From Pseudomonas oryzihabitans (lineage in GTDB: Bacteria > Pseudomonadota > Gammaproteobacteria > Pseudomonadales > Pseudomonadaceae): a stretch of DNA of 64,000 bases. Numbering within the stretch: position 1 is the first letter of the stretch; every line of letters begins with the position of its first letter. The notes below the pieces were generated by a model that ran no database searches, was not told where the DNA came from, and worked only from the letters and a program-made list of their open reading frames with translations. Positions 1 through 64,000 of this stretch are shown here, one piece after another. Where the stretch lies: NCBI RefSeq assembly GCF_001518815.1, contig NZ_CP013987.1:3990501-4054500 (forward strand), given 5' to 3'. Position numbers and translations under genes: made by a program.

Positions 1-288
1 GGTGCCGTGCCCACCACCATGCAGGACGTGGTGCTGGTGTTCGTGACCGTCAGCGGTATGCGCGGCGGCAAGCTGGTGCAGGAGGTTTTCAGCCGCAAGA
101 TCTTTGCCGCCGAGCGCGACGGTCGCCTGACCAGCGCCATCCAGATCACCACCGCCGCCGGCATCTGCACCGCCCTGGATCTGTTCCGCGAAGGCAAGCT
201 GCCGCAGCGCGGCTTCATTGCCCAGGAGCAGGTGGACATGGACGCCTTCCTGGCCAACCGCTTCGGCAAGGCCTACCAGCCGGCCTGA
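1..288 (+). CDS. Saccharopine dehydrogenase family protein, C-terminal end (partial)
   Basis: The reading frame is open from the first base and ends at a TGA at 286-288, so only the last 95 or so residues are visible. They match the C-terminal domain of saccharopine dehydrogenase-like NAD(P)-dependent oxidoreductases: a VLVFVTVSG strand, a KIFAAE strand and the alpha-helical AIQITTAAGICTALDLF segment, which in the family packs against the Rossmann domain. The family acts on lysine and polyamine intermediates (saccharopine, carboxynorspermidine). Substrate cannot be assigned because the catalytic part lies outside the window. Confidence 0.75.
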   Translation, partial: GAVPTTMQDVVLVFVTVSGMRGGKLVQEVFSRKIFAAERDGRLTSAIQITTAAGICTALDLFREGKLPQRGFIAQEQVDMDAFLANRFGKAYQPA

Positions 289-353
289 CCGGGAAGCTTA
301 GCGGCCGATGTGGGGTCCATAACGGAACAGTTTCCGTTGGAGGACCCCTCGTC

Positions 354-1295
354 ATGCTCAGCGTCGCCATCGTCGGTTGCGAACAGATCCACGCCCAGGA
401 CTACCTGGACACCAGCCTGGCCGATCCGCGCGTGCGGGTAGTGGCCCTGGCTAGCGAACGCGATCCTGCCCGCGCCCAGCGTCTCGCCGCGCCCCATGGC
501 CTGCCGGTGCTGGACGATTTCGCCCAGTTGCCCGAGGTGGATCTGGCCTTCGTCACCACGGCCATCGAGGATCACGAAACAGCGGTAGCCGCGCTACTCC
601 CCCGCGCCCGCCATCTGTTCGTGGAAAAGCCCCTGGCCGTCTCGGCTGCGCGCGCGACGGCGCTGGCCACGCAACTCGCCGGGCGCTCCTGCTTTAGCGG
701 CTTCTATCTGCGTACCGACCCTGCCCTACAGCAATTGCGTCATTTGGCTCGCGCTGGCGCCATCGGCACCCTTTCCCACCTGTCGCTCACGGCTGGCCAC
801 CCAGGTCTGCTGGAAGGCTGGCTAAGCGACTGGCCGGCGCATCTGGACGAGACGCGCATGGGCTATGGCGCCTTTGGCGACCTGGCCGTGCACCTGCTGG
901 ACTTAAGCGCCTGGCTGACCGGTGAATCCCTGACGGTCGAACACTGCCGTCTGGAACGCGATGCGCGCTGGCCACTGGATCATGCCGGCGAGGCGTTGCT
1001 CCGAGCCGGCGACCTGCCGATCCAGCTGCGGGCCAGTGCCACCCTGCGCGGTCCGCGGCTGGCCATCCGGCTGGATGGCAGCACGGGAACCCTGGAGCTC
1101 GCTGCTGGGCGCCTGCTGCTGCACGAGGCCAGTGGTGAGAGTCAGGTGCTGGCCGAGGCGATCGCCCCCGGTGTTCCCCAGGGTGCCCAGGCGGTATTCG
1201 ATCAGCTGCTCGGTCAACCCCGTCCAGAATTGGCCAACCTGGAGGATGCCCTCGCGGCCAACGGCCTGCTGGATCGCCTCTATGGACGCGACTAG
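354..1295 (+). CDS. Gfo/Idh/MocA family oxidoreductase
   Basis: Predicted 313-residue NAD(P)-dependent oxidoreductase. The N-terminal Rossmann strand reads VAIVGCEQIHAQ, which departs from the usual GxGxxG, and the family signature EKPL is at residues 91-94 (LFVEKPLAVS), where the Lys helps bind nicotinamide. The C-terminal half has the mixed alpha/beta dimerisation sheet expected of the family. A GGAGG at about 338-342 lies upstream of the ATG with acceptable spacing. The gene stands between the preceding oxidoreductase and a chemoreceptor and has no pathway partners nearby. Members act on sugars, inositols and related polyols; the unusual nucleotide-binding loop and lack of context make the substrate unknown. 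Confidence 0.8.
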   Translation: MLSVAIVGCEQIHAQDYLDTSLADPRVRVVALASERDPARAQRLAAPHGLPVLDDFAQLPEVDLAFVTTAIEDHETAVAALLPRARHLFVEKPLAVSAARATALATQLAGRSCFSGFYLRTDPALQQLRHLARAGAIGTLSHLSLTAGHPGLLEGWLSDWPAHLDETRMGYGAFGDLAVHLLDLSAWLTGESLTVEHCRLERDARWPLDHAGEALLRAGDLPIQLRASATLRGPRLAIRLDGSTGTLELAAGRLLLHEASGESQVLAEAIAPGVPQGAQAVFDQLLGQPRPELANLEDALAANGLLDRLYGRD

Positions 1296-1427
1296 GACGT
1301 CAGGCCGGGGCAGCATGAGTAACCATTGCCGAGAGACCGGAGGGGTTAAAGGTCAGACTGTTGGTGCCGATAGCGAGGGCATCCGGTGCAATTTGGCTGG
1401 CATCCCCGTCGCTGAAAGGAATTCCCA

Positions 1428-3068
1428 ATGGTCTGGTTCAACAATCTGGCACTGGCGAAGAAACTCGCAGTAGCCTTCGGTCTCTGTACGCTCATTACTC
1501 TCGGCATAGGCGCGGTCGGCATGAGTGGGCTCAACAGCCTCAACGCCTTGCTGGGTTCGGTGCTGAGCAACAATCTGCGCTCCATCACCCTGCTAAACGA
1601 CGCCAAGAACAACGTGATCGCGCACAACCGCGACATCTTCCGCCTGATGTCTTTGGCCTACGCCAACGCGCCGCAGGCCGAGCAGGACGGCATTGTCGCC
1701 TCCCTGCGCTCCAACCAGGCCGACGCTGAAAAACCCTTTGCCGACTACCGAGCCACGCCTCTGGAACCTGATGAAAAGGCTGCGGGCGATGCCTACCAGG
1801 GTGATTGGAAAACCTACCTGACTGCCGTCGACGCTGTCTTGGCGCGGCTGGCTGCCAAGGACGTGGCCGGTGCCAACCAATTGCTCAACGAGCAGGCTCA
1901 ACCCAGCTATCGCAAGACCATGGGCTCCTTCAAGATCATGGTGGAATCCAACAAGCGCCAGGGTAACGAAGCCGGCGTGGCTGCCAGTGCTACTTACGAC
2001 AAAGCCTTCTGGACCCTGAGTGGTGGCCTCCTGCTGGCAGTGTTCTGCGCCCTGGCCCTGGGCATCGTCATTACCCGCCTGATCGTGACCCCGATTCGCG
2101 AGGCCGTCTCCAGCGCCGAGCGTGTCGCCCAGGGCGATCTGACCTTGCCGATCCAGAGCAGCCGGCGTGACGAAGCGGGCCTGCTGCTGCAGGCCCTGGG
2201 CGGCATGCAGCGCAGCCTGAAGGACACCGTGCAGCAGATGGCCGGTGCCGCCAGCCAGCTCGCCGCGGCGGCCGAGGAACTGCATGCCGTGACCGAGGAG
2301 ACCTCCCGGGGCCAGGTTCGCCAGCACGACGAGGTGCAGCAGGCCGCCACCGCCGTCAACCAGATGACCGCCGCCGTGGAAGAGGTAGCACGCAACGCCG
2401 CGTCCACCTCGACCGCTTCCCAGGACACCAGTCGCGAGGCCCAGCAGGGTCGCGAGCAGGTGCAGCAGGCGGCCCAGGCCATGGCGGTGATGACCAGCGA
2501 GATCACCGATTCCACCCAGAAGGTGCAGACCCTGGAAGGCCAGGTGCGCGAGATCGGCAAGGTGCTGGAAGTGATTCGTGGCATCGCCGAGCAGACCAAC
2601 CTGCTGGCGCTCAACGCCGCCATCGAAGCCGCCCGCGCCGGCGAGCAGGGTCGCGGTTTCGCCGTGGTGGCGGACGAGGTCCGCGCCCTGGCCCATCGCA
2701 CCCAGGGCTCCACCGGGGAGATCGAGCGCATGATGAGCGCCGTGCGCGACAGCGCCGAAGAGGCAGTGAGCGCCATGCACAAGAGCCAGTCCCTGGCCGG
2801 CGATACCCAGGAGCGCGCCAACCGTGCCGGCGAAGCCCTGGACCGCATCACCAACGGGATCGCCAGCATCGAGGAGCGCAACCTGGTGATCGCCAGCGCC
2901 GCCGAAGAGCAGGCCCAGGTGGCTCGCGAAGTGGACCGCAATCTGGTCAACATCCAGGACCTGTCTACCCAGACCGCCACCGGTGCCCAGCAGACCGCGG
3001 CGTCCAGTCAGGAGTTGTCGCGCCTGGCGACGTCCTTCCAGGGCCTGGTCGCGCAATTCCGTTATTGA
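1428..3068 (+). CDS. Methyl-accepting chemotaxis protein (4HB sensor)
   Basis: Inner-membrane chemoreceptor of 546 residues. The N-terminus has a membrane segment at about residues 12-33, a periplasmic four-helix-bundle type sensor domain to about residue 190, a second membrane segment ([20 protein letters not shown]) at about 200-220, then HAMP and a long coiled-coil signalling domain. The invariant hairpin tip is at about residues 380-425 ([20 protein letters not shown]), the CheA/CheW contact region. An AAGGA precedes the ATG. The ligand cannot be read from sequence; 4HB sensors bind small organic acids and similar molecules. It is monocistronic and not close to other che genes. Confidence 0.95.
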
Positions 3069-3221
3069 TCGATCGTTCAGCAAACTTCCGACCAGTGGTC
3101 GACCCGCCCTCATCTCGGTGAGTGGCGGGCTTGCTGCGCTCCAGAGGGGCTGACGAGCCTTGCCCAGGTCGGCGCCAGGGGAACATTGGGCGCCAGAGCC
3201 GTTCTGAGCTGAAATACCTGA

Positions 3222-3488
3222 ATGGATGCTCCCATGCGCTTTACCTACGATGCCCGCCGAAGTTACCGCCTGATCGGCCTCGACGACGGGCGTCTGGCCG
3301 GGCAGTTGCTGTGTGGTCAGCTCTACATCATGGTCGCCGGCGACGGTAAGCAGCCGCAGTCGTACGCTCAGCTGGAGGACGATCAGCTGCGCACCGCCGA
3401 AGGCCGCCTGATTGGCTGTCGCGAAGCGGACATCCTCACCCTGCAGCGCACCGGTGTCGCCTTACGCCTGGAGCCGCTCGACGCCTGA
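3222..3488 (+). CDS. Small hypothetical protein
   Basis: Predicted 88-residue cytosolic protein without signal peptide or membrane segment. Its sequence alternates short hydrophobic strands (YRLIGLDDGRLAG, QLYIMVAGDG, VALRLEPLDA), suggesting a small beta-rich fold. An in-frame ATG at 3234 (MRFTYDARR) is an equally good start, with a GGA a few bases before it. I do not recognise the family. The gene sits between a chemoreceptor and a stress-type operon and is separated from both by more than 150 bases. Confidence 0.55.
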   Translation: MDAPMRFTYDARRSYRLIGLDDGRLAGQLLCGQLYIMVAGDGKQPQSYAQLEDDQLRTAEGRLIGCREADILTLQRTGVALRLEPLDA

Positions 3489-3842
3489 AGCGTTTGGCAA
3501 TGGCCAAGGCAGTCCGGCGTGAGCGAGGCCACCACCAGACTCAGTTGGGTCCCGTGCTGAGAGCCAGCCCCAGACCGTGACAGCCATCCGGTCAGCGAGG
3601 CCACCTCGGCGCTTTTCGTGCAGCTGGGATTTCCCATACGCGAAAGGACTCTCCTTTCTCCCCGCCCTTGGACGTCAGATCGCGCCGGAAGCGTATCGGG
3701 GTAAGGCCAAGCATCAATCTGCCTGTATCGACACATCCTCTGCTGATCGCGGGAACCTCGTCGGGTCTTTGCCCCTCCATTTCCTTGAACGTCATCGAAA
3801 AGATGCCAAACGGGCGCCTTCTTGGCCCCTTCAGGAGATGTC
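3489..3842. other. Intergenic stretch before the SDR/GH15 operon
   Basis: About 350 bases without a convincing gene on either strand. Several short frames are open but have no ribosome binding site or protein-like composition. The promoter of the following operon must lie here; I could not identify clear -35/-10 elements. The phrase gcgaggccacc occurs twice (about 3522 and 3595), the only internal repeat seen. Confidence 0.4.
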
Positions 3843-4736
3843 ATGTCCAGCGACAACCAATACAGCATGCAAAACCCCCTTACCCAGTATCCCCAGCCGG
3901 AATTTCCCAAGCAGCCTCAGGAAGCGCCGGGCCTGGCGCAGGTGATGCAGCCGCGTCCCGACCATGGCGAGACTAGCTACAAGGGCTTCGGTCGTCTGGC
4001 TGGCCGCAAGGCGCTGATCACGGGTGCGGATTCGGGAATTGGCCGGGCGACTGCCATTGCCTATGCCCGTGAAGGGGCGGATCTGGTGCTCAACTACCTG
4101 CCCGAGGAAGAGGCTGACGCCCAGGAAGTGGTGAAGCTGGTGGAAGCCGAAGGGCGCAAGGTGGTCTGCGTGCCCGGTGACCTGAAGGACGAAGCCTTCT
4201 GTACCCAGCTGGTGAGCAAGGCCAAGGAGGCCCTCGGCGGTCTCGACATCCTGGTCAACGTGGCCGGCAAGCAGACTGCGGTGCAGGACATCGCCGAGCT
4301 GACCACCGAGCAGTTCGATGCCACCTACAAGACCAACGTCTACGCCCTGTTCTGGCTGTGCAAGGCCGCGCTGCCGCACCTGCCGGCTGGCGCCGCCATC
4401 ATCAACACCACCTCGATCCAGGCCACCCAGCCCTCGGAGTTCCTGCTGGACTACGCGTCCACCAAGGCGGCCATCACCAACTTCACCAAGGGACTGGCCA
4501 AGCAGGTCGCCGCCAAGGGCATTCGCGTCAACGCCGTAGCGCCCGGCCCCTTCTGGACGCCGCTGCAGCCCAGCGGTGGCCAGCCCCAGGAGAAGATCCC
4601 CACCTTTGGTGGCGAGACGGTGTTCAAGCGTCCTGGCCAACCGGCGGAACTGGCACCCCTCTATGTGCTGCTGGCCTCCCAGGAGTCGAGCTATGTGACC
4701 GGTGAGGTCTATGGCGCTACCGGAGGCATGGGCTGA
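3843..4736 (+). CDS. SDR family oxidoreductase (YghA / general stress protein 39 type)
   Basis: Classical short-chain dehydrogenase of 297 residues with an N-terminal proline-rich extension typical of the YghA/GSP39 subgroup. The cofactor motif [10 protein letters not shown] is at residues 60-69, the NVAG strand motif follows, and the catalytic YxxxK is present as YASTK, preceded by the catalytic Ser in NTTS. The ATG at 3843 is chosen because AGGAG (3833-3837) sits 5 bases upstream; an in-frame ATG at 3822 lacks such a site. It leads a run with the GH15 enzyme (5-base gap) and the DNA glycosylase. Homologues are induced by general stress; the substrate is unknown. Confidence 0.88.
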
Positions 4737-4741
4737 CGGCC

Positions 4742-6541
4742 ATGGCGGTCTTCGATCCGGCTCGCCAAGACGGCTACGCGCCCCTGGCGGGCTACGCTGC
4801 CCTTTCCGACGGTCGTTCGGTCGCCCTGGTGGCGCCGGACGGCTCGCTGGACTGGTGGTGCGTGCCCAACATGGACTCCGCCCCACTGTTCGACCGCCTA
4901 CTGGACGCCCCCGCTGGCGGTTTCTTCACGATCACCCCGGTTGCCGACTACCGCGTCGAGCGGGCCTATCGCCAGGACAGCAATGTGCTGGAAACCTGCT
5001 TCCATACCGCCGATGGCAGCGTGCGCCTGACCGAGTCGCTCAACAGCGGTTCGGCCGGCCGCCTGCCCTGGTGCGAATTGGGTCGCCGGGTCGAGGGCCT
5101 GTCCGGACGGGTCGAGCTGCGTATCGAACTGGTGCCCGGCACCCAGGGCCAGACCGTGTCGCCCTGGATGCGCAGCACGCCCAATGGCGAAGTCATGCAC
5201 GTCGACGGCGTCATGGCGACCCTGCGTTATTGCGAGCGGCTGGAAATCCTCGAATGCGATGACCGCCGACTGGTGGCGCGGCTGGTATTGGAAGCGGGCC
5301 AGCGCAGTGTCCTGGCGCTGACCGCGACCGAAAACGAGCCTTTGGTAGTGCCTACGCTGGAGGAAGTCGACCAGCGTATCGACCGCAGCGACCAGGCCTG
5401 GCGTGAATGGGCCCAGGGTTTCGCCTACCAGGGCGAATTCCTCAACGAGGTGAAGCGCTCGGCGCTGGCCCTCAAGCTGCTGCTCTACTCGCCCACGGGC
5501 GCCATCGTCGCCGCGGCTACCACCTCGCTGCCGGAGCGCATCGGTGGCGACAAGAATTACGAGTATCGCTATGCCTGGGTGCGCGATGCGGTCTTTACCA
5601 TCAAGGCCTTCTTGCGCCTGGGTGCCCTCGGCGAGGCCCAGGCGGCCCTGGCCTGGATTCAGAACGTCATCCGCCGCCACGGCAATCGCCTGCACACCTG
5701 CTTCACCCTGGAAGGCGAACTGGCTCCTGAGGAGCGCGTCATCCCGGTTCCTGGCTATCGCGACTCTCAGCCAGTGCGAGTGGGCAATCGTGCCAGCGCC
5801 CAGTGTCAGCTAAGTCTCTATGGCGATCTGCTGGAGACCTTTCGCCTCTATGCGAGCAAGGGTCATGTGCTGGACTTCGCCACCGCCAGCTTGCTCACCG
5901 ACCTGGCCAATCTCTGCGCCGATGGCTGGCGGCAACCGGACGCCGGCATGTGGGAGTTGCCCGAGGAGCGTCACTACACGCTCTCCAAGCTGGGCTGCTG
6001 GTTCGCCCTGGACCGCGCCGTGACCCTGGCCCGCGATGGCCATATCCCCGACGCCATGTGCGGTCGCTGGGCGCGCGAGCGTGACCGCATCCGCGACTGG
6101 GTCAACGAACACTGCTGGAGCGAACGCAAGCAGGCCTACACCTTCTATGCCGGTACCGAGCGGCTGGATGCCGGGCTGCTGCTGGGTATCCGCTTCGGTT
6201 TCGACGGCGGCGAACGTTCGGTCAGTACCCTGGCGGCCATCCGCCGCGAGTTGGCCCATGGACCTCTGGTCTATCGCTACAGCGGTGCCGAGCAGGAGGA
6301 AGGTGCTTTCCTGGCCTGTTCCTACTGGATGGTCGAGGCCTATGCCGTGCTGGGCGAGGTGGATCAGGCGCGTATCCTGATGCGCGAGGTCCTGGCCGCC
6401 AGTCTCAATGGTGTCGGCCTGATGACTGAGATGCGTGATCCCCATAACGGCGCGGCCCTGGGCAACTTCCCCCAGGGCCTGAGTCATTTGGCCATGGTGC
6501 ATGCGGCGCTGATCCTGGAAGCACCGGAGCCCGAGGCATGA
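4742..6541 (+). CDS. Glycoside hydrolase family 15 protein (glucoamylase/trehalase-like)
   Basis: Predicted 599-residue cytosolic enzyme. The N-terminal beta domain has the family start [25 protein letters not shown], split here as [13 protein letters not shown] and [10 protein letters not shown]. An (alpha/alpha)6 barrel follows, with YAWVRDAVF at about residue 277, [15 protein letters not shown] at about 402 and the terminal [16 protein letters not shown] signature. GH15 enzymes hydrolyse alpha-glucosidic bonds from non-reducing ends; bacterial two-domain forms act on starch oligosaccharides or trehalose, and I cannot choose between them. It lies 5 bases after the SDR gene and overlaps the next gene by ATGA, so translational coupling is likely. 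Confidence 0.88.
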
Positions 6542-7119
6542 CGGCCCTGGACTTCGACCGACCGGTGGAGGACGTCGCTCGGCAACTGATCGGTGCGACA
6601 CTCAGGGTCGAAGGCGTGGGCGGCCTTATCGTCGAGACCGAGGCCTACGACGGCGAAGACCCGGCCTCCCACAGCTTTTCCGGCCCCACGCCGCGTAACA
6701 GGGCCATGTTCGGTCCGCCCGGGCATGCCTATGTCTATCGCTCCTATGGCATCCATTGGTGCTTCAATCTGGTCTGCCGCGAGGCAGGCCATGGTGCTGG
6801 CGTCCTGATCCGCGCGCTGGAGCCGTTGTGGGGTCTGGACGTGATGCGGGAACGTCGGGGCGGGCTGGCCGATCGTCTGCTCTGCGCCGGTCCCGGTCGT
6901 CTCTGCCAGGCACTGGGCATCGATGGCAGTCACGACGGCTTGCCGCTAGACGCACCGCCCTTCCAACTGGAGTCAGCTACCGCAGACGTGGTGGTAGTCG
7001 AAGGCCCGCGCATTGGCATCACCCGTGCCCGCGAAGTGCCCTGGCGTTTTGGCCTGGCCGGCTCACGCTATCTGAGTCGTGGTTTCGCCACTGCAGCATC
7101 GGTACGAAACAACGGCTAG
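6538..7119 (+). CDS. DNA-3-methyladenine glycosylase (AAG/MPG family)
   Basis: Predicted 193-residue base-excision repair enzyme that removes alkylated purines such as 3-methyladenine. The motif [14 protein letters not shown] at about residues 33-46 holds the catalytic Glu; [19 protein letters not shown] and the [11 protein letters not shown] segment match the AAG beta fold and base-flipping loop. Its start codon overlaps the GH15 stop (ATGA at 6538-6541), so it is probably co-translated with the two upstream stress-type genes. Length is usual for bacterial members. Confidence 0.92.
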
Positions 7120-7163
7120 GCTCAAGACAACGGCCACTGCTGCGTTGCTCGCCTGGAGGTCTG

Positions 7164-7463
7164 ATGCGCCATCGCTACCTGCTGCTTGCCCTGCTGCTTG
7201 CCCTGCTACTGCCCTCCCTTACCCAGGCCAGCCTGCGCTGTGGGCAGAACCTCGTCGAAGAAGGCGACAGCGTCGAGCAGGTCCTGGCCGCCTGCGGGGC
7301 CCCGGCCGAGCGCAAGGTCAATCCCCCTGCCCTGCGCAACAACCAGGTACCCAAATTCAATGCAGCCGAGACCCAGTTCTGGACCTATGGCCCGGAAAAC
7401 GGCGCCTCGCGCCACCTCAGGTTCATCGATGGCAAGCTGGTAGAGATCAGGGTCGAGCGGTAG
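7164..7463 (+). CDS. DUF2845-type small secreted protein
   Basis: Predicted 99-residue precursor with a Sec signal peptide (about residues 1-22, leucine-rich, ending TQAS). The mature part has LRCGQNLVEEGDSVEQVLAACG, here read as a Cys-containing strand followed by the SVEQVLAACGAP helix, and a beta-rich C-terminus (TQFWTYGP, HLRFIDGKLVEIRV). This matches the periplasmic DUF2845 family, of unknown role. The ATG at 7164 is chosen because GGAGG (7155-7159) precedes it by 4 bases. Confidence 0.78.
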   Translation: MRHRYLLLALLLALLLPSLTQASLRCGQNLVEEGDSVEQVLAACGAPAERKVNPPALRNNQVPKFNAAETQFWTYGPENGASRHLRFIDGKLVEIRVER

Positions 7464-7476
7464 TGGACGGGAGCTT

Positions 7477-7557
7477 CCCTCACCCCAACCCTCTCCCAGG
7501 GGGAGAGGGGGCAGAGCGGTTCAGGCGTAGGTTGGTTGAGCGCAGCGAAGCCTAACA
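7477..7557. repeat. Composite palindromic repeat (types A and B)
   Basis: Two of the intergenic repeat types of this window lie side by side. Type A at 7477-7510 is an interrupted palindrome with CCCTCTCCC pairing to GGGAGAGGG. Type B at 7526-7557 is a degenerate copy of the element that elsewhere reads GTAGGTTGGCGCTGAG and then CGCAGCGAAGCCCAAC. Both lie between the DUF2845 gene and the porin terminator. The family name is not known to me; they behave like REP-type elements. Confidence 0.75.
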
Positions 7558-7578
7558 GCCCCTCACCTGTCAGACCGG

Positions 7579-7605
7579 AAAAAAAGAACCGCCCGAGGGC
7601 GGTTC
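7579..7605 (-). terminator. Rho-independent terminator of the porin gene
   Basis: Perfect 9-bp stem GAACCGCCC / GGGCGGTTC with a 2-base loop, followed on the minus strand by seven U residues. It lies 27 bases past the porin stop codon. Confidence 0.9.
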
Positions 7606-7631
7606 AAGAGGAGCACGACCTAGGGCCGTGG

Positions 7632-8918
7632 TTAGAACTTGGCTTCTAGGTCCAACTGCAGGGTCTTCACGTCCGCATCGTTGCGGAAGCGGCTGGCGGT
7701 GTCGGACTCGGCGAGGAAATAGGTCAGGCCAACGCCGAAGTTCTTGTCGATCTCGTAGCCGAGCTTGAGCTTATGGCCGCGGGCACCGGTCGAGCCGTTG
7801 CCGAAGTCGGAGTCGGTGAAGGCGCCCACCACGGCGTTGCGCTGGACATCGCGGTAGTTGTATTCCAGCCCGACCCGCTGCATCAGCTTGGTTTTGGCGC
7901 CCACCAGCCAGGCAGTGTCCTCGCCGTCGTCGGCCTTGTCGTTGACCACGTACTGGCCATAGAAGGACAGCGGCACCCACAGCTTGGTCAGGTCCAGCTG
8001 GGCGAAGCCCTCGTAGAGCTGGAAGCGGTCGGTGGTGTTGCCATTGACCGCCAGGGCGCAGGGCGCCGTAACCGAACCGGTGGTCGGGCAGGCGCTGTCC
8101 TGTTCCTTGTCGTAGGCATAGACACTGCCGCCCACCATCAGCTTGGCGGCATCGCCCAGGTTGAAGCGGCTGCCCAGCTGGCCGGCGTAGAGGCGCAGGT
8201 CATGCTTGAACTCATAGCCTTCGCCGTCGACGTTGTCCTTGAGCACATAATAGCCGGTGCTGCCGAACAACTCGGCACCCCCTCCCAGGTCGTACTTGTA
8301 GGTGCCGGCCAGCCCTTCGGGGTTGATGTCGGCGTCCCAGATGACGTCGCCGGTGCTGACCCACTGCTGGCCCATCTTGCCGCCCACCAGGTGCAGATTC
8401 GGCACTGCCGTGGGGTGGTAGTCGATATAGGCCTGATCCAGCCAGAGCTGCTTCTTGTTGAAGTAGTTGTTCAGGTCCTGGTTGGTGGAGCGGGCGTCGT
8501 CGCCACCGCCGGTGGCGATGCGGATGCCAGTGTTCACCTGCGGATTGATCTCGCTGTAGGCACCCAGCCGCGCGCGGATACGCTGGCGGTCACGGTCGCG
8601 GCCGTTGTCCGGCTCGCCGTCGATGTCGATGCTCTCGTGGCGCACCCGCACGTCGCCCTTGATCTGGGTCTTGGCGGCCCAGGCCAGCTTCTTCTCGAAG
8701 TCGGAGGTCTTCTGCTGCTGGGCGACCTGGGCGGCACGCGCCTGCTGCTCCTGCTGCAGGTCGCCGCGCAATTCGCTGTATTGGGCCGGGGTGATGGAGC
8801 CATTGGCCCTGAGCATGTCGAGCAGCTTCTCATCGACAGCGGCACTCGCGGCGGCCGAGCAGGTAGCCAGGAGCACGCCCGAGAACAGCGCCGTGAATCG
8901 ATAAGGGTTAACAGACAT
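7632..8918 (-). CDS. Putative outer-membrane porin (Porin_5-like)
   Basis: Predicted 428-residue outer-membrane beta-barrel protein. A signal peptide ends at about residue 27 (SAAASAAV). A helical, glutamine-rich stretch at about 40-70 (LRGDLQQEQQARAAQVAQQQ) could form a trimeric coiled coil, and the rest alternates amphipathic strands and ends in a terminal Phe (LDLEAKF), the BAM recognition feature. The ATG at 8918 is preferred over the one at 8936 because GGAGA lies 7 bases upstream. Its placement next to pst suggests anion or phosphate uptake, but this is context only; family members are mostly uncharacterised putative porins. Confidence 0.8.
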   Translation of the reverse strand: MSVNPYRFTALFSGVLLATCSAAASAAVDEKLLDMLRANGSITPAQYSELRGDLQQEQQARAAQVAQQQKTSDFEKKLAWAAKTQIKGDVRVRHESIDIDGEPDNGRDRDRQRIRARLGAYSEINPQVNTGIRIATGGGDDARSTNQDLNNYFNKKQLWLDQAYIDYHPTAVPNLHLVGGKMGQQWVSTGDVIWDADINPEGLAGTYKYDLGGGAELFGSTGYYVLKDNVDGEGYEFKHDLRLYAGQLGSRFNLGDAAKLMVGGSVYAYDKEQDSACPTTGSVTAPCALAVNGNTTDRFQLYEGFAQLDLTKLWVPLSFYGQYVVNDKADDGEDTAWLVGAKTKLMQRVGLEYNYRDVQRNAVVGAFTDSDFGNGSTGARGHKLKLGYEIDKNFGVGLTYFLAESDTASRFRNDADVKTLQLDLEAKF

Positions 8919-9160
8919 CGGCAGATCTCCTTTCAAGACAATCCAGGCAGTAGTGGCTGGCGGTGCAGCCCGTCACAAAGCTGGGTCAGTCTCGGCAGAA
9001 GAGATGTCGTTTTGCTTGCAGGAACATAAAGGTTTTAATTCAAGTAACTGAATTTAAAGCAAAATTTAACCAAAGATTCATCCGTTCGGACGGCTCCGCT
9101 GCGGACCGGGAAGGATGAGGACGACCAGAGGTCCTGGCTCGCCGCTTTTCAGCCGCCATG

Positions 9161-9192
9161 AAAAAGGCCACTCCAGGGAGTGGCCTTTTTTC
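9161..9192. terminator. Bidirectional terminator after pstB
   Basis: Stem of AAAAAGGCCACTCC and GAGTGGCCTTTTTT around a 3-4 base loop. A-tract and T-tract on the two sides let it work on both strands; on the minus strand it ends the pst operon 15 bases after the pstB stop. Confidence 0.9.
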
Positions 9193-9206
9193 GAAACGAC
9201 GCCGTA

Positions 9207-9971
9207 TCAGCCGAAGCGACCGGTGATGTAGTCCTCGGTCTGCTTCTTGTCCGGCTTGGTGAAGATCTTGTCGGTCTTGTCCACCTCGATCAGCTCGCCC
9301 AGGTACATGAAGGCGGTGACGTCGGAGCAGCGTGCCGCCTGCTGCATGTTGTGGGTGACGATGACCACGGTGAAGTCCTGCTTGAGTTCGGCCAGCAGCT
9401 GCTCGATACGCGCGGTGGAGATGGGATCCAGCGCCGAAGTGGGTTCGTCCAACAGCAACACCCGCGGACGCAGGGCGATGGTGCGGGCGATGCACAGGCG
9501 TTGCTGTTGACCACCGGAGAGCCCCAGGGCGCTCTGATTCAGCTTGTCCTTGACCTCATCCCACAGCGCGGCACCGCGCAGGGCCTGCTCGACGCGATCC
9601 TGCAGCTCCACGCGGGAGAGCCGCTCGTGGTGGCGGATGCCGTAGGCGACGTTGTCGGCGATGGACATGGGGAAAGGTACCGGCTTCTGGAACACCATGC
9701 CGATGGTGCTGCGCAGGCGGCTCAGCGAGTACTTGGGATCGAGGATGTTCTCCCCGTCCATGAGGATCTCGCCGGTCGCTTCCAGCCCCGGGTACTCCGA
9801 GTAGATGCGGTTGAAGATGCGCAGCAGCGTGGACTTGCCGCATCCGGAGGGGCCGATGATGGCGGTGATCTGCTTGGCCGCGATGTCCAGGTTGATCGAC
9901 TTGAGCGCCTGATGGCCCTTGTAACGGAAGCCGACGTCGCGCGCCTGCAGTTCCGGTATCTGCGTCTGCAT
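9207..9971 (-). CDS. pstB: Phosphate ABC transporter ATP-binding protein
   Basis: Predicted 254-residue ATPase of the high-affinity phosphate importer. Walker A is GPSGCGKST at residues 40-48; the PstB-specific [12 protein letters not shown]-loop, the signature LSGGQQQR, Walker [12 protein letters not shown] and the switch His in VIVTHNM are all present. The start at 9971 (MQTQIPEL) is 5 bases after the pstA stop. Unusually, no phoU follows: a strong terminator comes straight after, then the porin gene. Confidence 0.97.
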
Positions 9972-9976
9972 GGTGG

Positions 9977-10852
9977 TCACTTGGAATCCCGGTTGCGAAA
10001 GAAGAAGCGAGAGGAAAGGTTCAGGAACAGCACGAACAAGGTCAGCAGCAAGGCGCCGGCCCAGGCCAGTTGCTGCCAGTTCTCGAACGGACTCATGGCG
10101 AACTGGAAGATGGTCACGGGCACGCTGGCCATCGGCTTGAGCAGGTCGGCGCTCCAGTACTGGTTGCCAAAGGCGGTGAACAGCAGCGGTGCGGTCTCGC
10201 CGGTGATGCGGGCGATGGACAGCAGCACCCCGGTCACCACGCCGGCGCGGGAGGCGCGCAACAGGACCTGCAGGGTCACCTTCCACTGGGGAATGCCCAG
10301 CGCCAAGGCCGCTTCGCGCATGGCCGCGGGCTGCAGCTGCATCATCTCGTCGGTGGTACGGGTCACCACCGGCACCACCAGCATGGCCAGTGCCAGGGCC
10401 CCGGCGAAGCCGGAGAAGCCCACGCTGCCGCCAGTGGCCTGATTGAGCGGTACCACCACGGCGGTGTAGATGAACAGACCGATGACGATGGACGGTGCCG
10501 ACAGCAGGATGTCATTGACGAAGCGCACCACCAGACCGAGCTTGGAATGGCGGGCGTACTCGGCCAGCCAGAGTCCGGCCAGGATGCCGATGGGGGCGCC
10601 GATGGCGGTGGCCAGCAGGGTGATCAGCACGCTGCCGAACAGGGCGTTGGCCAGACCACCGTCGGTGGCGCCGGGTGGCGGCGTCATCTCGATGAAGATG
10701 GTCGGGCTGAGGGCGGAGAGTCCCTTGAGCAGGGTGGTGCCGAGGATCCAGGTGAGGAAACCCAGGCCGACCACGGCGGCGGCGCTGCCGAAGATCAGCG
10801 CGATACCGTTCTTGATCCGGCGCTTGCGATAGAGATAGGCGTCGATATGCAT
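9977..10852 (-). CDS. pstA: Phosphate ABC transporter permease PstA
   Basis: Predicted 291-residue inner-membrane permease with about six transmembrane helices. The cytoplasmic coupling segment is [15 protein letters not shown], the EAA-type loop that contacts PstB. The start ATG overlaps the pstC stop by one base (TGATG), so the two permease subunits are probably translationally coupled and made in equal amounts. Confidence 0.96.
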
Positions 10853-11826
10853 CAGTTACCTGCCTTGCGCGACAGCTGCGCCAACATCAGACGCGCCGCC
10901 AGCAGCACGAAGAAGGTCACCACGAACAACAGGAAGCCCAGGGCGATCAGCGAGGAGCGGTGCAGATCGGTGTAGGCCTCGTTGAATTCGTTGGCGATCA
11001 CCGAGGCGATGGAGCTGCTTGGCATCATCAGCGACGCGGAGAACTGGTGGGCGTTGCCCAGCACGAAGGTCACCGCCATGGTCTCGCCCAGGGCTCGCCC
11101 CAGACCGAGGAAGGCGCCACCGACCACCGCCGAGCGGGTATAGGGCAGTACGATGTCCCAGCAAACCTCCCAGGTCGTTGAGCCCAAGGCATAGGCCGAC
11201 TCCTTGAGCTGGGGCGGCACGCTGCGGAACACCTCGTACATCACCGAGGTGATGAAGGGCAGGATCATGATCGCCAGGATGATGCCGGCGGTGAGCATGC
11301 CGATGCCCAGCGGCGGACCCTGGAACAGGATGCCGATGATCGGGATGGCGCCCAGGTAGTCGTTGATGAAGGGCGAGATGTACGCGGCCATGAAGGGGCC
11401 GAAGACGAACAGGCCCCACATGCCGTAGATGATCGAGGGGATACCTGCCAGCAGCTCCACCGCCGTGGCCACCGGACCGCGCAGCCAGGTGGGGGCGATT
11501 TCCGACAGGAACAGGGCGATGCCGAAGGCGGTGGGCACGGCCAGCAGCAGGGCGATCAGCGACGTCATCAGGGTGCCGTAGATGGGCACCAGGGCGCCGA
11601 ATTTCTCGGCACCGACGTCCCATTCGGCGGACGTCAGGAAATCCAGGCCAAAGGTCATGAAGGCCAGGCGGCCACCCCAGAGGGTGGACAAGGCTGCCCC
11701 GACCAGCACCGCGAGTACCAGCAGGGCCGCGGAGAACAGCAGGCGCCGGAACCAGGTGTCCGCGCGGGTATCCCGGCGGATGCGCTCTTCCTGAGCGGCC
11801 GAAAGGGGAAGGGTTTGATCGGTCAT
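10852..11826 (-). CDS. pstC: Phosphate ABC transporter permease PstC
   Basis: Predicted 324-residue inner-membrane permease, partner of PstA. It has a cytoplasmic N-terminus followed by about six helices, a conserved ELLAGIPSIIYG segment and the coupling loop KESAYALGSTTWEV. It lies 79 bases after pstS, with an imperfect hairpin in the gap, which fits the usual higher expression of the binding protein than of the permease. Confidence 0.96.
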   Translation of the reverse strand: MTDQTLPLSAAQEERIRRDTRADTWFRRLLFSAALLVLAVLVGAALSTLWGGRLAFMTFGLDFLTSAEWDVGAEKFGALVPIYGTLMTSLIALLLAVPTAFGIALFLSEIAPTWLRGPVATAVELLAGIPSIIYGMWGLFVFGPFMAAYISPFINDYLGAIPIIGILFQGPPLGIGMLTAGIILAIMILPFITSVMYEVFRSVPPQLKESAYALGSTTWEVCWDIVLPYTRSAVVGGAFLGLGRALGETMAVTFVLGNAHQFSASLMMPSSSIASVIANEFNEAYTDLHRSSLIALGFLLFVVTFFVLLAARLMLAQLSRKAGN

Positions 11827-11860
11827 GGCGATTTCCGGTCAGCAGATCGGGATGCGCGAA

Positions 11861-11893
11861 GCCGCCCGGACCCCTCGCGGGATCCCGGACGGC
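11861..11893 (-). promoter_or_regulatory. Hairpin between pstS and pstC
   Basis: Imperfect inverted repeat, GCCGCCCGGACCCC facing GGGATCCCGGACGGC, directly after the pstS stop and without a T-run. Its position suggests a 3-prime stabiliser or partial attenuator for pstS mRNA. This is an inference from place and structure. Confidence 0.4.
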
Positions 11894-11905
11894 AGGCGGT
11901 CTTGC

Positions 11906-12919
11906 TTACTTCTTGAAGTCGGAAGCCCAGTAGCCTTCGATCTGCTTGACCAGCTCGTCGGGAACCGGGACGTAGTCCAGTGCCGCGGCGTCCTTCTGAC
12001 CGTTTTCCAGGGACCACTTGAAGAAGTCGAAGGCGACCTTGCTGCGCTCTTCGTTCTTCGGCTCCTTGTACATCACGATCCAGGTGGTGGCGGTGATCGG
12101 CCAGGCATCGGCGCCCGGGGCGTTGGTCATCAACAGGTTGAAGTCCTTGGCGCTCTTCCAATCGGCGGTGGCGGCAGCGGCCTGGAAGCTCTTGGCGTCG
12201 GGCTGCACGAAGTTGCCGGCGGCGTTCTTCAGCTGCACATGGGACATCTTGTTGGTCAGCGCATAGGCGTACTCGACGTAGCCGATGGAGCCCTTGATCT
12301 GCTTGACGTAGGCAGCGATACCCTCGTTACCCTTGCCACCCACACCGACCGGCCAGTTGACGGTGGTGCCGAAGTTGAACTTCTCCTTCCACTCCGGGCT
12401 GACCTTGGCCAGGTAGTTGGTGAAGTTGTAGGAGGTACCCGAACCGTCCGAACGGCGCACTACGGTGATGGCGCTGGCGGGCAGCTTCATGCCGGGGTTC
12501 AGGGCAGCGATGGCCGGATCGTTCCAGGTCTTGACCTCACCCATGAAGATCTTGGCCAGCAGCGGGCCGTCGAGCTTCAGCTTGCCGGGCTCGATGCCTT
12601 CCACGTTCACCACCGGCACGATGCCGCCGATGATGGTCGGGAACTGGCCCAGGCCGCCTTTCTGCAGGTCCTCGGTGCTCATCGGGGCGTCGGTGGCGCC
12701 GAAGTCCACGGTGGCCGCCTTGATCTGGGCGATACCGCCGCCAGAACCGATGGATTGGTAGTTGACGCGGTTACCGGTCTTCTCGCTGAAGGTCTGCGAC
12801 CACTTCGACAGAACGGGATACACGAAGCTCGAACCTGCGCCCGTGACATCCACGGCATGAGCGGCAGTGCTCAGGCAAAAGGCCGACAACAACAGGGAGA
12901 GGCTGAACGTGCGTTTCAT
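11906..12919 (-). CDS. pstS: Periplasmic phosphate-binding protein PstS
   Basis: Predicted 337-residue precursor with a signal peptide cleaved near residue 22 (STAAHA). Phosphate-contact segments are visible: TGAGSSFVYPV at the mature N-terminus, GSGGGIAQI, FGATDAPMS and RRSDGSGTSYNFTNYL. It belongs to the E. coli-like PstS type. Its promoter carries a Pho box at 12968-12985, so phosphate starvation through PhoB should induce it. It is the first gene of the minus-strand pstSCAB operon. Confidence 0.97.
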   Translation of the reverse strand: MKRTFSLSLLLSAFCLSTAAHAVDVTGAGSSFVYPVLSKWSQTFSEKTGNRVNYQSIGSGGGIAQIKAATVDFGATDAPMSTEDLQKGGLGQFPTIIGGIVPVVNVEGIEPGKLKLDGPLLAKIFMGEVKTWNDPAIAALNPGMKLPASAITVVRRSDGSGTSYNFTNYLAKVSPEWKEKFNFGTTVNWPVGVGGKGNEGIAAYVKQIKGSIGYVEYAYALTNKMSHVQLKNAAGNFVQPDAKSFQAAAATADWKSAKDFNLLMTNAPGADAWPITATTWIVMYKEPKNEERSKVAFDFFKWSLENGQKDAAALDYVPVPDELVKQIEGYWASDFKK

Positions 12920-12967
12920 GGTTGCTCCATTACCTAGTGAGGGCTGGCGCTAGGCTATTGCCGAAAT

Positions 12968-12985
12968 GTGACAATTAAGTGTCAG
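12968..12985 (-). promoter_or_regulatory. Pho box (PhoB binding site) of pstS
   Basis: Read on the minus strand the site is CTGACAC, TTAA, TTGTCAC: two 7-base direct repeats spaced by 4 bases, close to the PhoB consensus CTGTCAT N4 CTGTCAT. It lies 48 bases upstream of the pstS ATG, where a Pho box replaces the -35 element. Confidence 0.85.
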
Positions 12986-12989
12986 CGCC

Positions 12990-13312
12990 ATGACGAAACG
13001 AGGAAGGCAGAGCGCCAGTATCAGCCCGCTCTGACCGGCTCATGGCTGCTTCCAGGGACACCTCAGGTCGTGTGCTCCTATGCTCATTCAGCTGCTCGCA
13101 GACGACCTCCAGCGATCCTCTGGCGACGCCCCGCCCATACGTTGTAGGTCGCCGTCGGCTATTGCCGGCATCCTGTACTGCGGCTAAAGCCCTGTCGCCA
13201 AGCGCTATCCAGCTGCCTCGGCCGATTTCAAGCCAGCAGGACGGCAGAAGATTTAGCCAAGGCTATATATATTAGAACTATCTACAAGATAGACTTTCTC
13301 TATTCGGCTAGG
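12990..13312. other. Intergenic stretch between pstS and the mntP leader
   Basis: About 320 bases with no supported gene. One 77-codon frame (13042-13275) is open on the plus strand but has no ribosome binding site and an unprotein-like composition. The last 50 bases are AT-rich (tatatatattag, about 13264-13275) and probably hold the promoter of the manganese riboswitch transcript. Confidence 0.4.
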
Positions 13313-13433
13313 TAAGGTGGCGGCCTCTTTGGGGAGTAGCCTGCTTCCACCACGGTGGAAAGCGTCCTGATCAACATACTCGGCAACCGCCGTGGTCAGG
13401 ACAGCCAGTCAGGGTTGGCGAGACCAGGGGCAT
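13313..13433 (+). promoter_or_regulatory. yybP-ykoY manganese riboswitch
   Basis: The leader of mntP has the conserved elements of the yybP-ykoY aptamer: GGGGAGTAGC at 13331-13340, a hairpin GCTTCCACC / GGTGGAAAGC, the loop strand ACATACTCGG at 13374-13383 and a closing GGCGAGACC at 13418-13426. The two conserved loops form the Mn2+ site in characterised members. Binding of Mn2+ turns on the exporter gene, 64 bases downstream. Exact ends are approximate. Confidence 0.88.
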
Positions 13434-13496
13434 CACCGCGCCGTGCCGGGCGTGCGGGGATGTCTTGTGGATCCGAGCCCGGCCGGCGCTGTGACG

Positions 13497-14069
13497 ATGA
13501 ACCCCGCTTCCCTGATGTTCCTGGCGTTTGCCATGTCCACCGATGCCTTTGCCGCCGCCGTCGGCAAGGGTGCCAGCCTGCACAAGCCCTGCCTGCGCGA
13601 AGCCCTGCGCACCGGTGCCATCTTTGGCGTCATCGAAGCCATCACCCCGGTGATCGGCTGGGCCGTCGGCCTGACTGCCGCCCAGTACGTCCAGCCCTGG
13701 GATCACTGGATCGCCTTCACCCTGCTCACCGTGCTGGGCCTGCGCATGATCTGGGCCGGCTTCGGCGCACCTGACGCGGAAGAAGAAAAACCCCGCCAGC
13801 ATTCCTTCATGCTGCTCGCGCTCACGGCCGTGGCCACCAGCATCGACGCCCTCGCCGTAGGCGTCGGCCTGGCCTTCATCGACGTCAACATCATCACTGC
13901 CGCCCTGGCCATCGGCCTCGCCACCATGGTCATGGTGACCACCGGGGTGCTGCTGGGTCGGGTGATGGGCAACCTGGTCGGCAAGCGTGCGGAAATGCTC
14001 GGTGGCGTGGTGCTGATCGTGATCGGCGCCGTCATCCTCCACGAGCACCTGACCTCCGTCGCCGCCTGA
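13497..14069 (+). CDS. mntP: Manganese efflux pump MntP
   Basis: Predicted 190-residue inner-membrane Mn2+ exporter with six helices made of two homologous three-helix halves. Each half has its conserved acidic motif ([14 protein letters not shown] near the start; [15 protein letters not shown] in the middle), typical of the MntP/YebN family. The ATG at 13497 gives a product of the usual length. The upstream riboswitch makes induction by manganese nearly certain. Its stop overlaps the next ATG (TGATG). Confidence 0.95.
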
Positions 14070-14905
14070 TGGCCCGGCTCTGGCGCGGCGCCCTCATCAC
14101 CCTGGCCGCGAGCCTGCTGGCCGCAGTCGGCTTTCTCGCCTGGCAACGCTTCTGGCCAGCCCAGGCCGCCACGGGCTGGCACTACGAAGTAGCCTATCCT
14201 GACATCGCCAAGGCCAGCGCCCTGGCCTGGCAGGGCGACGCCCTGCTCGCCGCGGAAGAACTCAAGGATGGCAAGGGCCGCCTGCTGCGCATCGATGCCC
14301 AGGGCCGCCGCAGCGTGCTTAGCGCGGGTCTGTACAAGCCCGATGGCCTGACGCCCTATCGCAACGGTTTCGCCTATAGCCAGGAAGGCGGCACTCATCC
14401 GATCCGCTGGTTCGATGCCGCGGGCAGTCGCGATCTCTTCATGGGTATCAACGCCCAGGGCCTCTGGGTCGAAGGCGAGCACCTCTATGCCGTGGAAGAC
14501 CGCAAGGGTGAGGGACGCCTGCTGCGCTACGACGCCGCCGACGGCAGCCTGACGGTGCTGCGCGACCACCTGGACGAGGCGGAGTCCTTTACCCGCTGCC
14601 CGGACGGCACGGCCTTCTATACCGAGAAATCCCGCGGCCTGGTGCGTCAGCTCAGCGACGATGGCCGCGATCCGCCGGCGCTGCGTGAGCTGCGCGAACC
14701 GAGCTTTCTGCTCTGCGACCACCGCGGCCTGTGGATCAGCGAAGACTCCACCCACCGCGCCCGGCTGCTGCTCTGGGATCGCCAGTCAGCGCCACGCGCC
14801 ATCCTGACGTTTCTACGTGCCCCCCAGGCCCTGCTGCCCAAGGGCGACGGCTATCTGCTAGCCGAGGGTGGGCGCGACCGAATCATTGCGCTCTATCCAC
14901 GCTAG
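14069..14905 (+). CDS. Membrane-anchored beta-propeller-like protein
   Basis: Predicted 278-residue protein with an N-terminal signal anchor (about residues 7-25) and a periplasmic domain of repeated four-strand units with Asp-Gly turns (LLRIDAQGRRSVL, LYKPDGLTPYRNG, LLRYDAADGSLTVL, GLWISEDSTHRARLLLW). This resembles NHL/SMP-30-type propellers. The start overlaps the mntP stop by one base, so it should be under the same manganese riboswitch; a role in metal homeostasis or envelope sensing is therefore possible but unproven. Confidence 0.65.
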   Translation: MARLWRGALITLAASLLAAVGFLAWQRFWPAQAATGWHYEVAYPDIAKASALAWQGDALLAAEELKDGKGRLLRIDAQGRRSVLSAGLYKPDGLTPYRNGFAYSQEGGTHPIRWFDAAGSRDLFMGINAQGLWVEGEHLYAVEDRKGEGRLLRYDAADGSLTVLRDHLDEAESFTRCPDGTAFYTEKSRGLVRQLSDDGRDPPALRELREPSFLLCDHRGLWISEDSTHRARLLLWDRQSAPRAILTFLRAPQALLPKGDGYLLAEGGRDRIIALYPR

Positions 14906-14951
14906 GTTCCGTACTAAAGCGACCTGCGCGCGGTGCCACTTCGTCCTGCTC

Positions 14952-15494
14952 CTAGAGCATGCGCCTGAGGGTATCGTCCCGGCGTACCAGGTGATGCCAG
15001 AGCGCGGCCAGCACATGCAGCCCGATCACCCAATAGAAGGCCTTGCCCAGCCAGAGGTGCACGCCCTTGAGCGACTGCGCCAGCTCGCGATCCACGGCGA
15101 AGGGCGACGGTAGCGCCAGGGTGCTGGAGGGGATCTTCACCTCGCCAATGGTCAGCCAGACGGTGAAGAGGCCCAGTAGCGGCTGGGCCAGCAGGAAGGC
15201 ATAGAGGGCGTAGTGGGTGAGCCGACTGATCCGCTCAAGGCCTGTGGCCAGCGGCGGCGTGATGGGTGGCACCGGATGGCGCTGGCGTACCCAGAGGCGC
15301 GGCACCACCAGGAGCAATACCAGCAATCCCACCCAGAAGTGGCCGAGGGTCACCCACTGGCGCTCCAGGGAGCCACGTTCGAACTGACCGCGGTTGGTGA
15401 TCAGCACATAGGCCAGCAGCACCAACAGGGCCATGAGCCAGTGCAGCAGGCGTGCGCTGCGGGCATAGCGAGAAAGGGATGAAGCCGAAGGCAT
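14952..15494 (-). CDS. Cytochrome b561
   Basis: Predicted 180-residue diheme membrane cytochrome with four helices. Axial-ligand histidines are visible in ARLLHWLMALLV, GHFWVGLL, LTHYALYAFL and GLHVLAALWHHL. Family members move electrons from quinol or superoxide across the inner membrane. The ATG at 15494 is chosen over an upstream one (15554) because it gives the normal family length and an AGGA-type site precedes it. The gene is convergent with the propeller gene and downstream of the sulfatase-like gene. Confidence 0.88.
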   Translation of the reverse strand: MPSASSLSRYARSARLLHWLMALLVLLAYVLITNRGQFERGSLERQWVTLGHFWVGLLVLLLVVPRLWVRQRHPVPPITPPLATGLERISRLTHYALYAFLLAQPLLGLFTVWLTIGEVKIPSSTLALPSPFAVDRELAQSLKGVHLWLGKAFYWVIGLHVLAALWHHLVRRDDTLRRML

Positions 15495-15573
15495 GACGAG
15501 GTCCTGATACCGAGATGATAAGGCGCCGGCAGTGTAGCGGCGCCCTAGAGCCAAGGGTAAGACGGCTGCAGCC

Positions 15574-17247
15574 TCAACCGCAGGGCGCTGCCGAGCTGTC
15601 CAGCAGCAGCTTGCTCAGTTGCTGCGGTGGCTGGTGCACCAGCCCGGTGGGCGATTCGCAGACGCGCTGCACGAAATTATCGCTGAACAGCAGCTTGCCA
15701 TGGACGAAGTGTTCCTCCGGGCGGCGATTGGGATTGTCGATGCGGGTACCCAGGCGCTCCGCCAGCCAGCTGCCGGCTTCGTAATGGCTGATCCAGCGCT
15801 CGCCATGCAGACCGGCCAGGGCATTGGCCGGTGCGTCCCGCGCCACCACGATCACTGGCACATCGCTGACCTCGGGCACCAGGTCGTTGTGCCCCCAGTG
15901 ACCGCCCTCCCCCAGCCGCTGGCCGTGATCGCCCGTGATGATCAGGTAGCGCTCACCCTCCAGGCGGTCGAAGTCGGCGAGGATCTCGGCGAGCAGGCCA
16001 TCCAGGTAATGCAGCGAATTGTCGTAGGCATTGGCCTGGCCCTCGATGCCGGTGTCCGGCCAGGGGGCTGGCGCGGCCTCGTGCCGGTAGTTCTGCGCAT
16101 AGGGCAGGTGCGCGGTACGCAGATTGAGCACCACGAAGTTGCGCGGCGCCCAGCGCTGTTCGTCGAGGATAGCCAGCAGGGCACGATCCTGGCGTTGCAG
16201 GAAACGCAGCGGATGGTCCTCGCGGGTGATGGACACGTCCAGATAGCGACTGCCCAGGTGCGCCAGCAACTTGGATTCCTGGGACGACAGCCAGTGGGTG
16301 CGAAAGCCGGCGGCCTGGGCGAAGCGGAACAGGTTGATCTCGCCGGTGCGCAATCGCTGGTCCTGGCCCGGCTCGCGGATGGGATTCAATAGATAGGGCA
16401 GGCTGACGTCGGTGGCCACCCCTGCCGCTACCCCGGGCCGGATCAGCGCCTGGGGATTGCCCGCCAGATAGGCCGATAGATTCGGGGTGGTATTGCGATG
16501 GTAACCGAAGGCGCCCAGGCGATCGCTGCGCAGGGAATCGGCCACCACCAGCCAGACGTGTCGCGCCGTGCTGGGCACCTGGACGAGGTCATAGGGCGCA
16601 TAGGCCGTGGGCGGCAGGGTCACCTCGCTACGCCCGGCCAGACGCACCGCCCAGGCGGAAAAGGCATTGAGGCTGTTGTGCAGGCCGCTGCGACTGGGGC
16701 TGGGCACGAAGGCGTCGAGATTGCGGTAGGTGGCGCGATAGGGCTTGGACAGCAGCACCGCGGCGATCAGGACCAGCGCCCAGCGACTGGCGGGCAGCGG
16801 CACCCGGCCCGGCAGGTACAGATGCAGGGCGATCAGCAGGCTATAGGGCAGCCCCACGCACAGCAGCACCGGCCAGTGCTCGGGCAGGCTGACCCCGAGT
16901 GTCTGGCGGACCTCGGCGGTATCGCCCAGCAGCGCCTGGATATCGATGGCACTGAGCGGCTCGCCGAAAAAGCTCAGGTTGCCCAGCTGCAGCAGCTGCA
17001 TCAGGGCGAACAGCAGCAGGAGGGCAGCCGCCAGGCGCGGCAGGTTGCACAGCCACAGCGCCAGGCTGAACACCCAGAGCGCCGCGACATAGCCCGCTTC
17101 CAGTTCGGCGCGGTTGTTCGGAGTGAAGAGCTGCTGGAGGAAGTCGTCGGCCAGCAACAGCAGGCCACTCAGGCTGCTCAAGGCCAACAGGTTGCACCAG
17201 GGCCGCCAACCTCGGGCCTGGGGACGAGTGCGCGCAGCGAGCAGCAT
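15574..17247 (-). CDS. Sulfatase-fold membrane transferase (phosphoethanolamine transferase-like)
   Basis: Predicted 557-residue inner-membrane protein with about five N-terminal helices (to about residue 175) and a large periplasmic alkaline-phosphatase/sulfatase domain. The metal and nucleophile strand is WLVVADSLRSDRLG, with Ser where EptA-type enzymes usually carry Thr; GDHGQRLGEGGHWGHND provides the other metal ligands. Relatives attach phosphoethanolamine or glycerol-phosphate to lipid A, glucans or other envelope glycans. A PmrA-like site about 90 bases upstream fits lipid A or envelope remodelling. The exact donor and acceptor are unknown. Confidence 0.75.
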   Translation of the reverse strand: MLLAARTRPQARGWRPWCNLLALSSLSGLLLLADDFLQQLFTPNNRAELEAGYVAALWVFSLALWLCNLPRLAAALLLLFALMQLLQLGNLSFFGEPLSAIDIQALLGDTAEVRQTLGVSLPEHWPVLLCVGLPYSLLIALHLYLPGRVPLPASRWALVLIAAVLLSKPYRATYRNLDAFVPSPSRSGLHNSLNAFSAWAVRLAGRSEVTLPPTAYAPYDLVQVPSTARHVWLVVADSLRSDRLGAFGYHRNTTPNLSAYLAGNPQALIRPGVAAGVATDVSLPYLLNPIREPGQDQRLRTGEINLFRFAQAAGFRTHWLSSQESKLLAHLGSRYLDVSITREDHPLRFLQRQDRALLAILDEQRWAPRNFVVLNLRTAHLPYAQNYRHEAAPAPWPDTGIEGQANAYDNSLHYLDGLLAEILADFDRLEGERYLIITGDHGQRLGEGGHWGHNDLVPEVSDVPVIVVARDAPANALAGLHGERWISHYEAGSWLAERLGTRIDNPNRRPEEHFVHGKLLFSDNFVQRVCESPTGLVHQPPQQLSKLLLDSSAAPCG

Positions 17248-17337
17248 CAGGGCACCCTGCGCGAGGGCATGGAGAGGCAGCGGCGAACGAACATGGCGGG
17301 CTCCGGCGACAGGAAGCCGCCACCCTGGAGGGCGAAC

Positions 17338-17376
17338 CTTAATGGAGTCTTAGTGGCTCATCCGCGGTTACAGATG
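17338..17376 (-). promoter_or_regulatory. PmrA/QseB-like bipartite site before the sulfatase-fold gene
   Basis: CTTAAT N5 CTTAGT at 17338-17354 matches the spaced hexamer layout of PmrA, QseB and ColR boxes. A second block GGTTACAGATG begins exactly 28 bases after the first hexamer. The same two blocks with the same spacing occur before the PepSY gene at 19307-19345, so the pair is probably read by one regulator, most simply the response regulator encoded at 19414. Confidence 0.65.
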
Positions 17377-17407
17377 ACCGCTCGGTCATCCGGCAGGTGA
17401 GGCTGGC

Positions 17408-17438
17408 TTGACCCTGAAGTCACTTCAGGCTTCAGGAT
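17408..17438 (+). promoter_or_regulatory. MerR-type promoter/operator of the CDF exporter
   Basis: A -35 TTGACC (17408-17413), a 19-base spacer and a weak -10 CAGGAT (17433-17438). The long spacer holds a perfect palindrome CCTGAAG TCA CTTCAGG (17413-17429). This over-spaced promoter with central dyad is the hallmark of metal-responsive MerR regulators such as ZntR, CadR and CueR, which unwind the spacer to activate. No MerR gene is in the window. Confidence 0.8.
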
Positions 17439-17494
17439 GGTCAGATAGAGAGGCGCTTGCACGCCTCGCCTTCTTTTCAGCCGGAGACCTAGAG

Positions 17495-18451
17495 ATGAGT
17501 GGCTCCACCCGTCACCACGATCACGATCACGATCACGATCATCAGCATGGCCACGAGCACGGCCATGGTCACTCCCATGCCCCGCGGGTAACCGCCGACA
17601 ACGAGCGCAAGCTCAAGCTGGTCTTCTGTCTGACCTTCGGCTACGCCATCGTCCAGGCCGTGGGTGGCTGGTGGTCCGGCTCCCTGGCGCTGATCGCCGA
17701 CTCGGGGCACATGGTCTCGGATGCCGCCGCCCTGCTGCTGGCGCTGGTGGCCTACCGGGTGGCGGCCAAGGCCGCCAATGCCCGCTTCACCTATGGCTTC
17801 CACCGGGTGCGCATCCTCGCGGCCCTGACCAATGGCGTCGCCCTGCTGCTGCTGGTCCTGTGGATCGGCTGGGAAGCGATCATGCGATTGCGCGAGCCCA
17901 CCGAGGTCTTGTCCGGCCCCATGCTGGTGGTGGCGGTGATCGGCCTGGTGGTCAACATCGTCGGCTTCCTGGTGCTGAACGGCGGACACAAGGACGACAG
18001 CAATCTACGCGGTGCCCTGCTGCACGTGGCCGGCGACCTGCTGGGGTCGGTAGGCGCCATCGCCGCCGCCCTGGGCATCCTCTGGACTGGCTGGACCTGG
18101 CTGGATCCGGCGCTGTCGATCCTGGTCGCCCTGCTCATCGTCAAATCGGCCTGGACCCTGGTGCGTGACGCTGGTGCCGTCCTGCTGCAGGCGGCGCCGC
18201 GGGAATTCGACACCGCTGGCGCCACGGCAGAGGTGCGCGCCCTGCCGGAGGTGGCCGAGGTGGGCCACCTGCACGTCTGGACCCTGACCGACGAAACCCG
18301 CATCGCCACCCTGCACATCACCCCGGCGCCGGGCAGCGATCCGCTGCGGTTGCCGACCCTGGTGGGTGAGCTGCTGCGCAGTCGTCATGGCCTGCAGCAC
18401 GTGACGGTGCAGGTGGATCCGCCGGGTACCCTCGACGGGCACTGCGCCTAG
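17495..18451 (+). CDS. Cation diffusion facilitator metal exporter (CzcD-like)
   Basis: Predicted 318-residue inner-membrane exporter of Zn2+, Cd2+ or Co2+ by proton exchange. It starts with a His/Asp-rich tract (alternating HD and HG pairs, residues about 6-27), a metal-gathering tail. Six helices follow, with the transport-site motif LIADSGHMVSDAAALL in helix 2 and HVAGDLLGSVG in helix 5, then a cytoplasmic ferredoxin-like domain with the HLHVWTLTD strand. The ATG at 17495 follows CGGAGA; an upstream in-frame TTG coincides with the promoter -35 and is rejected. The MerR-type promoter predicts metal induction. Confidence 0.93.
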   Translation: MSGSTRHHDHDHDHDHQHGHEHGHGHSHAPRVTADNERKLKLVFCLTFGYAIVQAVGGWWSGSLALIADSGHMVSDAAALLLALVAYRVAAKAANARFTYGFHRVRILAALTNGVALLLLVLWIGWEAIMRLREPTEVLSGPMLVVAVIGLVVNIVGFLVLNGGHKDDSNLRGALLHVAGDLLGSVGAIAAALGILWTGWTWLDPALSILVALLIVKSAWTLVRDAGAVLLQAAPREFDTAGATAEVRALPEVAEVGHLHVWTLTDETRIATLHITPAPGSDPLRLPTLVGELLRSRHGLQHVTVQVDPPGTLDGHCA

Positions 18452-18996
18452 TCGCGTGGGGAGGCCTCATCCAGCGGGCGGCGGCGACCGGTCAGCATCG
18501 ACAGCGGCAGGTTGTCGCGAATCCTCAGGCTTTCCACCATCGCCGCCAGGGCGTGCAGGCAGACCAGGGCCAGCAGGCCATTGGCAAAGAGCGCATGCAG
18601 GTCTTCGGGCCAGTCGGCGCCCCAGAGCGCATCGACCTCGTGCATGAGGAAACCGGTGACGCCCAGGCCGCCGATGGCAGCCATCATCAGCAGCATCACC
18701 AGGGCGCCCAGGGGGGAATGGCCGAGGCGATGATGGGGCCGCCCCTGCCAGAGATCACGCAGATGGGCGCTCAGCCGCGCACGGGTCGGCCAGCAGTCGC
18801 TCCAGCGCGCGCTGCGCGGGCCGACGAAGCCCCAGACCAGCCGCACCAGCAGCCAGGCACTGGCGTAGTAGCCGATCCAGCGATGCCAGAAGGCGCCCTT
18901 CTCGTTGAAGAAGTAGTTGGCGAAGAAGGCCGCGGCGACCGACAGGTGGAACAGCCGTACCAGGGGATCCCAGAGCCGCACGGTCGCCTTTTTCAT
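18448..18996 (-). CDS. Cytochrome b family protein (Ni/Fe-hydrogenase b-type-like)
   Basis: Predicted 182-residue four-helix membrane cytochrome. Histidine ligands occur in RLFHLSVAAAFF, FWHRWIGYYA, GFLMHEVDALWG and ALVCLHALAAMV. Such proteins pair with periplasmic partners to pass electrons to or from quinone. The start overlaps the stop of the PepSY gene (TGATG), so the two form an operon; this PepSY plus cytochrome b pairing next to a two-component system is common in pseudomonads. The stop shares a CTAG with the convergent CDF gene. Confidence 0.87.
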   Translation of the reverse strand: MKKATVRLWDPLVRLFHLSVAAAFFANYFFNEKGAFWHRWIGYYASAWLLVRLVWGFVGPRSARWSDCWPTRARLSAHLRDLWQGRPHHRLGHSPLGALVMLLMMAAIGGLGVTGFLMHEVDALWGADWPEDLHALFANGLLALVCLHALAAMVESLRIRDNLPLSMLTGRRRPLDEASPRD

Positions 18997-19262
18997 CAGC
19001 TGCCGATCTCGCTCTTGACCGCCTTGCCGCTCACCGGGTCGTGATAGATCTCGACCTTGCGCTTGTCCTTGTCGAAGCCGTAGATCTCGTAGCAGTTGCC
19101 CTTGGTGATCTTGAATTTCTTGATCTCGTAGCCCTGGTCCCGCAACTGCGCCTGAAACTTCGTGGCGTCTTGCCAGGTGGACTTGTCCGCCTGGGTGCAC
19201 TGGGGTTCGGCGGCAAGGGCCAGGGGACTTGCGAACAGCAACGGCAGCAGCAGACGGCGCAT
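18996..19262 (-). CDS. PepSY domain-containing periplasmic protein
   Basis: Predicted 88-residue precursor with a signal peptide (ending ALAAEP) and a single PepSY-like domain of helix plus strands (FQAQLRDQGYEIKKFKIT, CYEIYGFDKDKRKVEIYHD). Two Cys residues could form a disulfide. PepSY domains bind or inhibit proteases or associate with redox membrane proteins. It leads the operon with the cytochrome b gene and is divergent from the response regulator; a PmrA-like site lies 45 bases before its ATG. Confidence 0.85.
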   Translation of the reverse strand: MRRLLLPLLFASPLALAAEPQCTQADKSTWQDATKFQAQLRDQGYEIKKFKITKGNCYEIYGFDKDKRKVEIYHDPVSGKAVKSEIGS

Positions 19263-19306
19263 GGCGACACTCCTCGTGGTTGGAGTGGCCAGACTCGACG
19301 CCGAAG

Positions 19307-19345
19307 CTTAATGCAATCTTAGGATGCAACGCCCGGTAACAGATG
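19307..19345 (-). promoter_or_regulatory. PmrA/QseB-like bipartite site before the PepSY gene
   Basis: CTTAAT N5 CTTAGG at 19307-19323 and GGTAACAGATG at 19335-19345. Spacing between the two blocks (28 bases start to start) is identical to that at 17338-17376. It sits between the PepSY gene and the divergent regulator gene, so it could serve induction of one and autoregulation of the other. Confidence 0.68.
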
Positions 19346-19413
19346 CGCCTGCCGCTTCGCCAGGACGCCGGCGATGATGGCGGGCTAGAGGCATAGCGGA
19401 GAGGAACGCGGCC

Positions 19414-20079
19414 GTGCGAGTACTGCTGGTGGAAGACGATGCGGCCCTGGCCCAGGGTATCCGCATGGCCCTGCGCGGCGAGGGCTATACTCTGGACTGG
19501 GTGGCCGACGGCCTGGCCGCCGAGCACGCCCTGGCGCTTGAGCGTTTCGACCTGGTGCTGCTGGACCTGGGCCTGCCGCGCCTGGACGGCCTCGACCTGC
19601 TGCGCCGTCTGCGCAGCCAGCCTGACAGTCAGGTGCCGGTACTGGTGCTCACCTCCCGCGACGCCAAGGCCGATCGCATCCAGGGCCTGGATGCCGGCGC
19701 CGACGACTACCTGGTCAAGCCGTGCGACCTGGACGAACTCAAAGCACGTATCCGCGCCCTGATCCGTCGCAGCTGCGGGCGGGCGCACCCCTTGCTGGAG
19801 CACGCCGGCATCAGCCTCGATCCGGCCAGCCAGACGGTGCGCTATCGCGGCGCCGAGGTGGTGATGACGCCCATGGAGTACCAGCTGCTGCACCAGTTGC
19901 TGTTGCGGCCGGGCGCCGTCATCACCCGCGAGCGGCTGAGCAACGCCCTCTATGGCTGGCAGGAAGCGGCCTCGGGCAACACCCTGGAAGTGCTCATCCA
20001 CAATCTGCGCAAGAAGCTCGACAGCGGGCTGATCCGCACGGTGCGCGGCGTGGGCTATCTGCTGGAGCGCCAGCCGTGA
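19414..20079 (+). CDS. OmpR-family response regulator (QseB/PmrA-like)
   Basis: Predicted 221-residue regulator: receiver domain (residues 1-115) with acidic pocket EDD near residue 7, phospho-acceptor Asp51 (LVLLDLGLP) and the conserved Lys in YLVKPCD, followed by a winged-helix DNA-binding domain ending VRTVRGVGYLLE-like (IRTVRGVGYLLERQP). Start is GTG at 19414 after a GGAGAGG. It overlaps the sensor kinase gene by four bases (GTGA). The family binds spaced CTTAA-type half-sites, matching the boxes at 17338 and 19307. Confidence 0.93.
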   Translation: MRVLLVEDDAALAQGIRMALRGEGYTLDWVADGLAAEHALALERFDLVLLDLGLPRLDGLDLLRRLRSQPDSQVPVLVLTSRDAKADRIQGLDAGADDYLVKPCDLDELKARIRALIRRSCGRAHPLLEHAGISLDPASQTVRYRGAEVVMTPMEYQLLHQLLLRPGAVITRERLSNALYGWQEAASGNTLEVLIHNLRKKLDSGLIRTVRGVGYLLERQP

Positions 20080-21437
20080 TCGCCATCCGCACCCGCATCC
20101 TCGCCCCTACCCTTGCCCTGGTGCTGGCCGGCAGTCTGGTCCTCGCCCTGTTGGCCCTGCGCGACAGTCACCGCGAGATCGAGGGCATCTACGACGCCCA
20201 GCTGGTACAGGGCGCGCGGCTACTGGAAGGGCTACTGCAGGCCGGCCTTCCAGCGGCGGATACCGGGCCCGAACTGGTCAGGGTGTTCGACCAGGCCATG
20301 CAACCCCGTCCCGGCAACGTGCCGGCGCACCCCTACGAGAACCAGCTGACCTTTCAGGTCTGGACCGCCAACGGCCAGTTGCTGGTTCGTTCCGGCAACG
20401 CGCCGCGGCTGGCCGAGGTGCCGCCCGAGGGGCTGCACGAGGTGTTCGAGAACGGTCGCGAGTGGTGCGGGATGCTGGTGCGGACCGCCGACAGCGGCCT
20501 GCGCATCTGGGTCGGTGAGCGCGAGGATCTGCGCCAGGATCTGATCCAGCGCATCGTCAGCCATACCCTCTGGCCGACCCTGGTGGGCCTGCCGCTGCTG
20601 GTGGGGGTGCTCTGGCTGCTGCTGGGTTGGGGATTGCGACCGCTGCAGGATTTCGCCCGCGGCCTGCGCGAACGCGATCCGCACAGCCTGGCGCCACTGC
20701 CTGAGGCGACGCTACCGCCGGAACTGCAGCCCATGCGAGGCGCCTTGGACCATCTGCTCGCCCAGCTGCGCACCCTGCTCGATCGCGAGCGCCGCTTCAT
20801 CGCCGATGCCGCTCACGAATTGCGCACGCCGCTGGCGATCCTCGATCTGCACGCGCAGAACGCCCAACGCGCCGAGACGCCCGAGGAGCGCGAGGAAGCC
20901 CTCGGCTATCTGCGCCAGGGCGTCAGCCGGGCCACGCGCCTGGCCAGCCAGCTGCTGACCCTGGCGCGGCTGGAGCCGGGCGCCGCCCAGGTCCAGCCGC
21001 TGGCCCTGGAACCCCTGGTGCGCGAAGAACTGGCGGAATTGACGCCGCTGGCGCTGGAGCGGCAGGTGGAGCTGGTGCTGGCGGCCCAGGCCGGGCCGGC
21101 GGTGCTCGGTGATCCGGACGCCATCGCCATCGCCCTGCAGAACCTGGTGACCAACGCCCTGGCCTTCGCACCAGCCGGCAGCACGGTGGAGGTGCGCATC
21201 GAAGCCAGCCAGGACGACGGGGTCCTGCTGCGGGTGGAAGATCGCGGCCCCGGGGTGGACGAGGCCGAACTGGCGCGGCTGTGCGATCGCTTCTACAGCG
21301 CCGGCAATCCCCAGGGCGCCGGGCTGGGGCTGGCCATCGTCGAGACCATCACCCGCCGCCTGGGCGGCATCCTGAGGTTCAGCAACCGAGCACGGGGCGG
21401 CTTCTGCGTGGAGCTGCACCTGCCACGCGCGGTCTAG
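20076..21437 (+). CDS. Two-component sensor histidine kinase (QseC/PmrB-like)
   Basis: Predicted 453-residue inner-membrane kinase. GTG start at 20076 overlaps the regulator stop. Two membrane helices (about residues 8-28 and 163-185) frame a periplasmic domain of about 130 residues. HAMP-like linker, H box FIADAAHELRTPLAIL with His247, N box LQNLVTNALAFAP, G1 VEDRGPGVD and G2 GAGLGLAIVETI are intact. It should phosphorylate the adjacent regulator in response to an envelope signal, possibly cations or cationic peptides by analogy to PmrB. It ends in a CTAG shared with the convergent MFS gene. Confidence 0.93.
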   Translation: MIAIRTRILAPTLALVLAGSLVLALLALRDSHREIEGIYDAQLVQGARLLEGLLQAGLPAADTGPELVRVFDQAMQPRPGNVPAHPYENQLTFQVWTANGQLLVRSGNAPRLAEVPPEGLHEVFENGREWCGMLVRTADSGLRIWVGEREDLRQDLIQRIVSHTLWPTLVGLPLLVGVLWLLLGWGLRPLQDFARGLRERDPHSLAPLPEATLPPELQPMRGALDHLLAQLRTLLDRERRFIADAAHELRTPLAILDLHAQNAQRAETPEEREEALGYLRQGVSRATRLASQLLTLARLEPGAAQVQPLALEPLVREELAELTPLALERQVELVLAAQAGPAVLGDPDAIAIALQNLVTNALAFAPAGSTVEVRIEASQDDGVLLRVEDRGPGVDEAELARLCDRFYSAGNPQGAGLGLAIVETITRRLGGILRFSNRARGGFCVELHLPRAV

Positions 21438-22648
21438 GCCTGCTGGTAGCCAGCCACCTTGGCCGGCTGCGCGGGCCGGGTCAGGCGCAGGCCAAGACCC
21501 ATCAGCAGCACCACACCCACCGCCATCAGCAGCCAGGCGTTGGCCAGGCTGTCCAGGTAGTCGCGCAGGATGCCGGCGGCCAGGGGCGCCAGGCTGGCGA
21601 TCAGATAGCCGCCGCCCTGGACGAAACCGAGCAGTGCACCGGCCTCGGCCGGGTCGCGGACCTTGTCCATCGCCAGGATCAGCGACAGCGGAAACAGCGC
21701 GCCGATGCCCAGGCCGAGCAGGATGGCGGTGGGCACCGCCAGTTGCAGCGGCGCCAGGGCCAGGCACAGCAAGCCGATCAGCACCACGCCGAGTACGCCC
21801 AGCACCAGCGGACGGCGATTGCGCAGCCGGGCGATGGTGGCCGACAGCAGGAGACCGGCGCTGACCTCGGCCAGACTCACGCCGCCCAGCAGCAGACCGC
21901 TGTCGGCCGGTTGCCAGCCGAGACCGGTGTAGTACGGCGGCAGCCAGGCCAGCACCAGGGTGTAGGCCGCAGTGCCGATGCCAAAGAAGGCCAGTAGCAG
22001 CCAACCCTGGCGCTGACGCCAGGGTTGGGCGCGGGGGGTGATGGTCTGCGCCGGCGCATCGGGGCGCGCCAGGGCCAGCCAGGTGCCGAGGGCGAGCAGC
22101 ACCGGCAGGGTCCAGAGCGCCAGGCCCTGGGCCCAGCCCCAGTGCTCGGCCAGGGGCGCCGCACTGGCCGCCGCCACCGCGGCACCGCCCATGATGCCGG
22201 TGGTGTAGAGGCCCATCAGGGTGCTGGTACGCTGCGGATAGCAGTGGCGGATATAGGCCGGGATCAGCGCCTGTACCAGGGCGATGCCGACACCACCCAG
22301 GCCGGCGGTGAGGATCAGCCCCAGGCCGCTCGGCTCCTCCCAGCGCAAGGCATTGGCCAGGGCCAGCAGTAATAGGCCCAGGGCGATGCCACGGCGCTCA
22401 CCGAGCCAGGCCTGCAAGCGGGCACCGCCCAGGGCGCAGAGCCCCATGGCGGCGATGGGCAGGGTGGTGAGGGCCCCGGCGCCACTGCCTTCCAGACCGG
22501 TCGCGGCCTGGATGCCATCCAGCAGCGGACCGATGGCGGCCAGGATCGGCCGCAGATTGAGGCCGACCAGCAGCACGAGCAGTACGGCGAGGAAGGCATC
22601 CTGGCGCGGCGCGGGCGCAGTCGGGGATGATGATGACGCGGAAAGCAT
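21434..22648 (-). CDS. MFS transporter (CynX/NimT family)
   Basis: Predicted 404-residue, 12-helix transporter. The N-terminal helix AVLLVLLVGLNLRPILAAIGPLL is the family signature of CynX/NimT (cyanate or 2-nitroimidazole type) transporters. It is divergent from a MarR-family gene across a 78-base region that contains an inverted repeat, so it is probably the target of that regulator and may export a toxic small molecule. The start at 22648 follows a GGAG on the minus strand; a longer open frame upstream runs into the MarR gene and is ignored. Confidence 0.87.
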   Translation of the reverse strand: MLSASSSSPTAPAPRQDAFLAVLLVLLVGLNLRPILAAIGPLLDGIQAATGLEGSGAGALTTLPIAAMGLCALGGARLQAWLGERRGIALGLLLLALANALRWEEPSGLGLILTAGLGGVGIALVQALIPAYIRHCYPQRTSTLMGLYTTGIMGGAAVAAASAAPLAEHWGWAQGLALWTLPVLLALGTWLALARPDAPAQTITPRAQPWRQRQGWLLLAFFGIGTAAYTLVLAWLPPYYTGLGWQPADSGLLLGGVSLAEVSAGLLLSATIARLRNRRPLVLGVLGVVLIGLLCLALAPLQLAVPTAILLGLGIGALFPLSLILAMDKVRDPAEAGALLGFVQGGGYLIASLAPLAAGILRDYLDSLANAWLLMAVGVVLLMGLGLRLTRPAQPAKVAGYQQA

Positions 22649-22677
22649 GGACAATCTCCAGAGTGACGCGATATTTC

Positions 22678-22706
22678 TCTTGATGGGAAGTATCTTAACA
22701 TCAAGA
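22678..22706. promoter_or_regulatory. Inverted repeat between MFS and MarR genes
   Basis: TCTTGATG (22678-22685) and CATCAAGA (22699-22706) form an 8-bp inverted repeat, and an overlapping TATCTT N6 AAGATA lies at 22691-22708. Its place in the short divergent promoter region is as expected for a MarR operator. Confidence 0.65.
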
Positions 22707-22726
22707 TATATTCGCGAGGTAATCCG

Positions 22727-23221
22727 ATGGCCGATCGCGCCGAATTCGCCGTGGACCAGTGGCACCGGGAACGCCCCGACCTGGACGCCCTGCCCATGCG
22801 CCTGGTCGGTCGTCTCGGCGAGGTCGCCCAGGTGCTCAATCGCGATGTCCTGCAGCCCTTCTTCGACGAGCACCGGCTGCACTATGGCGAGTTCGATGTG
22901 CTGGCCACCCTGAGGCGCGCTGGCGAGCCCTATGCCCTGAGCCCGACGGTGCTCTATGAGTCGGCCATGATCTCCTCGGGCGGCATGACCAATCGCCTCG
23001 ACCGCCTGGAGCGCGCCGGCCTGATCGAACGCCGCAAGAATCCCGAGGATCGCCGCAGCACTTTGGTGGCGCTCACCGCCGCGGGCTTCGCCCTGATCGA
23101 CGGCCTGATGGCCGCCCATGTCGACAACGAACGCCGCGCCCTGGCTACCCTCAGCGAGGCCGAGCAGCAGCAGCTGGATGCCTTGCTGGGCAAGTGGCTG
23201 GCCGGTCGCGCGTCCTCCTGA
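22727..23221 (+). CDS. MarR family transcriptional regulator
   Basis: Predicted 164-residue dimeric winged-helix regulator. The recognition region is SSGGMTNRLDRLERAGLIERRKNPEDRR, seen here as GGMTNRLDRLERAGLIERR followed by the wing NPEDRRSTLVALT. Length and motif order are standard. The divergent layout with the MFS gene and the inverted repeat between them imply local repression relieved by a ligand. The next gene (AraC type) starts 5 bases after its stop. Confidence 0.92.
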   Translation: MADRAEFAVDQWHRERPDLDALPMRLVGRLGEVAQVLNRDVLQPFFDEHRLHYGEFDVLATLRRAGEPYALSPTVLYESAMISSGGMTNRLDRLERAGLIERRKNPEDRRSTLVALTAAGFALIDGLMAAHVDNERRALATLSEAEQQQLDALLGKWLAGRASS

Positions 23222-23226
23222 CGGCC

Positions 23227-24039
23227 ATGTTCATCGACTTCAGCTCATGCAACGGGTTGCACGCCGTGGCCCAGGACTTCGCCCATGGCGACCGGGTGCC
23301 GCCCCACCGCCATCGCCAGGCGCAGCTGATCCATGCGCTGTGCGGCGTGGTGATCGTCAACACCGCCCAGGGGCGCTGGGTGGTGCCGCCGGAGCGTGGC
23401 GTCTGGGTACCCGCTGGCGAAGAGCACGACCTGCATCTGCTGGGACGCGTCGAGGTACGCACCCTGTTCGTCGACCCCCAGGTGCGCGCCGATCTGCCGA
23501 CGCGCTGCCAGCTGATCGCCGTCTCACCGCTCTTGCGGGAACTCATCCTGGCCGCCCTGCCACTGCCGGTCGACCGACCGGCCGAGGGCCGCGCCCGGTA
23601 CATCCTGCAGCTGATGCTCGACGAACTGCAGGGTTCGCCCACCGCCGGGCTGCACCTGCCCTGGCCGAACGATGCCCTGCTCGCCGAGCTCTGCCGCCAC
23701 CTGCGCCAGCATCCCGGCGAGCGCTGGACCCTGACCCGGGCTGCCGCCCGGCTGGCGGTCAGCGAACGCACCCTGAGCCGGCTGTTTCTTCGCGAGACCG
23801 GCCTGAGTTTCGGCCAGTGGCTGCAGCGGGCGCGACTGGATTCGAGCCTGACCTCGCTGGCCGCCGGCCACACCATCGTCGACGTGGCCCTGGATCACGG
23901 CTACGCCAGCCCGAGCGCCTTCGCCACTCGCTTCCGCCAGGTGCTGGGCGTGTCGCCTTCGGCCTATCGCGGCCAGGCGGGACTGCCCGACGCCCCTAGC
24001 CCAGACGCGCTTCCAGGCCCACGTCCGCCGGATCGATGA
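23227..24039 (+). CDS. AraC family transcriptional regulator with cupin sensor
   Basis: Predicted 270-residue regulator. The N-terminal half is a cupin-like sensor ([14 protein letters not shown] with the His pair, [21 protein letters not shown]). The C-terminal half has two helix-turn-helices, [15 protein letters not shown]-like ([16 protein letters not shown]) and the [17 protein letters not shown] signature. ATG at 23227 is 5 bases past the MarR stop, so the two regulators are probably one transcript. Its final 44 bases overlap the convergent LeuA-type gene. Target genes are not evident; the MFS gene is one candidate. Confidence 0.9.
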
Positions 24040-25066
24040 GGCCCAGGGCCGCGCCCCGCTCCGGGTGAGCGGCCAGCGCCAGGCGACCGCCATAGGGATG
24101 ACGCGGATGGATCGCCAGCTGATTGCAGGCCTCCACCACGCTGGCCACCTCCTCCAGCCGGGAAAAGTCGATGCCCGGCGCTATGCCCTGGCTGTAGAGA
24201 TTCAGCGCCAGGGTCACCAGATCCACGTTGCCGGTACGTTCGCCGTTGCCGAACAGGCAGCCTTCCACCCGCGTCGCGCCGGCCAGCTGGGCCAGCTCGG
24301 CACAGGCGACACCGGTGCCGCGATCATTGTGCGGATGGACGCTGATGGTCACATGGGGAGCCGGGCCCAGGCCGCGGATGAAGCCTTCGATCTGATCGGC
24401 ATAGACGTTGGGTGTCGCCACCTCCACCGTTGCCGGCAGATTGAGGATCAGCGGTCGCTCGGCCGAGGGCTGCCAGGCCTCGAGCACTGCCTGGCAGATC
24501 TCCAGGGCGAAGTCCGCTTCGGTAAAGCAGAAGGTCTCGGGCGAATACTGATAGGTCCAGGCCGTATCAGGCTGGGCATCGCACCGGGCGCGTACCCGCT
24601 GGGTACCGGCCACCGCCATGGCCTGGGTCGCGGCGCGATCCTGATCGAACACCACCCGGCGAAACAGCGGCGCGGTGGCGTTGTAGAGGTGCACGATGGC
24701 GCGCGGCGCGCCGACCAGAGACTCGAAGGTACGGTCGATCAGTTCGATGCGGGCTGGCGTCATCACCTGCAGCCAGAGATCCTGGGGCAGCCCGTCCGCC
24801 GTGACCAGCTCGCGCACGAAGGCGAAATCGGTCTGCGAGGCCGCCGGAAAGGCCACCTCGATTTCCCGGTAGCCCACCGCCACCAGCAGGGCGAAGAAGC
24901 GCCGCTTGCGCTCCAGCCCCATGGGTTCGATGAGGGCCTGGTTGCCATCGCGCAGGTCGGTGGAGCACCAGCGCGGCGCCTGGGTCAGCTGGCGACCCGG
25001 CCATTGGCGATCGGGCAGGTGAGGCGCGGCGAAGGCTTGGTACTTGGTCTGAGGTTGCTTGAGCAT
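23996..25066 (-). CDS. Shortened 2-isopropylmalate synthase-like protein
   Basis: Predicted 356-residue enzyme of the LeuA type 2 family, which condenses acetyl-CoA with 2-oxoacids. The TIM barrel is intact: [16 protein letters not shown] with the metal Asp, [46 protein letters not shown] and [21 protein letters not shown]. Full members are about 550-570 residues, with a linker and a leucine-sensing domain. Here the sequence stops shortly after IHPRHPYGG and an IDPADVG remnant, so both are lost, along with the GSHQDAI-type subdomain. It may make an activity without feedback control, serve another substrate, or be decaying. A GGAG precedes the ATG. Confidence 0.75.
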
Positions 25067-25166
25067 GGGGGACTCCAGGGCTGGGCCCTTGAGTCTGACC
25101 GGCGCCGCCCCCCGCTGCGCTTGCGAGCAGGACAGCCCCCTGCGCGATCCGGACAGCCACCGGATG

Positions 25167-25197
25167 AAAAAAGCCGCCGGGGAGCACCCGGCGGCTT
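25167..25197 (-). terminator. Rho-independent terminator of the ACS transporter gene
   Basis: Perfect 11-bp stem AAGCCGCCGGG / CCCGGCGGCTT with a 5-base loop; a run of six U follows on the minus strand. It lies about 25 bases after the transporter stop and separates it from the LeuA-type gene. Confidence 0.9.
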
Positions 25198-25220
25198 TCT
25201 TGACCTCAACAGCAGGGCGA

Positions 25221-26582
25221 TCAGTCTACCGAGATGCGCTCCAGCGGTACCGGCTTCAGCCGCGGCGTGAGCACATGGATGACCACGATGGCCACCAGGT
25301 AGGCGCTGCCGGCCACGATGAAGATCGGCTGGTAGGACTTGAAGATCTGCAGGATGTAACCGTTGTAGGTGGTCATCAGCATGCCGCCGATGGCACCCGC
25401 GGTACCGCCGATGCCGATCACCGAGGCCACGGCTTCCTTGGGGAAGAGGTCCGACGGCAGGGTCATCAGGTTGGCCGACCAGGCCTGGTGCGCCGCGGCG
25501 GCGAGACCGATGATGCCCACCACCAGCCACAGGCTGGAGACGAACTGGGCGGTGACGATCGGGACGACCGCCAGGGCGCAGAGCAGCATGGTGGTCTTGC
25601 GTGCCAGGTTGGCGCTACGGCCGAGCTTCATCTGCTTGGAAGAACCCCAGCCGCCCATCACCGAACCGATGTCGGCCAGGATATAGATGGCGATCAGCGG
25701 CGGACCGAAGGATTTCAGATTCAGGCCATAGGTCTTGCCGAGGAAGTCCGGCAGCCAGAACAGGTAGAGCCACCAGATCGGATCGGTAAGGAACTTGCCC
25801 GCGGCGTAGGCCCAGGTCTCGCGGAAGGTCAGCAGCTTGAACCAGGAAATCTTGGTCTGGGTGGCCGGCGTCGCCGCCACCGGGGAGCCATCGTCCGCCT
25901 GGATGTAGGCCAGCTCTTCACGACTCACCTTGGGGTGCTCGTGAGGGCGACGATAGATCAGCAACCAGGCGATCAGCCACAGGGCGGTGACGAGGCCGAT
26001 GGAGATGAAGGCCGCACGCCAGCCCCAGGCCAAAGTGATGGCCGGTACTAGCAAAGGTGTGATGATTGGCCCCATGGCGGTGCCGGCGTTGAACAGCCCG
26101 GTAGCCTGGGCGCGTTCCTTTTGCGGAAACCATTCCGACACCGCCTTGAGGCTGGCCGGAAAGCTGCCGGACTCGCCGAAGCCGAGGGTGAAGCGCACCA
26201 GCACGAAGTGCGTGACGGTATGGGCGATGCCATGGCCGATGCTGGCGATGGTCCAGATAGTGAAGGCCAGGGCGTAGCCGATGCGTACCCCGACCTTGTC
26301 GATGATGCGGCCAAAGGTCAGGAAGCCGATGGCATAGGCGCACTGGAACCAGAACACGATCGTGGCGTAGTCGGTCTCCGTCCAGCCCAGGTCCGCCTGC
26401 AGCGTGGGCTTGAGGATGCCGATCATCTGGCGGTCGATGTAGTTGATACCGATGGCGACGAACAGCAGGGCGCAGATCAGCCAGCGATAGCGCGTGAAGC
26501 GGGAGGTTTGCTGGGTAGCGGCGACGGGCGGGACCTGCGGCCGCGAGACGGACTCCGTCTCGGGAGTGACCTGGATAGTCAT
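25221..26582 (-). CDS. MFS transporter, anion:cation symporter family (hexuronate/aldarate type)
   Basis: Predicted 453-residue 12-helix symporter. The ACS signature follows helix 1: [24 protein letters not shown], shown here as [13 protein letters not shown] and [29 protein letters not shown] is the loop typical of ExuT/GudP-like members. These import hexuronates, aldarates or related sugar acids with protons. It is monocistronic, with its own terminator. A near-palindrome in its upstream region (26654-26671) may be its operator. Catabolic genes for a sugar acid are not adjacent. Confidence 0.88.
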
Positions 26583-26886
26583 CGAATAGGCTTCCTGACT
26601 TGTTGTTATTGACCGGGGTGAACCGGGGTCGTTGGAAAGCTGTTACTAGATATTCATATGACATCGTATGAGTGACTTCCCTAGGTGTCAATGCGCCCAA
26701 AGCAGAGTGGTCAGACATCTTTGTTAGGGCTAGGAGATCCGTAACGGTGAGCCCCAGGCAGCCAGCGCCGGGCGCGATATCAGCAGGGCGGCAATCCGTG
26801 ACGTGGGTGGCACTTTTCCGCCTAAAGACATCTAATACGGACTTTGAAGCGAAGCCGTCGCCTCATCCTGGCCTGACGAGTCCACT
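26583..26886. other. Divergent promoter region with a candidate operator at 26654-26671
   Basis: About 300 bases separate the transporter (minus) from the hybrid kinase (plus). The only structured element is an 18-base near-palindrome, TCATATGACATCGTATGA at 26654-26671 (14 of 18 positions symmetric), resembling FadR-type GntR sites. It lies about 70 bases upstream of the transporter start. Nothing else was seen. Confidence 0.45.
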
Positions 26887-28974
26887 GTGCCCCTCGCCGA
26901 TATCCCTTCCCTGCTGGCGCGCATCGCCGAGCTGGAGCAGCACAATCAACAGCTGCGCCATCAGCTCGACGACCAGGCCATGCCGTCGGAGGGCGCCGCC
27001 ACCCTGGCCAGCGAGCGTTATCAGTTTCTCTTCAACGCCATGGACGAAGGCTTCTGCATCATCGAGTTCCTCGATGGTCCCCATGGCCCCCTGAGCGATT
27101 ACCTTCATGTCGAGGCCAATCCGGCCTATGCCGCCCATGCCGGCATTCCCAACGTGGTGGGCCAGAAGTTGCGCGACATGGTCGGCGACGAGGCCCAGGC
27201 CTGGCTCGACCGCTACGGCCACGTACTGCGGACGGGCGAATCCATCCGCTTCGAACAGGAGCTGGTGGCCACCGGGCGCTACCTGGACGTCACCGCCTTT
27301 CGCGTGGAGCCGGCCAGCCGCCGCCAGGTCGCGGTGCTGTTCCAGGACATCACCCCACGCAAGCGCGCCGAAGCCGCCCTGCGCCAACTCAACGAAACCC
27401 TCGAAGAACGGGTGCAGGCCGCCCTGGCCGCCAACCGTATCCTGGCCAACGTGGTGGACGGCGCCGCCGCGCTGATTCAGGTACTGGATTTCAATTTCCG
27501 CTGGCTGGCGATCAACGGCTCCGGTGCCGATGTCTTCGAACAGGTGATCGGGGTCCGCCCCCGTATCGGCGCCTCCTTCAGCGAAAGCCTCAGGCACCGT
27601 CCCGAACTGCGCGACGGCATCCTCGCTCACTGGCGCCGCGCCTTCGCCGGCGAGACCTTCAGCGAGATCATCTCGGTGGGCGAGGAGCCAGGCCTGCGCC
27701 ATTACGAGCTGCAGTTCAGCCCCTTGCACGATGCCGAAGGCCGCACCATCGGTGCCTACCAGTTCGCCTATGACGTGACCGAGCGGCTCAACGAGCAAGA
27801 GCGCATCCGCCTCATGGAAGAAGCCCTGCGCCAGTCGCAGAAGATGGAGGCGGTCGGCCAGCTCACCGGCGGCATCGCCCATGACTTCAATAACCTGCTG
27901 ACCGGTATCCTGGGTTCGCTGGAGATGCTCGACGTGCGTCTGCGGCAGGGCCGCCTGCAGAATCTGGATCGCTACACCGGCACCGCCCGCAGCGCCGCCC
28001 AGCGCGCCGCTGCCCTGACCCACCGCCTGCTGGCCTTTTCTCGTCGCCAGACCCTGGATCCCCAACCGGTGGCCCTGGAACAGCTGGTGATCGGCCTCGA
28101 AGACCTCATCCAGCGCAGCATAGGTCCGCAGATCGCCCTGGAGCGCGAGGCCGATCCAGGCCTCTGGCTGACCCATATCGACGGCTTGCAACTGGAAAAC
28201 GCCCTGCTCAATCTCTGCCTCAATGCCCGCGACGCCATGCCCGAAGGCGGTCGCATCCGCATCGTCCTGAGCAACGAGCGTCTCGACGAGGCGCGTGCCC
28301 AGCGTTGCGCCCTGCCCCAGGGCGACTACGTGCGCCTGAGCGTGGGCGATACCGGCAGCGGCATGAGCGACGAGGTGCGCGCCCGGGTCTTCGATCCCTT
28401 CTTCACCACCAAACCGCTAGGCCAGGGCACCGGCCTGGGCCTGTCCATGGTGCATGGCTTCGTGCTGCAGTCGGGTGGCGAGATCCAGATCGAATCCGCG
28501 CCCGCGGCGGGTACCTGGGTCCACCTCTATCTGCCGCGCCATCATCGGATGCCGATCGCTGACACCACAGCCCATGTCGAACCCGAGCCCAACCTTCCCG
28601 GCCAGGGCGAGACCATCCTGGTGGTCGACGACGAACCCACCATCCGCGCCCTGCTGGTCGACGTCATGACGGCCCAGGGCTACCAGGTACTGGAAGCGGC
28701 CGATGCCGCCACGGCACTGGCGCTGCTGCTGCCCGACACCCCTTTGGACCTGCTGGTCACCGATGTCGGCCTACCCGGGACATTCAATGGTCGCCAGCTG
28801 GCCGACGCCCTGCGCGACCTGCGTCCGGGCCTGCCGGTGCTGTTCATCACCGGCTACGCGGAAAGCCATATCATCGGGGATGGCGATCTCGAAGCCGGCA
28901 TGCGGGTGCTGACCAAGCCCTTCACCCTGGATGCCCTGGAACGGCGCATCCAGTTGATGCTAACCCCGCCCTGA
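26887..28974 (+). CDS. PAS-containing hybrid sensor histidine kinase
   Basis: Predicted 695-residue cytosolic kinase without membrane segments. A short N-terminal coiled coil is followed by two PAS-type domains (about residues 45-160 and 190-300), a HisKA domain with His332 in [20 protein letters not shown], an HATPase domain ([38 protein letters not shown]) and a C-terminal receiver with Asp626 ([10 protein letters not shown]). The start is GTG with a weak ribosome site, so the true start is uncertain. No response regulator is adjacent. It closely resembles the second half of the giant kinase at 54748. Confidence 0.9.
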
Positions 28975-29058
28975 TCCAGACCCGGCAGCGAAATAGATAG
29001 CCTTTTGCTATCATTGGCGAAACGAATCCCTCCCCGTGCCCTTTCCGCCGAGACGCCC

Positions 29059-29142
29059 ATGGACAAGCGATCCTTGGTCCACCTGCTGCTGATCTTCGCC
29101 ATGATCGCCTTCATGGCCCTGCTGGCGTCGCTCATCCGCTAG
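29059..29142 (+). CDS. Candidate 27-residue membrane miniprotein
   Basis: ATG at 29059, TAG at 29140-29142. The predicted peptide has a charged start (MDKRS) and one hydrophobic helix (LLLIFAMIAFMALLASLI) ending in Arg, the usual form of bacterial single-pass miniproteins. The ribosome site is poor (CCGAGA). A strong terminator 86 bases downstream would end its transcript. It lies 84 bases after the hybrid kinase. No family is known to me. Confidence 0.4.
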   Translation: MDKRSLVHLLLIFAMIAFMALLASLIR

Positions 29143-29227
29143 CGACGTTAAGCCAGCCATAAGCCTGGTGGTGGCACGCTCTACCCTGTGCCGAAGAGGC
29201 ATCGTAGAAGCTGACATCTGCGCTTTT

Positions 29228-29255
29228 GAGCCCGGGAGGATCCGGGCTCTTTTTT
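29228..29255 (+). terminator. Rho-independent terminator
   Basis: GAGCCCGG / CCGGGCTC 8-bp stem with a 6-base loop, followed by six T. It ends a plus-strand transcript that could include the miniprotein at 29059 or an unannotated small RNA from 29143 on. Confidence 0.88.
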
Positions 29256-29356
29256 GTGCGGAGAAAATGCGCAGCAGTCCACGAGTCGAGGTGTTACCCC
29301 TGCGGTGGGCCATGAGGGCCCGGCATGATGGGGCTCCTGTCCAGGAGGGACACGCC

Positions 29357-29638
29357 ATGATCACCAGGATGCCGTCCGTTATCGCTCCGTCGCTCGCCTT
29401 CGATGTCTGCCCCCTGGGTGCGGAAACCGCTTCGCTGTCCCTCGATATCCTCCGCCAAGGGTTCCTGGCCCTGGATCATCACGGCCAGCTCGACACGAGT
29501 CGCGCCATCAAGCGCCAGCTGCGGGCGCGCCTGGTCGACGCCGTCGATGCCCAACTGCCCAAGGTAGTGGTCGACACCCTGGAACGCGCCCTTCCTCAGC
29601 AGCTGCCCCGGCAGCAGCGCCGCACGCACGGCGGGTGA
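29357..29638 (+). CDS. Small hypothetical protein
   Basis: Predicted 93-residue protein, cytosolic by sequence. An AGGAGGG at 29343-29349 lies 7 bases before the ATG, an excellent ribosome site, which is the best support that the gene is real. The C-terminus is basic and Gln/Arg-rich (LPQQLPRQQRRTHGG), and the middle is helical (AIKRQLRARLVDAVDAQLPKV). I do not recognise the family. It converges on the class II aldolase gene with a 9-base gap. Confidence 0.6.
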   Translation: MITRMPSVIAPSLAFDVCPLGAETASLSLDILRQGFLALDHHGQLDTSRAIKRQLRARLVDAVDAQLPKVVVDTLERALPQQLPRQQRRTHGG

Positions 29639-29647
29639 GCGCCTGCT

Positions 29648-30441
29648 TCAGTCCTGATAGTCCGGCTCCAGCCGCAGCAACTGACGCTTCACGCTCTCCA
29701 GATGCAGCCGCGCGCTGTCGGCATTGCCTTGCAGCATCTGCTGGCAGGCGGCGTGGGCGATCACCGGGTCTACCGGTTTGAGCGGTCGACCGCTGGCCAT
29801 GGCCCTGAGCTGCACCTCGGCGGCGCGCTCCAGGTAGTAGAGATCGTCCCAGGCTTCGGCGATGCTCGGCCCCAGCACCAGCGGCCCATGATTCTTCAGC
29901 ATGACCACCGCCGCCTCGCCCGCCGCCCGGGCGATGCGCTCGCCTTCGCCAGCGTCCAGCGCCAGGCCGTTGTAGTCCTCGTCCACGCTCAGGCGATCAT
30001 AGAATTTCAGCGCGGTCTGGCCGGCCCAGACGAAGGGCTCGCCTTCCAGCAGGCAGAGCGCCGTGGCATGGGGCATATGGGTATGGAAGGCCGCCCGCGC
30101 CTGGGAATTGAGCCGGTGCAGCTGAGCGTGGATGTGGAAGGCGGTGGCCTCGGGTGCGCCTTCGCCCATGACCACGCCACCGTCGAAGTCGCAGATCAGC
30201 AGGGAAGAGGCCGTCACCTCGGCAAAGGCCAGGCCATAGGGGTTGACCAGAAAGAGATCGTCGTGACCAGGCACCACGAAGGAGAAGTGGTTGCAGATCC
30301 CCTCGCCCAGACCGAGGCGCGCGGCCATGCGGAAGCAGGCGGCAAGATCGAGGCGGGCCTGGCGGATGGCCGGGGTATCGAGGGTGCGAGGGTGCGAGGG
30401 CTGGTCGCGATGGAGGCGGCAGGTTCGAAGGCGTGGGCCAT
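29648..30441 (-). pseudogene. Class II aldolase/adducin family protein, frameshifted near its start
   Basis: Most of the gene encodes a class II aldolase/adducin domain: GICNHFSFVVPGHDD, AFHTHMPHATALC with the HxH zinc ligands, and VVMLKNHGPLVLG with a further His. The natural start is ATG at 30441 (MAHAFEPAAS), but this frame is broken after about 15 codons. An 8-base tandem duplication (30380-30395) shifts the frame; removing one copy joins the start to the domain as SPRTLDTPAIRQ and gives a 261-residue protein of normal length. So the gene is either inactivated, phase-variable by repeat slippage, or affected by a sequence error. An internal ATG (FRMAARLG) might give a shorter product. Confidence 0.8.
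30380..30395. repeat. 8-base tandem duplication causing a frameshift
   Basis: GAGGGTGC occurs twice in tandem (30380-30387 and 30388-30395), followed by a partial third GAGGG. It lies inside codons 16-21 of the class II aldolase gene. Eight bases is not a multiple of three, so gain or loss of one unit switches the frame. Confidence 0.85.
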
Positions 30442-30492
30442 GGGCGGCTCCTTGGACGGGAAGCTTAGGCACTGCACAAAGGATGCCGAGGG

Positions 30493-30510
30493 TTGTCACC
30501 CCGCTGTCAT
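30493..30510 (+). promoter_or_regulatory. Pho box of the phosphatase gene
   Basis: TTGTCAC CCCG CTGTCAT: two 7-base PhoB repeats with 4-base spacing, close to consensus. It lies 61 bases before the phosphatase ATG, and a possible -10 (CAATAC, 30524-30529) follows at the usual distance. Confidence 0.85.
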
Positions 30511-30571
30511 CATCAAATTGCAGCAATACCTTGTTACATCTAGTGGCCTCCTTTCCTGCTGAGATCCTTTC

Positions 30572-32389
30572 ATGGCGTTCATCCCCACCCTTCTCGCCCG
30601 TGCCTGCAGCCTCGCCCTCCTTGCCAGCTCGGCGGTCATGGCCGCCGAACCGGCGCGCAACGTCATCCTCTTCATCCCCGATGGCCTGCGGGCGGGCATC
30701 GTCGATGCGCAGACCGCGCCGAACCTGGCGCAACTGCGGCGCGAAGGGGTGAACTTCCAGAACAGCCATTCGCTCTTTCCCACCTTCACCACCCCCAACG
30801 CCTCGGCCATGGCCACCGGGCACTACCTGGGCGACACCGGGGATTTCGGTAACACGATCTACACCGGCTTCCCGGTTCCGGGGGCCAGCAACAGCGTCAC
30901 GCCCTTCCTGGAAAACGACGAGGTGCTGGGCGACGTCGACGAGCACTTCGCCGGCAACTACCTGGACGAGGAAACCCTGCTGGCCGCTGCGCGCCAGGCC
31001 GGGCTGTCCACCGCTGCCGTCGGCAAGCTCGGCCCCGTCGCCATCCAGGACGTGACCGCCCGCGATGGGGAAAAGACGGTGATCGTCGACGACTCCACCG
31101 GCCATCCCACCGGCATCCCCCTGAGCGCGGCCATGCAGGACGCCCTGAAACAGGCCGGCCTGCCGCTGGAAGCCCCGAGCCGGGGCGCCAATGGCAAGGC
31201 CGGCAACGCCACCACGCCGGGCACCCTGAGCGCCAACGTCGAGCAGCAGCGCTACTTCCTCGACGTCACCAACCAGGTGCTGCTGCCGCGCTTCAAGGAG
31301 AGCGGCAAGCCCTTCGTACTGGTGTTCTGGTCGCGCGATCCCGACGGCACCCAGCACAACCAGGGCGACAGCCTGGGCAAGGTCACTCCGGGTATCAACG
31401 GCCCCACCAGCCTGGCCGCCATCCGCAACGTCGACGCCAACCTCGGCGCCCTGCGCGCCCGCCTGAAAGAGCTGGGCCTGGATGGCAATACCGACATCTT
31501 CGTCAGCGCCGACCACGGCTTCTCCACCATCTCCAAGGAGAGCAAGACCAGCCCTGCGGCCAAGGCCAGCTACCCCGACGTACCCAAGGGGCTGTTGCCG
31601 CCCGGCTTCCTCGCCCTGGATCTCGCCACCGCGCTGGAATTGCCGCTGCTCGACCCGGACGCCAAGGGCGCCGCGGTGGAGATGGACCAGGGCCAGCACC
31701 CGAGCAAGGCCAACGGCCTGATCGGTCCCGACCCGGCCAAGCCGGAGGTGGTAGTGGCGGCCAACGGCGGCTCAGACCTAGTCTATCTGCCCCAGGGCGA
31801 TGCCAAGGCCCTGGCACCCAAGGTGGTCGCGGCACTGCTCAAGCAGGATTATGTCAGCGGCCTGTTCGTCGACGACGACCTGGGCAAGATCCCCGGCACC
31901 CTGCCGCTGTCGGCGATCAACCTCAAGGGCTCGGCGCTCACCCCCTACCCGGCTATCGTGGTCAACTTCCGCTCCTATGACAGCGGTTGCGGCAAACCCG
32001 ACGTCTGCGCCGTGGAGGTAGCCGATACCGGCCTGCAGCAGGGCCAGGGCATGCACGGCAGCTTCAGCCGGGGCGATACCCACAACTTCATGGCGGCTAT
32101 CGGCCCGGACTTCCGCAAGGGCTTCGTCGACCTGAGCCCGGTCAGCAACGCCGACGTCGGCCAGACCCTGGCCCACCTGCTGCACCTGGAGATCCCGGCC
32201 AAGGGGCAACTGGTCGGCCGAGTGATCGGCGAGAGCTTGGAAGGCGGCAAGCCGGTCAAGGCCAGCCACCAGGTGCAGCGTTCCGCACCGGCGGCGGGCG
32301 GCCTGGTCACCGAACTCAAGACCCAGAATGTCGGCAGCACCCGCTACTTCGATGCTGCCGGCTTCAAGGGGCGCTCGGTCGGGCTTTGA
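30572..32389 (+). CDS. Secreted alkaline phosphatase superfamily enzyme (nucleotide pyrophosphatase/phosphodiesterase type)
   Basis: Predicted 605-residue exported hydrolase. Signal peptide to about residue 25 (SAVMAAEP). The metal centre of the alkaline phosphatase superfamily is visible: NVILFIPDGLRAG with the first Asp, the nucleophile Thr in FPTFTTPNASAMATGHY, SRDPDGTQHNQGD, VSADHGFS and GDTHNFM near the end. It should release phosphate or cleave phosphodiesters in the periplasm. The near-perfect Pho box upstream places it in the PhoB regulon together with pstSCAB. The exact substrate is unknown. Confidence 0.85.
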   Translation: MAFIPTLLARACSLALLASSAVMAAEPARNVILFIPDGLRAGIVDAQTAPNLAQLRREGVNFQNSHSLFPTFTTPNASAMATGHYLGDTGDFGNTIYTGFPVPGASNSVTPFLENDEVLGDVDEHFAGNYLDEETLLAAARQAGLSTAAVGKLGPVAIQDVTARDGEKTVIVDDSTGHPTGIPLSAAMQDALKQAGLPLEAPSRGANGKAGNATTPGTLSANVEQQRYFLDVTNQVLLPRFKESGKPFVLVFWSRDPDGTQHNQGDSLGKVTPGINGPTSLAAIRNVDANLGALRARLKELGLDGNTDIFVSADHGFSTISKESKTSPAAKASYPDVPKGLLPPGFLALDLATALELPLLDPDAKGAAVEMDQGQHPSKANGLIGPDPAKPEVVVAANGGSDLVYLPQGDAKALAPKVVAALLKQDYVSGLFVDDDLGKIPGTLPLSAINLKGSALTPYPAIVVNFRSYDSGCGKPDVCAVEVADTGLQQGQGMHGSFSRGDTHNFMAAIGPDFRKGFVDLSPVSNADVGQTLAHLLHLEIPAKGQLVGRVIGESLEGGKPVKASHQVQRSAPAAGGLVTELKTQNVGSTRYFDAAGFKGRSVGL

Positions 32390-32396
32390 TCCGCAG

Positions 32397-33227
32397 CTAG
32401 AGGGTAAGGGTGCCGCGGATGCAGTCCTGCACCGCGCCACCCACCCAGATGCGGTCGGCGATGCGTGCCACCCGCACCCGGCCGCGGCGGCCCATCGCCG
32501 TGCCCTGGCTGGCCAGGTAGCGCTCCGGGGCCAGGCCCGCCGGGATCAGCCACTGTGCCAGGCTGGCGTTGAGGCTGCCGGTGACCGGGTCTTCGGCGAA
32601 CTCCTCGCCCATCAGGGCACGTACCTCGAACTGCGCCTCGGCAGCGCTGCCTGTCCAGGGTGCGATCAGGCCGACGTTGAGGCCTTCCAGCGCCGTGTAG
32701 TCCGGTCGAATCGCCAGCAGCTCCTCGCGACTTTCCAACAGCACCGCGACCCAACCGGGGCCATTGTCGGCCCATTGGCTGGCCTGGAACCGCTCGGGTG
32801 AAAGGCCGGTGCCACGGGCGATGCACGCCAGCACCTCAGGCGCCACCGGCCCGCCCCGCAGCAGCGGTGGCGCGGCAAAGGCCAGCTCTTCTCCGGCGGC
32901 GCGGATCGGCACCAGGCCCGCGCCGCATTCCTGGATCACCTCGCCGCCGCGCGGCTGGCCGCCCTCGCGCAACCAGACATGGCAGCTGCCCAGGGTCGGA
33001 TGGCCCGCGAAGGGCAGCTCGCGGACCGGGGTGAAGATGCGCACCCGGTAGTCCGCGGCCGGATCGGTGGGTTCGAGGAGAAAGGTGGTCTCCGACAGAT
33101 TGGTCCAGCGCGCCAGGGCGGCCATCTGTTCGGTGGAAAGCTGATCGGCACCGCAGACCACTGCCAGGGCATTGCCCTCCAGGGGGCGCTGGGCGAAGAC
33201 ATCGACCTGATGAAAGACGAGGGACAT
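32397..33227 (-). CDS. PhzF family isomerase
   Basis: Predicted 276-residue protein with the two-domain diaminopimelate-epimerase-like fold. N-terminal FHQVDVFAQRPLEGNALAVV, catalytic Glu in NLSETTFLL, PFAGHPTLGSCH and the C-terminal EDPVTGSLNASLAQWL are all PhzF hallmarks. Family members isomerise trans-2,3-dihydro-3-hydroxyanthranilate or unknown metabolites; with no phenazine genes nearby, a phenazine role is unlikely. The ATG at 33227 gives the family start MSLVFHQVDVF; a longer frame upstream is not conserved-looking. Confidence 0.9.
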   Translation of the reverse strand: MSLVFHQVDVFAQRPLEGNALAVVCGADQLSTEQMAALARWTNLSETTFLLEPTDPAADYRVRIFTPVRELPFAGHPTLGSCHVWLREGGQPRGGEVIQECGAGLVPIRAAGEELAFAAPPLLRGGPVAPEVLACIARGTGLSPERFQASQWADNGPGWVAVLLESREELLAIRPDYTALEGLNVGLIAPWTGSAAEAQFEVRALMGEEFAEDPVTGSLNASLAQWLIPAGLAPERYLASQGTAMGRRGRVRVARIADRIWVGGAVQDCIRGTLTL

Positions 33228-33341
33228 GACGGTGGGCTCCTGGGGCAAAGAGCCGATTGTCCGCGGTCGGCAGGCGATAGGAACAGCCACAGCCAGGTGG
33301 CTAAGGGGCCGTACAGAGGAGGTATTGCGCGCGGGATTCGC

Positions 33342-33722
33342 GTGGAAAACGCTGCGCGGTTTTCCACTCTACGGTGTTGCCCTACGGCATCGACGCGGAG
33401 CTTGCCCTCACCCCAACCCTCTCCCGGAGGGAGAGGGGGCGGTTTCGAGCGGAGATTGGCGCTGCGCACGAATCATCAATCCCCCGTAGGTTGGCGCTGA
33501 GCGCAGCGAAGCCCAACGGTCGGACCACCCGCCTTCACCCCAGCCCTCTCCCCGAGGGAGAGGGGGCGGTTCTGCGCGGAGGTTGGCGCCACTCCGTAGC
33601 GTGGACAACGGCGCAGCCTTGTCCACGAATCCGCCGCCCACCCGTAGGTTGGCGCTGAGCGCAGCGAAGCCCAACGTGGGCACGACACCCTCACCCAATC
33701 CCTCTCCCAGAGGAAGAGGGGG
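33342..33722. repeat. Cluster of palindromic repeats (types A, B and C)
   Basis: The 519-base gap between PhzF and the GntR gene has no ORF of merit but is filled with repeats. Type C hairpins: 33342-33367 (stem GTGGAAAAC/GTTTTCCAC) and 33601-33626 (stem GTGGACAA/TTGTCCAC, loop CGGCGCAGCC). Type B: 33486-33517 and 33644-33675. Type A: 33405-33442, 33533-33571 and 33688-33722 (CCCTCTCCC facing GGGAGAGGG, some copies altered). The elements are separated by about 10-45 unique bases. Similar clusters lie at 39335 and 62281. Confidence 0.85.
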
Positions 33723-33746
33723 AAAAGCCGAGGCACGTCCGCCCCC

Positions 33747-34511
33747 TCACTCCGCCGCCGGCCGCGCGAAGATCCGGGTCACCGCATCCAGGTGCTCGGC
33801 CATGGCCTGGCGGGCGGCGGCGGGGTCGTGGGCTTCCAGGGCTTCGAGGATGGCGAGGTGCTCCTGCTGGGAGCGGTCGGGCATGTCTTCCGGGGTGTAG
33901 CGGCGCTGCAGGAGCTGGAACATGCTGCCGTAGCGATGGCCGAGCAGATGGCGCAGCAGCAGGGCATAGGCCGGGTTGCCGCTGGCCTGGGCGATGCGGA
34001 TATGGAACAGCCGGTCACCCGGATGGGTAGTGGAGCCCAGGCGATTGTCCTCGACGTTGCGAACATAGGCGGCGCGGATACCGGCCAGATCACTGTCGCT
34101 GGCGTGCCGGGCGGCCAGGGCGGCAGCTTCCGGTTCCACCAGGCAGCGCGCCTGCAGCAGGGCGAAGGGCGGGATCTCGGCGTCCAGATCCAGCGCCAGG
34201 CTAAGTTCCGGATCCATCTCCGCCCACTGACCACGCCCGGCCAGCTCCAGCACCGGGGTATCCGGTGGTGGCGGAGCATTGGGCGCGCAGACCCGTACGC
34301 CGTCGCCGACGCGCACATCCACCAGGCCAATCACCTCCAGGGCGATCAGGGCTTCGCGCACCGAGGCCCGACTCACACCCAGCTGCTTGGCCAATTCGCG
34401 CTCGGCGGGTAGGCAACTGCCCGGCGGGTATTCGCCGCCGTCGATAAGGGCGCGCAACTGGTCGGCGATCTGCCGGTAAAGCCGCGGCTTTTCAATTACC
34501 TGAAGGGGCAT
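33747..34511 (-). CDS. GntR/FadR (FCD) family repressor of the fucose operon
   Basis: Predicted 254-residue regulator. N-terminal winged helix (PAERELAKQLGVSRASVREALIALEVIGLV, given here as ELAKQLGVSRASVREAL and the wing VRVGDGVRV), then a helical FCD ligand domain with metal-binding His residues (HPGDRLFHIRIA, LRHLLGHRYG, EHLAILEAL). It is divergent from the sugar catabolic operon, and a 17-base palindrome lies between them. By context it should repress the operon until an intermediate such as L-fuconate or its keto-deoxy product binds; the ligand is inferred. Confidence 0.9.
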   Translation of the reverse strand: MPLQVIEKPRLYRQIADQLRALIDGGEYPPGSCLPAERELAKQLGVSRASVREALIALEVIGLVDVRVGDGVRVCAPNAPPPPDTPVLELAGRGQWAEMDPELSLALDLDAEIPPFALLQARCLVEPEAAALAARHASDSDLAGIRAAYVRNVEDNRLGSTTHPGDRLFHIRIAQASGNPAYALLLRHLLGHRYGSMFQLLQRRYTPEDMPDRSQQEHLAILEALEAHDPAAARQAMAEHLDAVTRIFARPAAE

Positions 34512-34594
34512 GGCGGTCTCGTCTCATGCAGGTCGCGCAGTTTGCCGCGAAAAAATCCTTGCCTGAGAGCCTAGCAGGGTCTAAACAATAGGAC

Positions 34595-34611
34595 CAATGG
34601 CCTGACCATTG
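34595..34611. promoter_or_regulatory. Candidate operator of the GntR/FCD regulator
   Basis: CAATGG CCTGA CCATTG: perfect 6-bp inverted repeat with a 5-base centre, in the divergent region between the regulator and the operon. Its core TGGCCTGACCA is one base from the FadR-type pattern TNGTNNNACNA. Confidence 0.65.
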
Positions 34612-34663
34612 ACCGCTGGCGGTCAGGCGACTCACAACAATAAACAGCCAAGAGGTCTCTCGC

Positions 34664-35404
34664 ATGAGTCATGCAGGCAAACGCGTTCTGGTCACCGCCG
34701 CCGGCCAGGGGATCGGTCGGGCCACCGCCCTCGCCTTCCATCGCGCCGGTGCCGAGGTCATCGCCACCGACATCAATGCCGCCGCCCTGGACAGCCTGGA
34801 TGGGCTGCAGACCCGGGTGCTCGACGTCACCGATGCCGCGGCCGTCTCGGCCCTGGTCGCCGAGCTGGGCAGCTTCGACGTCTTGTTCAACTGCGCCGGC
34901 TACGTCCACGCCGGCAGCATCCTAGATTGCGACGAAGAGGCCTGGCGCTTCTCCTTCGAACTCAATGCCACCGCCATGTACCGGATGATCCGCGCCGTGC
35001 TGCCCGGCATGCTGGCCCAGGGTGGCGGCTGCATCATCAACATGGCCTCGATCGCCTCCAGCCTCAAGGGCGTCCCCAATCGTTGCGCCTATGGCGCCAG
35101 CAAGGCGGCGGTGATCGGCCTGACCAAGTCGGTGGCCGCCGACTATGTCGGCCAGGGCATCCGCTGCAACGCCATCTGCCCCGGCACCGTGGATTCTCCC
35201 TCGCTGCACCAGCGCATCGCCGACCAGGCCGCCCGTGAAGGCCGCAGCGAAGCCGAGGTGCAGGCCGCCTTCGCCGCCCGCCAGCCGATGGGTCGCGTGG
35301 GCCGCCCGGAAGAGATCGCCGCCCTCGCCCTGTATCTTGCGTCCGACGCCGCCGCCTTCGTCACCGGGACCGCCCAGGTGATCGATGGTGGCTGGAGCGT
35401 CTGA
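34664..35404 (+). CDS. SDR oxidoreductase, probable 2-keto-3-deoxy-L-fuconate dehydrogenase
   Basis: Predicted 246-residue NAD-dependent short-chain dehydrogenase. Cofactor motif TAAGQGIGRA at about residues 11-20, NCAG strand motif, catalytic Ser in NMASIAS and Tyr/Lys in YGASK. Its sequence is of the type that oxidises 2-keto-3-deoxy-L-fuconate to the 2,4-diketo acid, and the next gene encodes the hydrolase for that product. AGAGG precedes the ATG. First gene of the five-gene operon, 45 bases before the next. Confidence 0.82.
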   Translation: MSHAGKRVLVTAAGQGIGRATALAFHRAGAEVIATDINAAALDSLDGLQTRVLDVTDAAAVSALVAELGSFDVLFNCAGYVHAGSILDCDEEAWRFSFELNATAMYRMIRAVLPGMLAQGGGCIINMASIASSLKGVPNRCAYGASKAAVIGLTKSVAADYVGQGIRCNAICPGTVDSPSLHQRIADQAAREGRSEAEVQAAFAARQPMGRVGRPEEIAALALYLASDAAAFVTGTAQVIDGGWSV

Positions 35405-35448
35405 CGCCGCTTTTCGTCTGTACCCTTTCGCCCCTCATAGGAGCTCCG

Positions 35449-36297
35449 ATGAAACTCTTGCGCTACGGCCCCCAGGGCCAGGAAAAACCCGGTCTGCTGG
35501 ATGCCCAGGGCCGGCTTCGCGACCTCTCCGGCCAGGTGGCCGATCTTGCCGGCGAGGTGCTCGGCGCCGATTCCCTGGCCCGCTTGCGCCAGCTGGACCC
35601 GAACACTCTGCCGCTGGTGGACGGCTCACCGCGGCTGGGCCCCTGCGTCGGTCGGGTCGGCAAGTTCATCTGCATCGGCCTCAACTACGCCGATCACGCC
35701 GCCGAATCCGGGCTGGACGTACCCAAGGAGCCGGTGGTGTTCAACAAGTGGACCAGCGCCATCTGCGGCCCCAACGACGCCGTGCAGATCCCCCGCGATT
35801 CGACCAAGACCGACTGGGAAGTGGAGCTGGGCGTGGTGATCGGCAAGGCCGGACGCTACATCGACGAGGCCAATGCCCTGGACCACGTGGCCGGCTATTG
35901 CGTGGTCAACGACGTCTCCGAGCGCGAGTGGCAGATCGAGCGCGGCGGTACCTGGGACAAGGGCAAGGGCTTCGACACCTTCGGTCCGCTCGGCCCCTGG
36001 CTGGTCACCGCCGACGAAGTGGCCGACCCGCAGAACCTCGACCTCTGGCTGGAGGTGGACGGCCACCGCTACCAGAACGGCAACACCCGCACCATGATCT
36101 TCACGGTGGCCCAGATCATCGCCTACCTCAGCCGCTGCATGAGCCTGCAGCCGGGTGACGTCATCTCCACCGGCACCCCGCCGGGCGTGGGCATGGGCGT
36201 CAAGCCGCAGTCGGTGTACCTCAAGCCCGGCCAGGAAATGCGCCTGGGCATCCAGGGCCTGGGCGAGCAGCACCAGCGCACCGTCGCCGCAGACTAA
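35449..36297 (+). CDS. FAH-family hydrolase, probable 2,4-diketo-3-deoxy-L-fuconate hydrolase
   Basis: Predicted 282-residue fumarylacetoacetate hydrolase-fold enzyme. GKFICIGLNYADHAAESG, EPVVFNKWTSAICGPND, the metal acids in DWEVELGVVIGKAGRYI and the TGTPPGVGMG loop are characteristic. In the non-phosphorylated L-fucose/L-rhamnose route it splits the 2,4-diketo acid into pyruvate and L-lactate. AGGAG lies 4 bases before the ATG. Close relatives also act in 4-hydroxyphenylacetate degradation, but the neighbours favour sugar acid metabolism. Confidence 0.85.
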   Translation: MKLLRYGPQGQEKPGLLDAQGRLRDLSGQVADLAGEVLGADSLARLRQLDPNTLPLVDGSPRLGPCVGRVGKFICIGLNYADHAAESGLDVPKEPVVFNKWTSAICGPNDAVQIPRDSTKTDWEVELGVVIGKAGRYIDEANALDHVAGYCVVNDVSEREWQIERGGTWDKGKGFDTFGPLGPWLVTADEVADPQNLDLWLEVDGHRYQNGNTRTMIFTVAQIIAYLSRCMSLQPGDVISTGTPPGVGMGVKPQSVYLKPGQEMRLGIQGLGEQHQRTVAAD

Positions 36298-36401
36298 GCC
36301 CCTCCTCTCCACCCTTTTTCCAGCAAACCCCCGTGCCCGCTTTCATCCAGCGGGCACGGGCCGGGTTCGCTCATCCCGCGAAAACCCTCGAGGACAGCGC
36401 C

Positions 36402-37690
36402 ATGCCAACAACAATTACCGGCCTGCAGATCGAAGACATCCGTTTCCCCACCAGCCAGGCGCTGGATGGCTCCGATGCCATGAACCCCGATCCGGACTAC
36501 TCCGCCGCCTACGTTATCCTGCAGACCGACCAGCCGGGTCTGGAAGGCCACGGCCTCACCTTCACCATCGGCCGCGGCAACGAGATCTGCTGCGCCGCCC
36601 TGCGCGCCCTGGAACCACGGGTGCGCGGCCTGACCCTGGAATGGATCCAGGAAGACCCAGGGCGTTTCTGGCGGCACATCACGGGTGATAGCCAGCTGCG
36701 CTGGATCGGCCCGGACAAGGGCGCCATCCACCTGGCCACCGGCGCGGTGGTCAACGCCGCCTGGGACCTCTGGGCGCGCGCCGTGGGCAAGCCGGTGTGG
36801 CGCCTGGTGGCGGACATGAGTCCCGAGGAGCTGGTGCGCTGCATCGACTTCCGCTATCTCACCGACTGCATCACCCCCGAGGAGGCCCTGGAGCTGCTGC
36901 GGCAGCGCGCCGAGGGCAAGGCCGAGCGCCTACAGCGCCTCGAAGCCGAGGGCTATCCCTGCTACACCACCTCGGCCGGCTGGCTCGGCTATCCCGACGA
37001 CAAGCTGCGCCGCCTCTGCCAGGAGGCCATCGACGCCGGCTTCTCCCACATCAAGCTCAAGGTCGGTCGCGACCTCGCCGACGACATCCGCCGGGTGCGC
37101 ATCGCCCGCGAGGTGATCGGCCCCGAGCGCCAGCTGATGATCGACGCCAACCAGGTATGGGAAGTCGGCGAGGCCATCGACTGGGTGCGCGAGCTGGCCT
37201 TCGCCAAGCCCTGGTTCATCGAGGAGCCCACCAGCCCCGATGACGTCGAAGGCCATCGCGCCATCCGCGAGGCGGTAGCGCCGGTCAAGGTGGCCACCGG
37301 CGAGATGTGCCAGAACCGCATCCTCTTCAAGCAGTTCATCATGCGCGGCGGCCTGGACGTGGTGCAGCTCGACGCCTGCCGCCTGGGCGGTCTCAACGAG
37401 GTGCTGGCGGTGCAGCTGATGGCCGCCAAGTACGACCTGCCGGTCTGCCCCCATGCCGGCGGCGTGGGCCTGTGCGAATACGTGCAGCACCTGGCGATGA
37501 TCGACTACCTCTGCGTCGCCGGCACCCACGAGGGCCGGGTGGTGGAATACGTCGACCACCTCCACGAACACTTCGAGGACCCTTGCCGGGTGCGCGGCGC
37601 GGCCTACCTAACACCCCAGGCGCCAGGTTTCTCCATCGCCATCAAGGCGGCCTCCCGCGCGCGTTATCGCCACGCCGGGGAGCAGCCGTC

Positions 37691-37694
<4 letters not shown>
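36402..37694 (+). CDS. L-fuconate dehydratase
   Basis: Predicted 430-residue enolase-superfamily enzyme that removes water from L-fuconate to give 2-keto-3-deoxy-L-fuconate. The FucD start ITGLQIEDIRFPTS is present, as are the KxK base pair in SHIKLKVGRD, metal ligands in LMIDANQVWE, WFIEEPTSPDD and KVATGEMCQN, and the His base in CPHAGGVGLCEY. ATG at 36402 follows GAGGA; an earlier in-frame ATG at 36333 would add an atypical extension. The stop overlaps the next start (ATGA). Confidence 0.93.
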
Positions 37695-39324
<1,630 letters not shown>

Positions 39325-39334
39325 AGACGTGGAG

Positions 39335-39882
39335 GTAGGTTGGCGCTGAGCGCAGCGAAGCCCAACAAGACACGGGCGCCCTCACCCCAACCCTCTCCCA
39401 GAGGGAGAGGGGGCGGTTCCGTGGATCGTGTTTAGGTTTGGCGCTAGCCGAGCGCAGCGATGCGTGGAAAACGCCCTGCGGTTTTCCACCCTACGCCAGA
39501 CTAAACGTAGGTTGGCGCTGAGTGCAACGAAGCCCAACAGGAGGGCACCCTCACCCCAGCCCTCTCCCAGAGGGAGAGGAGGCGGCTCCGTGGATAGCCT
39601 TTAGGTTTGGCGTTAGCCAAGAGCAGCAACGCGTGGAAAACGCCATGCAGTTTTCCACCCTACGCCAGACTAAACGTAGGTTGGCGTTGAGCGCAGCGAA
39701 GCCCAACAAAGGGTGAGCACCCTCACCCCAACCCTCTCCCAGAGGGAGAGAGGGGCGGTTCAGTGGATAGCGGTCAGGTTTGGTGCTAGCCAAGAGCAGC
39801 AACGCGTGGAAAACGCCCTGCGGTTTTCCATGCTACGTCAGACTAAACGTAGGTTGGCGCTGAGCGCAGCGAAGCCCAACAA
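39335..39882. repeat. Tandem array of composite palindromic units (about 170 bp each)
   Basis: Three complete units, 39335-39506 (172 bp), 39507-39675 (169 bp) and 39676-39848 (173 bp), and a partial fourth to about 39882. Every unit holds, in order, a type B palindrome (GTAGGTTGGCG then GCCCAAC), a type A palindrome (CCCTCTCCC / GGGAGAGGG family), a linker with TTTAGGTTTGG, and a type C hairpin (stem GTGGAAAAC / GTTTTCCAC) followed by CTACGCCAGACTAAAC or a close variant. Units differ by point changes and small indels. No ORF is kept across units and there is no CRISPR-like spacer diversity. Confidence 0.92.
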
Positions 39883-39909
39883 GGGGCAGGCATCGTGGCA
39901 CCCCGTAGG

Positions 39910-39935
39910 GTGGACAACGGCGCAGCCTTGTCCAC
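39910..39935. repeat. Isolated type C hairpin
   Basis: Perfect 8-bp stem GTGGACAA / TTGTCCAC around CGGCGCAGCC, identical to the copy at 33601-33626. It lies between the tandem array and the small acidic protein gene and could act as that gene's transcript end. Confidence 0.85.
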
Positions 39936-39954
39936 GCGCCAAACACCGAATCCG

Positions 39955-40092
39955 CTATCGCTTGGGACTCAAGGGGCTGTCGTCCTGGTCCTCGCGCTCT
40001 TCGGTGGTGGTGGTGTTCGCCGAATCCGGCACATCGCCGTATTCGTCGTAGTCGTGAGGGGTCTGCTTGTCGTCCGCGGGTTCGGGATTCAT
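39955..40092 (-). CDS. Small acidic, probably disordered protein
   Basis: A 45-codon gene on the minus strand, ATG 40092 to TAG 39957-39955. GGAG lies 6 bases upstream of the ATG on the coding strand, a good ribosome site. The product is very rich in Asp, Glu, Thr and Pro (start MNPEPADDKQ, a run of four Thr, end SPLSPKR), with no hydrophobic core, so it should be disordered. Function unknown. It lies 61 bases downstream of the TetR gene on the same strand. Confidence 0.6.
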   Translation of the reverse strand: MNPEPADDKQTPHDYDEYGDVPDSANTTTTEEREDQDDSPLSPKR

Positions 40093-40152
40093 GAGGTACT
40101 CCAATAAAAGAAGTGCCTTCGGTGGAGTCTCCCGGCCCCTGCGGCGTTCCCG

Positions 40153-40716
40153 CTAGACCAGCGCCACCAGACGTTCGGCGACCCGGTCGAAGGGTTCGAT
40201 GCTGCGCTGCGCGCGACACAGCGGAATCACCCCCTGCACCGCCGCCACCAGCAGAGTGGCCAGCCCCGTCGCTGCCTCGGTCGAATGCCCATGCTCGACC
40301 AACGCCACCTGCAAGCGCGCCTCCCAACGGCGATAGATGCCCGCCGCCGCGTCCAGCTCGCGCTGGGCGATCTCGTCCACCGGCTCTTCCACCGCCACCG
40401 CCATCACCGGGCAGCCGACGCGAAAGTCCGAGTCCAGCAGGATGTCGCGCCACAGCTGCAAAAAGCCCTGAATCCCCGCCAGCGCTCCGGCCTGCAGCTG
40501 CCGCTCCAGATCGCGACTGACCTGGGCGCCGGCCAGCTCCACCGCTTCCACCACCAGCTGATGCTTGCCGCCGGGAAAGTGATGATAGGTGGACCCCAGC
40601 GGCGCCTCGGCGCGTTTGATGGTCTCGCGGATGCTGGTGGCGTTGAGGCCGTGCTGCGCCAGCATGGCCGACGCGGCCACCACTACCCGTTCCCGCACCG
40701 TCGACTGCTCGGTCAT
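40153..40716 (-). CDS. TetR family regulator
   Basis: Predicted 187-residue repressor. N-terminal HTH TSIRETIKRAEAPLGSTYHHF and a helical ligand domain with GCPVMAVAVEE, typical of the LmrA/YxaF-like branch. It is divergent from an alpha/beta hydrolase gene across 73 bases that hold two inverted copies of one 19-base site, so it most likely represses both genes until an inducer binds. Confidence 0.92.
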   Translation of the reverse strand: MTEQSTVRERVVVAASAMLAQHGLNATSIRETIKRAEAPLGSTYHHFPGGKHQLVVEAVELAGAQVSRDLERQLQAGALAGIQGFLQLWRDILLDSDFRVGCPVMAVAVEEPVDEIAQRELDAAAGIYRRWEARLQVALVEHGHSTEAATGLATLLVAAVQGVIPLCRAQRSIEPFDRVAERLVALV

Positions 40717-40728
40717 TCATTCTCCTTG

Positions 40729-40779
40729 CTATGACAGTCGTCATAATCTACCGTCCAGGCATTATAACAACTGTCATAG
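40729..40779. promoter_or_regulatory. Paired TetR operator sites
   Basis: CTATGACAGTCGTCATAAT at 40729-40747 and its inverted near-copy ATTATAACAACTGTCATAG at 40761-40779 (2 mismatches). The left copy itself contains ATGAC N4 GTCAT. The pair spans the divergent promoters of the TetR and hydrolase genes. Confidence 0.8.
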
Positions 40780-40789
40780 GGACCACCCC

Positions 40790-41662
40790 ATGCCCAGCGA
40801 CGCCCTCGTCGAGGACTTGATCACCGCGGACGGTTATCGCCTCAGCACCAGTCGCTTTCCCGCCGAGGGCACGTTGCAGGGACGGCTGATCGTCGCCGGT
40901 GCCACCGCCGTGCCCCAGGGCTTCTACCGGCGCTTCGCCCAACACGCCGCGGCCCGCGGTTTCGAGACCCTGACCCTGGACTATCGCGGCGTCGGCCGCT
41001 CGGCACCGGCCTCGCTCAAGGGCTTTCGCATGGACCTGCTGGACTGGGCGCGCCAGGACCTCGCCGCCGCCGTGGACGCCATGGCCCAAGGCGACGTCCC
41101 GCTCTACCTGGTCGGCCACTCCTATGGCGGCCATGCCTTCGGCCTCTTGCCCAATCACGCCAAGGTCGCCGGCTTCTATGTCTTCGGCACCAGCGCCGGC
41201 TGGCACGGCTACATGCCGCCGCTCGAACGCCTCAAGGTGCTGGCCATGTGGAAGCTGGTGCTGCCGGTGCTGACCTGGTGGAAAGGCTACTGCCCCTGGA
41301 GCGCTCTGGGCCTGGGCGAAGACCTGCCGCGCGACGTCTATCGCCAGTGGCGGCACTGGTGCAGCTATCCCCACTATTTCTTCGACGACCCCGCCATGCG
41401 GGGCATCGAAGCCGGCTATGCCGAGGTGCGCACGCCTATCGTCGCGGTCAATGCGCTGGACGACCTCTGGGCCACGCCACGCTCGCGCGATGCCTTCATG
41501 CAGGCCTATCGCAACGTCGACCTGCAGCGCGAAGACCTCGACCCCCGCCAGCACGGCGGCGCCATTGGCCACATGGGTTACTTCCGCGCCAGCGCCCAGC
41601 CCCTGTGGGACCGCGCCCTGGACTGGTTCGCCGCCCTGCCCCGCTCACCGGGGCTGAGCTGA
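40790..41662 (+). CDS. Alpha/beta hydrolase
   Basis: Predicted 290-residue serine hydrolase. The nucleophile elbow is GHSYGGH at about residue 112, preceded by DYRGVGRSAP; a catalytic Asp is likely in NALDDLWA and the His in GHMGYFR near the end. The sequence resembles YheT/DUF2920-like esterase or acyltransferase relatives with a Trp-rich cap (MWKLVLPVLTWWKGYCPW). Control by the adjacent TetR protein and its double operator suggests a role in using or detoxifying a lipophilic ester. The true start ATG at 40790 lies right after the operator. Confidence 0.87.
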   Translation: MPSDALVEDLITADGYRLSTSRFPAEGTLQGRLIVAGATAVPQGFYRRFAQHAAARGFETLTLDYRGVGRSAPASLKGFRMDLLDWARQDLAAAVDAMAQGDVPLYLVGHSYGGHAFGLLPNHAKVAGFYVFGTSAGWHGYMPPLERLKVLAMWKLVLPVLTWWKGYCPWSALGLGEDLPRDVYRQWRHWCSYPHYFFDDPAMRGIEAGYAEVRTPIVAVNALDDLWATPRSRDAFMQAYRNVDLQREDLDPRQHGGAIGHMGYFRASAQPLWDRALDWFAALPRSPGLS

Positions 41663-41786
41663 GTCCCAAACAGGCCGCCCCAGCGGCGCGCCTGTCGCTT
41701 TTTCAAAAGCTACCCGTCGTTTCCGGACAGCCACTCCGCTGCCCCAGGTCCCATTGTGGCGGCACGAATAACAAGGAGTGACACCC

Positions 41787-42905
41787 GTGCTGATCGGCGT
41801 CCCGTTGGAATCCGGTGCAGGGGAAACGCGCGTGGCCGCGACCCCCGAAACCCTCAAGAAACTGATCGGCCAGGGCCACCAGGTGGTGGTGCAACAGGGT
41901 GCTGGCGAGCGCGCCAGCGTGCCCGACGCGGCCTATGCCGCCATCGGCGCCCAACTCGGCGATGCCGCCGCGGCGCTGGGCGCCGACCTGGTGCTCAAGG
42001 TCGCAGCGCCCGATGCGGCAGAGCTGGCGCTGATGAAACCTGGCGCCGTGCTGATCGGCATGCTCAACCCCTTCGCCCAGGAGACCCTGGACCAGCTCAA
42101 CGCCCGCGGCCTCACTGCCTTCGCCCTGGAAGCAGCGCCGCGCACCTCCCGCGCCCAGAGCCTGGACGTGCTCTCCTCCCAGGCCAACATCGCCGGCTAC
42201 AAGGCGGTGATGCTGGCGGCCGACCACTATCCGCGCTTCATGCCCATGCTGATGACCGCTGCCGGCACGGTGAAGGCCGCGCGGGTGCTGATCCTCGGCG
42301 CCGGGGTGGCGGGGCTGCAGGCCATCGCCACCGCCAAACGCCTCGGCGCGGTGATCGAGGCCTCGGACGTGCGTCCAGCGGTGAAGGAGCAGATCGAATC
42401 CCTCGGTGCCAAGTTCGTCGACGTGCCCTTCGAGACCGAGGAAGAACGCCAGTGCGCCGAAGGCGTCGGCGGCTATGCCCGGCCCATGCCGGCTACCTGG
42501 ATGGAGCGCCAGGCCAAGGCCGTGCACGAACGCGCCAAGCAGGCCGACATCGTCATCACCACCGCACTGATCCCCGGTCGTCGTGCGCCCACCCTGCTGC
42601 ACGAAGCCACCGTGGCCGAGATGAAGCCCGGCTCCGTGGTCATCGATCTGGCCGCCAGCCAGGGCGGCAACTGCCCGCTGACCGAGCTGGACCGGGTGGT
42701 GGTCAAGCACGGCGTCACCCTGGTGGGCTACGGCAACCTGGCCGCCCGGGTGCCGGCGGACGCCTCGGCGCTCTATGCCCGCAACCTGCTGGACTTCCTC
42801 AAGCTGGTGCTCAAGGACGGGGCCTTCCACCTCGACCTGGAGGACGACATCGTCGCCGCCTGCCTGATGTGCCACGGCGGCGAATTGCGCCGCAAGAACG
42901 CCTGA
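41787..42905 (+). CDS. pntAA: NAD(P) transhydrogenase subunit alpha, part 1 (NAD-binding)
   Basis: Predicted 372-residue cytosolic NAD(H)-binding dI component of the proton-translocating transhydrogenase. Family start LIGVPLESGAGETRVAATPETLKK, seen as LIGVPLESGAGETRVA; RSQSLDVLSSQANIAGYKAV-like segment; Rossmann motif GAGVAGLQAIATAKRLGA. Two GTG starts are possible. The one at 41778 overlaps the AGGAG itself, so GTG at 41787, 8 bases after AGGAG and giving MLIGVPLE, is preferred. The three-gene split form (AA, AB, B) is normal for Pseudomonas. The enzyme makes NADPH from NADH using the proton gradient. Confidence 0.95.
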   Translation: MLIGVPLESGAGETRVAATPETLKKLIGQGHQVVVQQGAGERASVPDAAYAAIGAQLGDAAAALGADLVLKVAAPDAAELALMKPGAVLIGMLNPFAQETLDQLNARGLTAFALEAAPRTSRAQSLDVLSSQANIAGYKAVMLAADHYPRFMPMLMTAAGTVKAARVLILGAGVAGLQAIATAKRLGAVIEASDVRPAVKEQIESLGAKFVDVPFETEEERQCAEGVGGYARPMPATWMERQAKAVHERAKQADIVITTALIPGRRAPTLLHEATVAEMKPGSVVIDLAASQGGNCPLTELDRVVVKHGVTLVGYGNLAARVPADASALYARNLLDFLKLVLKDGAFHLDLEDDIVAACLMCHGGELRRKNA

Positions 42906-42944
42906 GCCCCAGCCCGGCCCCTCTGCCTTTAAAGGACTGCCCCC

Positions 42945-43259
42945 ATGGATCTGATTTCCGACGGCATCTACAACCTGATCATCTTCGTGCTGGCCATCTA
43001 TGTCGGCTACCACGTGGTCTGGAACGTCACCCCCGCGCTGCACACCCCGCTGATGGCCGTGACCAACGCCATCTCCGCCATCGTGATCGTCGGCGCCATG
43101 CTCGCCGCCGCCCTCACCGTCACCCCGCTGGGCAAGACCATGGGCACCCTGGCCGTGGCCCTGGCGGCGGTCAACGTCTTCGGCGGCTTCCTGGTCACCC
43201 GCCGCATGCTGGAAATGTTCAAGAAGAAGGCCCCCAAGGCCCAGGCGGAGAAGCCCTGA
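42945..43259 (+). CDS. pntAB: NAD(P) transhydrogenase subunit alpha, part 2 (membrane)
   Basis: Predicted 104-residue membrane component with three helices (LIIFVLAIYVGYHVVW, AISAIVIVGAMLAAALTV, LAVALAAVNVFGGFLVTRRM) and a Lys-rich cytosolic tail. It corresponds to the membrane part of PntA in organisms where the alpha subunit is not split. It lies 39 bases after pntAA and one base before pntB. Confidence 0.96.
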   Translation: MDLISDGIYNLIIFVLAIYVGYHVVWNVTPALHTPLMAVTNAISAIVIVGAMLAAALTVTPLGKTMGTLAVALAAVNVFGGFLVTRRMLEMFKKKAPKAQAEKP

Positions 43260-43260
43260 C

Positions 43261-44697
43261 ATGAGCATGAACCTCATCACCCTGCTCTACCTCGTCGCCT
43301 CGGTGTGCTTCATCCAGGCGCTCAAGGGCCTTTCCCACCCCACCACCTCACGCCGCGGCAACGCCTTCGGCATGGCCGGCATGACCCTCGCCGTGCTCAC
43401 CACCCTGGCGCTGATCCACAAGCTCGGCAGCGAGCTGGCGGTGCAGGGCATCGGCTACGTCATCGTCGGCCTGCTGGTGGGCGGCAGTGCCGGCGCGATC
43501 ATGGCCAAGCGCGTGGAAATGACCAAGATGCCCGAGCTGGTGGCCTTCATGCACAGCATGATCGGCCTGGCCGCGGTGTTCATCGCCATCGCCGCGGTGG
43601 TCGAGCCCCAGTCCCTGGGCATCGTCGCCACCTTTGGCCAGCCGATCCCCAGCGGCAACCGCTTGGAGCTGTTCCTCGGCGCGGCCATCGGCGCCATCAC
43701 CTTCTCCGGTTCGGTGATCGCCTTCGGCAAGCTCTCGGGCAAATACAAGTTCCGCCTGTTCCAGGGCGCCCCGGTGCAGTTCGCCGGCCAGCACATCCTC
43801 AACCTGGTCATCGGCGTGGCCATCCTCGCCCTGGGCCTGATGTTCACCTTCAGTGGCAACCTCGGCGCCTTCGCCGTGCTGGTGGCCCTGGCCTTCGTCA
43901 TCGGCGTGCTGATCATCATCCCCATCGGCGGCGCCGACATGCCGGTGGTGGTCTCCATGCTCAACAGCTACTCCGGCTGGGCCGCCGCCGGTATCGGCTT
44001 CTCGCTCAACAACTCCATGCTGATCATCGCCGGTTCGCTGGTGGGATCGAGCGGCGCCATCCTCTCCTACATCATGTGCAAGGCGATGAACCGCTCCTTC
44101 TTCAACGTCATCCTCGGCGGCTTCGGCGGGGCGACGGAAGCCGCGGCCAGTGGCGGTAGCCAGGAGCAGCGCCCGGTCAAATCTGGCTCGGCGGACGACG
44201 CCGCCTTCCTGCTGGGCAACGCCGACAGCGTCATCATCGTCCCTGGCTACGGCCTGGCCGTGGCCCGCGCCCAGCACGCGCTCAAGGAGCTGACCGAGAA
44301 GCTGGTGCACAACGGGGTGACGGTGAAATACGCCATCCACCCGGTGGCCGGACGCATGCCCGGCCATATGAACGTGCTCTTGGCCGAAGCCGAGGTGCCC
44401 TACGACCAGGTATTCGAGATGGACGACATCAACTCCGAATTCGGCCAGGCCGACGTGGTGCTGGTGCTCGGCGCCAACGACGTGGTCAACCCGGCCGCCA
44501 AGAACGACCCCACCTCGCCCATCGCCGGCATGCCCATCCTCGAAGCTTTCAAGGCCAAGACGATCATCGTCAACAAGAGATCCATGGCCAGCGGCTACGC
44601 GGGTCTGGATAACGAGCTCTTCTACCTGGACAAGACCCTGATGGTCTTTGGCGATGCCAAGAAGGTCATCGAGGAGATGGTCAAGGCGGTGGATTAA
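43261..44697 (+). CDS. pntB: NAD(P) transhydrogenase subunit beta
   Basis: Predicted 478-residue subunit: about nine membrane helices forming the proton channel (including MAKRVEMTKMPELVAFMHSMIGLAA, with the channel His in AFMHSMIG) and a C-terminal NADP(H)-binding dIII domain (VIIVPGYGLAVARAQHAL, HPVAGRMPGHMNVLLAEA, GANDVVNPAAKND, KRSMASGYAG). Last gene of the pnt operon; a GC-rich hairpin follows 8 bases after the stop. Confidence 0.97.
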   Translation: MSMNLITLLYLVASVCFIQALKGLSHPTTSRRGNAFGMAGMTLAVLTTLALIHKLGSELAVQGIGYVIVGLLVGGSAGAIMAKRVEMTKMPELVAFMHSMIGLAAVFIAIAAVVEPQSLGIVATFGQPIPSGNRLELFLGAAIGAITFSGSVIAFGKLSGKYKFRLFQGAPVQFAGQHILNLVIGVAILALGLMFTFSGNLGAFAVLVALAFVIGVLIIIPIGGADMPVVVSMLNSYSGWAAAGIGFSLNNSMLIIAGSLVGSSGAILSYIMCKAMNRSFFNVILGGFGGATEAAASGGSQEQRPVKSGSADDAAFLLGNADSVIIVPGYGLAVARAQHALKELTEKLVHNGVTVKYAIHPVAGRMPGHMNVLLAEAEVPYDQVFEMDDINSEFGQADVVLVLGANDVVNPAAKNDPTSPIAGMPILEAFKAKTIIVNKRSMASGYAGLDNELFYLDKTLMVFGDAKKVIEEMVKAVD

Positions 44698-44704
44698 GCC
44701 CTGT

Positions 44705-44732
44705 CCCCACGACCGTTTGGGCGGTCGTGGGG
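44705..44732 (+). terminator. Hairpin after pntB
   Basis: Perfect 11-bp stem CCCCACGACCG / CGGTCGTGGGG with a 6-base loop, starting 8 bases after the stop. No U-run follows, so it may be a 3-prime stabiliser or a Rho-assisted terminator. Confidence 0.6.
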
Positions 44733-44978
44733 GTAGTTCGTCGGCGATGAAATCCGCAGCGCCTACCCCTTCCAAACACTTTCACCCCAAGCGAAGCCTT
44801 GCCAACCCTCGGTTTCGGCTGCACTCGCTGCAAAAATCGTCAGACTTCACAGCAAAAGTCTTAACGATTCCGGCCTTTTGCCAGCCTTGACGCCTCCTAC
44901 CCTGCCTCCTACTGTGAAATCCATCACAAGGAAGCAGCCGTCACGATCTCTCGTCTCGGCCCCGGCCAGGACGCCGTT

Positions 44979-45719
44979 ATGCCGCCCAAAGACCGTCATG
45001 GCAAGACCGCGCAAGACTATCGCGCCGCGCTCATCGCCGAACTCGACGCCGTTCCCAACTACCGTCGCCGCCGCAAGGCGCAGCGCTCTCCTCTGCTATT
45101 CGTCTGGCTACTGGTGCCTGTCGCTCTGCTCTGGCTGAACTGGCCTTGGGTAGAGCGTTGGCTGCATCCTGCGCCTGTGGCTGAACCGCCTTTTGAAGTT
45201 GCGGAGAGCAAAACGCCTGCATCTCCCCTCCCTCCTTCTTTACCTGCACCTCACCAAGCCATAGCCGCGCCTCAACCTCTAGATGCCTGCCTCAAGCAGG
45301 GCAACGTGGTGGATGAAGAGGTATTGCGTTGCCGCTATGGCGCCGTGCCTCGTGCGCAAGAGCCGGCTTCGGCTCCGCAGGGAATGGTGTCAGCAGCCTA
45401 TCTCGCCCAGTACAAGGCGGGGCAAGAGCTAGCTCCCGTGTATACCTCTTCCTCACCTTCTTTCAGCGAAAGCCATTGGGTTCGCAAGTGGGATGGCAGC
45501 GGTTCGTATTTGGCTACTTGGGAGGTACAAGACAGTCGGATTGATTACGGCAGTGTTTGCGGGAATCACCGTAAGGGATCAATTGAGTATCGGGAGTGTA
45601 GGAAAGGGGCAAAACAGTGGTTCAAGGGGCAATGCGCAGCATTGGGTAAGGCCAAGGGGCAAGAGCTGACTCGCGAGAGGTATTGCTCAGCGGCTGAAGA
45701 GTTTGGACCGATGGGATAA
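44979..45719 (+). CDS. Hypothetical single-pass membrane protein with Cys-containing periplasmic domain
   Basis: Predicted 246-residue protein. A cytosolic N-terminus (to about residue 35, Arg-rich) is followed by one membrane helix (LLFVWLLVPVALLWLNW), a proline-rich linker and a periplasmic domain with six Cys (CLKQG, CRYG, VCGNH, ECRKG, QCAALG, YCSAAEE), likely paired as disulfides. I know no family. Base composition is lower in GC than its upstream neighbours, and it borders the AT-richer accessory stretch. Confidence 0.6.
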   Translation: MPPKDRHGKTAQDYRAALIAELDAVPNYRRRRKAQRSPLLFVWLLVPVALLWLNWPWVERWLHPAPVAEPPFEVAESKTPASPLPPSLPAPHQAIAAPQPLDACLKQGNVVDEEVLRCRYGAVPRAQEPASAPQGMVSAAYLAQYKAGQELAPVYTSSSPSFSESHWVRKWDGSGSYLATWEVQDSRIDYGSVCGNHRKGSIEYRECRKGAKQWFKGQCAALGKAKGQELTRERYCSAAEEFGPMG

Positions 45720-45860
45720 TCCATTTTTAGCAAGACACTATCGATCCGCCAATTCTAGTCCGCACAGATCCATTCCTCCTGCCCAACGCTTTGGCAGAGA
45801 GCGTCTATACTGAAAATTATCTTATATATTTTTTACGATTTCCTAATAAAAAGAGGGCAT

Positions 45861-47498
45861 ATGGCAAAGAGAAGCGGCTTTGAGAAAGTGATTCGAGCCA
45901 TAGCGCGTGAAACAGCCAAACAGCAACGACTTCAAGCCTCTGAACAACGCGCCTTACAGCAGGAGGCCGACCGTACGCAACGTGAACAAAGAAGAGATAG
46001 GGCTATAAAAGAACGCGAGCAAGCTCGCTACAGCCGCGAGTCCGAACGATTTGCAAAGCAAAACTATTTAGAATTTCAAACACAAGAAGCACGCGACAAA
46101 AATGATAGCACCGCACTATTCTTAAGCGAACTTGAGAATATTTTATCCGCTACATTAATGGTTGATGACACGGTTACCTTTGACTCGCTTAGAGTCTTAG
46201 AAAACCCACCACAATTCGCCCCACCAAAGTCCTTAACAACTGCCATAAAAGGTCCTTCCCTAGAGTCATTTACGTCAAAAGTACCCTCTTTACCTTGGCA
46301 TGCCTTTTTAATGCCAGGCTATAAGGCCAAACACTCGGAAAAACTAAGACTCGCCAACGAGCAATTTATTGCTAGCGAGCAGCAAATCAACACTCAAAAC
46401 ACGCAACGTTTAGATTTATTAAGGAAAGCTCGCGAGGACTATGAAGCAGGAGTATCAGCTTTTTTGGAAAAGAAAGCACTTCGCGACTCTGAAGTCGATG
46501 CGTTTCGTTACTCTTATTATGAGGGCGACTCGGAGTCCATTGTAGCTTATTGCAGCATGGTTCTTGAAAAATCTGTCTATCCAGAAGGTTTTCCACAAAA
46601 CTTTTCTCTGGCCTATCAACCTGACTCAAAACAACTGGTAATTGAGTATGAACTACCTACGGTAGAAATAATCCCCAGCGTAGCCGAGTATCGCTATGTC
46701 AAAACTAGAGACGAGATCGTTGAGAAGCTACGCAAGCCTGGAGAAATAAAAGCATTATATTCGGATGTTGTGGCGAGCATAGCACTAAGATGCTTACACG
46801 AAATATTCGAGGCTGACCAAGGCGAGTTTCTTGAGACCTGCTGTTTTAGCGGATATGTGAATACAATTGATCCTGCAACCGGCCGGGAGATACAACCGCA
46901 TCTTGTTTCCGTCCGAACGTCGCGCAAAACTTTCACAGAGATAGACTTAGCGCGGGTAGATCGAGCTGTGTGCCTTAAAAATTTAGGCGCCCATGTTTCT
47001 AGATCTCCAAGCGAAGCTCAAGCCGTTAGGCCTATTATTGAATTTCATATGATAGACAAACGATTTATTGACCAACAGGACCTTACTTCACAGCTGAGTT
47101 CTGCCACCAACCTAATGGACCTTAACCCATACGAATTTGAAACTCTTGTAGCAAATCTATTCTCAAAAATGGGACTAGAGTCTAAGCTTACAAGATCCTC
47201 GCGAGACGGAGGCGTTGACTGTATTGCTTACGATCCCCGACCAATTCTAGGGGGAAAAGTAGTAATTCAGGCAAAACGCTATAGACATACCGTGGGAGTT
47301 TCGGCAGTTCGAGATCTTTACGGAACGATGATGAATGAAGGTGCAAACAAAGGAATCCTAGTAACCACTAGCGGCTATGGACCCGACGCATTTGAATTCT
47401 CGAAAGACAAACCGATAGAGCTGATCGAGGGTGGCGGATTGCTTTTCCTCCTTCAAGAAATCGGAGTTGAAGCACGAATATTAATGCCTGAAGACTAG
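45861..47498 (+). CDS. Mrr-type restriction endonuclease with N-terminal coiled coil
   Basis: Predicted 545-residue protein. Residues about 10-85 are a highly charged coiled coil (many Arg, Glu, Gln); the middle (about 90-400) is of unknown type with a further helical part around 165-210. The C-terminus is an Mrr-like PD-(D/E)XK nuclease: LNPYEFETLVANLFSKMG, SRDGGVDCIAYD with Asp453, VVIQAKRY with Lys472, and NKGILVTTSGYG. Mrr enzymes cut modified or foreign DNA. The gene is markedly AT-rich beside its neighbours, stands alone and has no methyltransferase partner, all of which suggest horizontal acquisition and a defence role. The fusion layout is not one I can name. Confidence 0.8.
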   Translation: MAKRSGFEKVIRAIARETAKQQRLQASEQRALQQEADRTQREQRRDRAIKEREQARYSRESERFAKQNYLEFQTQEARDKNDSTALFLSELENILSATLMVDDTVTFDSLRVLENPPQFAPPKSLTTAIKGPSLESFTSKVPSLPWHAFLMPGYKAKHSEKLRLANEQFIASEQQINTQNTQRLDLLRKAREDYEAGVSAFLEKKALRDSEVDAFRYSYYEGDSESIVAYCSMVLEKSVYPEGFPQNFSLAYQPDSKQLVIEYELPTVEIIPSVAEYRYVKTRDEIVEKLRKPGEIKALYSDVVASIALRCLHEIFEADQGEFLETCCFSGYVNTIDPATGREIQPHLVSVRTSRKTFTEIDLARVDRAVCLKNLGAHVSRSPSEAQAVRPIIEFHMIDKRFIDQQDLTSQLSSATNLMDLNPYEFETLVANLFSKMGLESKLTRSSRDGGVDCIAYDPRPILGGKVVIQAKRYRHTVGVSAVRDLYGTMMNEGANKGILVTTSGYGPDAFEFSKDKPIELIEGGGLLFLLQEIGVEARILMPED

Positions 47499-47808
47499 GA
47501 AAATGCACAAAAAAATCATCAAAATACAATCCTAACTTGCCACATAATAAAACCGCCTACTGAATAGCCGCTGCCTAACTTAAAGAAATCTCAACATAAC
47601 ACTACAGATAAAAACCATCACCTTTACCAAAAGGAATCTCAAGTTTAAATCACACAAGCTCTATCTAAATATTGCGTATCAATCCATTGGTCGATTGCAA
47701 AGCTTGCACTAATAATTGGATTATTTTCTTAAAAAAGCTCAATGACTCCGACTACTCCTCATTAAATACTAGGCCCCAGCCACAGTACCCCCCACAAGGA
47801 CCGTCCCC
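47499..47808. other. AT-rich intergenic stretch
   Basis: About 310 bases of AT-rich sequence continuing the low-GC character of the nuclease gene. No supported ORF, terminator with a clear stem, or mobile-element end was found. The last 25 bases are GC-richer and hold the AAGGA ribosome site of the curlin-like gene. Confidence 0.4.
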
Positions 47809-48930
47809 ATGCAAACCTCCCGCTCCCTCATGGTCGCGTTGCTGCTGGCCAATACCGGTGCCGTCTGGGCCGAATCCAATACGGCCAACGTCCAGCAGGA
47901 CGGTGGCTTCAACAGGGTGAACCTGAACCAGGGCAGCGAGCTGTCGGCGCGTAACAAGGCCGATATCCAGCAGAGCGGTATCTTTCTCACTACTCAGGTC
48001 ACCCAGCAGGACGATGCCGATGACAGCGTGCGGGTGGTGCAGGACAGCGCCAGGAGCTATGCCGAAGTCAACCAGACCTTGGGTTCGCAGCGGCGGGTGG
48101 ATATCGAGCAGCTCAATGCGGGCTACGGGCGGGTACAGGTCGATCAGGGGCCAGGCAGTGGCAACGAGACGGTGGTGCGGCAAAGCGGTCTGCGGCTGGA
48201 TACCTTTGTGCAGCAGGATGGTGGCTTTCACCGCATCGACATCGATCAGACCAGCGACCGGGCAGGTGGTAATACCCTGACGGCACGGCAAGACGGCCTC
48301 AACGGCACCCTGGAGCTGGGCCAGCATGGCGATGCGCTGGACCTGCAGGTGGTCAGCTTCGGACTGCGCAATAGCGCCTGGGTCAGTCAGAACGGCAATG
48401 ACTCGACCACCCTCATCGAACAACGCGGCAACGACAACTACATTAGCCTCAAGCAGGCCGGCGAGCGAACCGATTCCACCGTGGTGCAACAGGGTAACGG
48501 CAACGACGCCCGGGTCCGGCACTCCAGCGCCTATTCGCGGCCCAGCAACGTCGATATCGCCCAGCGCGGCGACCTCAACCGCGCCGACGTCAATGTCTAT
48601 GGCGCCGGCAACCAGCTGACCTTGGCGCAGACTGGTAATGGCAATAACGCCGACGTTATCGCCTCGGGTGAGGGCAATCAGCTGGATCTGGTATCTAACG
48701 GCGAGAGCAACGGCGTCTCGGCCTACTACCTGGGTAACGACGGCCAGCTGAAGGTCGATCAACAGGGCGACAATCTCGAGGTGACGGCTTATGTCACAGG
48801 TAATGCCTCCAGCATCACCGCCAGCCAGAGTGGCTACCAGCACACCGCCGACCTGACCCAGAACACGGCGGGCAATGCCATCAACGTCATCCAGAGCGGC
48901 TTTTCCAACCACGCCGTCATTACCCAATAG
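47809..48930 (+). CDS. Curlin-repeat (CsgA/CsgB-like) secreted protein
   Basis: Predicted 373-residue exported protein. A signal peptide (ends VWAES) is followed by repeats of about 20-23 residues built on the curlin pattern Q-x-G-x2-N-x-(hydrophobic)-x-(hydrophobic)-x-Q, for example QNGNDSTTLIEQRGNDNYI and QTGNGNNADVIASGEGNQL. Stacked repeats of this type form the beta-solenoid of functional amyloid. The protein is longer than CsgA (about 150 residues) and no csgE, csgF or csgG gene is nearby, so its export route must lie elsewhere. It ends at HAVITQ, a full repeat end. Confidence 0.82.
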   Translation: MQTSRSLMVALLLANTGAVWAESNTANVQQDGGFNRVNLNQGSELSARNKADIQQSGIFLTTQVTQQDDADDSVRVVQDSARSYAEVNQTLGSQRRVDIEQLNAGYGRVQVDQGPGSGNETVVRQSGLRLDTFVQQDGGFHRIDIDQTSDRAGGNTLTARQDGLNGTLELGQHGDALDLQVVSFGLRNSAWVSQNGNDSTTLIEQRGNDNYISLKQAGERTDSTVVQQGNGNDARVRHSSAYSRPSNVDIAQRGDLNRADVNVYGAGNQLTLAQTGNGNNADVIASGEGNQLDLVSNGESNGVSAYYLGNDGQLKVDQQGDNLEVTAYVTGNASSITASQSGYQHTADLTQNTAGNAINVIQSGFSNHAVITQ

Positions 48931-49033
48931 CCTTTCGTTCTAGCCGAGCAACTGACCGCTGTGCGTGCGGACGCTGACAGCCCACCTCAAACAGAATTTT
49001 TCACTCTATCCACACACAAGGCTATAGACCGAT

Positions 49034-49366
49034 ATGAAAGCTTTCGAAGCCGGCTCTTTCTCTGATGTTGCAAACACCCCTCTGGCAACGACGTTGTGGC
49101 AGTTTTTGCACAGAGACACGTCCATTGCCTGCCTAGAAACCAGCACCTATCTGCAGCGACCTGCCATTGAAGGTCTCCAGCCTCGTCTGCTGGCTGAGTT
49201 TGGTGACGAGATCAAAGCGGACAGGATCAAGCAAATGACCGGACGCATGGTCAAGCAAGTGATGGAGAGTCTGGGCTACCACCTGGAGCAGCCTGATATC
49301 GATATCCAGAACAAGGATCTCTATAAAACTGCAGCCCGTTATGCCAAATCCGGGGAAACTGCGTAA
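49034..49366 (+). CDS. Hypothetical protein
   Basis: Predicted 110-residue cytosolic protein, mostly helical, with segments TTLWQFLHRDTS, LLAEFGDEIKADRIKQMTGRMVKQVM-like (here EIKADRIKQMTGRM) and a C-terminal YKTAARYAKSG. No signal peptide or membrane segment. I do not recognise the family. It lies 103 bases after the curlin-like gene on the same strand, in a region of scattered small genes. Confidence 0.5.
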   Translation: MKAFEAGSFSDVANTPLATTLWQFLHRDTSIACLETSTYLQRPAIEGLQPRLLAEFGDEIKADRIKQMTGRMVKQVMESLGYHLEQPDIDIQNKDLYKTAARYAKSGETA

Positions 49367-49408
49367 TCGGACCGGCATGGACAAAAGAGCTATGCCTGGC
49401 CTCGGTTG

Positions 49409-49438
49409 ATGGTCGGCAACCCATGGCCTGCCGACCAT
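49409..49438. other. Perfect 10-bp hairpin
   Basis: ATGGTCGGCA / TGCCGACCAT with a 10-base loop and no U-run on either side. It begins one base after the stop of the broken minus-strand frame at 49439 and 43 bases after the plus-strand gene, so it may end either transcript. A second hairpin, CGCGGCTGA / TCAGCCGCG, lies at 49501-49525. Confidence 0.5.
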
Positions 49439-49641
49439 TCACAGCGTCACGATGATGTAGTAAAGCAGCGTATCGTCGCGTACCAGGGTAAAGGTAAGGA
49501 CGCGGCTGAAAAGATCTCAGCCGCGCTCATTCCAATTAGCGGATTGAGCTTCGGCAGCTGGGTTCTCAATGTCTGGATCTCGCCGAGACATTCCTCGAAT
49601 TTGCAGCGCCAGACAAGAAGCTGAGCGTTTTTGCGCATCAC
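49439..49641 (-). pseudogene. Possible frameshifted small gene remnant
   Basis: On the minus strand a frame opens at 49641 (MMRKNAQLLVWRCKFEE) and reads protein-like up to GMSAAEIFS. Shifting frame at the TTTT in that spot gives RVLTFTLVRDDTLLYYIIVTL and a stop at 49441-49439, a convincing strand-rich protein end; split in two here as RVLTFTLVRDDT and LLYYIIVTL. Neither frame alone looks whole. A hairpin follows the stop. The region from 49367 to 49726 holds no other gene I can support. Confidence 0.3.
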
Positions 49642-49726
49642 TGGCTATGACCGTTGTGGCGCTAGATGCTCAATCTTTGCCCCACGCGGCCGCTACCCTT
49701 GGGATGTACCTTTCAAGGAGTCCGCG

Positions 49727-50206
49727 ATGTCCAGCACGCTGTCGGTGAATGGCATTGGCCACGGCATCTTGCGCGCGCCCACGCTCAGGCTGGGTGGCGC
49801 GACTGCCAAGCCCACCGCCGAGGAAGAGGCGGCCAAGGTTGAGCTAGCCAAGAAGCCCAAGGGCATCGGCAAGCCCAATCCACTGAACCAGATCAAGGAT
49901 CAGGCCGAAGCCGAGGCTACCTCTGGCGGGGAGAAGAGCAGCACCGGCAACAAGACCCTGGATACCCTGCAGAAGGCCATAGACATGGCCAAGCGGCAAC
50001 TGGAGCTGGCGCAAAAGCAGTTGCGCGCTGTAGAGGCCCAGAGCAAGGGCGAAGGCAAGGCTGACGAGGCCAGCCAGGCCGCGCGCGAAGCCGCCCAGGC
50101 CAATGTGGCCGCCGCCAGCGAGGCGTTGACGACTGCCTACGCCGCCTATACCGAAGCCCTGAAGAAGGCTGGCGACAGCACCGGTGGTGTCAGCGCCCGG
50201 GCGTGA
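49727..50206 (+). CDS. Hypothetical coiled-coil protein
   Basis: Predicted 159-residue protein, Ala/Lys/Glu-rich, with a long helix at about residues 75-150 (LDTLQKAIDMAKRQLELAQK and onward) that should form a coiled coil, and a disordered Gly/Ser/Lys N-terminal third. No signal peptide or membrane segment. AAGGAG at 49715-49720 lies 6 bases before the ATG at 49727; a longer upstream frame is not supported. Family unknown. Confidence 0.65.
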   Translation: MSSTLSVNGIGHGILRAPTLRLGGATAKPTAEEEAAKVELAKKPKGIGKPNPLNQIKDQAEAEATSGGEKSSTGNKTLDTLQKAIDMAKRQLELAQKQLRAVEAQSKGEGKADEASQAAREAAQANVAAASEALTTAYAAYTEALKKAGDSTGGVSARA

Positions 50207-50275
50207 TGCTGGCCCCCTGACTGGACGGCCTGGGCTACTCTCGGATGCTATTCAAGATCTGGAGGGCGTACTCGC

Positions 50276-51091
50276 ATGGCAGCCAAACTCAGCGGCAAGA
50301 CCGCGCTGGTCACCGGCGCGGCCCAGGGCATAGGCGCCGCCATCGCCCGGACTTTCGTGGCGGAGGGTGCCTTCGTCTATATCACCGACCTGAACGCTGA
50401 CCTTGGCCGCGCCGTCGCCGCCGAGCTGGGGGACGGTGCCTGCTACCTGCATCTGGACGTGCGCTTGGAAGACGACTGGCAGCAGGTGACGCGGCAGATC
50501 CTCGCGGAGCGCGGGGGGCTGGACGTGCTGGTGAACAACGCCGGGATCACCGGATTCGAGCAGGGCGTGGTGGCTCATGATCCGGAGCACGCCAGTCTCG
50601 AAGACTGGCACGCGGTGCATCGCACCAACCTCGATGGCGTCTTTCTCGGCTGCAAATACGGCATCCGTGCCATGCGGCAGGCAGGCGCCGGGTCCATCAT
50701 CAATATCTCGTCGCGCTCCGGGCTGGTGGGCATCCCCGGCGCGGCGGCCTATGCCTCGTCCAAGGCCGCCGTACGCAACCACAGCAAGACGGTCGCCCTC
50801 TATTGCGCGGAGCAGGGCCTCGCGATCCGCTGCAATTCCATCCACCCCGCCGCCATCCTCACGCCGATGTGGGAGCCCATGCTGGGCGACGGCCCGGACC
50901 GCGAGGCCCGCATGGCTGCGCTGGTGCGGGATACGCCGCTGCGGCGCTTTGGCCGGCCCGAGGAAGTCGCCGCCGTGGCGCTGCTGCTGGCCTCCGACGA
51001 CGCCGGCTACATGACCGGCAGCGAGCTGAATCTGGACGGCGGCCTGCTGGCCGGTTCGGCGGTGACGCCCGCGACGGCGGAAGCGCCCTAG
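50276..51091 (+). CDS. SDR family oxidoreductase
   Basis: Predicted 271-residue NAD(P)-dependent short-chain dehydrogenase. [10 protein letters not shown] at about residues 14-23, Asp in [11 protein letters not shown] favouring NAD, NNAG motif, catalytic Ser in NISSRSG and YASSK. The sequence resembles 3-alpha/20-beta-hydroxysteroid and glucose dehydrogenase-like SDRs; the substrate is unknown. GGAGGG precedes the ATG. Monocistronic, converging on the acetyltransferase gene. Confidence 0.88.
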
Positions 51092-51155
51092 TCGTTGAGT
51101 AGGCGATGGAAGACTGCGCTCTGGCTTTCGGCGGGTGAGCGGCTACACCGGCGCC

Positions 51156-51656
51156 TCAGAGCGCCGTGTCTTCCTGCCGGTAGATCCGCAGCCCACGCGC
51201 CTGGTAGTTGGCCAGGGCGGCTGGGTGATCCAGGGTGCAGGTATGCACCCAGACGCGCTCGGTACCAGGCCAGTCCCAGGCGGAACGGAGGGCATGGCTG
51301 AGCAGCGGCCCGCCGAAACCAAGCCCCATGAAGGCGCCGGCCAAGCCGAAGTAGCGGATCTCGGCGTTGCGACCATCCGGGCGGTACAGCTCGTAGTAAC
51401 CGGCAATGGCGCCGCGGTGATAGGCGACCCAGGTGCGGTGGCCTTCCTGCTCCACCAGTTCGCGCCACTGGGCGTCGCTCCAGCTGTCGAGATCGCTCCA
51501 GTCCCAGGCCTGGCCGACCAGGGCATAGAGGAAGCGATTGAGTTCGGGTTGCGGCACCTCGCACTCGACGATCTGCAGGTCAGGCCGTGGCGGCTTCTCG
51601 CGCAATTCGGTCGGCGCGGTCATCTCCAGGTAGAAGGTGGTGTAGCTCTGCGTCAT
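51156..51656 (-). CDS. GNAT family N-acetyltransferase
   Basis: Predicted 166-residue acetyltransferase. The acetyl-CoA region is in the second half: TWVAYHRGAIAGYYEL, IRYFGLAGAFMGLGFGGPLLSHAL (the loop GLGFGGPLL stands for the R/QxxGxG/A site), and VHTCTLDHPAALANYQARGL. AGGAG lies on the minus strand about 9 bases before the ATG. Acceptor substrate unknown. Confidence 0.85.
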   Translation of the reverse strand: MTQSYTTFYLEMTAPTELREKPPRPDLQIVECEVPQPELNRFLYALVGQAWDWSDLDSWSDAQWRELVEQEGHRTWVAYHRGAIAGYYELYRPDGRNAEIRYFGLAGAFMGLGFGGPLLSHALRSAWDWPGTERVWVHTCTLDHPAALANYQARGLRIYRQEDTAL

Positions 51657-51822
51657 CGGCTGGCTCCTCTGTAACGTCAGGCCCGATTGTGACCAGAGCC
51701 AGGGGGATGCCGCCAGCCTGATTGCGACGTCTAACTAGGTTGCTTGAGCGCGATACGGAGACTTGCCCTAGGGACAGGCGGTGGTATTGGATGAACCCCT
51801 ACCTGTATCGAGGATGACCATC

Positions 51823-52383
51823 ATGCCCCTCTCATCGCGGCTGACACCCCTGTCCGAACAGAACACGACGGCAGAACAGCAGCGCGTACTGGCCGAGATC
51901 CAGAGCGGTCCGCGGGGAAATCTCGATGGGCCCTTCCTGGCCTGGATCCACAGTCCGGCGCTGGCCAACCATGCCCAGCGGCTGGGTGCCTTCTGCCGCT
52001 ACGGTACTCGGCTGGAATTGCGCCTTACCGAGCTGGCGATCCTCACCACCGCCGCCTGGTGGCGCGCCCAGGCGGAATGGCAGATCCATGAGCCCATCGC
52101 CCGTCAGGCGGGGCTGGCGGATCAGGTGATAGAGGCAATCCGGCAAGGCGCCGTGCCGTCCTTCGAGACGCCCGAGGAGGCCTGCGTCCATGCCATCGGG
52201 GTGGCGCTCTACGACACCCGGCGTATCCCCGATGACCTCTACCAGCAGGGCGTAGCGCTGTTCGGCGAAGCCGGGATGGTCGAGCTGGTGGGTGTCTATG
52301 GCTACTACAGCCTGGTCGCCATGACCCTCAACGCCTTCGCGGTGGACCGGGGCGGCGACACGCCCCTCCCCTTCGCCGAGTAA
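51823..52383 (+). CDS. Carboxymuconolactone decarboxylase family protein
   Basis: Predicted 186-residue all-helical protein of the AhpD/CMD superfamily. The central motif ELAILTTAAWWRAQAEWQIH is the CMD helix pair, but the CxxC redox pair of AhpD is absent (WWRAQAEW instead), so it is closer to the decarboxylase branch or to enzymes of unknown role. ATG at 51823 is preferred, since GAGG is 9 bases upstream; GTG 51781 and ATG 51814 are less likely. No aromatic pathway genes are adjacent. Confidence 0.82.
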   Translation: MPLSSRLTPLSEQNTTAEQQRVLAEIQSGPRGNLDGPFLAWIHSPALANHAQRLGAFCRYGTRLELRLTELAILTTAAWWRAQAEWQIHEPIARQAGLADQVIEAIRQGAVPSFETPEEACVHAIGVALYDTRRIPDDLYQQGVALFGEAGMVELVGVYGYYSLVAMTLNAFAVDRGGDTPLPFAE

Positions 52384-52400
52384 GGCCGACCTGCTCGTTC

Positions 52401-53570
52401 CTACCCCGCTACTGCTGCGCCGCTCGCCCGACCGCGCCAGGCCAGGGTCAGCACCATCAGCAACCCCAGGGCGGCCATGCCGGCGCCGGCCAGGGAGATG
52501 GCCGGATAGCCCAGACCGGCGCTGATCACCGCGCCACCCAGGGCCGCGCCCAGGGCATTGCCCAGGTTGAAGGCACCGATGTTGACCGCCGAGGCCAGGT
52601 TGGGGGCGTCCTTGGCGGCGTCCATCACCCGCATCTGCAGCGGCGGGACCAGGGCGAAGCTGGCGATCCCCCAGAGCAGGATGGCCACGGCGGCCGGCAG
52701 CGGCCAGCGTATCAGCACGGTAAAGGCCAGCAGCACCAGGATCAGCAGGCTCAGGGAGGCGATCAGGGTGCGGTCGATGGATTTGTCCGCGGCCTTGCCG
52801 CCCCAAAGATTGCCCAGGGTCAGGCCGACGCCGAACAGCACCAGCATGGCGGTGATGAAGGCCGTGGAGCCATGGGTTTCGCTGGCGAGGATGGGCGCGA
52901 TATAGGTGAAGACGGTGAACATGGCGCCCGAGCCGACCACGGTCAGGCCCAGAGCGGCCAACACCGGCGGGCGGCCCAGCACGCGGATCTCGGCCAGCAC
53001 GCCGTCGCTGGGTGGCAGGGCCACGTTGGGCAGGGCGAACCAGAGCGCGGCCATGGTCAGCAGGCCGAGTCCGGCGATGCCCCAGAAGGCCTGGCGCCAG
53101 CCGAGCAGTTCACCGAACCAGGTAGCCAGGGGCACCCCGCCGATGGTGGCCAGGGTCAGGCCCATGAACATGGCGGCGACCGCCCCGGCGCGCCGATCCG
53201 GGGCGACCACGCTGGCCGCCACCAGGGCGCCGACGCCAAAGAAGGCGCCATGGTTGAGCGAGGTCACCACCCGGGCGATCAGCAGGCTGGTGTAGTCGGT
53301 GGCCAGGGCCGACATCAGGTTGCCCAGGGTAAAGATGGCCATCAGGCCGATCAGCAGCTGGCGACGCGGAATGCGGCCGGTGGTCAGGGTCATCAGCGGT
53401 GCGCCGATCAGCACGCCCAGGGCATAGGCGCTGACCAGCAGACCCGCCGCCGGGATGGAGACGCCGAGGTCGGCGGCGATGCCGGGCAGCATGCCCATGG
53501 GGGCGAACTCGGTGACACCGATGCCGAAGGCACCCGTGGCCAGGGCCAGCAGAGGGGGATTGATACGCAT
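52401..53570 (-). CDS. MFS transporter (AraJ/YdhP-like, DHA1)
   Basis: Predicted 389-residue 12-helix exporter. N-terminal FGIGVTEFAPMGMLPGIAADLGVS, the NHGAFFGVGALVAASVV segment in the helix 4 region and NIGAFNLGNALGAALGG late in the protein are characteristic of AraJ/YdhP efflux proteins for sugars, purines or drugs. It is divergent from a LysR gene 96 bases away that probably controls it. AAGGAG precedes the ATG on the coding strand. Confidence 0.9.
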   Translation of the reverse strand: MRINPPLLALATGAFGIGVTEFAPMGMLPGIAADLGVSIPAAGLLVSAYALGVLIGAPLMTLTTGRIPRRQLLIGLMAIFTLGNLMSALATDYTSLLIARVVTSLNHGAFFGVGALVAASVVAPDRRAGAVAAMFMGLTLATIGGVPLATWFGELLGWRQAFWGIAGLGLLTMAALWFALPNVALPPSDGVLAEIRVLGRPPVLAALGLTVVGSGAMFTVFTYIAPILASETHGSTAFITAMLVLFGVGLTLGNLWGGKAADKSIDRTLIASLSLLILVLLAFTVLIRWPLPAAVAILLWGIASFALVPPLQMRVMDAAKDAPNLASAVNIGAFNLGNALGAALGGAVISAGLGYPAISLAGAGMAALGLLMVLTLAWRGRASGAAVAG

Positions 53571-53666
53571 GGGAAAGGCTCCTTATCTATGCCTTGAATG
53601 CTAAGCTCCTGCTCGATGAGCCGGTAGACGGCGGTTTTGGCATGCACCTTTGCCCTGGAGGCACAA

Positions 53667-54560
53667 GTGGATCTAGCAGGTCGCTCGGGAGAGATGGCGG
53701 TGTTCGCGCAGGTGGTCGAGGCTGGCAGCCTCTCGGCAGCGGCCAGAGCCCTGCGCCTGACGCCTTCGGCGGTGAGTCGCTCCATCGCCCGCACCGAGCA
53801 GCGCCTGGGTACGCGGCTCCTGCTGCGCACCACCCGGGCCATCACCCTCACCGCCGAGGGCGAGGCCTATCTACGCGCCGCGCGGCGCATCCTGGCGGAT
53901 CTGGCCGAGGTGGAAGAGGCCATCGCCGACCAGGGCGTGCCCCAGGGACGGCTGCGGGTCAGCGCCGCCCTCGGCCACGGCCGCATGACCATCGTGCCGT
54001 TGGTGGCGGCCTTCAGCGCCCGCTATCCCGACATCCTGGTGGACCTGGCGCTGGGCGATGAGGTGGTGGACATCCTCGCCGGCCAGGCCGATGTGGCGAT
54101 CCGCTTCGGCCAGCTCGCCGACAGCCCTCTCACCGCCCGGCCCATCGGCGTCACCGGCCAGGTGGTGGTAGCTTCGCCCGCCTACCTCGCCCGCCACGGC
54201 ACGCCCCTGGTGCCGGAAGACCTGCTCGGCCACAACTGCCTGAGATTCAACTTTCGCCGCGCCGCGCCGGACTGGCCTTTCGTGCGCGATGGTCGCGAAT
54301 TCACCCTGAAGATCGCCGGCAACATCGAATGCAACAGCGGCGAGGCCCTGGCACTGCTGGCCCGCGAAGGCGCCGGTATCGCCCGCATCGGTGAATTCAG
54401 CGTGGCTGACGACCTGCGCAGCGGTGCCCTGGTGCCGCTGCTGGAGGCCTGGAATCCGGGCGATCTGGAGCCGATCCACGCCGTTTTCGTCGGAGGCACC
54501 ACCATGCCGGCGCGGGTGCGGGTATTCGTGGATTTCCTGGTGGAACGCCTGGGCCGCTGA
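53667..54560 (+). CDS. LysR family transcriptional regulator
   Basis: Predicted 297-residue regulator. HTH FAQVVEAGSLSAAARALRLTPSAVSRSIARTEQRLGTRLL, quoted here as GSLSAAARALRLTPSAVSR, followed by a periplasmic-binding-protein-like effector domain. The GTG at 53667 is chosen because GGAGG (53657-53661) lies 5 bases upstream and the length is typical; the longer TTG start at 53637 lacks a ribosome site. Divergent from the MFS exporter gene, its likely target. Confidence 0.92.
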   Translation: MDLAGRSGEMAVFAQVVEAGSLSAAARALRLTPSAVSRSIARTEQRLGTRLLLRTTRAITLTAEGEAYLRAARRILADLAEVEEAIADQGVPQGRLRVSAALGHGRMTIVPLVAAFSARYPDILVDLALGDEVVDILAGQADVAIRFGQLADSPLTARPIGVTGQVVVASPAYLARHGTPLVPEDLLGHNCLRFNFRRAAPDWPFVRDGREFTLKIAGNIECNSGEALALLAREGAGIARIGEFSVADDLRSGALVPLLEAWNPGDLEPIHAVFVGGTTMPARVRVFVDFLVERLGR

Positions 54561-54747
54561 CGCGTCATCCGACCGCCGTCGCCGCGGTACGGGCCGGCGC
54601 TCTGCCGCCCGCGTCATTCGCCAAGCCGGTCCGCTTGTAATAGTCTGAGCAATCAACATGCTTAGGTCGCGGCCCTCCTGCCTGTCGCTGTCGCTGCTGA
54701 CGGCGGTACGTCCCAGGCCCCTCTTTCCTTGTCCCGCAGGAGCCCTC

Positions 54748-58578
<3,831 letters not shown>

Positions 58579-58723
58579 CCACGGTTTGCGCCCCTGGCGG
58601 GAAATCCTGGGGCTGACGCCTGTCCTATCCAGCCAGGTCGGACCGACCGCCCTCTGTCGCCAGAGGCGCGGGGGCGGTGCGACCTCGCCTACCCCTCAGG
58701 TTTTCAGGATACCCGCGTTCGCT

Positions 58724-60142
58724 ATGTCTTCCTCCCGCTCCACCGCTCCCGCCGCCGACCCTGACCAGAAGGCCTCGGCCCGGCGACTGATCTTCATCAC
58801 CGTGCTGGTCGCCACCATGGGCGCCCTGGCCTTCGGTTACGACACCGGCATCATCGCCGGCGCCCTGCCCTTCATGACCCTGCCCGCCGACCAGGGCGGC
58901 CTGGGCCTCAACGCCTACACCGAGGGACTGGTCACTGCCTCCCTGATCGTCGGCGCGGCCTTCGGCTCCCTGGCGGCGGGCTATCTCGCCGACCGCTATG
59001 GCCGGCGCACCACCCTGCGCCTGCTGTCGATCCTCTTCGTCCTGGGCGCCCTGGGCACCGCGGTAGCACCCTCGGTGGAGCTGATGGTGGCCGCGCGCTT
59101 CGTGCTCGGCCTGGCAGTGGGCGGTGGCTCGGCCACGGTGCCGGTGTTCATCGCCGAGATCGCCGGACCCAAGCGCCGTGGCCGCCTGGTGAGCCGCAAC
59201 GAGCTGATGATCGTCAGTGGCCAGCTGCTGGCCTATGTGCTCAGCGCCCTGCTCGCCTGGCTGGTGCACGAGAACGGCATCTGGCGCTACATGCTGGCCA
59301 TCGCCATGGTGCCGGGCATCCTGCTGTTCGCCGGCACCTTCCTGCTGCCCACCTCGCCCCGCTGGCTGGCGGCCAAGGGGCGACTCGAAGAAGCCGAAGC
59401 GGTGCTGGAACGCCTGCGCGACACCCCCGAGGAGGTGGAGCGGGAGGTCGAGGAGATGCGCGAGAGCGAGGAGCAGGCCAAACATCGACCACCCCTGCGC
59501 GAGCTGCTGAGTCAGGGTTGGGTGGTCAAGTTGCTGCTGCTGGGCATCGGCCTGGGCTTCGTCGCCCAGTTCACCGGGGTCAACGCCTTCATGTACTACA
59601 CCCCGATCATCCTCAAGAGCACCGGCATGGGCACCAGCGCGGCCCTCACCGCCACCATAGGCAATGGTGTGGTCTCGGTGATCGCCACCCTGCTGGGCAT
59701 CTGGGCCATCGGCCGCGCCGGCCGGCGCACCCTGCTGCTGACCGGACTGGTGATCGTGGTGCTGGCGCAACTGGCGCTGGGCAGCGTGTTGCTATGGCTG
59801 CCGCAGAACCTGACCCAGAGCTACCTGGCGCTGGCCTGCATCCTGGTGTTCCTGCTGTTCATGCAGATGTGCATCGCCCCGGTGTACTGGCTGCTGATGT
59901 CCGAGCTGTTCCCCAATCAGGTCCGTGGCCTGCTGACCGGGGTGGCCGTGGCCGTACAGTGGCTGTGCAACGCCACCGTGGCCTTCAGTTTTCCGGTCGC
60001 GCTGGAGTGGATCGGCAACTACACCTTCTATGGCTTCGCCGCGATCAACCTGGGGTCGCTTTTGTTCGTCTATTTCTGCCTACCGGAAACCCGTGGCAAG
60101 TCATTGGAAGAAATCGAACGCCATCTGAAGAAAGAGTTATAG
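58724..60142 (+). CDS. MFS sugar porter family transporter
   Basis: Predicted 472-residue 12-helix proton symporter. Sugar porter signatures: FGYDTGIIAGALPF in helix 1, LADRYGRRTTLR loop, PVFIAEIAGPKRRGRLVS, QFTGVNAFMYYTPIIL in helix 7 and LPETRGKSLEEIE at the end. Closest in type to GalP/XylE/IolT. The ATG at 58724 gives a normal length. It starts 146 bases after the giant kinase gene, so it may be that kinase's target. It could also supply sugar to the fucose operon, though that is not shown. Confidence 0.9.
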   Translation: MSSSRSTAPAADPDQKASARRLIFITVLVATMGALAFGYDTGIIAGALPFMTLPADQGGLGLNAYTEGLVTASLIVGAAFGSLAAGYLADRYGRRTTLRLLSILFVLGALGTAVAPSVELMVAARFVLGLAVGGGSATVPVFIAEIAGPKRRGRLVSRNELMIVSGQLLAYVLSALLAWLVHENGIWRYMLAIAMVPGILLFAGTFLLPTSPRWLAAKGRLEEAEAVLERLRDTPEEVEREVEEMRESEEQAKHRPPLRELLSQGWVVKLLLLGIGLGFVAQFTGVNAFMYYTPIILKSTGMGTSAALTATIGNGVVSVIATLLGIWAIGRAGRRTLLLTGLVIVVLAQLALGSVLLWLPQNLTQSYLALACILVFLLFMQMCIAPVYWLLMSELFPNQVRGLLTGVAVAVQWLCNATVAFSFPVALEWIGNYTFYGFAAINLGSLLFVYFCLPETRGKSLEEIERHLKKEL

Positions 60143-60295
60143 CGGGTCGTTAGCTGACCGATCGGCGATTTTCCGGCCTGCTGCGGACCAAATGGAATAA
60201 TTTTTCATTCCGTATCAAGTCGGACTTATCCGGGCCGATGCAGAGTGAAGGCATGTTGCCGTCACTCTTCGCGCAGCGCGCGACCGGGGCATTCG

Positions 60296-62239
60296 ATGAA
60301 CATCAAACAAAAACTCACGTCGCTTTTCGCGGTAACCGCCTGCCTTCCGGTGATCCTGGTGGCAGGCGTGGTCATCATGAACGTTCGCAGCCAGGCTACC
60401 GGCGACTTCCTCGACGGCAGCGGGCGCGAAATCCGTCAGATCGATCGCAACATCCAGCAGTTCTTTGCCGGCATCCAGCAGAACGTCGACTACCTGGCCA
60501 AGGAGCCGAACGTCATCGCTCTGGATGGCTTGAAGAACTACCAGGGCGCCGATGCTGCCCAGCAGCCGCAGACCGAAACCGGCCAGCAGGCGCTGAGCTA
60601 TTTCACCCGCTTCGCCAAGACCCATCCCACCACCGCCTACCTGTCGGTTGGCCTGGCCGATGGCGGCTACATCAGCTGGCCGGACGACGCCAAGCTGGCC
60701 AACTACGATCCGCGCGTGCGCCCCTGGTACCAGACCGCCATGGCCAATCAGGGCAAGGTGGTCCGTACCCCGGCCTACTACTGGGCCCAGGACGATGTGG
60801 CCCTGATGGGCATCGTCCGGACCATGGAAGACGCCACCGGCAAGGTGCGTGGCGTGGTCGGCCTGGACATCTCGCTGAAGCAGCTCACCGACCTGGTCAA
60901 GAGCATCACCCTCGGCCAGAGCGGCTACCTGATGCTGGTGGAAGACAACGGCAACGTACTGGTCGACCCCCGGGATCCCAAGCACAACTTCAAGCAGCTC
61001 AAGGAACTGGGTGACGCCTACCAAACGCTCAGCGGCATCCAGAACGGCCTGGGCGAGGTCAATCTCAATGGCACCGACTACATGGTCAACGTCTACCCCG
61101 CCAAGGAGCTGGGCTGGAAATTCATCGGCCTGATCGAGCGCAACGAGGTGATGGGCAAGGCCACCACCCTGACCTGGCAGATCGCCGGCATCACCGCCGT
61201 GCTGGCGCTCCTGTTCGCCGTACTCGGTGCAGCCTTCGCCGGCATGATCGTGCGGCCGATCCGCGGCGTCTCCGCGGGCCTCGAATCCATCGCCCAGGGC
61301 GAAGGCGATCTGACCAAGAGCCTGAACGTCCAGGGCAAGGATGAAACCGCCACCCTGGCCGGTTGGTTCAACCAGTTCCTCGCCAGCATCCGCCAGCTGG
61401 TGCAGCGCATCGGCCAGGCTTCCAATGACCTGCAACAGGCCTCGCAGGCGACCACCCAGGCCGCTGCCAGCATGAACGACGTGGCTGGCCGCCAACGCGA
61501 AGCCGTGGAAATGGTCTCCACCGCCTTCAACGAGATGGTGGCTACTTCCAACGAAGTGGCGCGCTCCTGCAGCCACGCCGCGGCCTCCGCCGATGCCGGC
61601 CACCACAGGGTGCAAGAGGGCTACGGCCAGATCGAAAAAGCTACCAGCAACGTCAACCAGCTCAGCGGTAGCCTCACCCAGTCGGCTCAGGCCATGGCGG
61701 TGCTGGAGCAGGACAGCCACAACATCAACACCATTCTCGACACCATCCGCGGTATCGCCGAGCAGACCAACCTGCTGGCGCTCAACGCCGCCATCGAAGC
61801 GGCCCGCGCCGGTGAGCAAGGCCGCGGCTTCGCCGTGGTGGCCGACGAGGTCCGGGCCCTGGCCAAGCGTACCGCCGATTCCACCGGCGAGATCGACGGC
61901 CTGCTCGGCAACCTGGCGCGCAAGACCCAGGAGGTCACCCGCCAGATCGAGACCAGCCTGGAGCTGTCGCAGACCAGCGTGACGTCCATCAGCGAGGCAC
62001 GTGGCAGCTTCGAGGGCATCCGTCAGTCGGTGGACGAGATCCGCGACCAGGCCCTGCAGATCGCTGCGGCCGCCGAGGAGCAGCATCAGGTGGCCGAGGA
62101 CATCAACCGCCACATCGCCCAGATCCAGGACGACGCCCAGCAGGTGGAAGGCCTGGCCCAGTCCACCACCCGCGATTCCTCGCGCCTGTCGCAGCTGTCG
62201 GGTGAGCTGGATGGACTGGTAAGACGCTTCAAGGCCTGA
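60296..62239 (+). CDS. Methyl-accepting chemotaxis protein with dCache sensor
   Basis: Predicted 647-residue chemoreceptor. Membrane segment at about 10-30, periplasmic double-Cache domain to about residue 280 ([18 protein letters not shown] and [18 protein letters not shown] are the membrane-distal ligand module), second membrane helix at about 290-315, HAMP, and a signalling domain with the invariant tip at about 480-520 ([20 protein letters not shown]). This is the PctA/McpU type; these bind amino acids, polyamines or organic acids. It ends with a strong terminator. Confidence 0.95.
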
Positions 62240-62259
62240 TGGCTGGTTGAGATAGCGAA

Positions 62260-62290
62260 AGCCCCGCCGGTAATCCCGGCGGGGCTTTTT
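62260..62290 (+). terminator. Rho-independent terminator of the dCache chemoreceptor gene
   Basis: Perfect 10-bp stem GCCCCGCCGG / CCGGCGGGGC with loop TAATC, followed by five T. Starts 20 bases after the stop codon. A degenerate second copy of its 3-prime arm (GGGGCTTTTTT) is at 62551. Confidence 0.92.
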
Positions 62291-62818
62291 GTTGGGCGGC
62301 GTTGGGGAGTCCGGGTCGCGTGGATAAGGCTGCGCCGTTATCCACACTACGAAGTCGGCTCTTCACCCTGAATGTCCCCGCCGCACCGTATGGCTCTCCT
62401 TCCCGCTTAGGACGGCAGGTGCAAGAGAGGGCCGTAGCGTGGAAAACGGCGCAGCCTTTGCCACTCCTGGCATCAGGTGAGCCTTTGTTGGGCTTCGCTA
62501 TGCTTAGCCCAACCTACCGGGCTGATCGCGCTGCCTGACACGAAAGGCCTGGGGCTTTTTTGTTGGTAGCGTTGGAGGTCCGGGTCGCGTGGATAAGGCT
62601 GCGCCGTTATCCACACTACGAGGTCGGCGCTTCACGCTGAATGTCCCCGCCGCACCGTATGGCTCTCCTTCCCGCTTAGAACGGTAGGTGCAAGAAAGGG
62701 CCGTAGCGTGGAAAACGGCGCAGCCTTTTCCACTCCTGGCATCAGGTGAGCCCTTGTTGGGCTTCGCTGCGCTCAGCGCCAACCTACGACCGTGCACTCC
62801 GTAGGTTGGGCTGAGACG
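62281..62818. repeat. 269-bp direct duplication containing palindromes
   Basis: Two adjacent copies, about 62281-62549 and 62550-62818, in register at exactly 269 bases from 62311 to 62517. Each copy has a type C hairpin GTGGATAA / TTATCCAC (62320-62345, 62589-62614), a second type C hairpin with stem GTGGAAAA (62439-62464, one mismatch in the 3-prime arm; 62708-62733, perfect) and an inverted type B element (62487-62517, 62756-62787). Substitutions are scattered between the copies. The duplication fills the gap between the chemoreceptor and GST genes, where no ORF is supported. Confidence 0.92.
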
Positions 62819-62840
62819 GCTCTATCGTCGAAGCCCAACA
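62801..62840. repeat. Type B palindrome with enlarged loop
   Basis: GTAGGTTGGGCTGAG and CGAAGCCCAAC flank a longer, altered centre (acggctctatcgt). It directly precedes the GST gene end and is in the opposite orientation to the type B copies of the 269-bp units. Confidence 0.7.
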
Positions 62841-62856
62841 GAACCCTGCACCCGAA

Positions 62857-63477
62857 CTACAGTTTGTCCGGCAGCATCTTGCCGCCCTTGGCTTCGGCGC
62901 GTTGGCAGCCCGGCAGCTGGCGCAGGCCCTCGAAATAGGCCTTGAACACCGGATAGTCGTCCAGCACCCCGGCCATGGCGACCATGGCGCCCAAGTAGGA
63001 GAGCTGGATGTCGGCCAGGGTCAGGCGGTCGTCGACGATATAGGTCTTGCCGCGCAGGTGGTCGCTCAAATAGCCAATCACCCTGTCCAGCTCCGGCTTG
63101 CCACGAGGTTCGAGCACACCGACGTCGCCCCGTTTGCCAAAGATCAGGATCAGCACCGGCGGCCAGGCCGAGGCTTCGACGAAGTCCAGCCATTCCTCGT
63201 GATGGGCCCAGGTGGCGGTGCCTGGCTCCGGCGCGAAGCGCCCCTGGCCATAGCGCTGATTGAGATAACGCAGGATCGCCGAGGACTCGGACAGTTGCAG
63301 CTCGCCATCTTCCAGCACCGGCGATTTGCCCAGCGGGTGAACGCGCTTGAGTGCCTCGGGTGCCTGGAAAGTCTCGGTACGCGGATAGCGGACCAGTTCA
63401 TAGGGCAGGCCCAGTTCTTCGAGCAGCCAAAGCACGCGGTGCGAACGGGAATAATCGAGGTGATGCAGCTTGATCAT
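62857..63477 (-). CDS. Glutathione S-transferase family protein
   Basis: Predicted 206-residue GST. Thioredoxin-like N-domain with HHLDYSRSHRVLWLLEELGLPYE (quoted in part: YSRSHRVLWLLEEL), cis-Pro in GKSPVLEDG and the Glu-Ser pair of LSESSAILRYL for glutathione binding; helical C-domain with the conserved N-cap Asp in LTLADIQLSY. AGGAG lies 5 bases before the ATG. Role in detoxification is probable; substrate unknown. Confidence 0.92.
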   Translation of the reverse strand: MIKLHHLDYSRSHRVLWLLEELGLPYELVRYPRTETFQAPEALKRVHPLGKSPVLEDGELQLSESSAILRYLNQRYGQGRFAPEPGTATWAHHEEWLDFVEASAWPPVLILIFGKRGDVGVLEPRGKPELDRVIGYLSDHLRGKTYIVDDRLTLADIQLSYLGAMVAMAGVLDDYPVFKAYFEGLRQLPGCQRAEAKGGKMLPDKL

Positions 63478-63493
63478 GGGATCTCCTGGGGTG

Positions 63494-64000
63494 TCAGGCG
63501 CCAGAAGGCGAGCCCTGGTCACGGTCGCCGCGCAGGCTGCTGTGGGCTCCCTGGCAGATCTCGCGCAGACCGGACTTCAGACCTTCTTCGAGGGTGGGGT
63601 GGTAGAAGGGCATGTCGAGCAGCGAACTGGCGGTCTCGCCATGGATCAGCGCCAGTACCAGCAGGTGGCCGATATGGTCCATGCCCGGCCCGACCATGGC
63701 CGCGCCAGTGAGCTTGCCGGTACCCGGCTCGGCATAGAAACGAGCGACGCCCTGGTTGCGGGCCTCGGCCCGGGCACGGCCCTGATCCTGATAGGAAGAG
63801 GTGCCGATCAGACTGCCCGCGTCTGGCGGGCTACCCAGCACGGCCACCGGCGGATCGGTGAAGATCAGCGAAAACAGCGGCGAGCGTGGCGTGGGTCGAA
63901 CCTCGGGATAACAGGCAGCGTTGTGGCCGGCGATGGCGCCCTCACCGGACGCCTCATGGAGGATAGGGCGGTCGTGGTCGGCATCGCCGGCGATGAAGAT
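63494..64000 (-). CDS. FAD-dependent pyridine nucleotide-disulfide oxidoreductase, C-terminal part
   Basis: The frame is open to the window end, giving the last 168 residues. FIAGDADHDRPILHEASGEG is the FAD-binding strand and helix of dihydrolipoamide dehydrogenase-like enzymes (quoted FIAGDADHDRPILHEA). A dimerisation domain follows (SLIFTDPPVAVLG, GVARFYAEPG, HGETASSLLDMPFYHPTLEEGLKSG). The HPTLEE segment carries the His-Glu pair of the active site. It ends 17 bases before the GST gene start. The redox Cys pair lies outside the window. Confidence 0.85.
   Translation of the reverse strand: MFIAGDADHDRPILHEASGEGAIAGHNAACYPEVRPTPRSPLFSLIFTDPPVAVLGSPPDAGSLIGTSSYQDQGRARAEARNQGVARFYAEPGTGKLTGAAMVGPGMDHIGHLLVLALIHGETASSLLDMPFYHPTLEEGLKSGLREICQGAHSSLRGDRDQGSPSGA

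What the first reader, a model, noticed from the sequence alone, without database searches (positions are those of the whole stretch)
39335..39882. Three-unit tandem array of composite palindromes directly after the fucose operon
Units of 172, 169 and 173 bp each contain three different palindromes in fixed order (type B, type A, linker, type C), then restart. Compounding several repeat types into a higher-order tandem unit suggests mobilisation or amplification of the whole composite, as with BIME structures, and the array is 11 bases after the last gene of an operon. It could act as a transcript end, mRNA stabiliser or gyrase/IHF site.
Basis: seen in the sequence. Interest (0 to 1): 0.65.

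Follow-up and report, generated by a model that had tools for sequence, protein, structure and literature searches.

The report
Tandem REP array after fucose operon
A stretch of about 550 bases after a sugar-degradation operon in a Pseudomonas is a real three-fold tandem repeat built from common bacterial "REP" palindromes; it was copied locally rather than jumping in as a block, it is one of many such arrays in this genome, and it is an ordinary example of a known kind of repeat.

Summary
It lies in the Pseudomonas oryzihabitans group. B and C are two GTAG-tagged REP families, each found beside its own REP-associated transposase (RAYT) gene in this genus. A is not a plain palindrome: it matches the known "TM" intrastrand-triplex motif. 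The A-C linker occurs only in this array within the genome, but a single copy lies at the same locus in three relatives. So the composite did not move as a block: B, A and C came together here and about 170 bp of local DNA was then tandemly amplified, most simply between direct B copies. L032 and L033 have one unit, L034 a partial one, G003 two full units plus the C of a third. Sixteen other tandem arrays in this genome all differ in organisation from at least one of two relatives. Such REP arrays of variable length are known in Stenotrophomonas and P. fluorescens. An effect on mRNA ends is plausible but untested; an IHF site is not supported. In G003 three fucose genes are missing next to the array. 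New member of a known kind, modest interest.

The parts
39335..39506 (+). Unit 1 (172 bp): B 39335-39366 (GTAG-REP, forward), A 39379-39411 (TM triplex motif), linker, C 39464-39494 (GTAG-REP, reverse)
39507..39675 (+). Unit 2 (169 bp): B 39507-39538, A from 39548, C 39633-39663
39676..39848 (+). Unit 3 (173 bp): B 39676-39707, A from 39720, C 39806-39836
39849..39880 (+). Terminal fourth B copy; array begins and ends with B, as direct-repeat-mediated amplification would leave
39905..39935 (+). C REP in opposite orientation (variant with GTGGACAAC stem), just past the 3' end of the convergent small ORF
39412..39463 (+). Locus-specific linker between A and C, found only in this array in the genome, single copy in the close relatives L032-L034
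38548..39324 (+). Last operon gene, L-fucose dehydrogenase (NF052481)
39955..40092 (-). Convergent 45-aa ORF; its sequence is kept in L032-L034 and G003
33342..33720 (.). Second, irregular REP/TM cluster (C A B A C B A) upstream of the fucose genes, downstream of the GntR-family regulator

Best explanation
A REP/BIME-type cluster that became a local tandem repeat. Step 1 (inferred from RAYT adjacency): two separately dispersed GTAG-REP families, B and C, and a TM triplex motif, A, came to lie in the gap between the fucose operon and a convergent small gene, giving a B-A-linker-C-B-C layout. Step 2 (pattern shown, mechanism inferred): unequal recombination or replication slippage between the two direct B copies amplified the roughly 170-bp segment, unique linker included, to three units plus a terminal B. 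Step 3 (shown as pattern): units keep turning over, and unit number differs between species. Most likely effect (inferred): mainly a neutral by-product of repeat-rich DNA, with stable hairpins that may protect the operon mRNA's 3' end and hinder read-through between convergent genes.
For: Exact units and terminal B. Linker confined to this array, with single-copy relatives at the orthologous locus. L032 and L033 carry one unit flanked by two B copies; L034 lacks the first B, has a truncated second B, and has no amplification. Unit pairs between this genome and G003 are only 85-91% identical, against about 97% over the adjoining 5.3 kb and 3 differences in the roughly 110-bp tail after the array, and they do not pair off by position, so units have been exchanged or converted. 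Sixteen other tandem arrays each differ from at least one of two relatives in unit number or layout. RAYT genes of this genus lie beside B, C or D elements.
Against: One genome per species, so variation within a species is unseen. Recombination between B copies is inferred from the ends of the array, not observed. No expression data. C is degenerate in L032 and L033, so the exact pre-amplification layout is partly reconstructed. Bootstrap support in the unit trees is weak (32-68). G003 may have acquired its copy by recombination rather than descent, since this locus is more alike than most others compared.
Confidence: 0.9

Rival explanations
1. The B-A-linker-C block is itself a mobile composite (a large REPIN-like element) that was moved and amplified by a RAYT transposase.
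For: B and C families each lie beside RAYT genes in this genus; a B-flanked RAYT is present in this genome at 4097662-4098096; REPIN movement is described (PMC3116915).
Against: Linker not found outside this locus in the genome; in the genus the full unit matches only here and at the same locus in G003; other arrays use other orders.
Confidence: 0.04
2. The array is a selected 3'-end element of the fucose operon: its hairpins stop or protect the transcript, and tandem copies strengthen the effect.
For: 11 nt after the stop codon; strong RNA folding (z = -5.2); in a crude gene call, clusters lie between convergent genes 55 times and divergent ones 5 times, against 5 and 10 for gaps over 60 bp in the window; L032 and L033 keep a B element at the same spot.
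Against: No U-tract terminator next to the gene end; G003 lost three operon genes yet keeps the array; arrays of many compositions occur at many unrelated loci.
Confidence: 0.25
3. The triplex motif A drives the amplification by stalling replication, as proposed for TM motifs in E. coli.
For: A1 matches the TM consensus exactly; TM sites are associated with instability in E. coli (PMC4666352).
Against: Several arrays in this genome have no A in the repeated unit (B x4, C x5, D-C-C x4), so A is not needed; triplex formation in vivo was not supported by that paper's footprinting.
Confidence: 0.12
4. A DNA site for IHF or gyrase, as for some E. coli BIMEs.
For: General analogy with E. coli BIMEs (prior knowledge).
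Against: Best IHF-like matches inside the array have 2 mismatches and overlap the C stems; gyrase binding not testable here.
Confidence: 0.05

Closest known systems
SMAG arrays of Stenotrophomonas maltophilia (PMC2613905)
   Same: GTAG-tagged REP monomers or dimers reiterated in tandem with flanking DNA; unit number differs between isolates and is used for typing
   Different: Here the unit holds two different GTAG families plus a TM triplex motif; variation shown between species only
Tandem REPIN clusters and GI-GIII arrays of P. fluorescens SBW25 (PMC3116915)
   Same: Tandem repeats of REP doublets including flanking sequence; mixed-family arrays with a 184-bp period
   Different: Different REP families; here B and C are a hybrid inverted pair, not a self-pairing REPIN
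GTAG REP super-family and its HH/TT dimers and clusters (PMC3733652)
   Same: GTAG tag, 20-40 bp stem-loop, found downstream of genes and beside RAYT genes
   Different: That paper names no P. oryzihabitans repeats; B and C could not be assigned to its numbered families because its Figure 1 is not held
TM/PIT intrastrand triplex motifs (PMC4666352)
   Same: A1 matches the TM consensus CCCTCNCCCN3-6GGGNGAGGGN3GGGNGAGGG exactly; 81 of 137 A elements exact, 110 within one mismatch
   Different: Here it sits inside a repeated composite with REPs; triplex formation not tested

Membership tests
GTAG REP (B and C) | 5' GTAG tag followed by an imperfect palindrome of 20-40 bp | tested here: met
   B and C begin with GTAG and fold as stem-loops
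GTAG REP (B and C) | High copy number, mostly between genes | tested here: met
   76 B and 129 C in the stretches fetched; whole-genome pattern counts 59 and 115; 3 of 126 clusters flagged as possibly intragenic by a crude gene call
GTAG REP (B and C) | Adjacent to a RAYT gene (REPtron) | tested here: met
   B beside RAYTs in G000, G003, G001, G008, G011; C beside RAYTs in G001, G010, G012. In this genome only B- and D-flanked RAYTs were found
TM/PIT intrastrand triplex motif (A) | Three-arm consensus of PMC4666352 | tested here: met
   A1 exact; A2 and A3 one mismatch
TM/PIT intrastrand triplex motif (A) | Forms a triplex | not testable with these tools
   No biophysical data
REPIN | Two inverted REPs of one family that pair into a single long hairpin | tested here: not met
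   B and C stems have different sequences, and A plus linker lie between them
BIME (mosaic of REPs and other motifs) | REPs in alternating orientation with interspersed other motifs, repeated | tested here: met
   B forward, A, C reverse, repeated three times
Variable-number tandem repeat | Unit number differs between relatives at the same locus | tested here: met
   3 here; 1 in L032 and L033 (L033 has a further partial duplication); partial in L034; 2 full plus a C in G003. Within-species variation not tested
Mobile composite | Same composite at unrelated loci | tested here: not met
Intrinsic terminator | G+C stem followed by U-tract near the gene end | tested here: not met
   No such site at the gene end; three weak matches in the region against 0.8 expected

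The most novel reading that the evidence does not exclude
REP/TM tandem arrays in this genus act as recurrent break or recombination points that reshape neighbouring operons, the missing fucose genes in G003 being one such event at this array, with the triplex motif A contributing.
Probability: 0.15. Interest if true: 0.45.

Novelty: new member of a known kind. Interest (0 to 1): 0.27.

Why it matters
It gives a clear worked case of how higher-order REP arrays arise: separate short elements meet at one 3' intergenic site, and local duplication, not movement of the composite, multiplies them. The 17 arrays compared here are candidate length markers for strain typing in the P. oryzihabitans group, and the G003 gap beside the array is a possible example of array-associated gene loss. 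Otherwise it is an ordinary feature of REP-rich Pseudomonas genomes.

Tried and rejected
Mobile composite: rejected because the linker occurs only at this locus. 'No cognate RAYT in this genome': my first conclusion from Pfam PF01797 (one hit); corrected when NF047646 found a second RAYT flanked by B. IHF site: only 2-mismatch matches. Rfam: nothing in the array. Intrinsic terminator at the gene end: none. Trees of the units: too short for firm support. The 114 bp at the G003 junction had no convincing match in the DNA held. A paper search for P. oryzihabitans REP sequences found nothing.

Full report
What is there. The window belongs to a Pseudomonas of the oryzihabitans group: the closest loci to the last operon gene are from Pseudomonas sp. 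102515 and P. oryzihabitans, 94-95% identical in protein; it is the stretch 3990501-4054500 of a 4.83-Mb single-contig genome. The gene at 38548-39324 matches L-fucose dehydrogenase (NF052481) and its neighbour L-fucono-1,5-lactonase (NF052480, 349 bits, below its 400-bit cut-off), so 'fucose operon' is fair. It ends with a fourth B (39849-39880), followed by a C in the other orientation (39905-39935) and a convergent 45-aa ORF, beyond which lies a TetR-family gene on the minus strand.

What the elements are. B and C each begin with GTAG and fold as short hairpins, the hallmark of GTAG REPs (PMC3733652). In this genus RAYT genes lie directly beside B elements (five genomes), C elements (three genomes) or a third family, D, GTAGGAGCGGCCCATGGCCGCGA. 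This genome holds one RAYT flanked by B (4097662-4098096) and one flanked by D (4280839-4281252). A is different: reversed, unit 1's A reads CCCTCTCCCTCTGGGAGAGGGTTGGGGTGAGGG, an exact match to the TM intrastrand-triplex consensus of PMC4666352; 81 of 137 A elements match exactly and 110 within one mismatch. A was not found beside any RAYT.

Genome picture. In about 115 fetched stretches I counted 137 A, 76 B and 129 C in 126 clusters; many clusters are tandem arrays with other orders: A-C-B at 1466978, A-C at 3586907 and 4461861, B alone at 1479235, 3482588, 3828245, 4137165 and 4240428, D-C-C at 1932808. In several of the B arrays the spacers also hold a longer B-like palindrome that my B pattern did not count. 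A crude gene call puts clusters between convergent genes 55 times and divergent genes 5 times, against 5 and 10 for the window's gaps over 60 bp; this caller mislabelled the focal gap, so the figures are rough.

How the array arose. The linker between A and C has no match outside this locus among the fetched clusters, and the whole-genome search shows no hit confined to it. In L032 and L033 the same place holds one unit followed by B and C; in L034 the first B is absent and the second truncated, with no amplification. So the unit was amplified in place, most simply between direct B copies, which explains why the array starts and ends with B. Across the genus the full unit otherwise occurs only in G003, at the same locus.

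Turnover. G003's two full units and this genome's three are 85-91% identical across species and do not pair off by position, although the adjoining 5.3 kb is 96.9% identical and the roughly 110-bp tail after the array differs at 3 places. Diagnostic sites look mosaic: the last G003 unit shares its B-A spacer with unit 3 but much of its linker with unit 2. This fits exchange or conversion between units. Sixteen other arrays compared at orthologous loci in G003 and G001 all differ from at least one of these in element number or layout; against G003 only one of sixteen has the same elements in the same order.

The G003 gap. G003 lacks the dehydratase, lactonase and L-fucose dehydrogenase genes at this locus; after the hydrolase gene come 114 bp of unplaced sequence and then the C that aligns with unit 1's C. 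L032-L034 keep the genes, so loss in G003 is the simpler reading. Whether the array caused it is unknown. This locus is more alike between the two genomes than most of the 16 other loci, so a recombination tract is also possible.

Function. RNA folding is strong (z = -5.2), but no intrinsic terminator sits at the gene end and no good IHF match lies in the array. A role as mRNA 3' stabiliser is plausible and untested. Arrays whose unit lacks A are amplified too, so the triplex motif is not required.

Known or new. Tandem GTAG-REP arrays with co-amplified flanking DNA and strain-variable unit number are described in S. maltophilia (PMC2613905), and tandem REPIN clusters with flanks and mixed GI-GIII arrays in P. 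fluorescens SBW25 (PMC3116915). A unit combining two REP families with a TM motif was not seen in the passages read, but this is a new combination of known parts. Verdict: real, well explained, new member of a known kind.

Noticed in passing
L277 (G003:C1:4564000-4581000): G003 lacks the last three fucose genes at this locus; the gap ends at the REP array, with 114 bp of unplaced sequence at the junction.
   Followed up: partly
33342-33720: A second REP/TM cluster lies at the other end of the fucose region, next to the GntR-family regulator, so the region is bracketed by repeats.
   Followed up: partly
62320-62787: Another cluster in the window: an inverted C-C pair repeated with a 269-bp period, then B.
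   Followed up: no
13324-13492: Manganese (yybP-ykoY) riboswitch, 51 bits, the only Rfam match in the window.
   Followed up: no
45700-47700: An apparently AT-richer stretch (dense A/T-rich pattern matches) around a 545-aa ORF (45861-47498) whose C-terminus resembles Mrr-type restriction endonucleases by eye; possibly acquired DNA.
   Followed up: no
L259, L260, L261, L262, L263, L270: RAYT genes of this genus split by flanking REP family: B, C or D; C-flanked RAYTs were found in relatives but not in this genome.
   Followed up: partly
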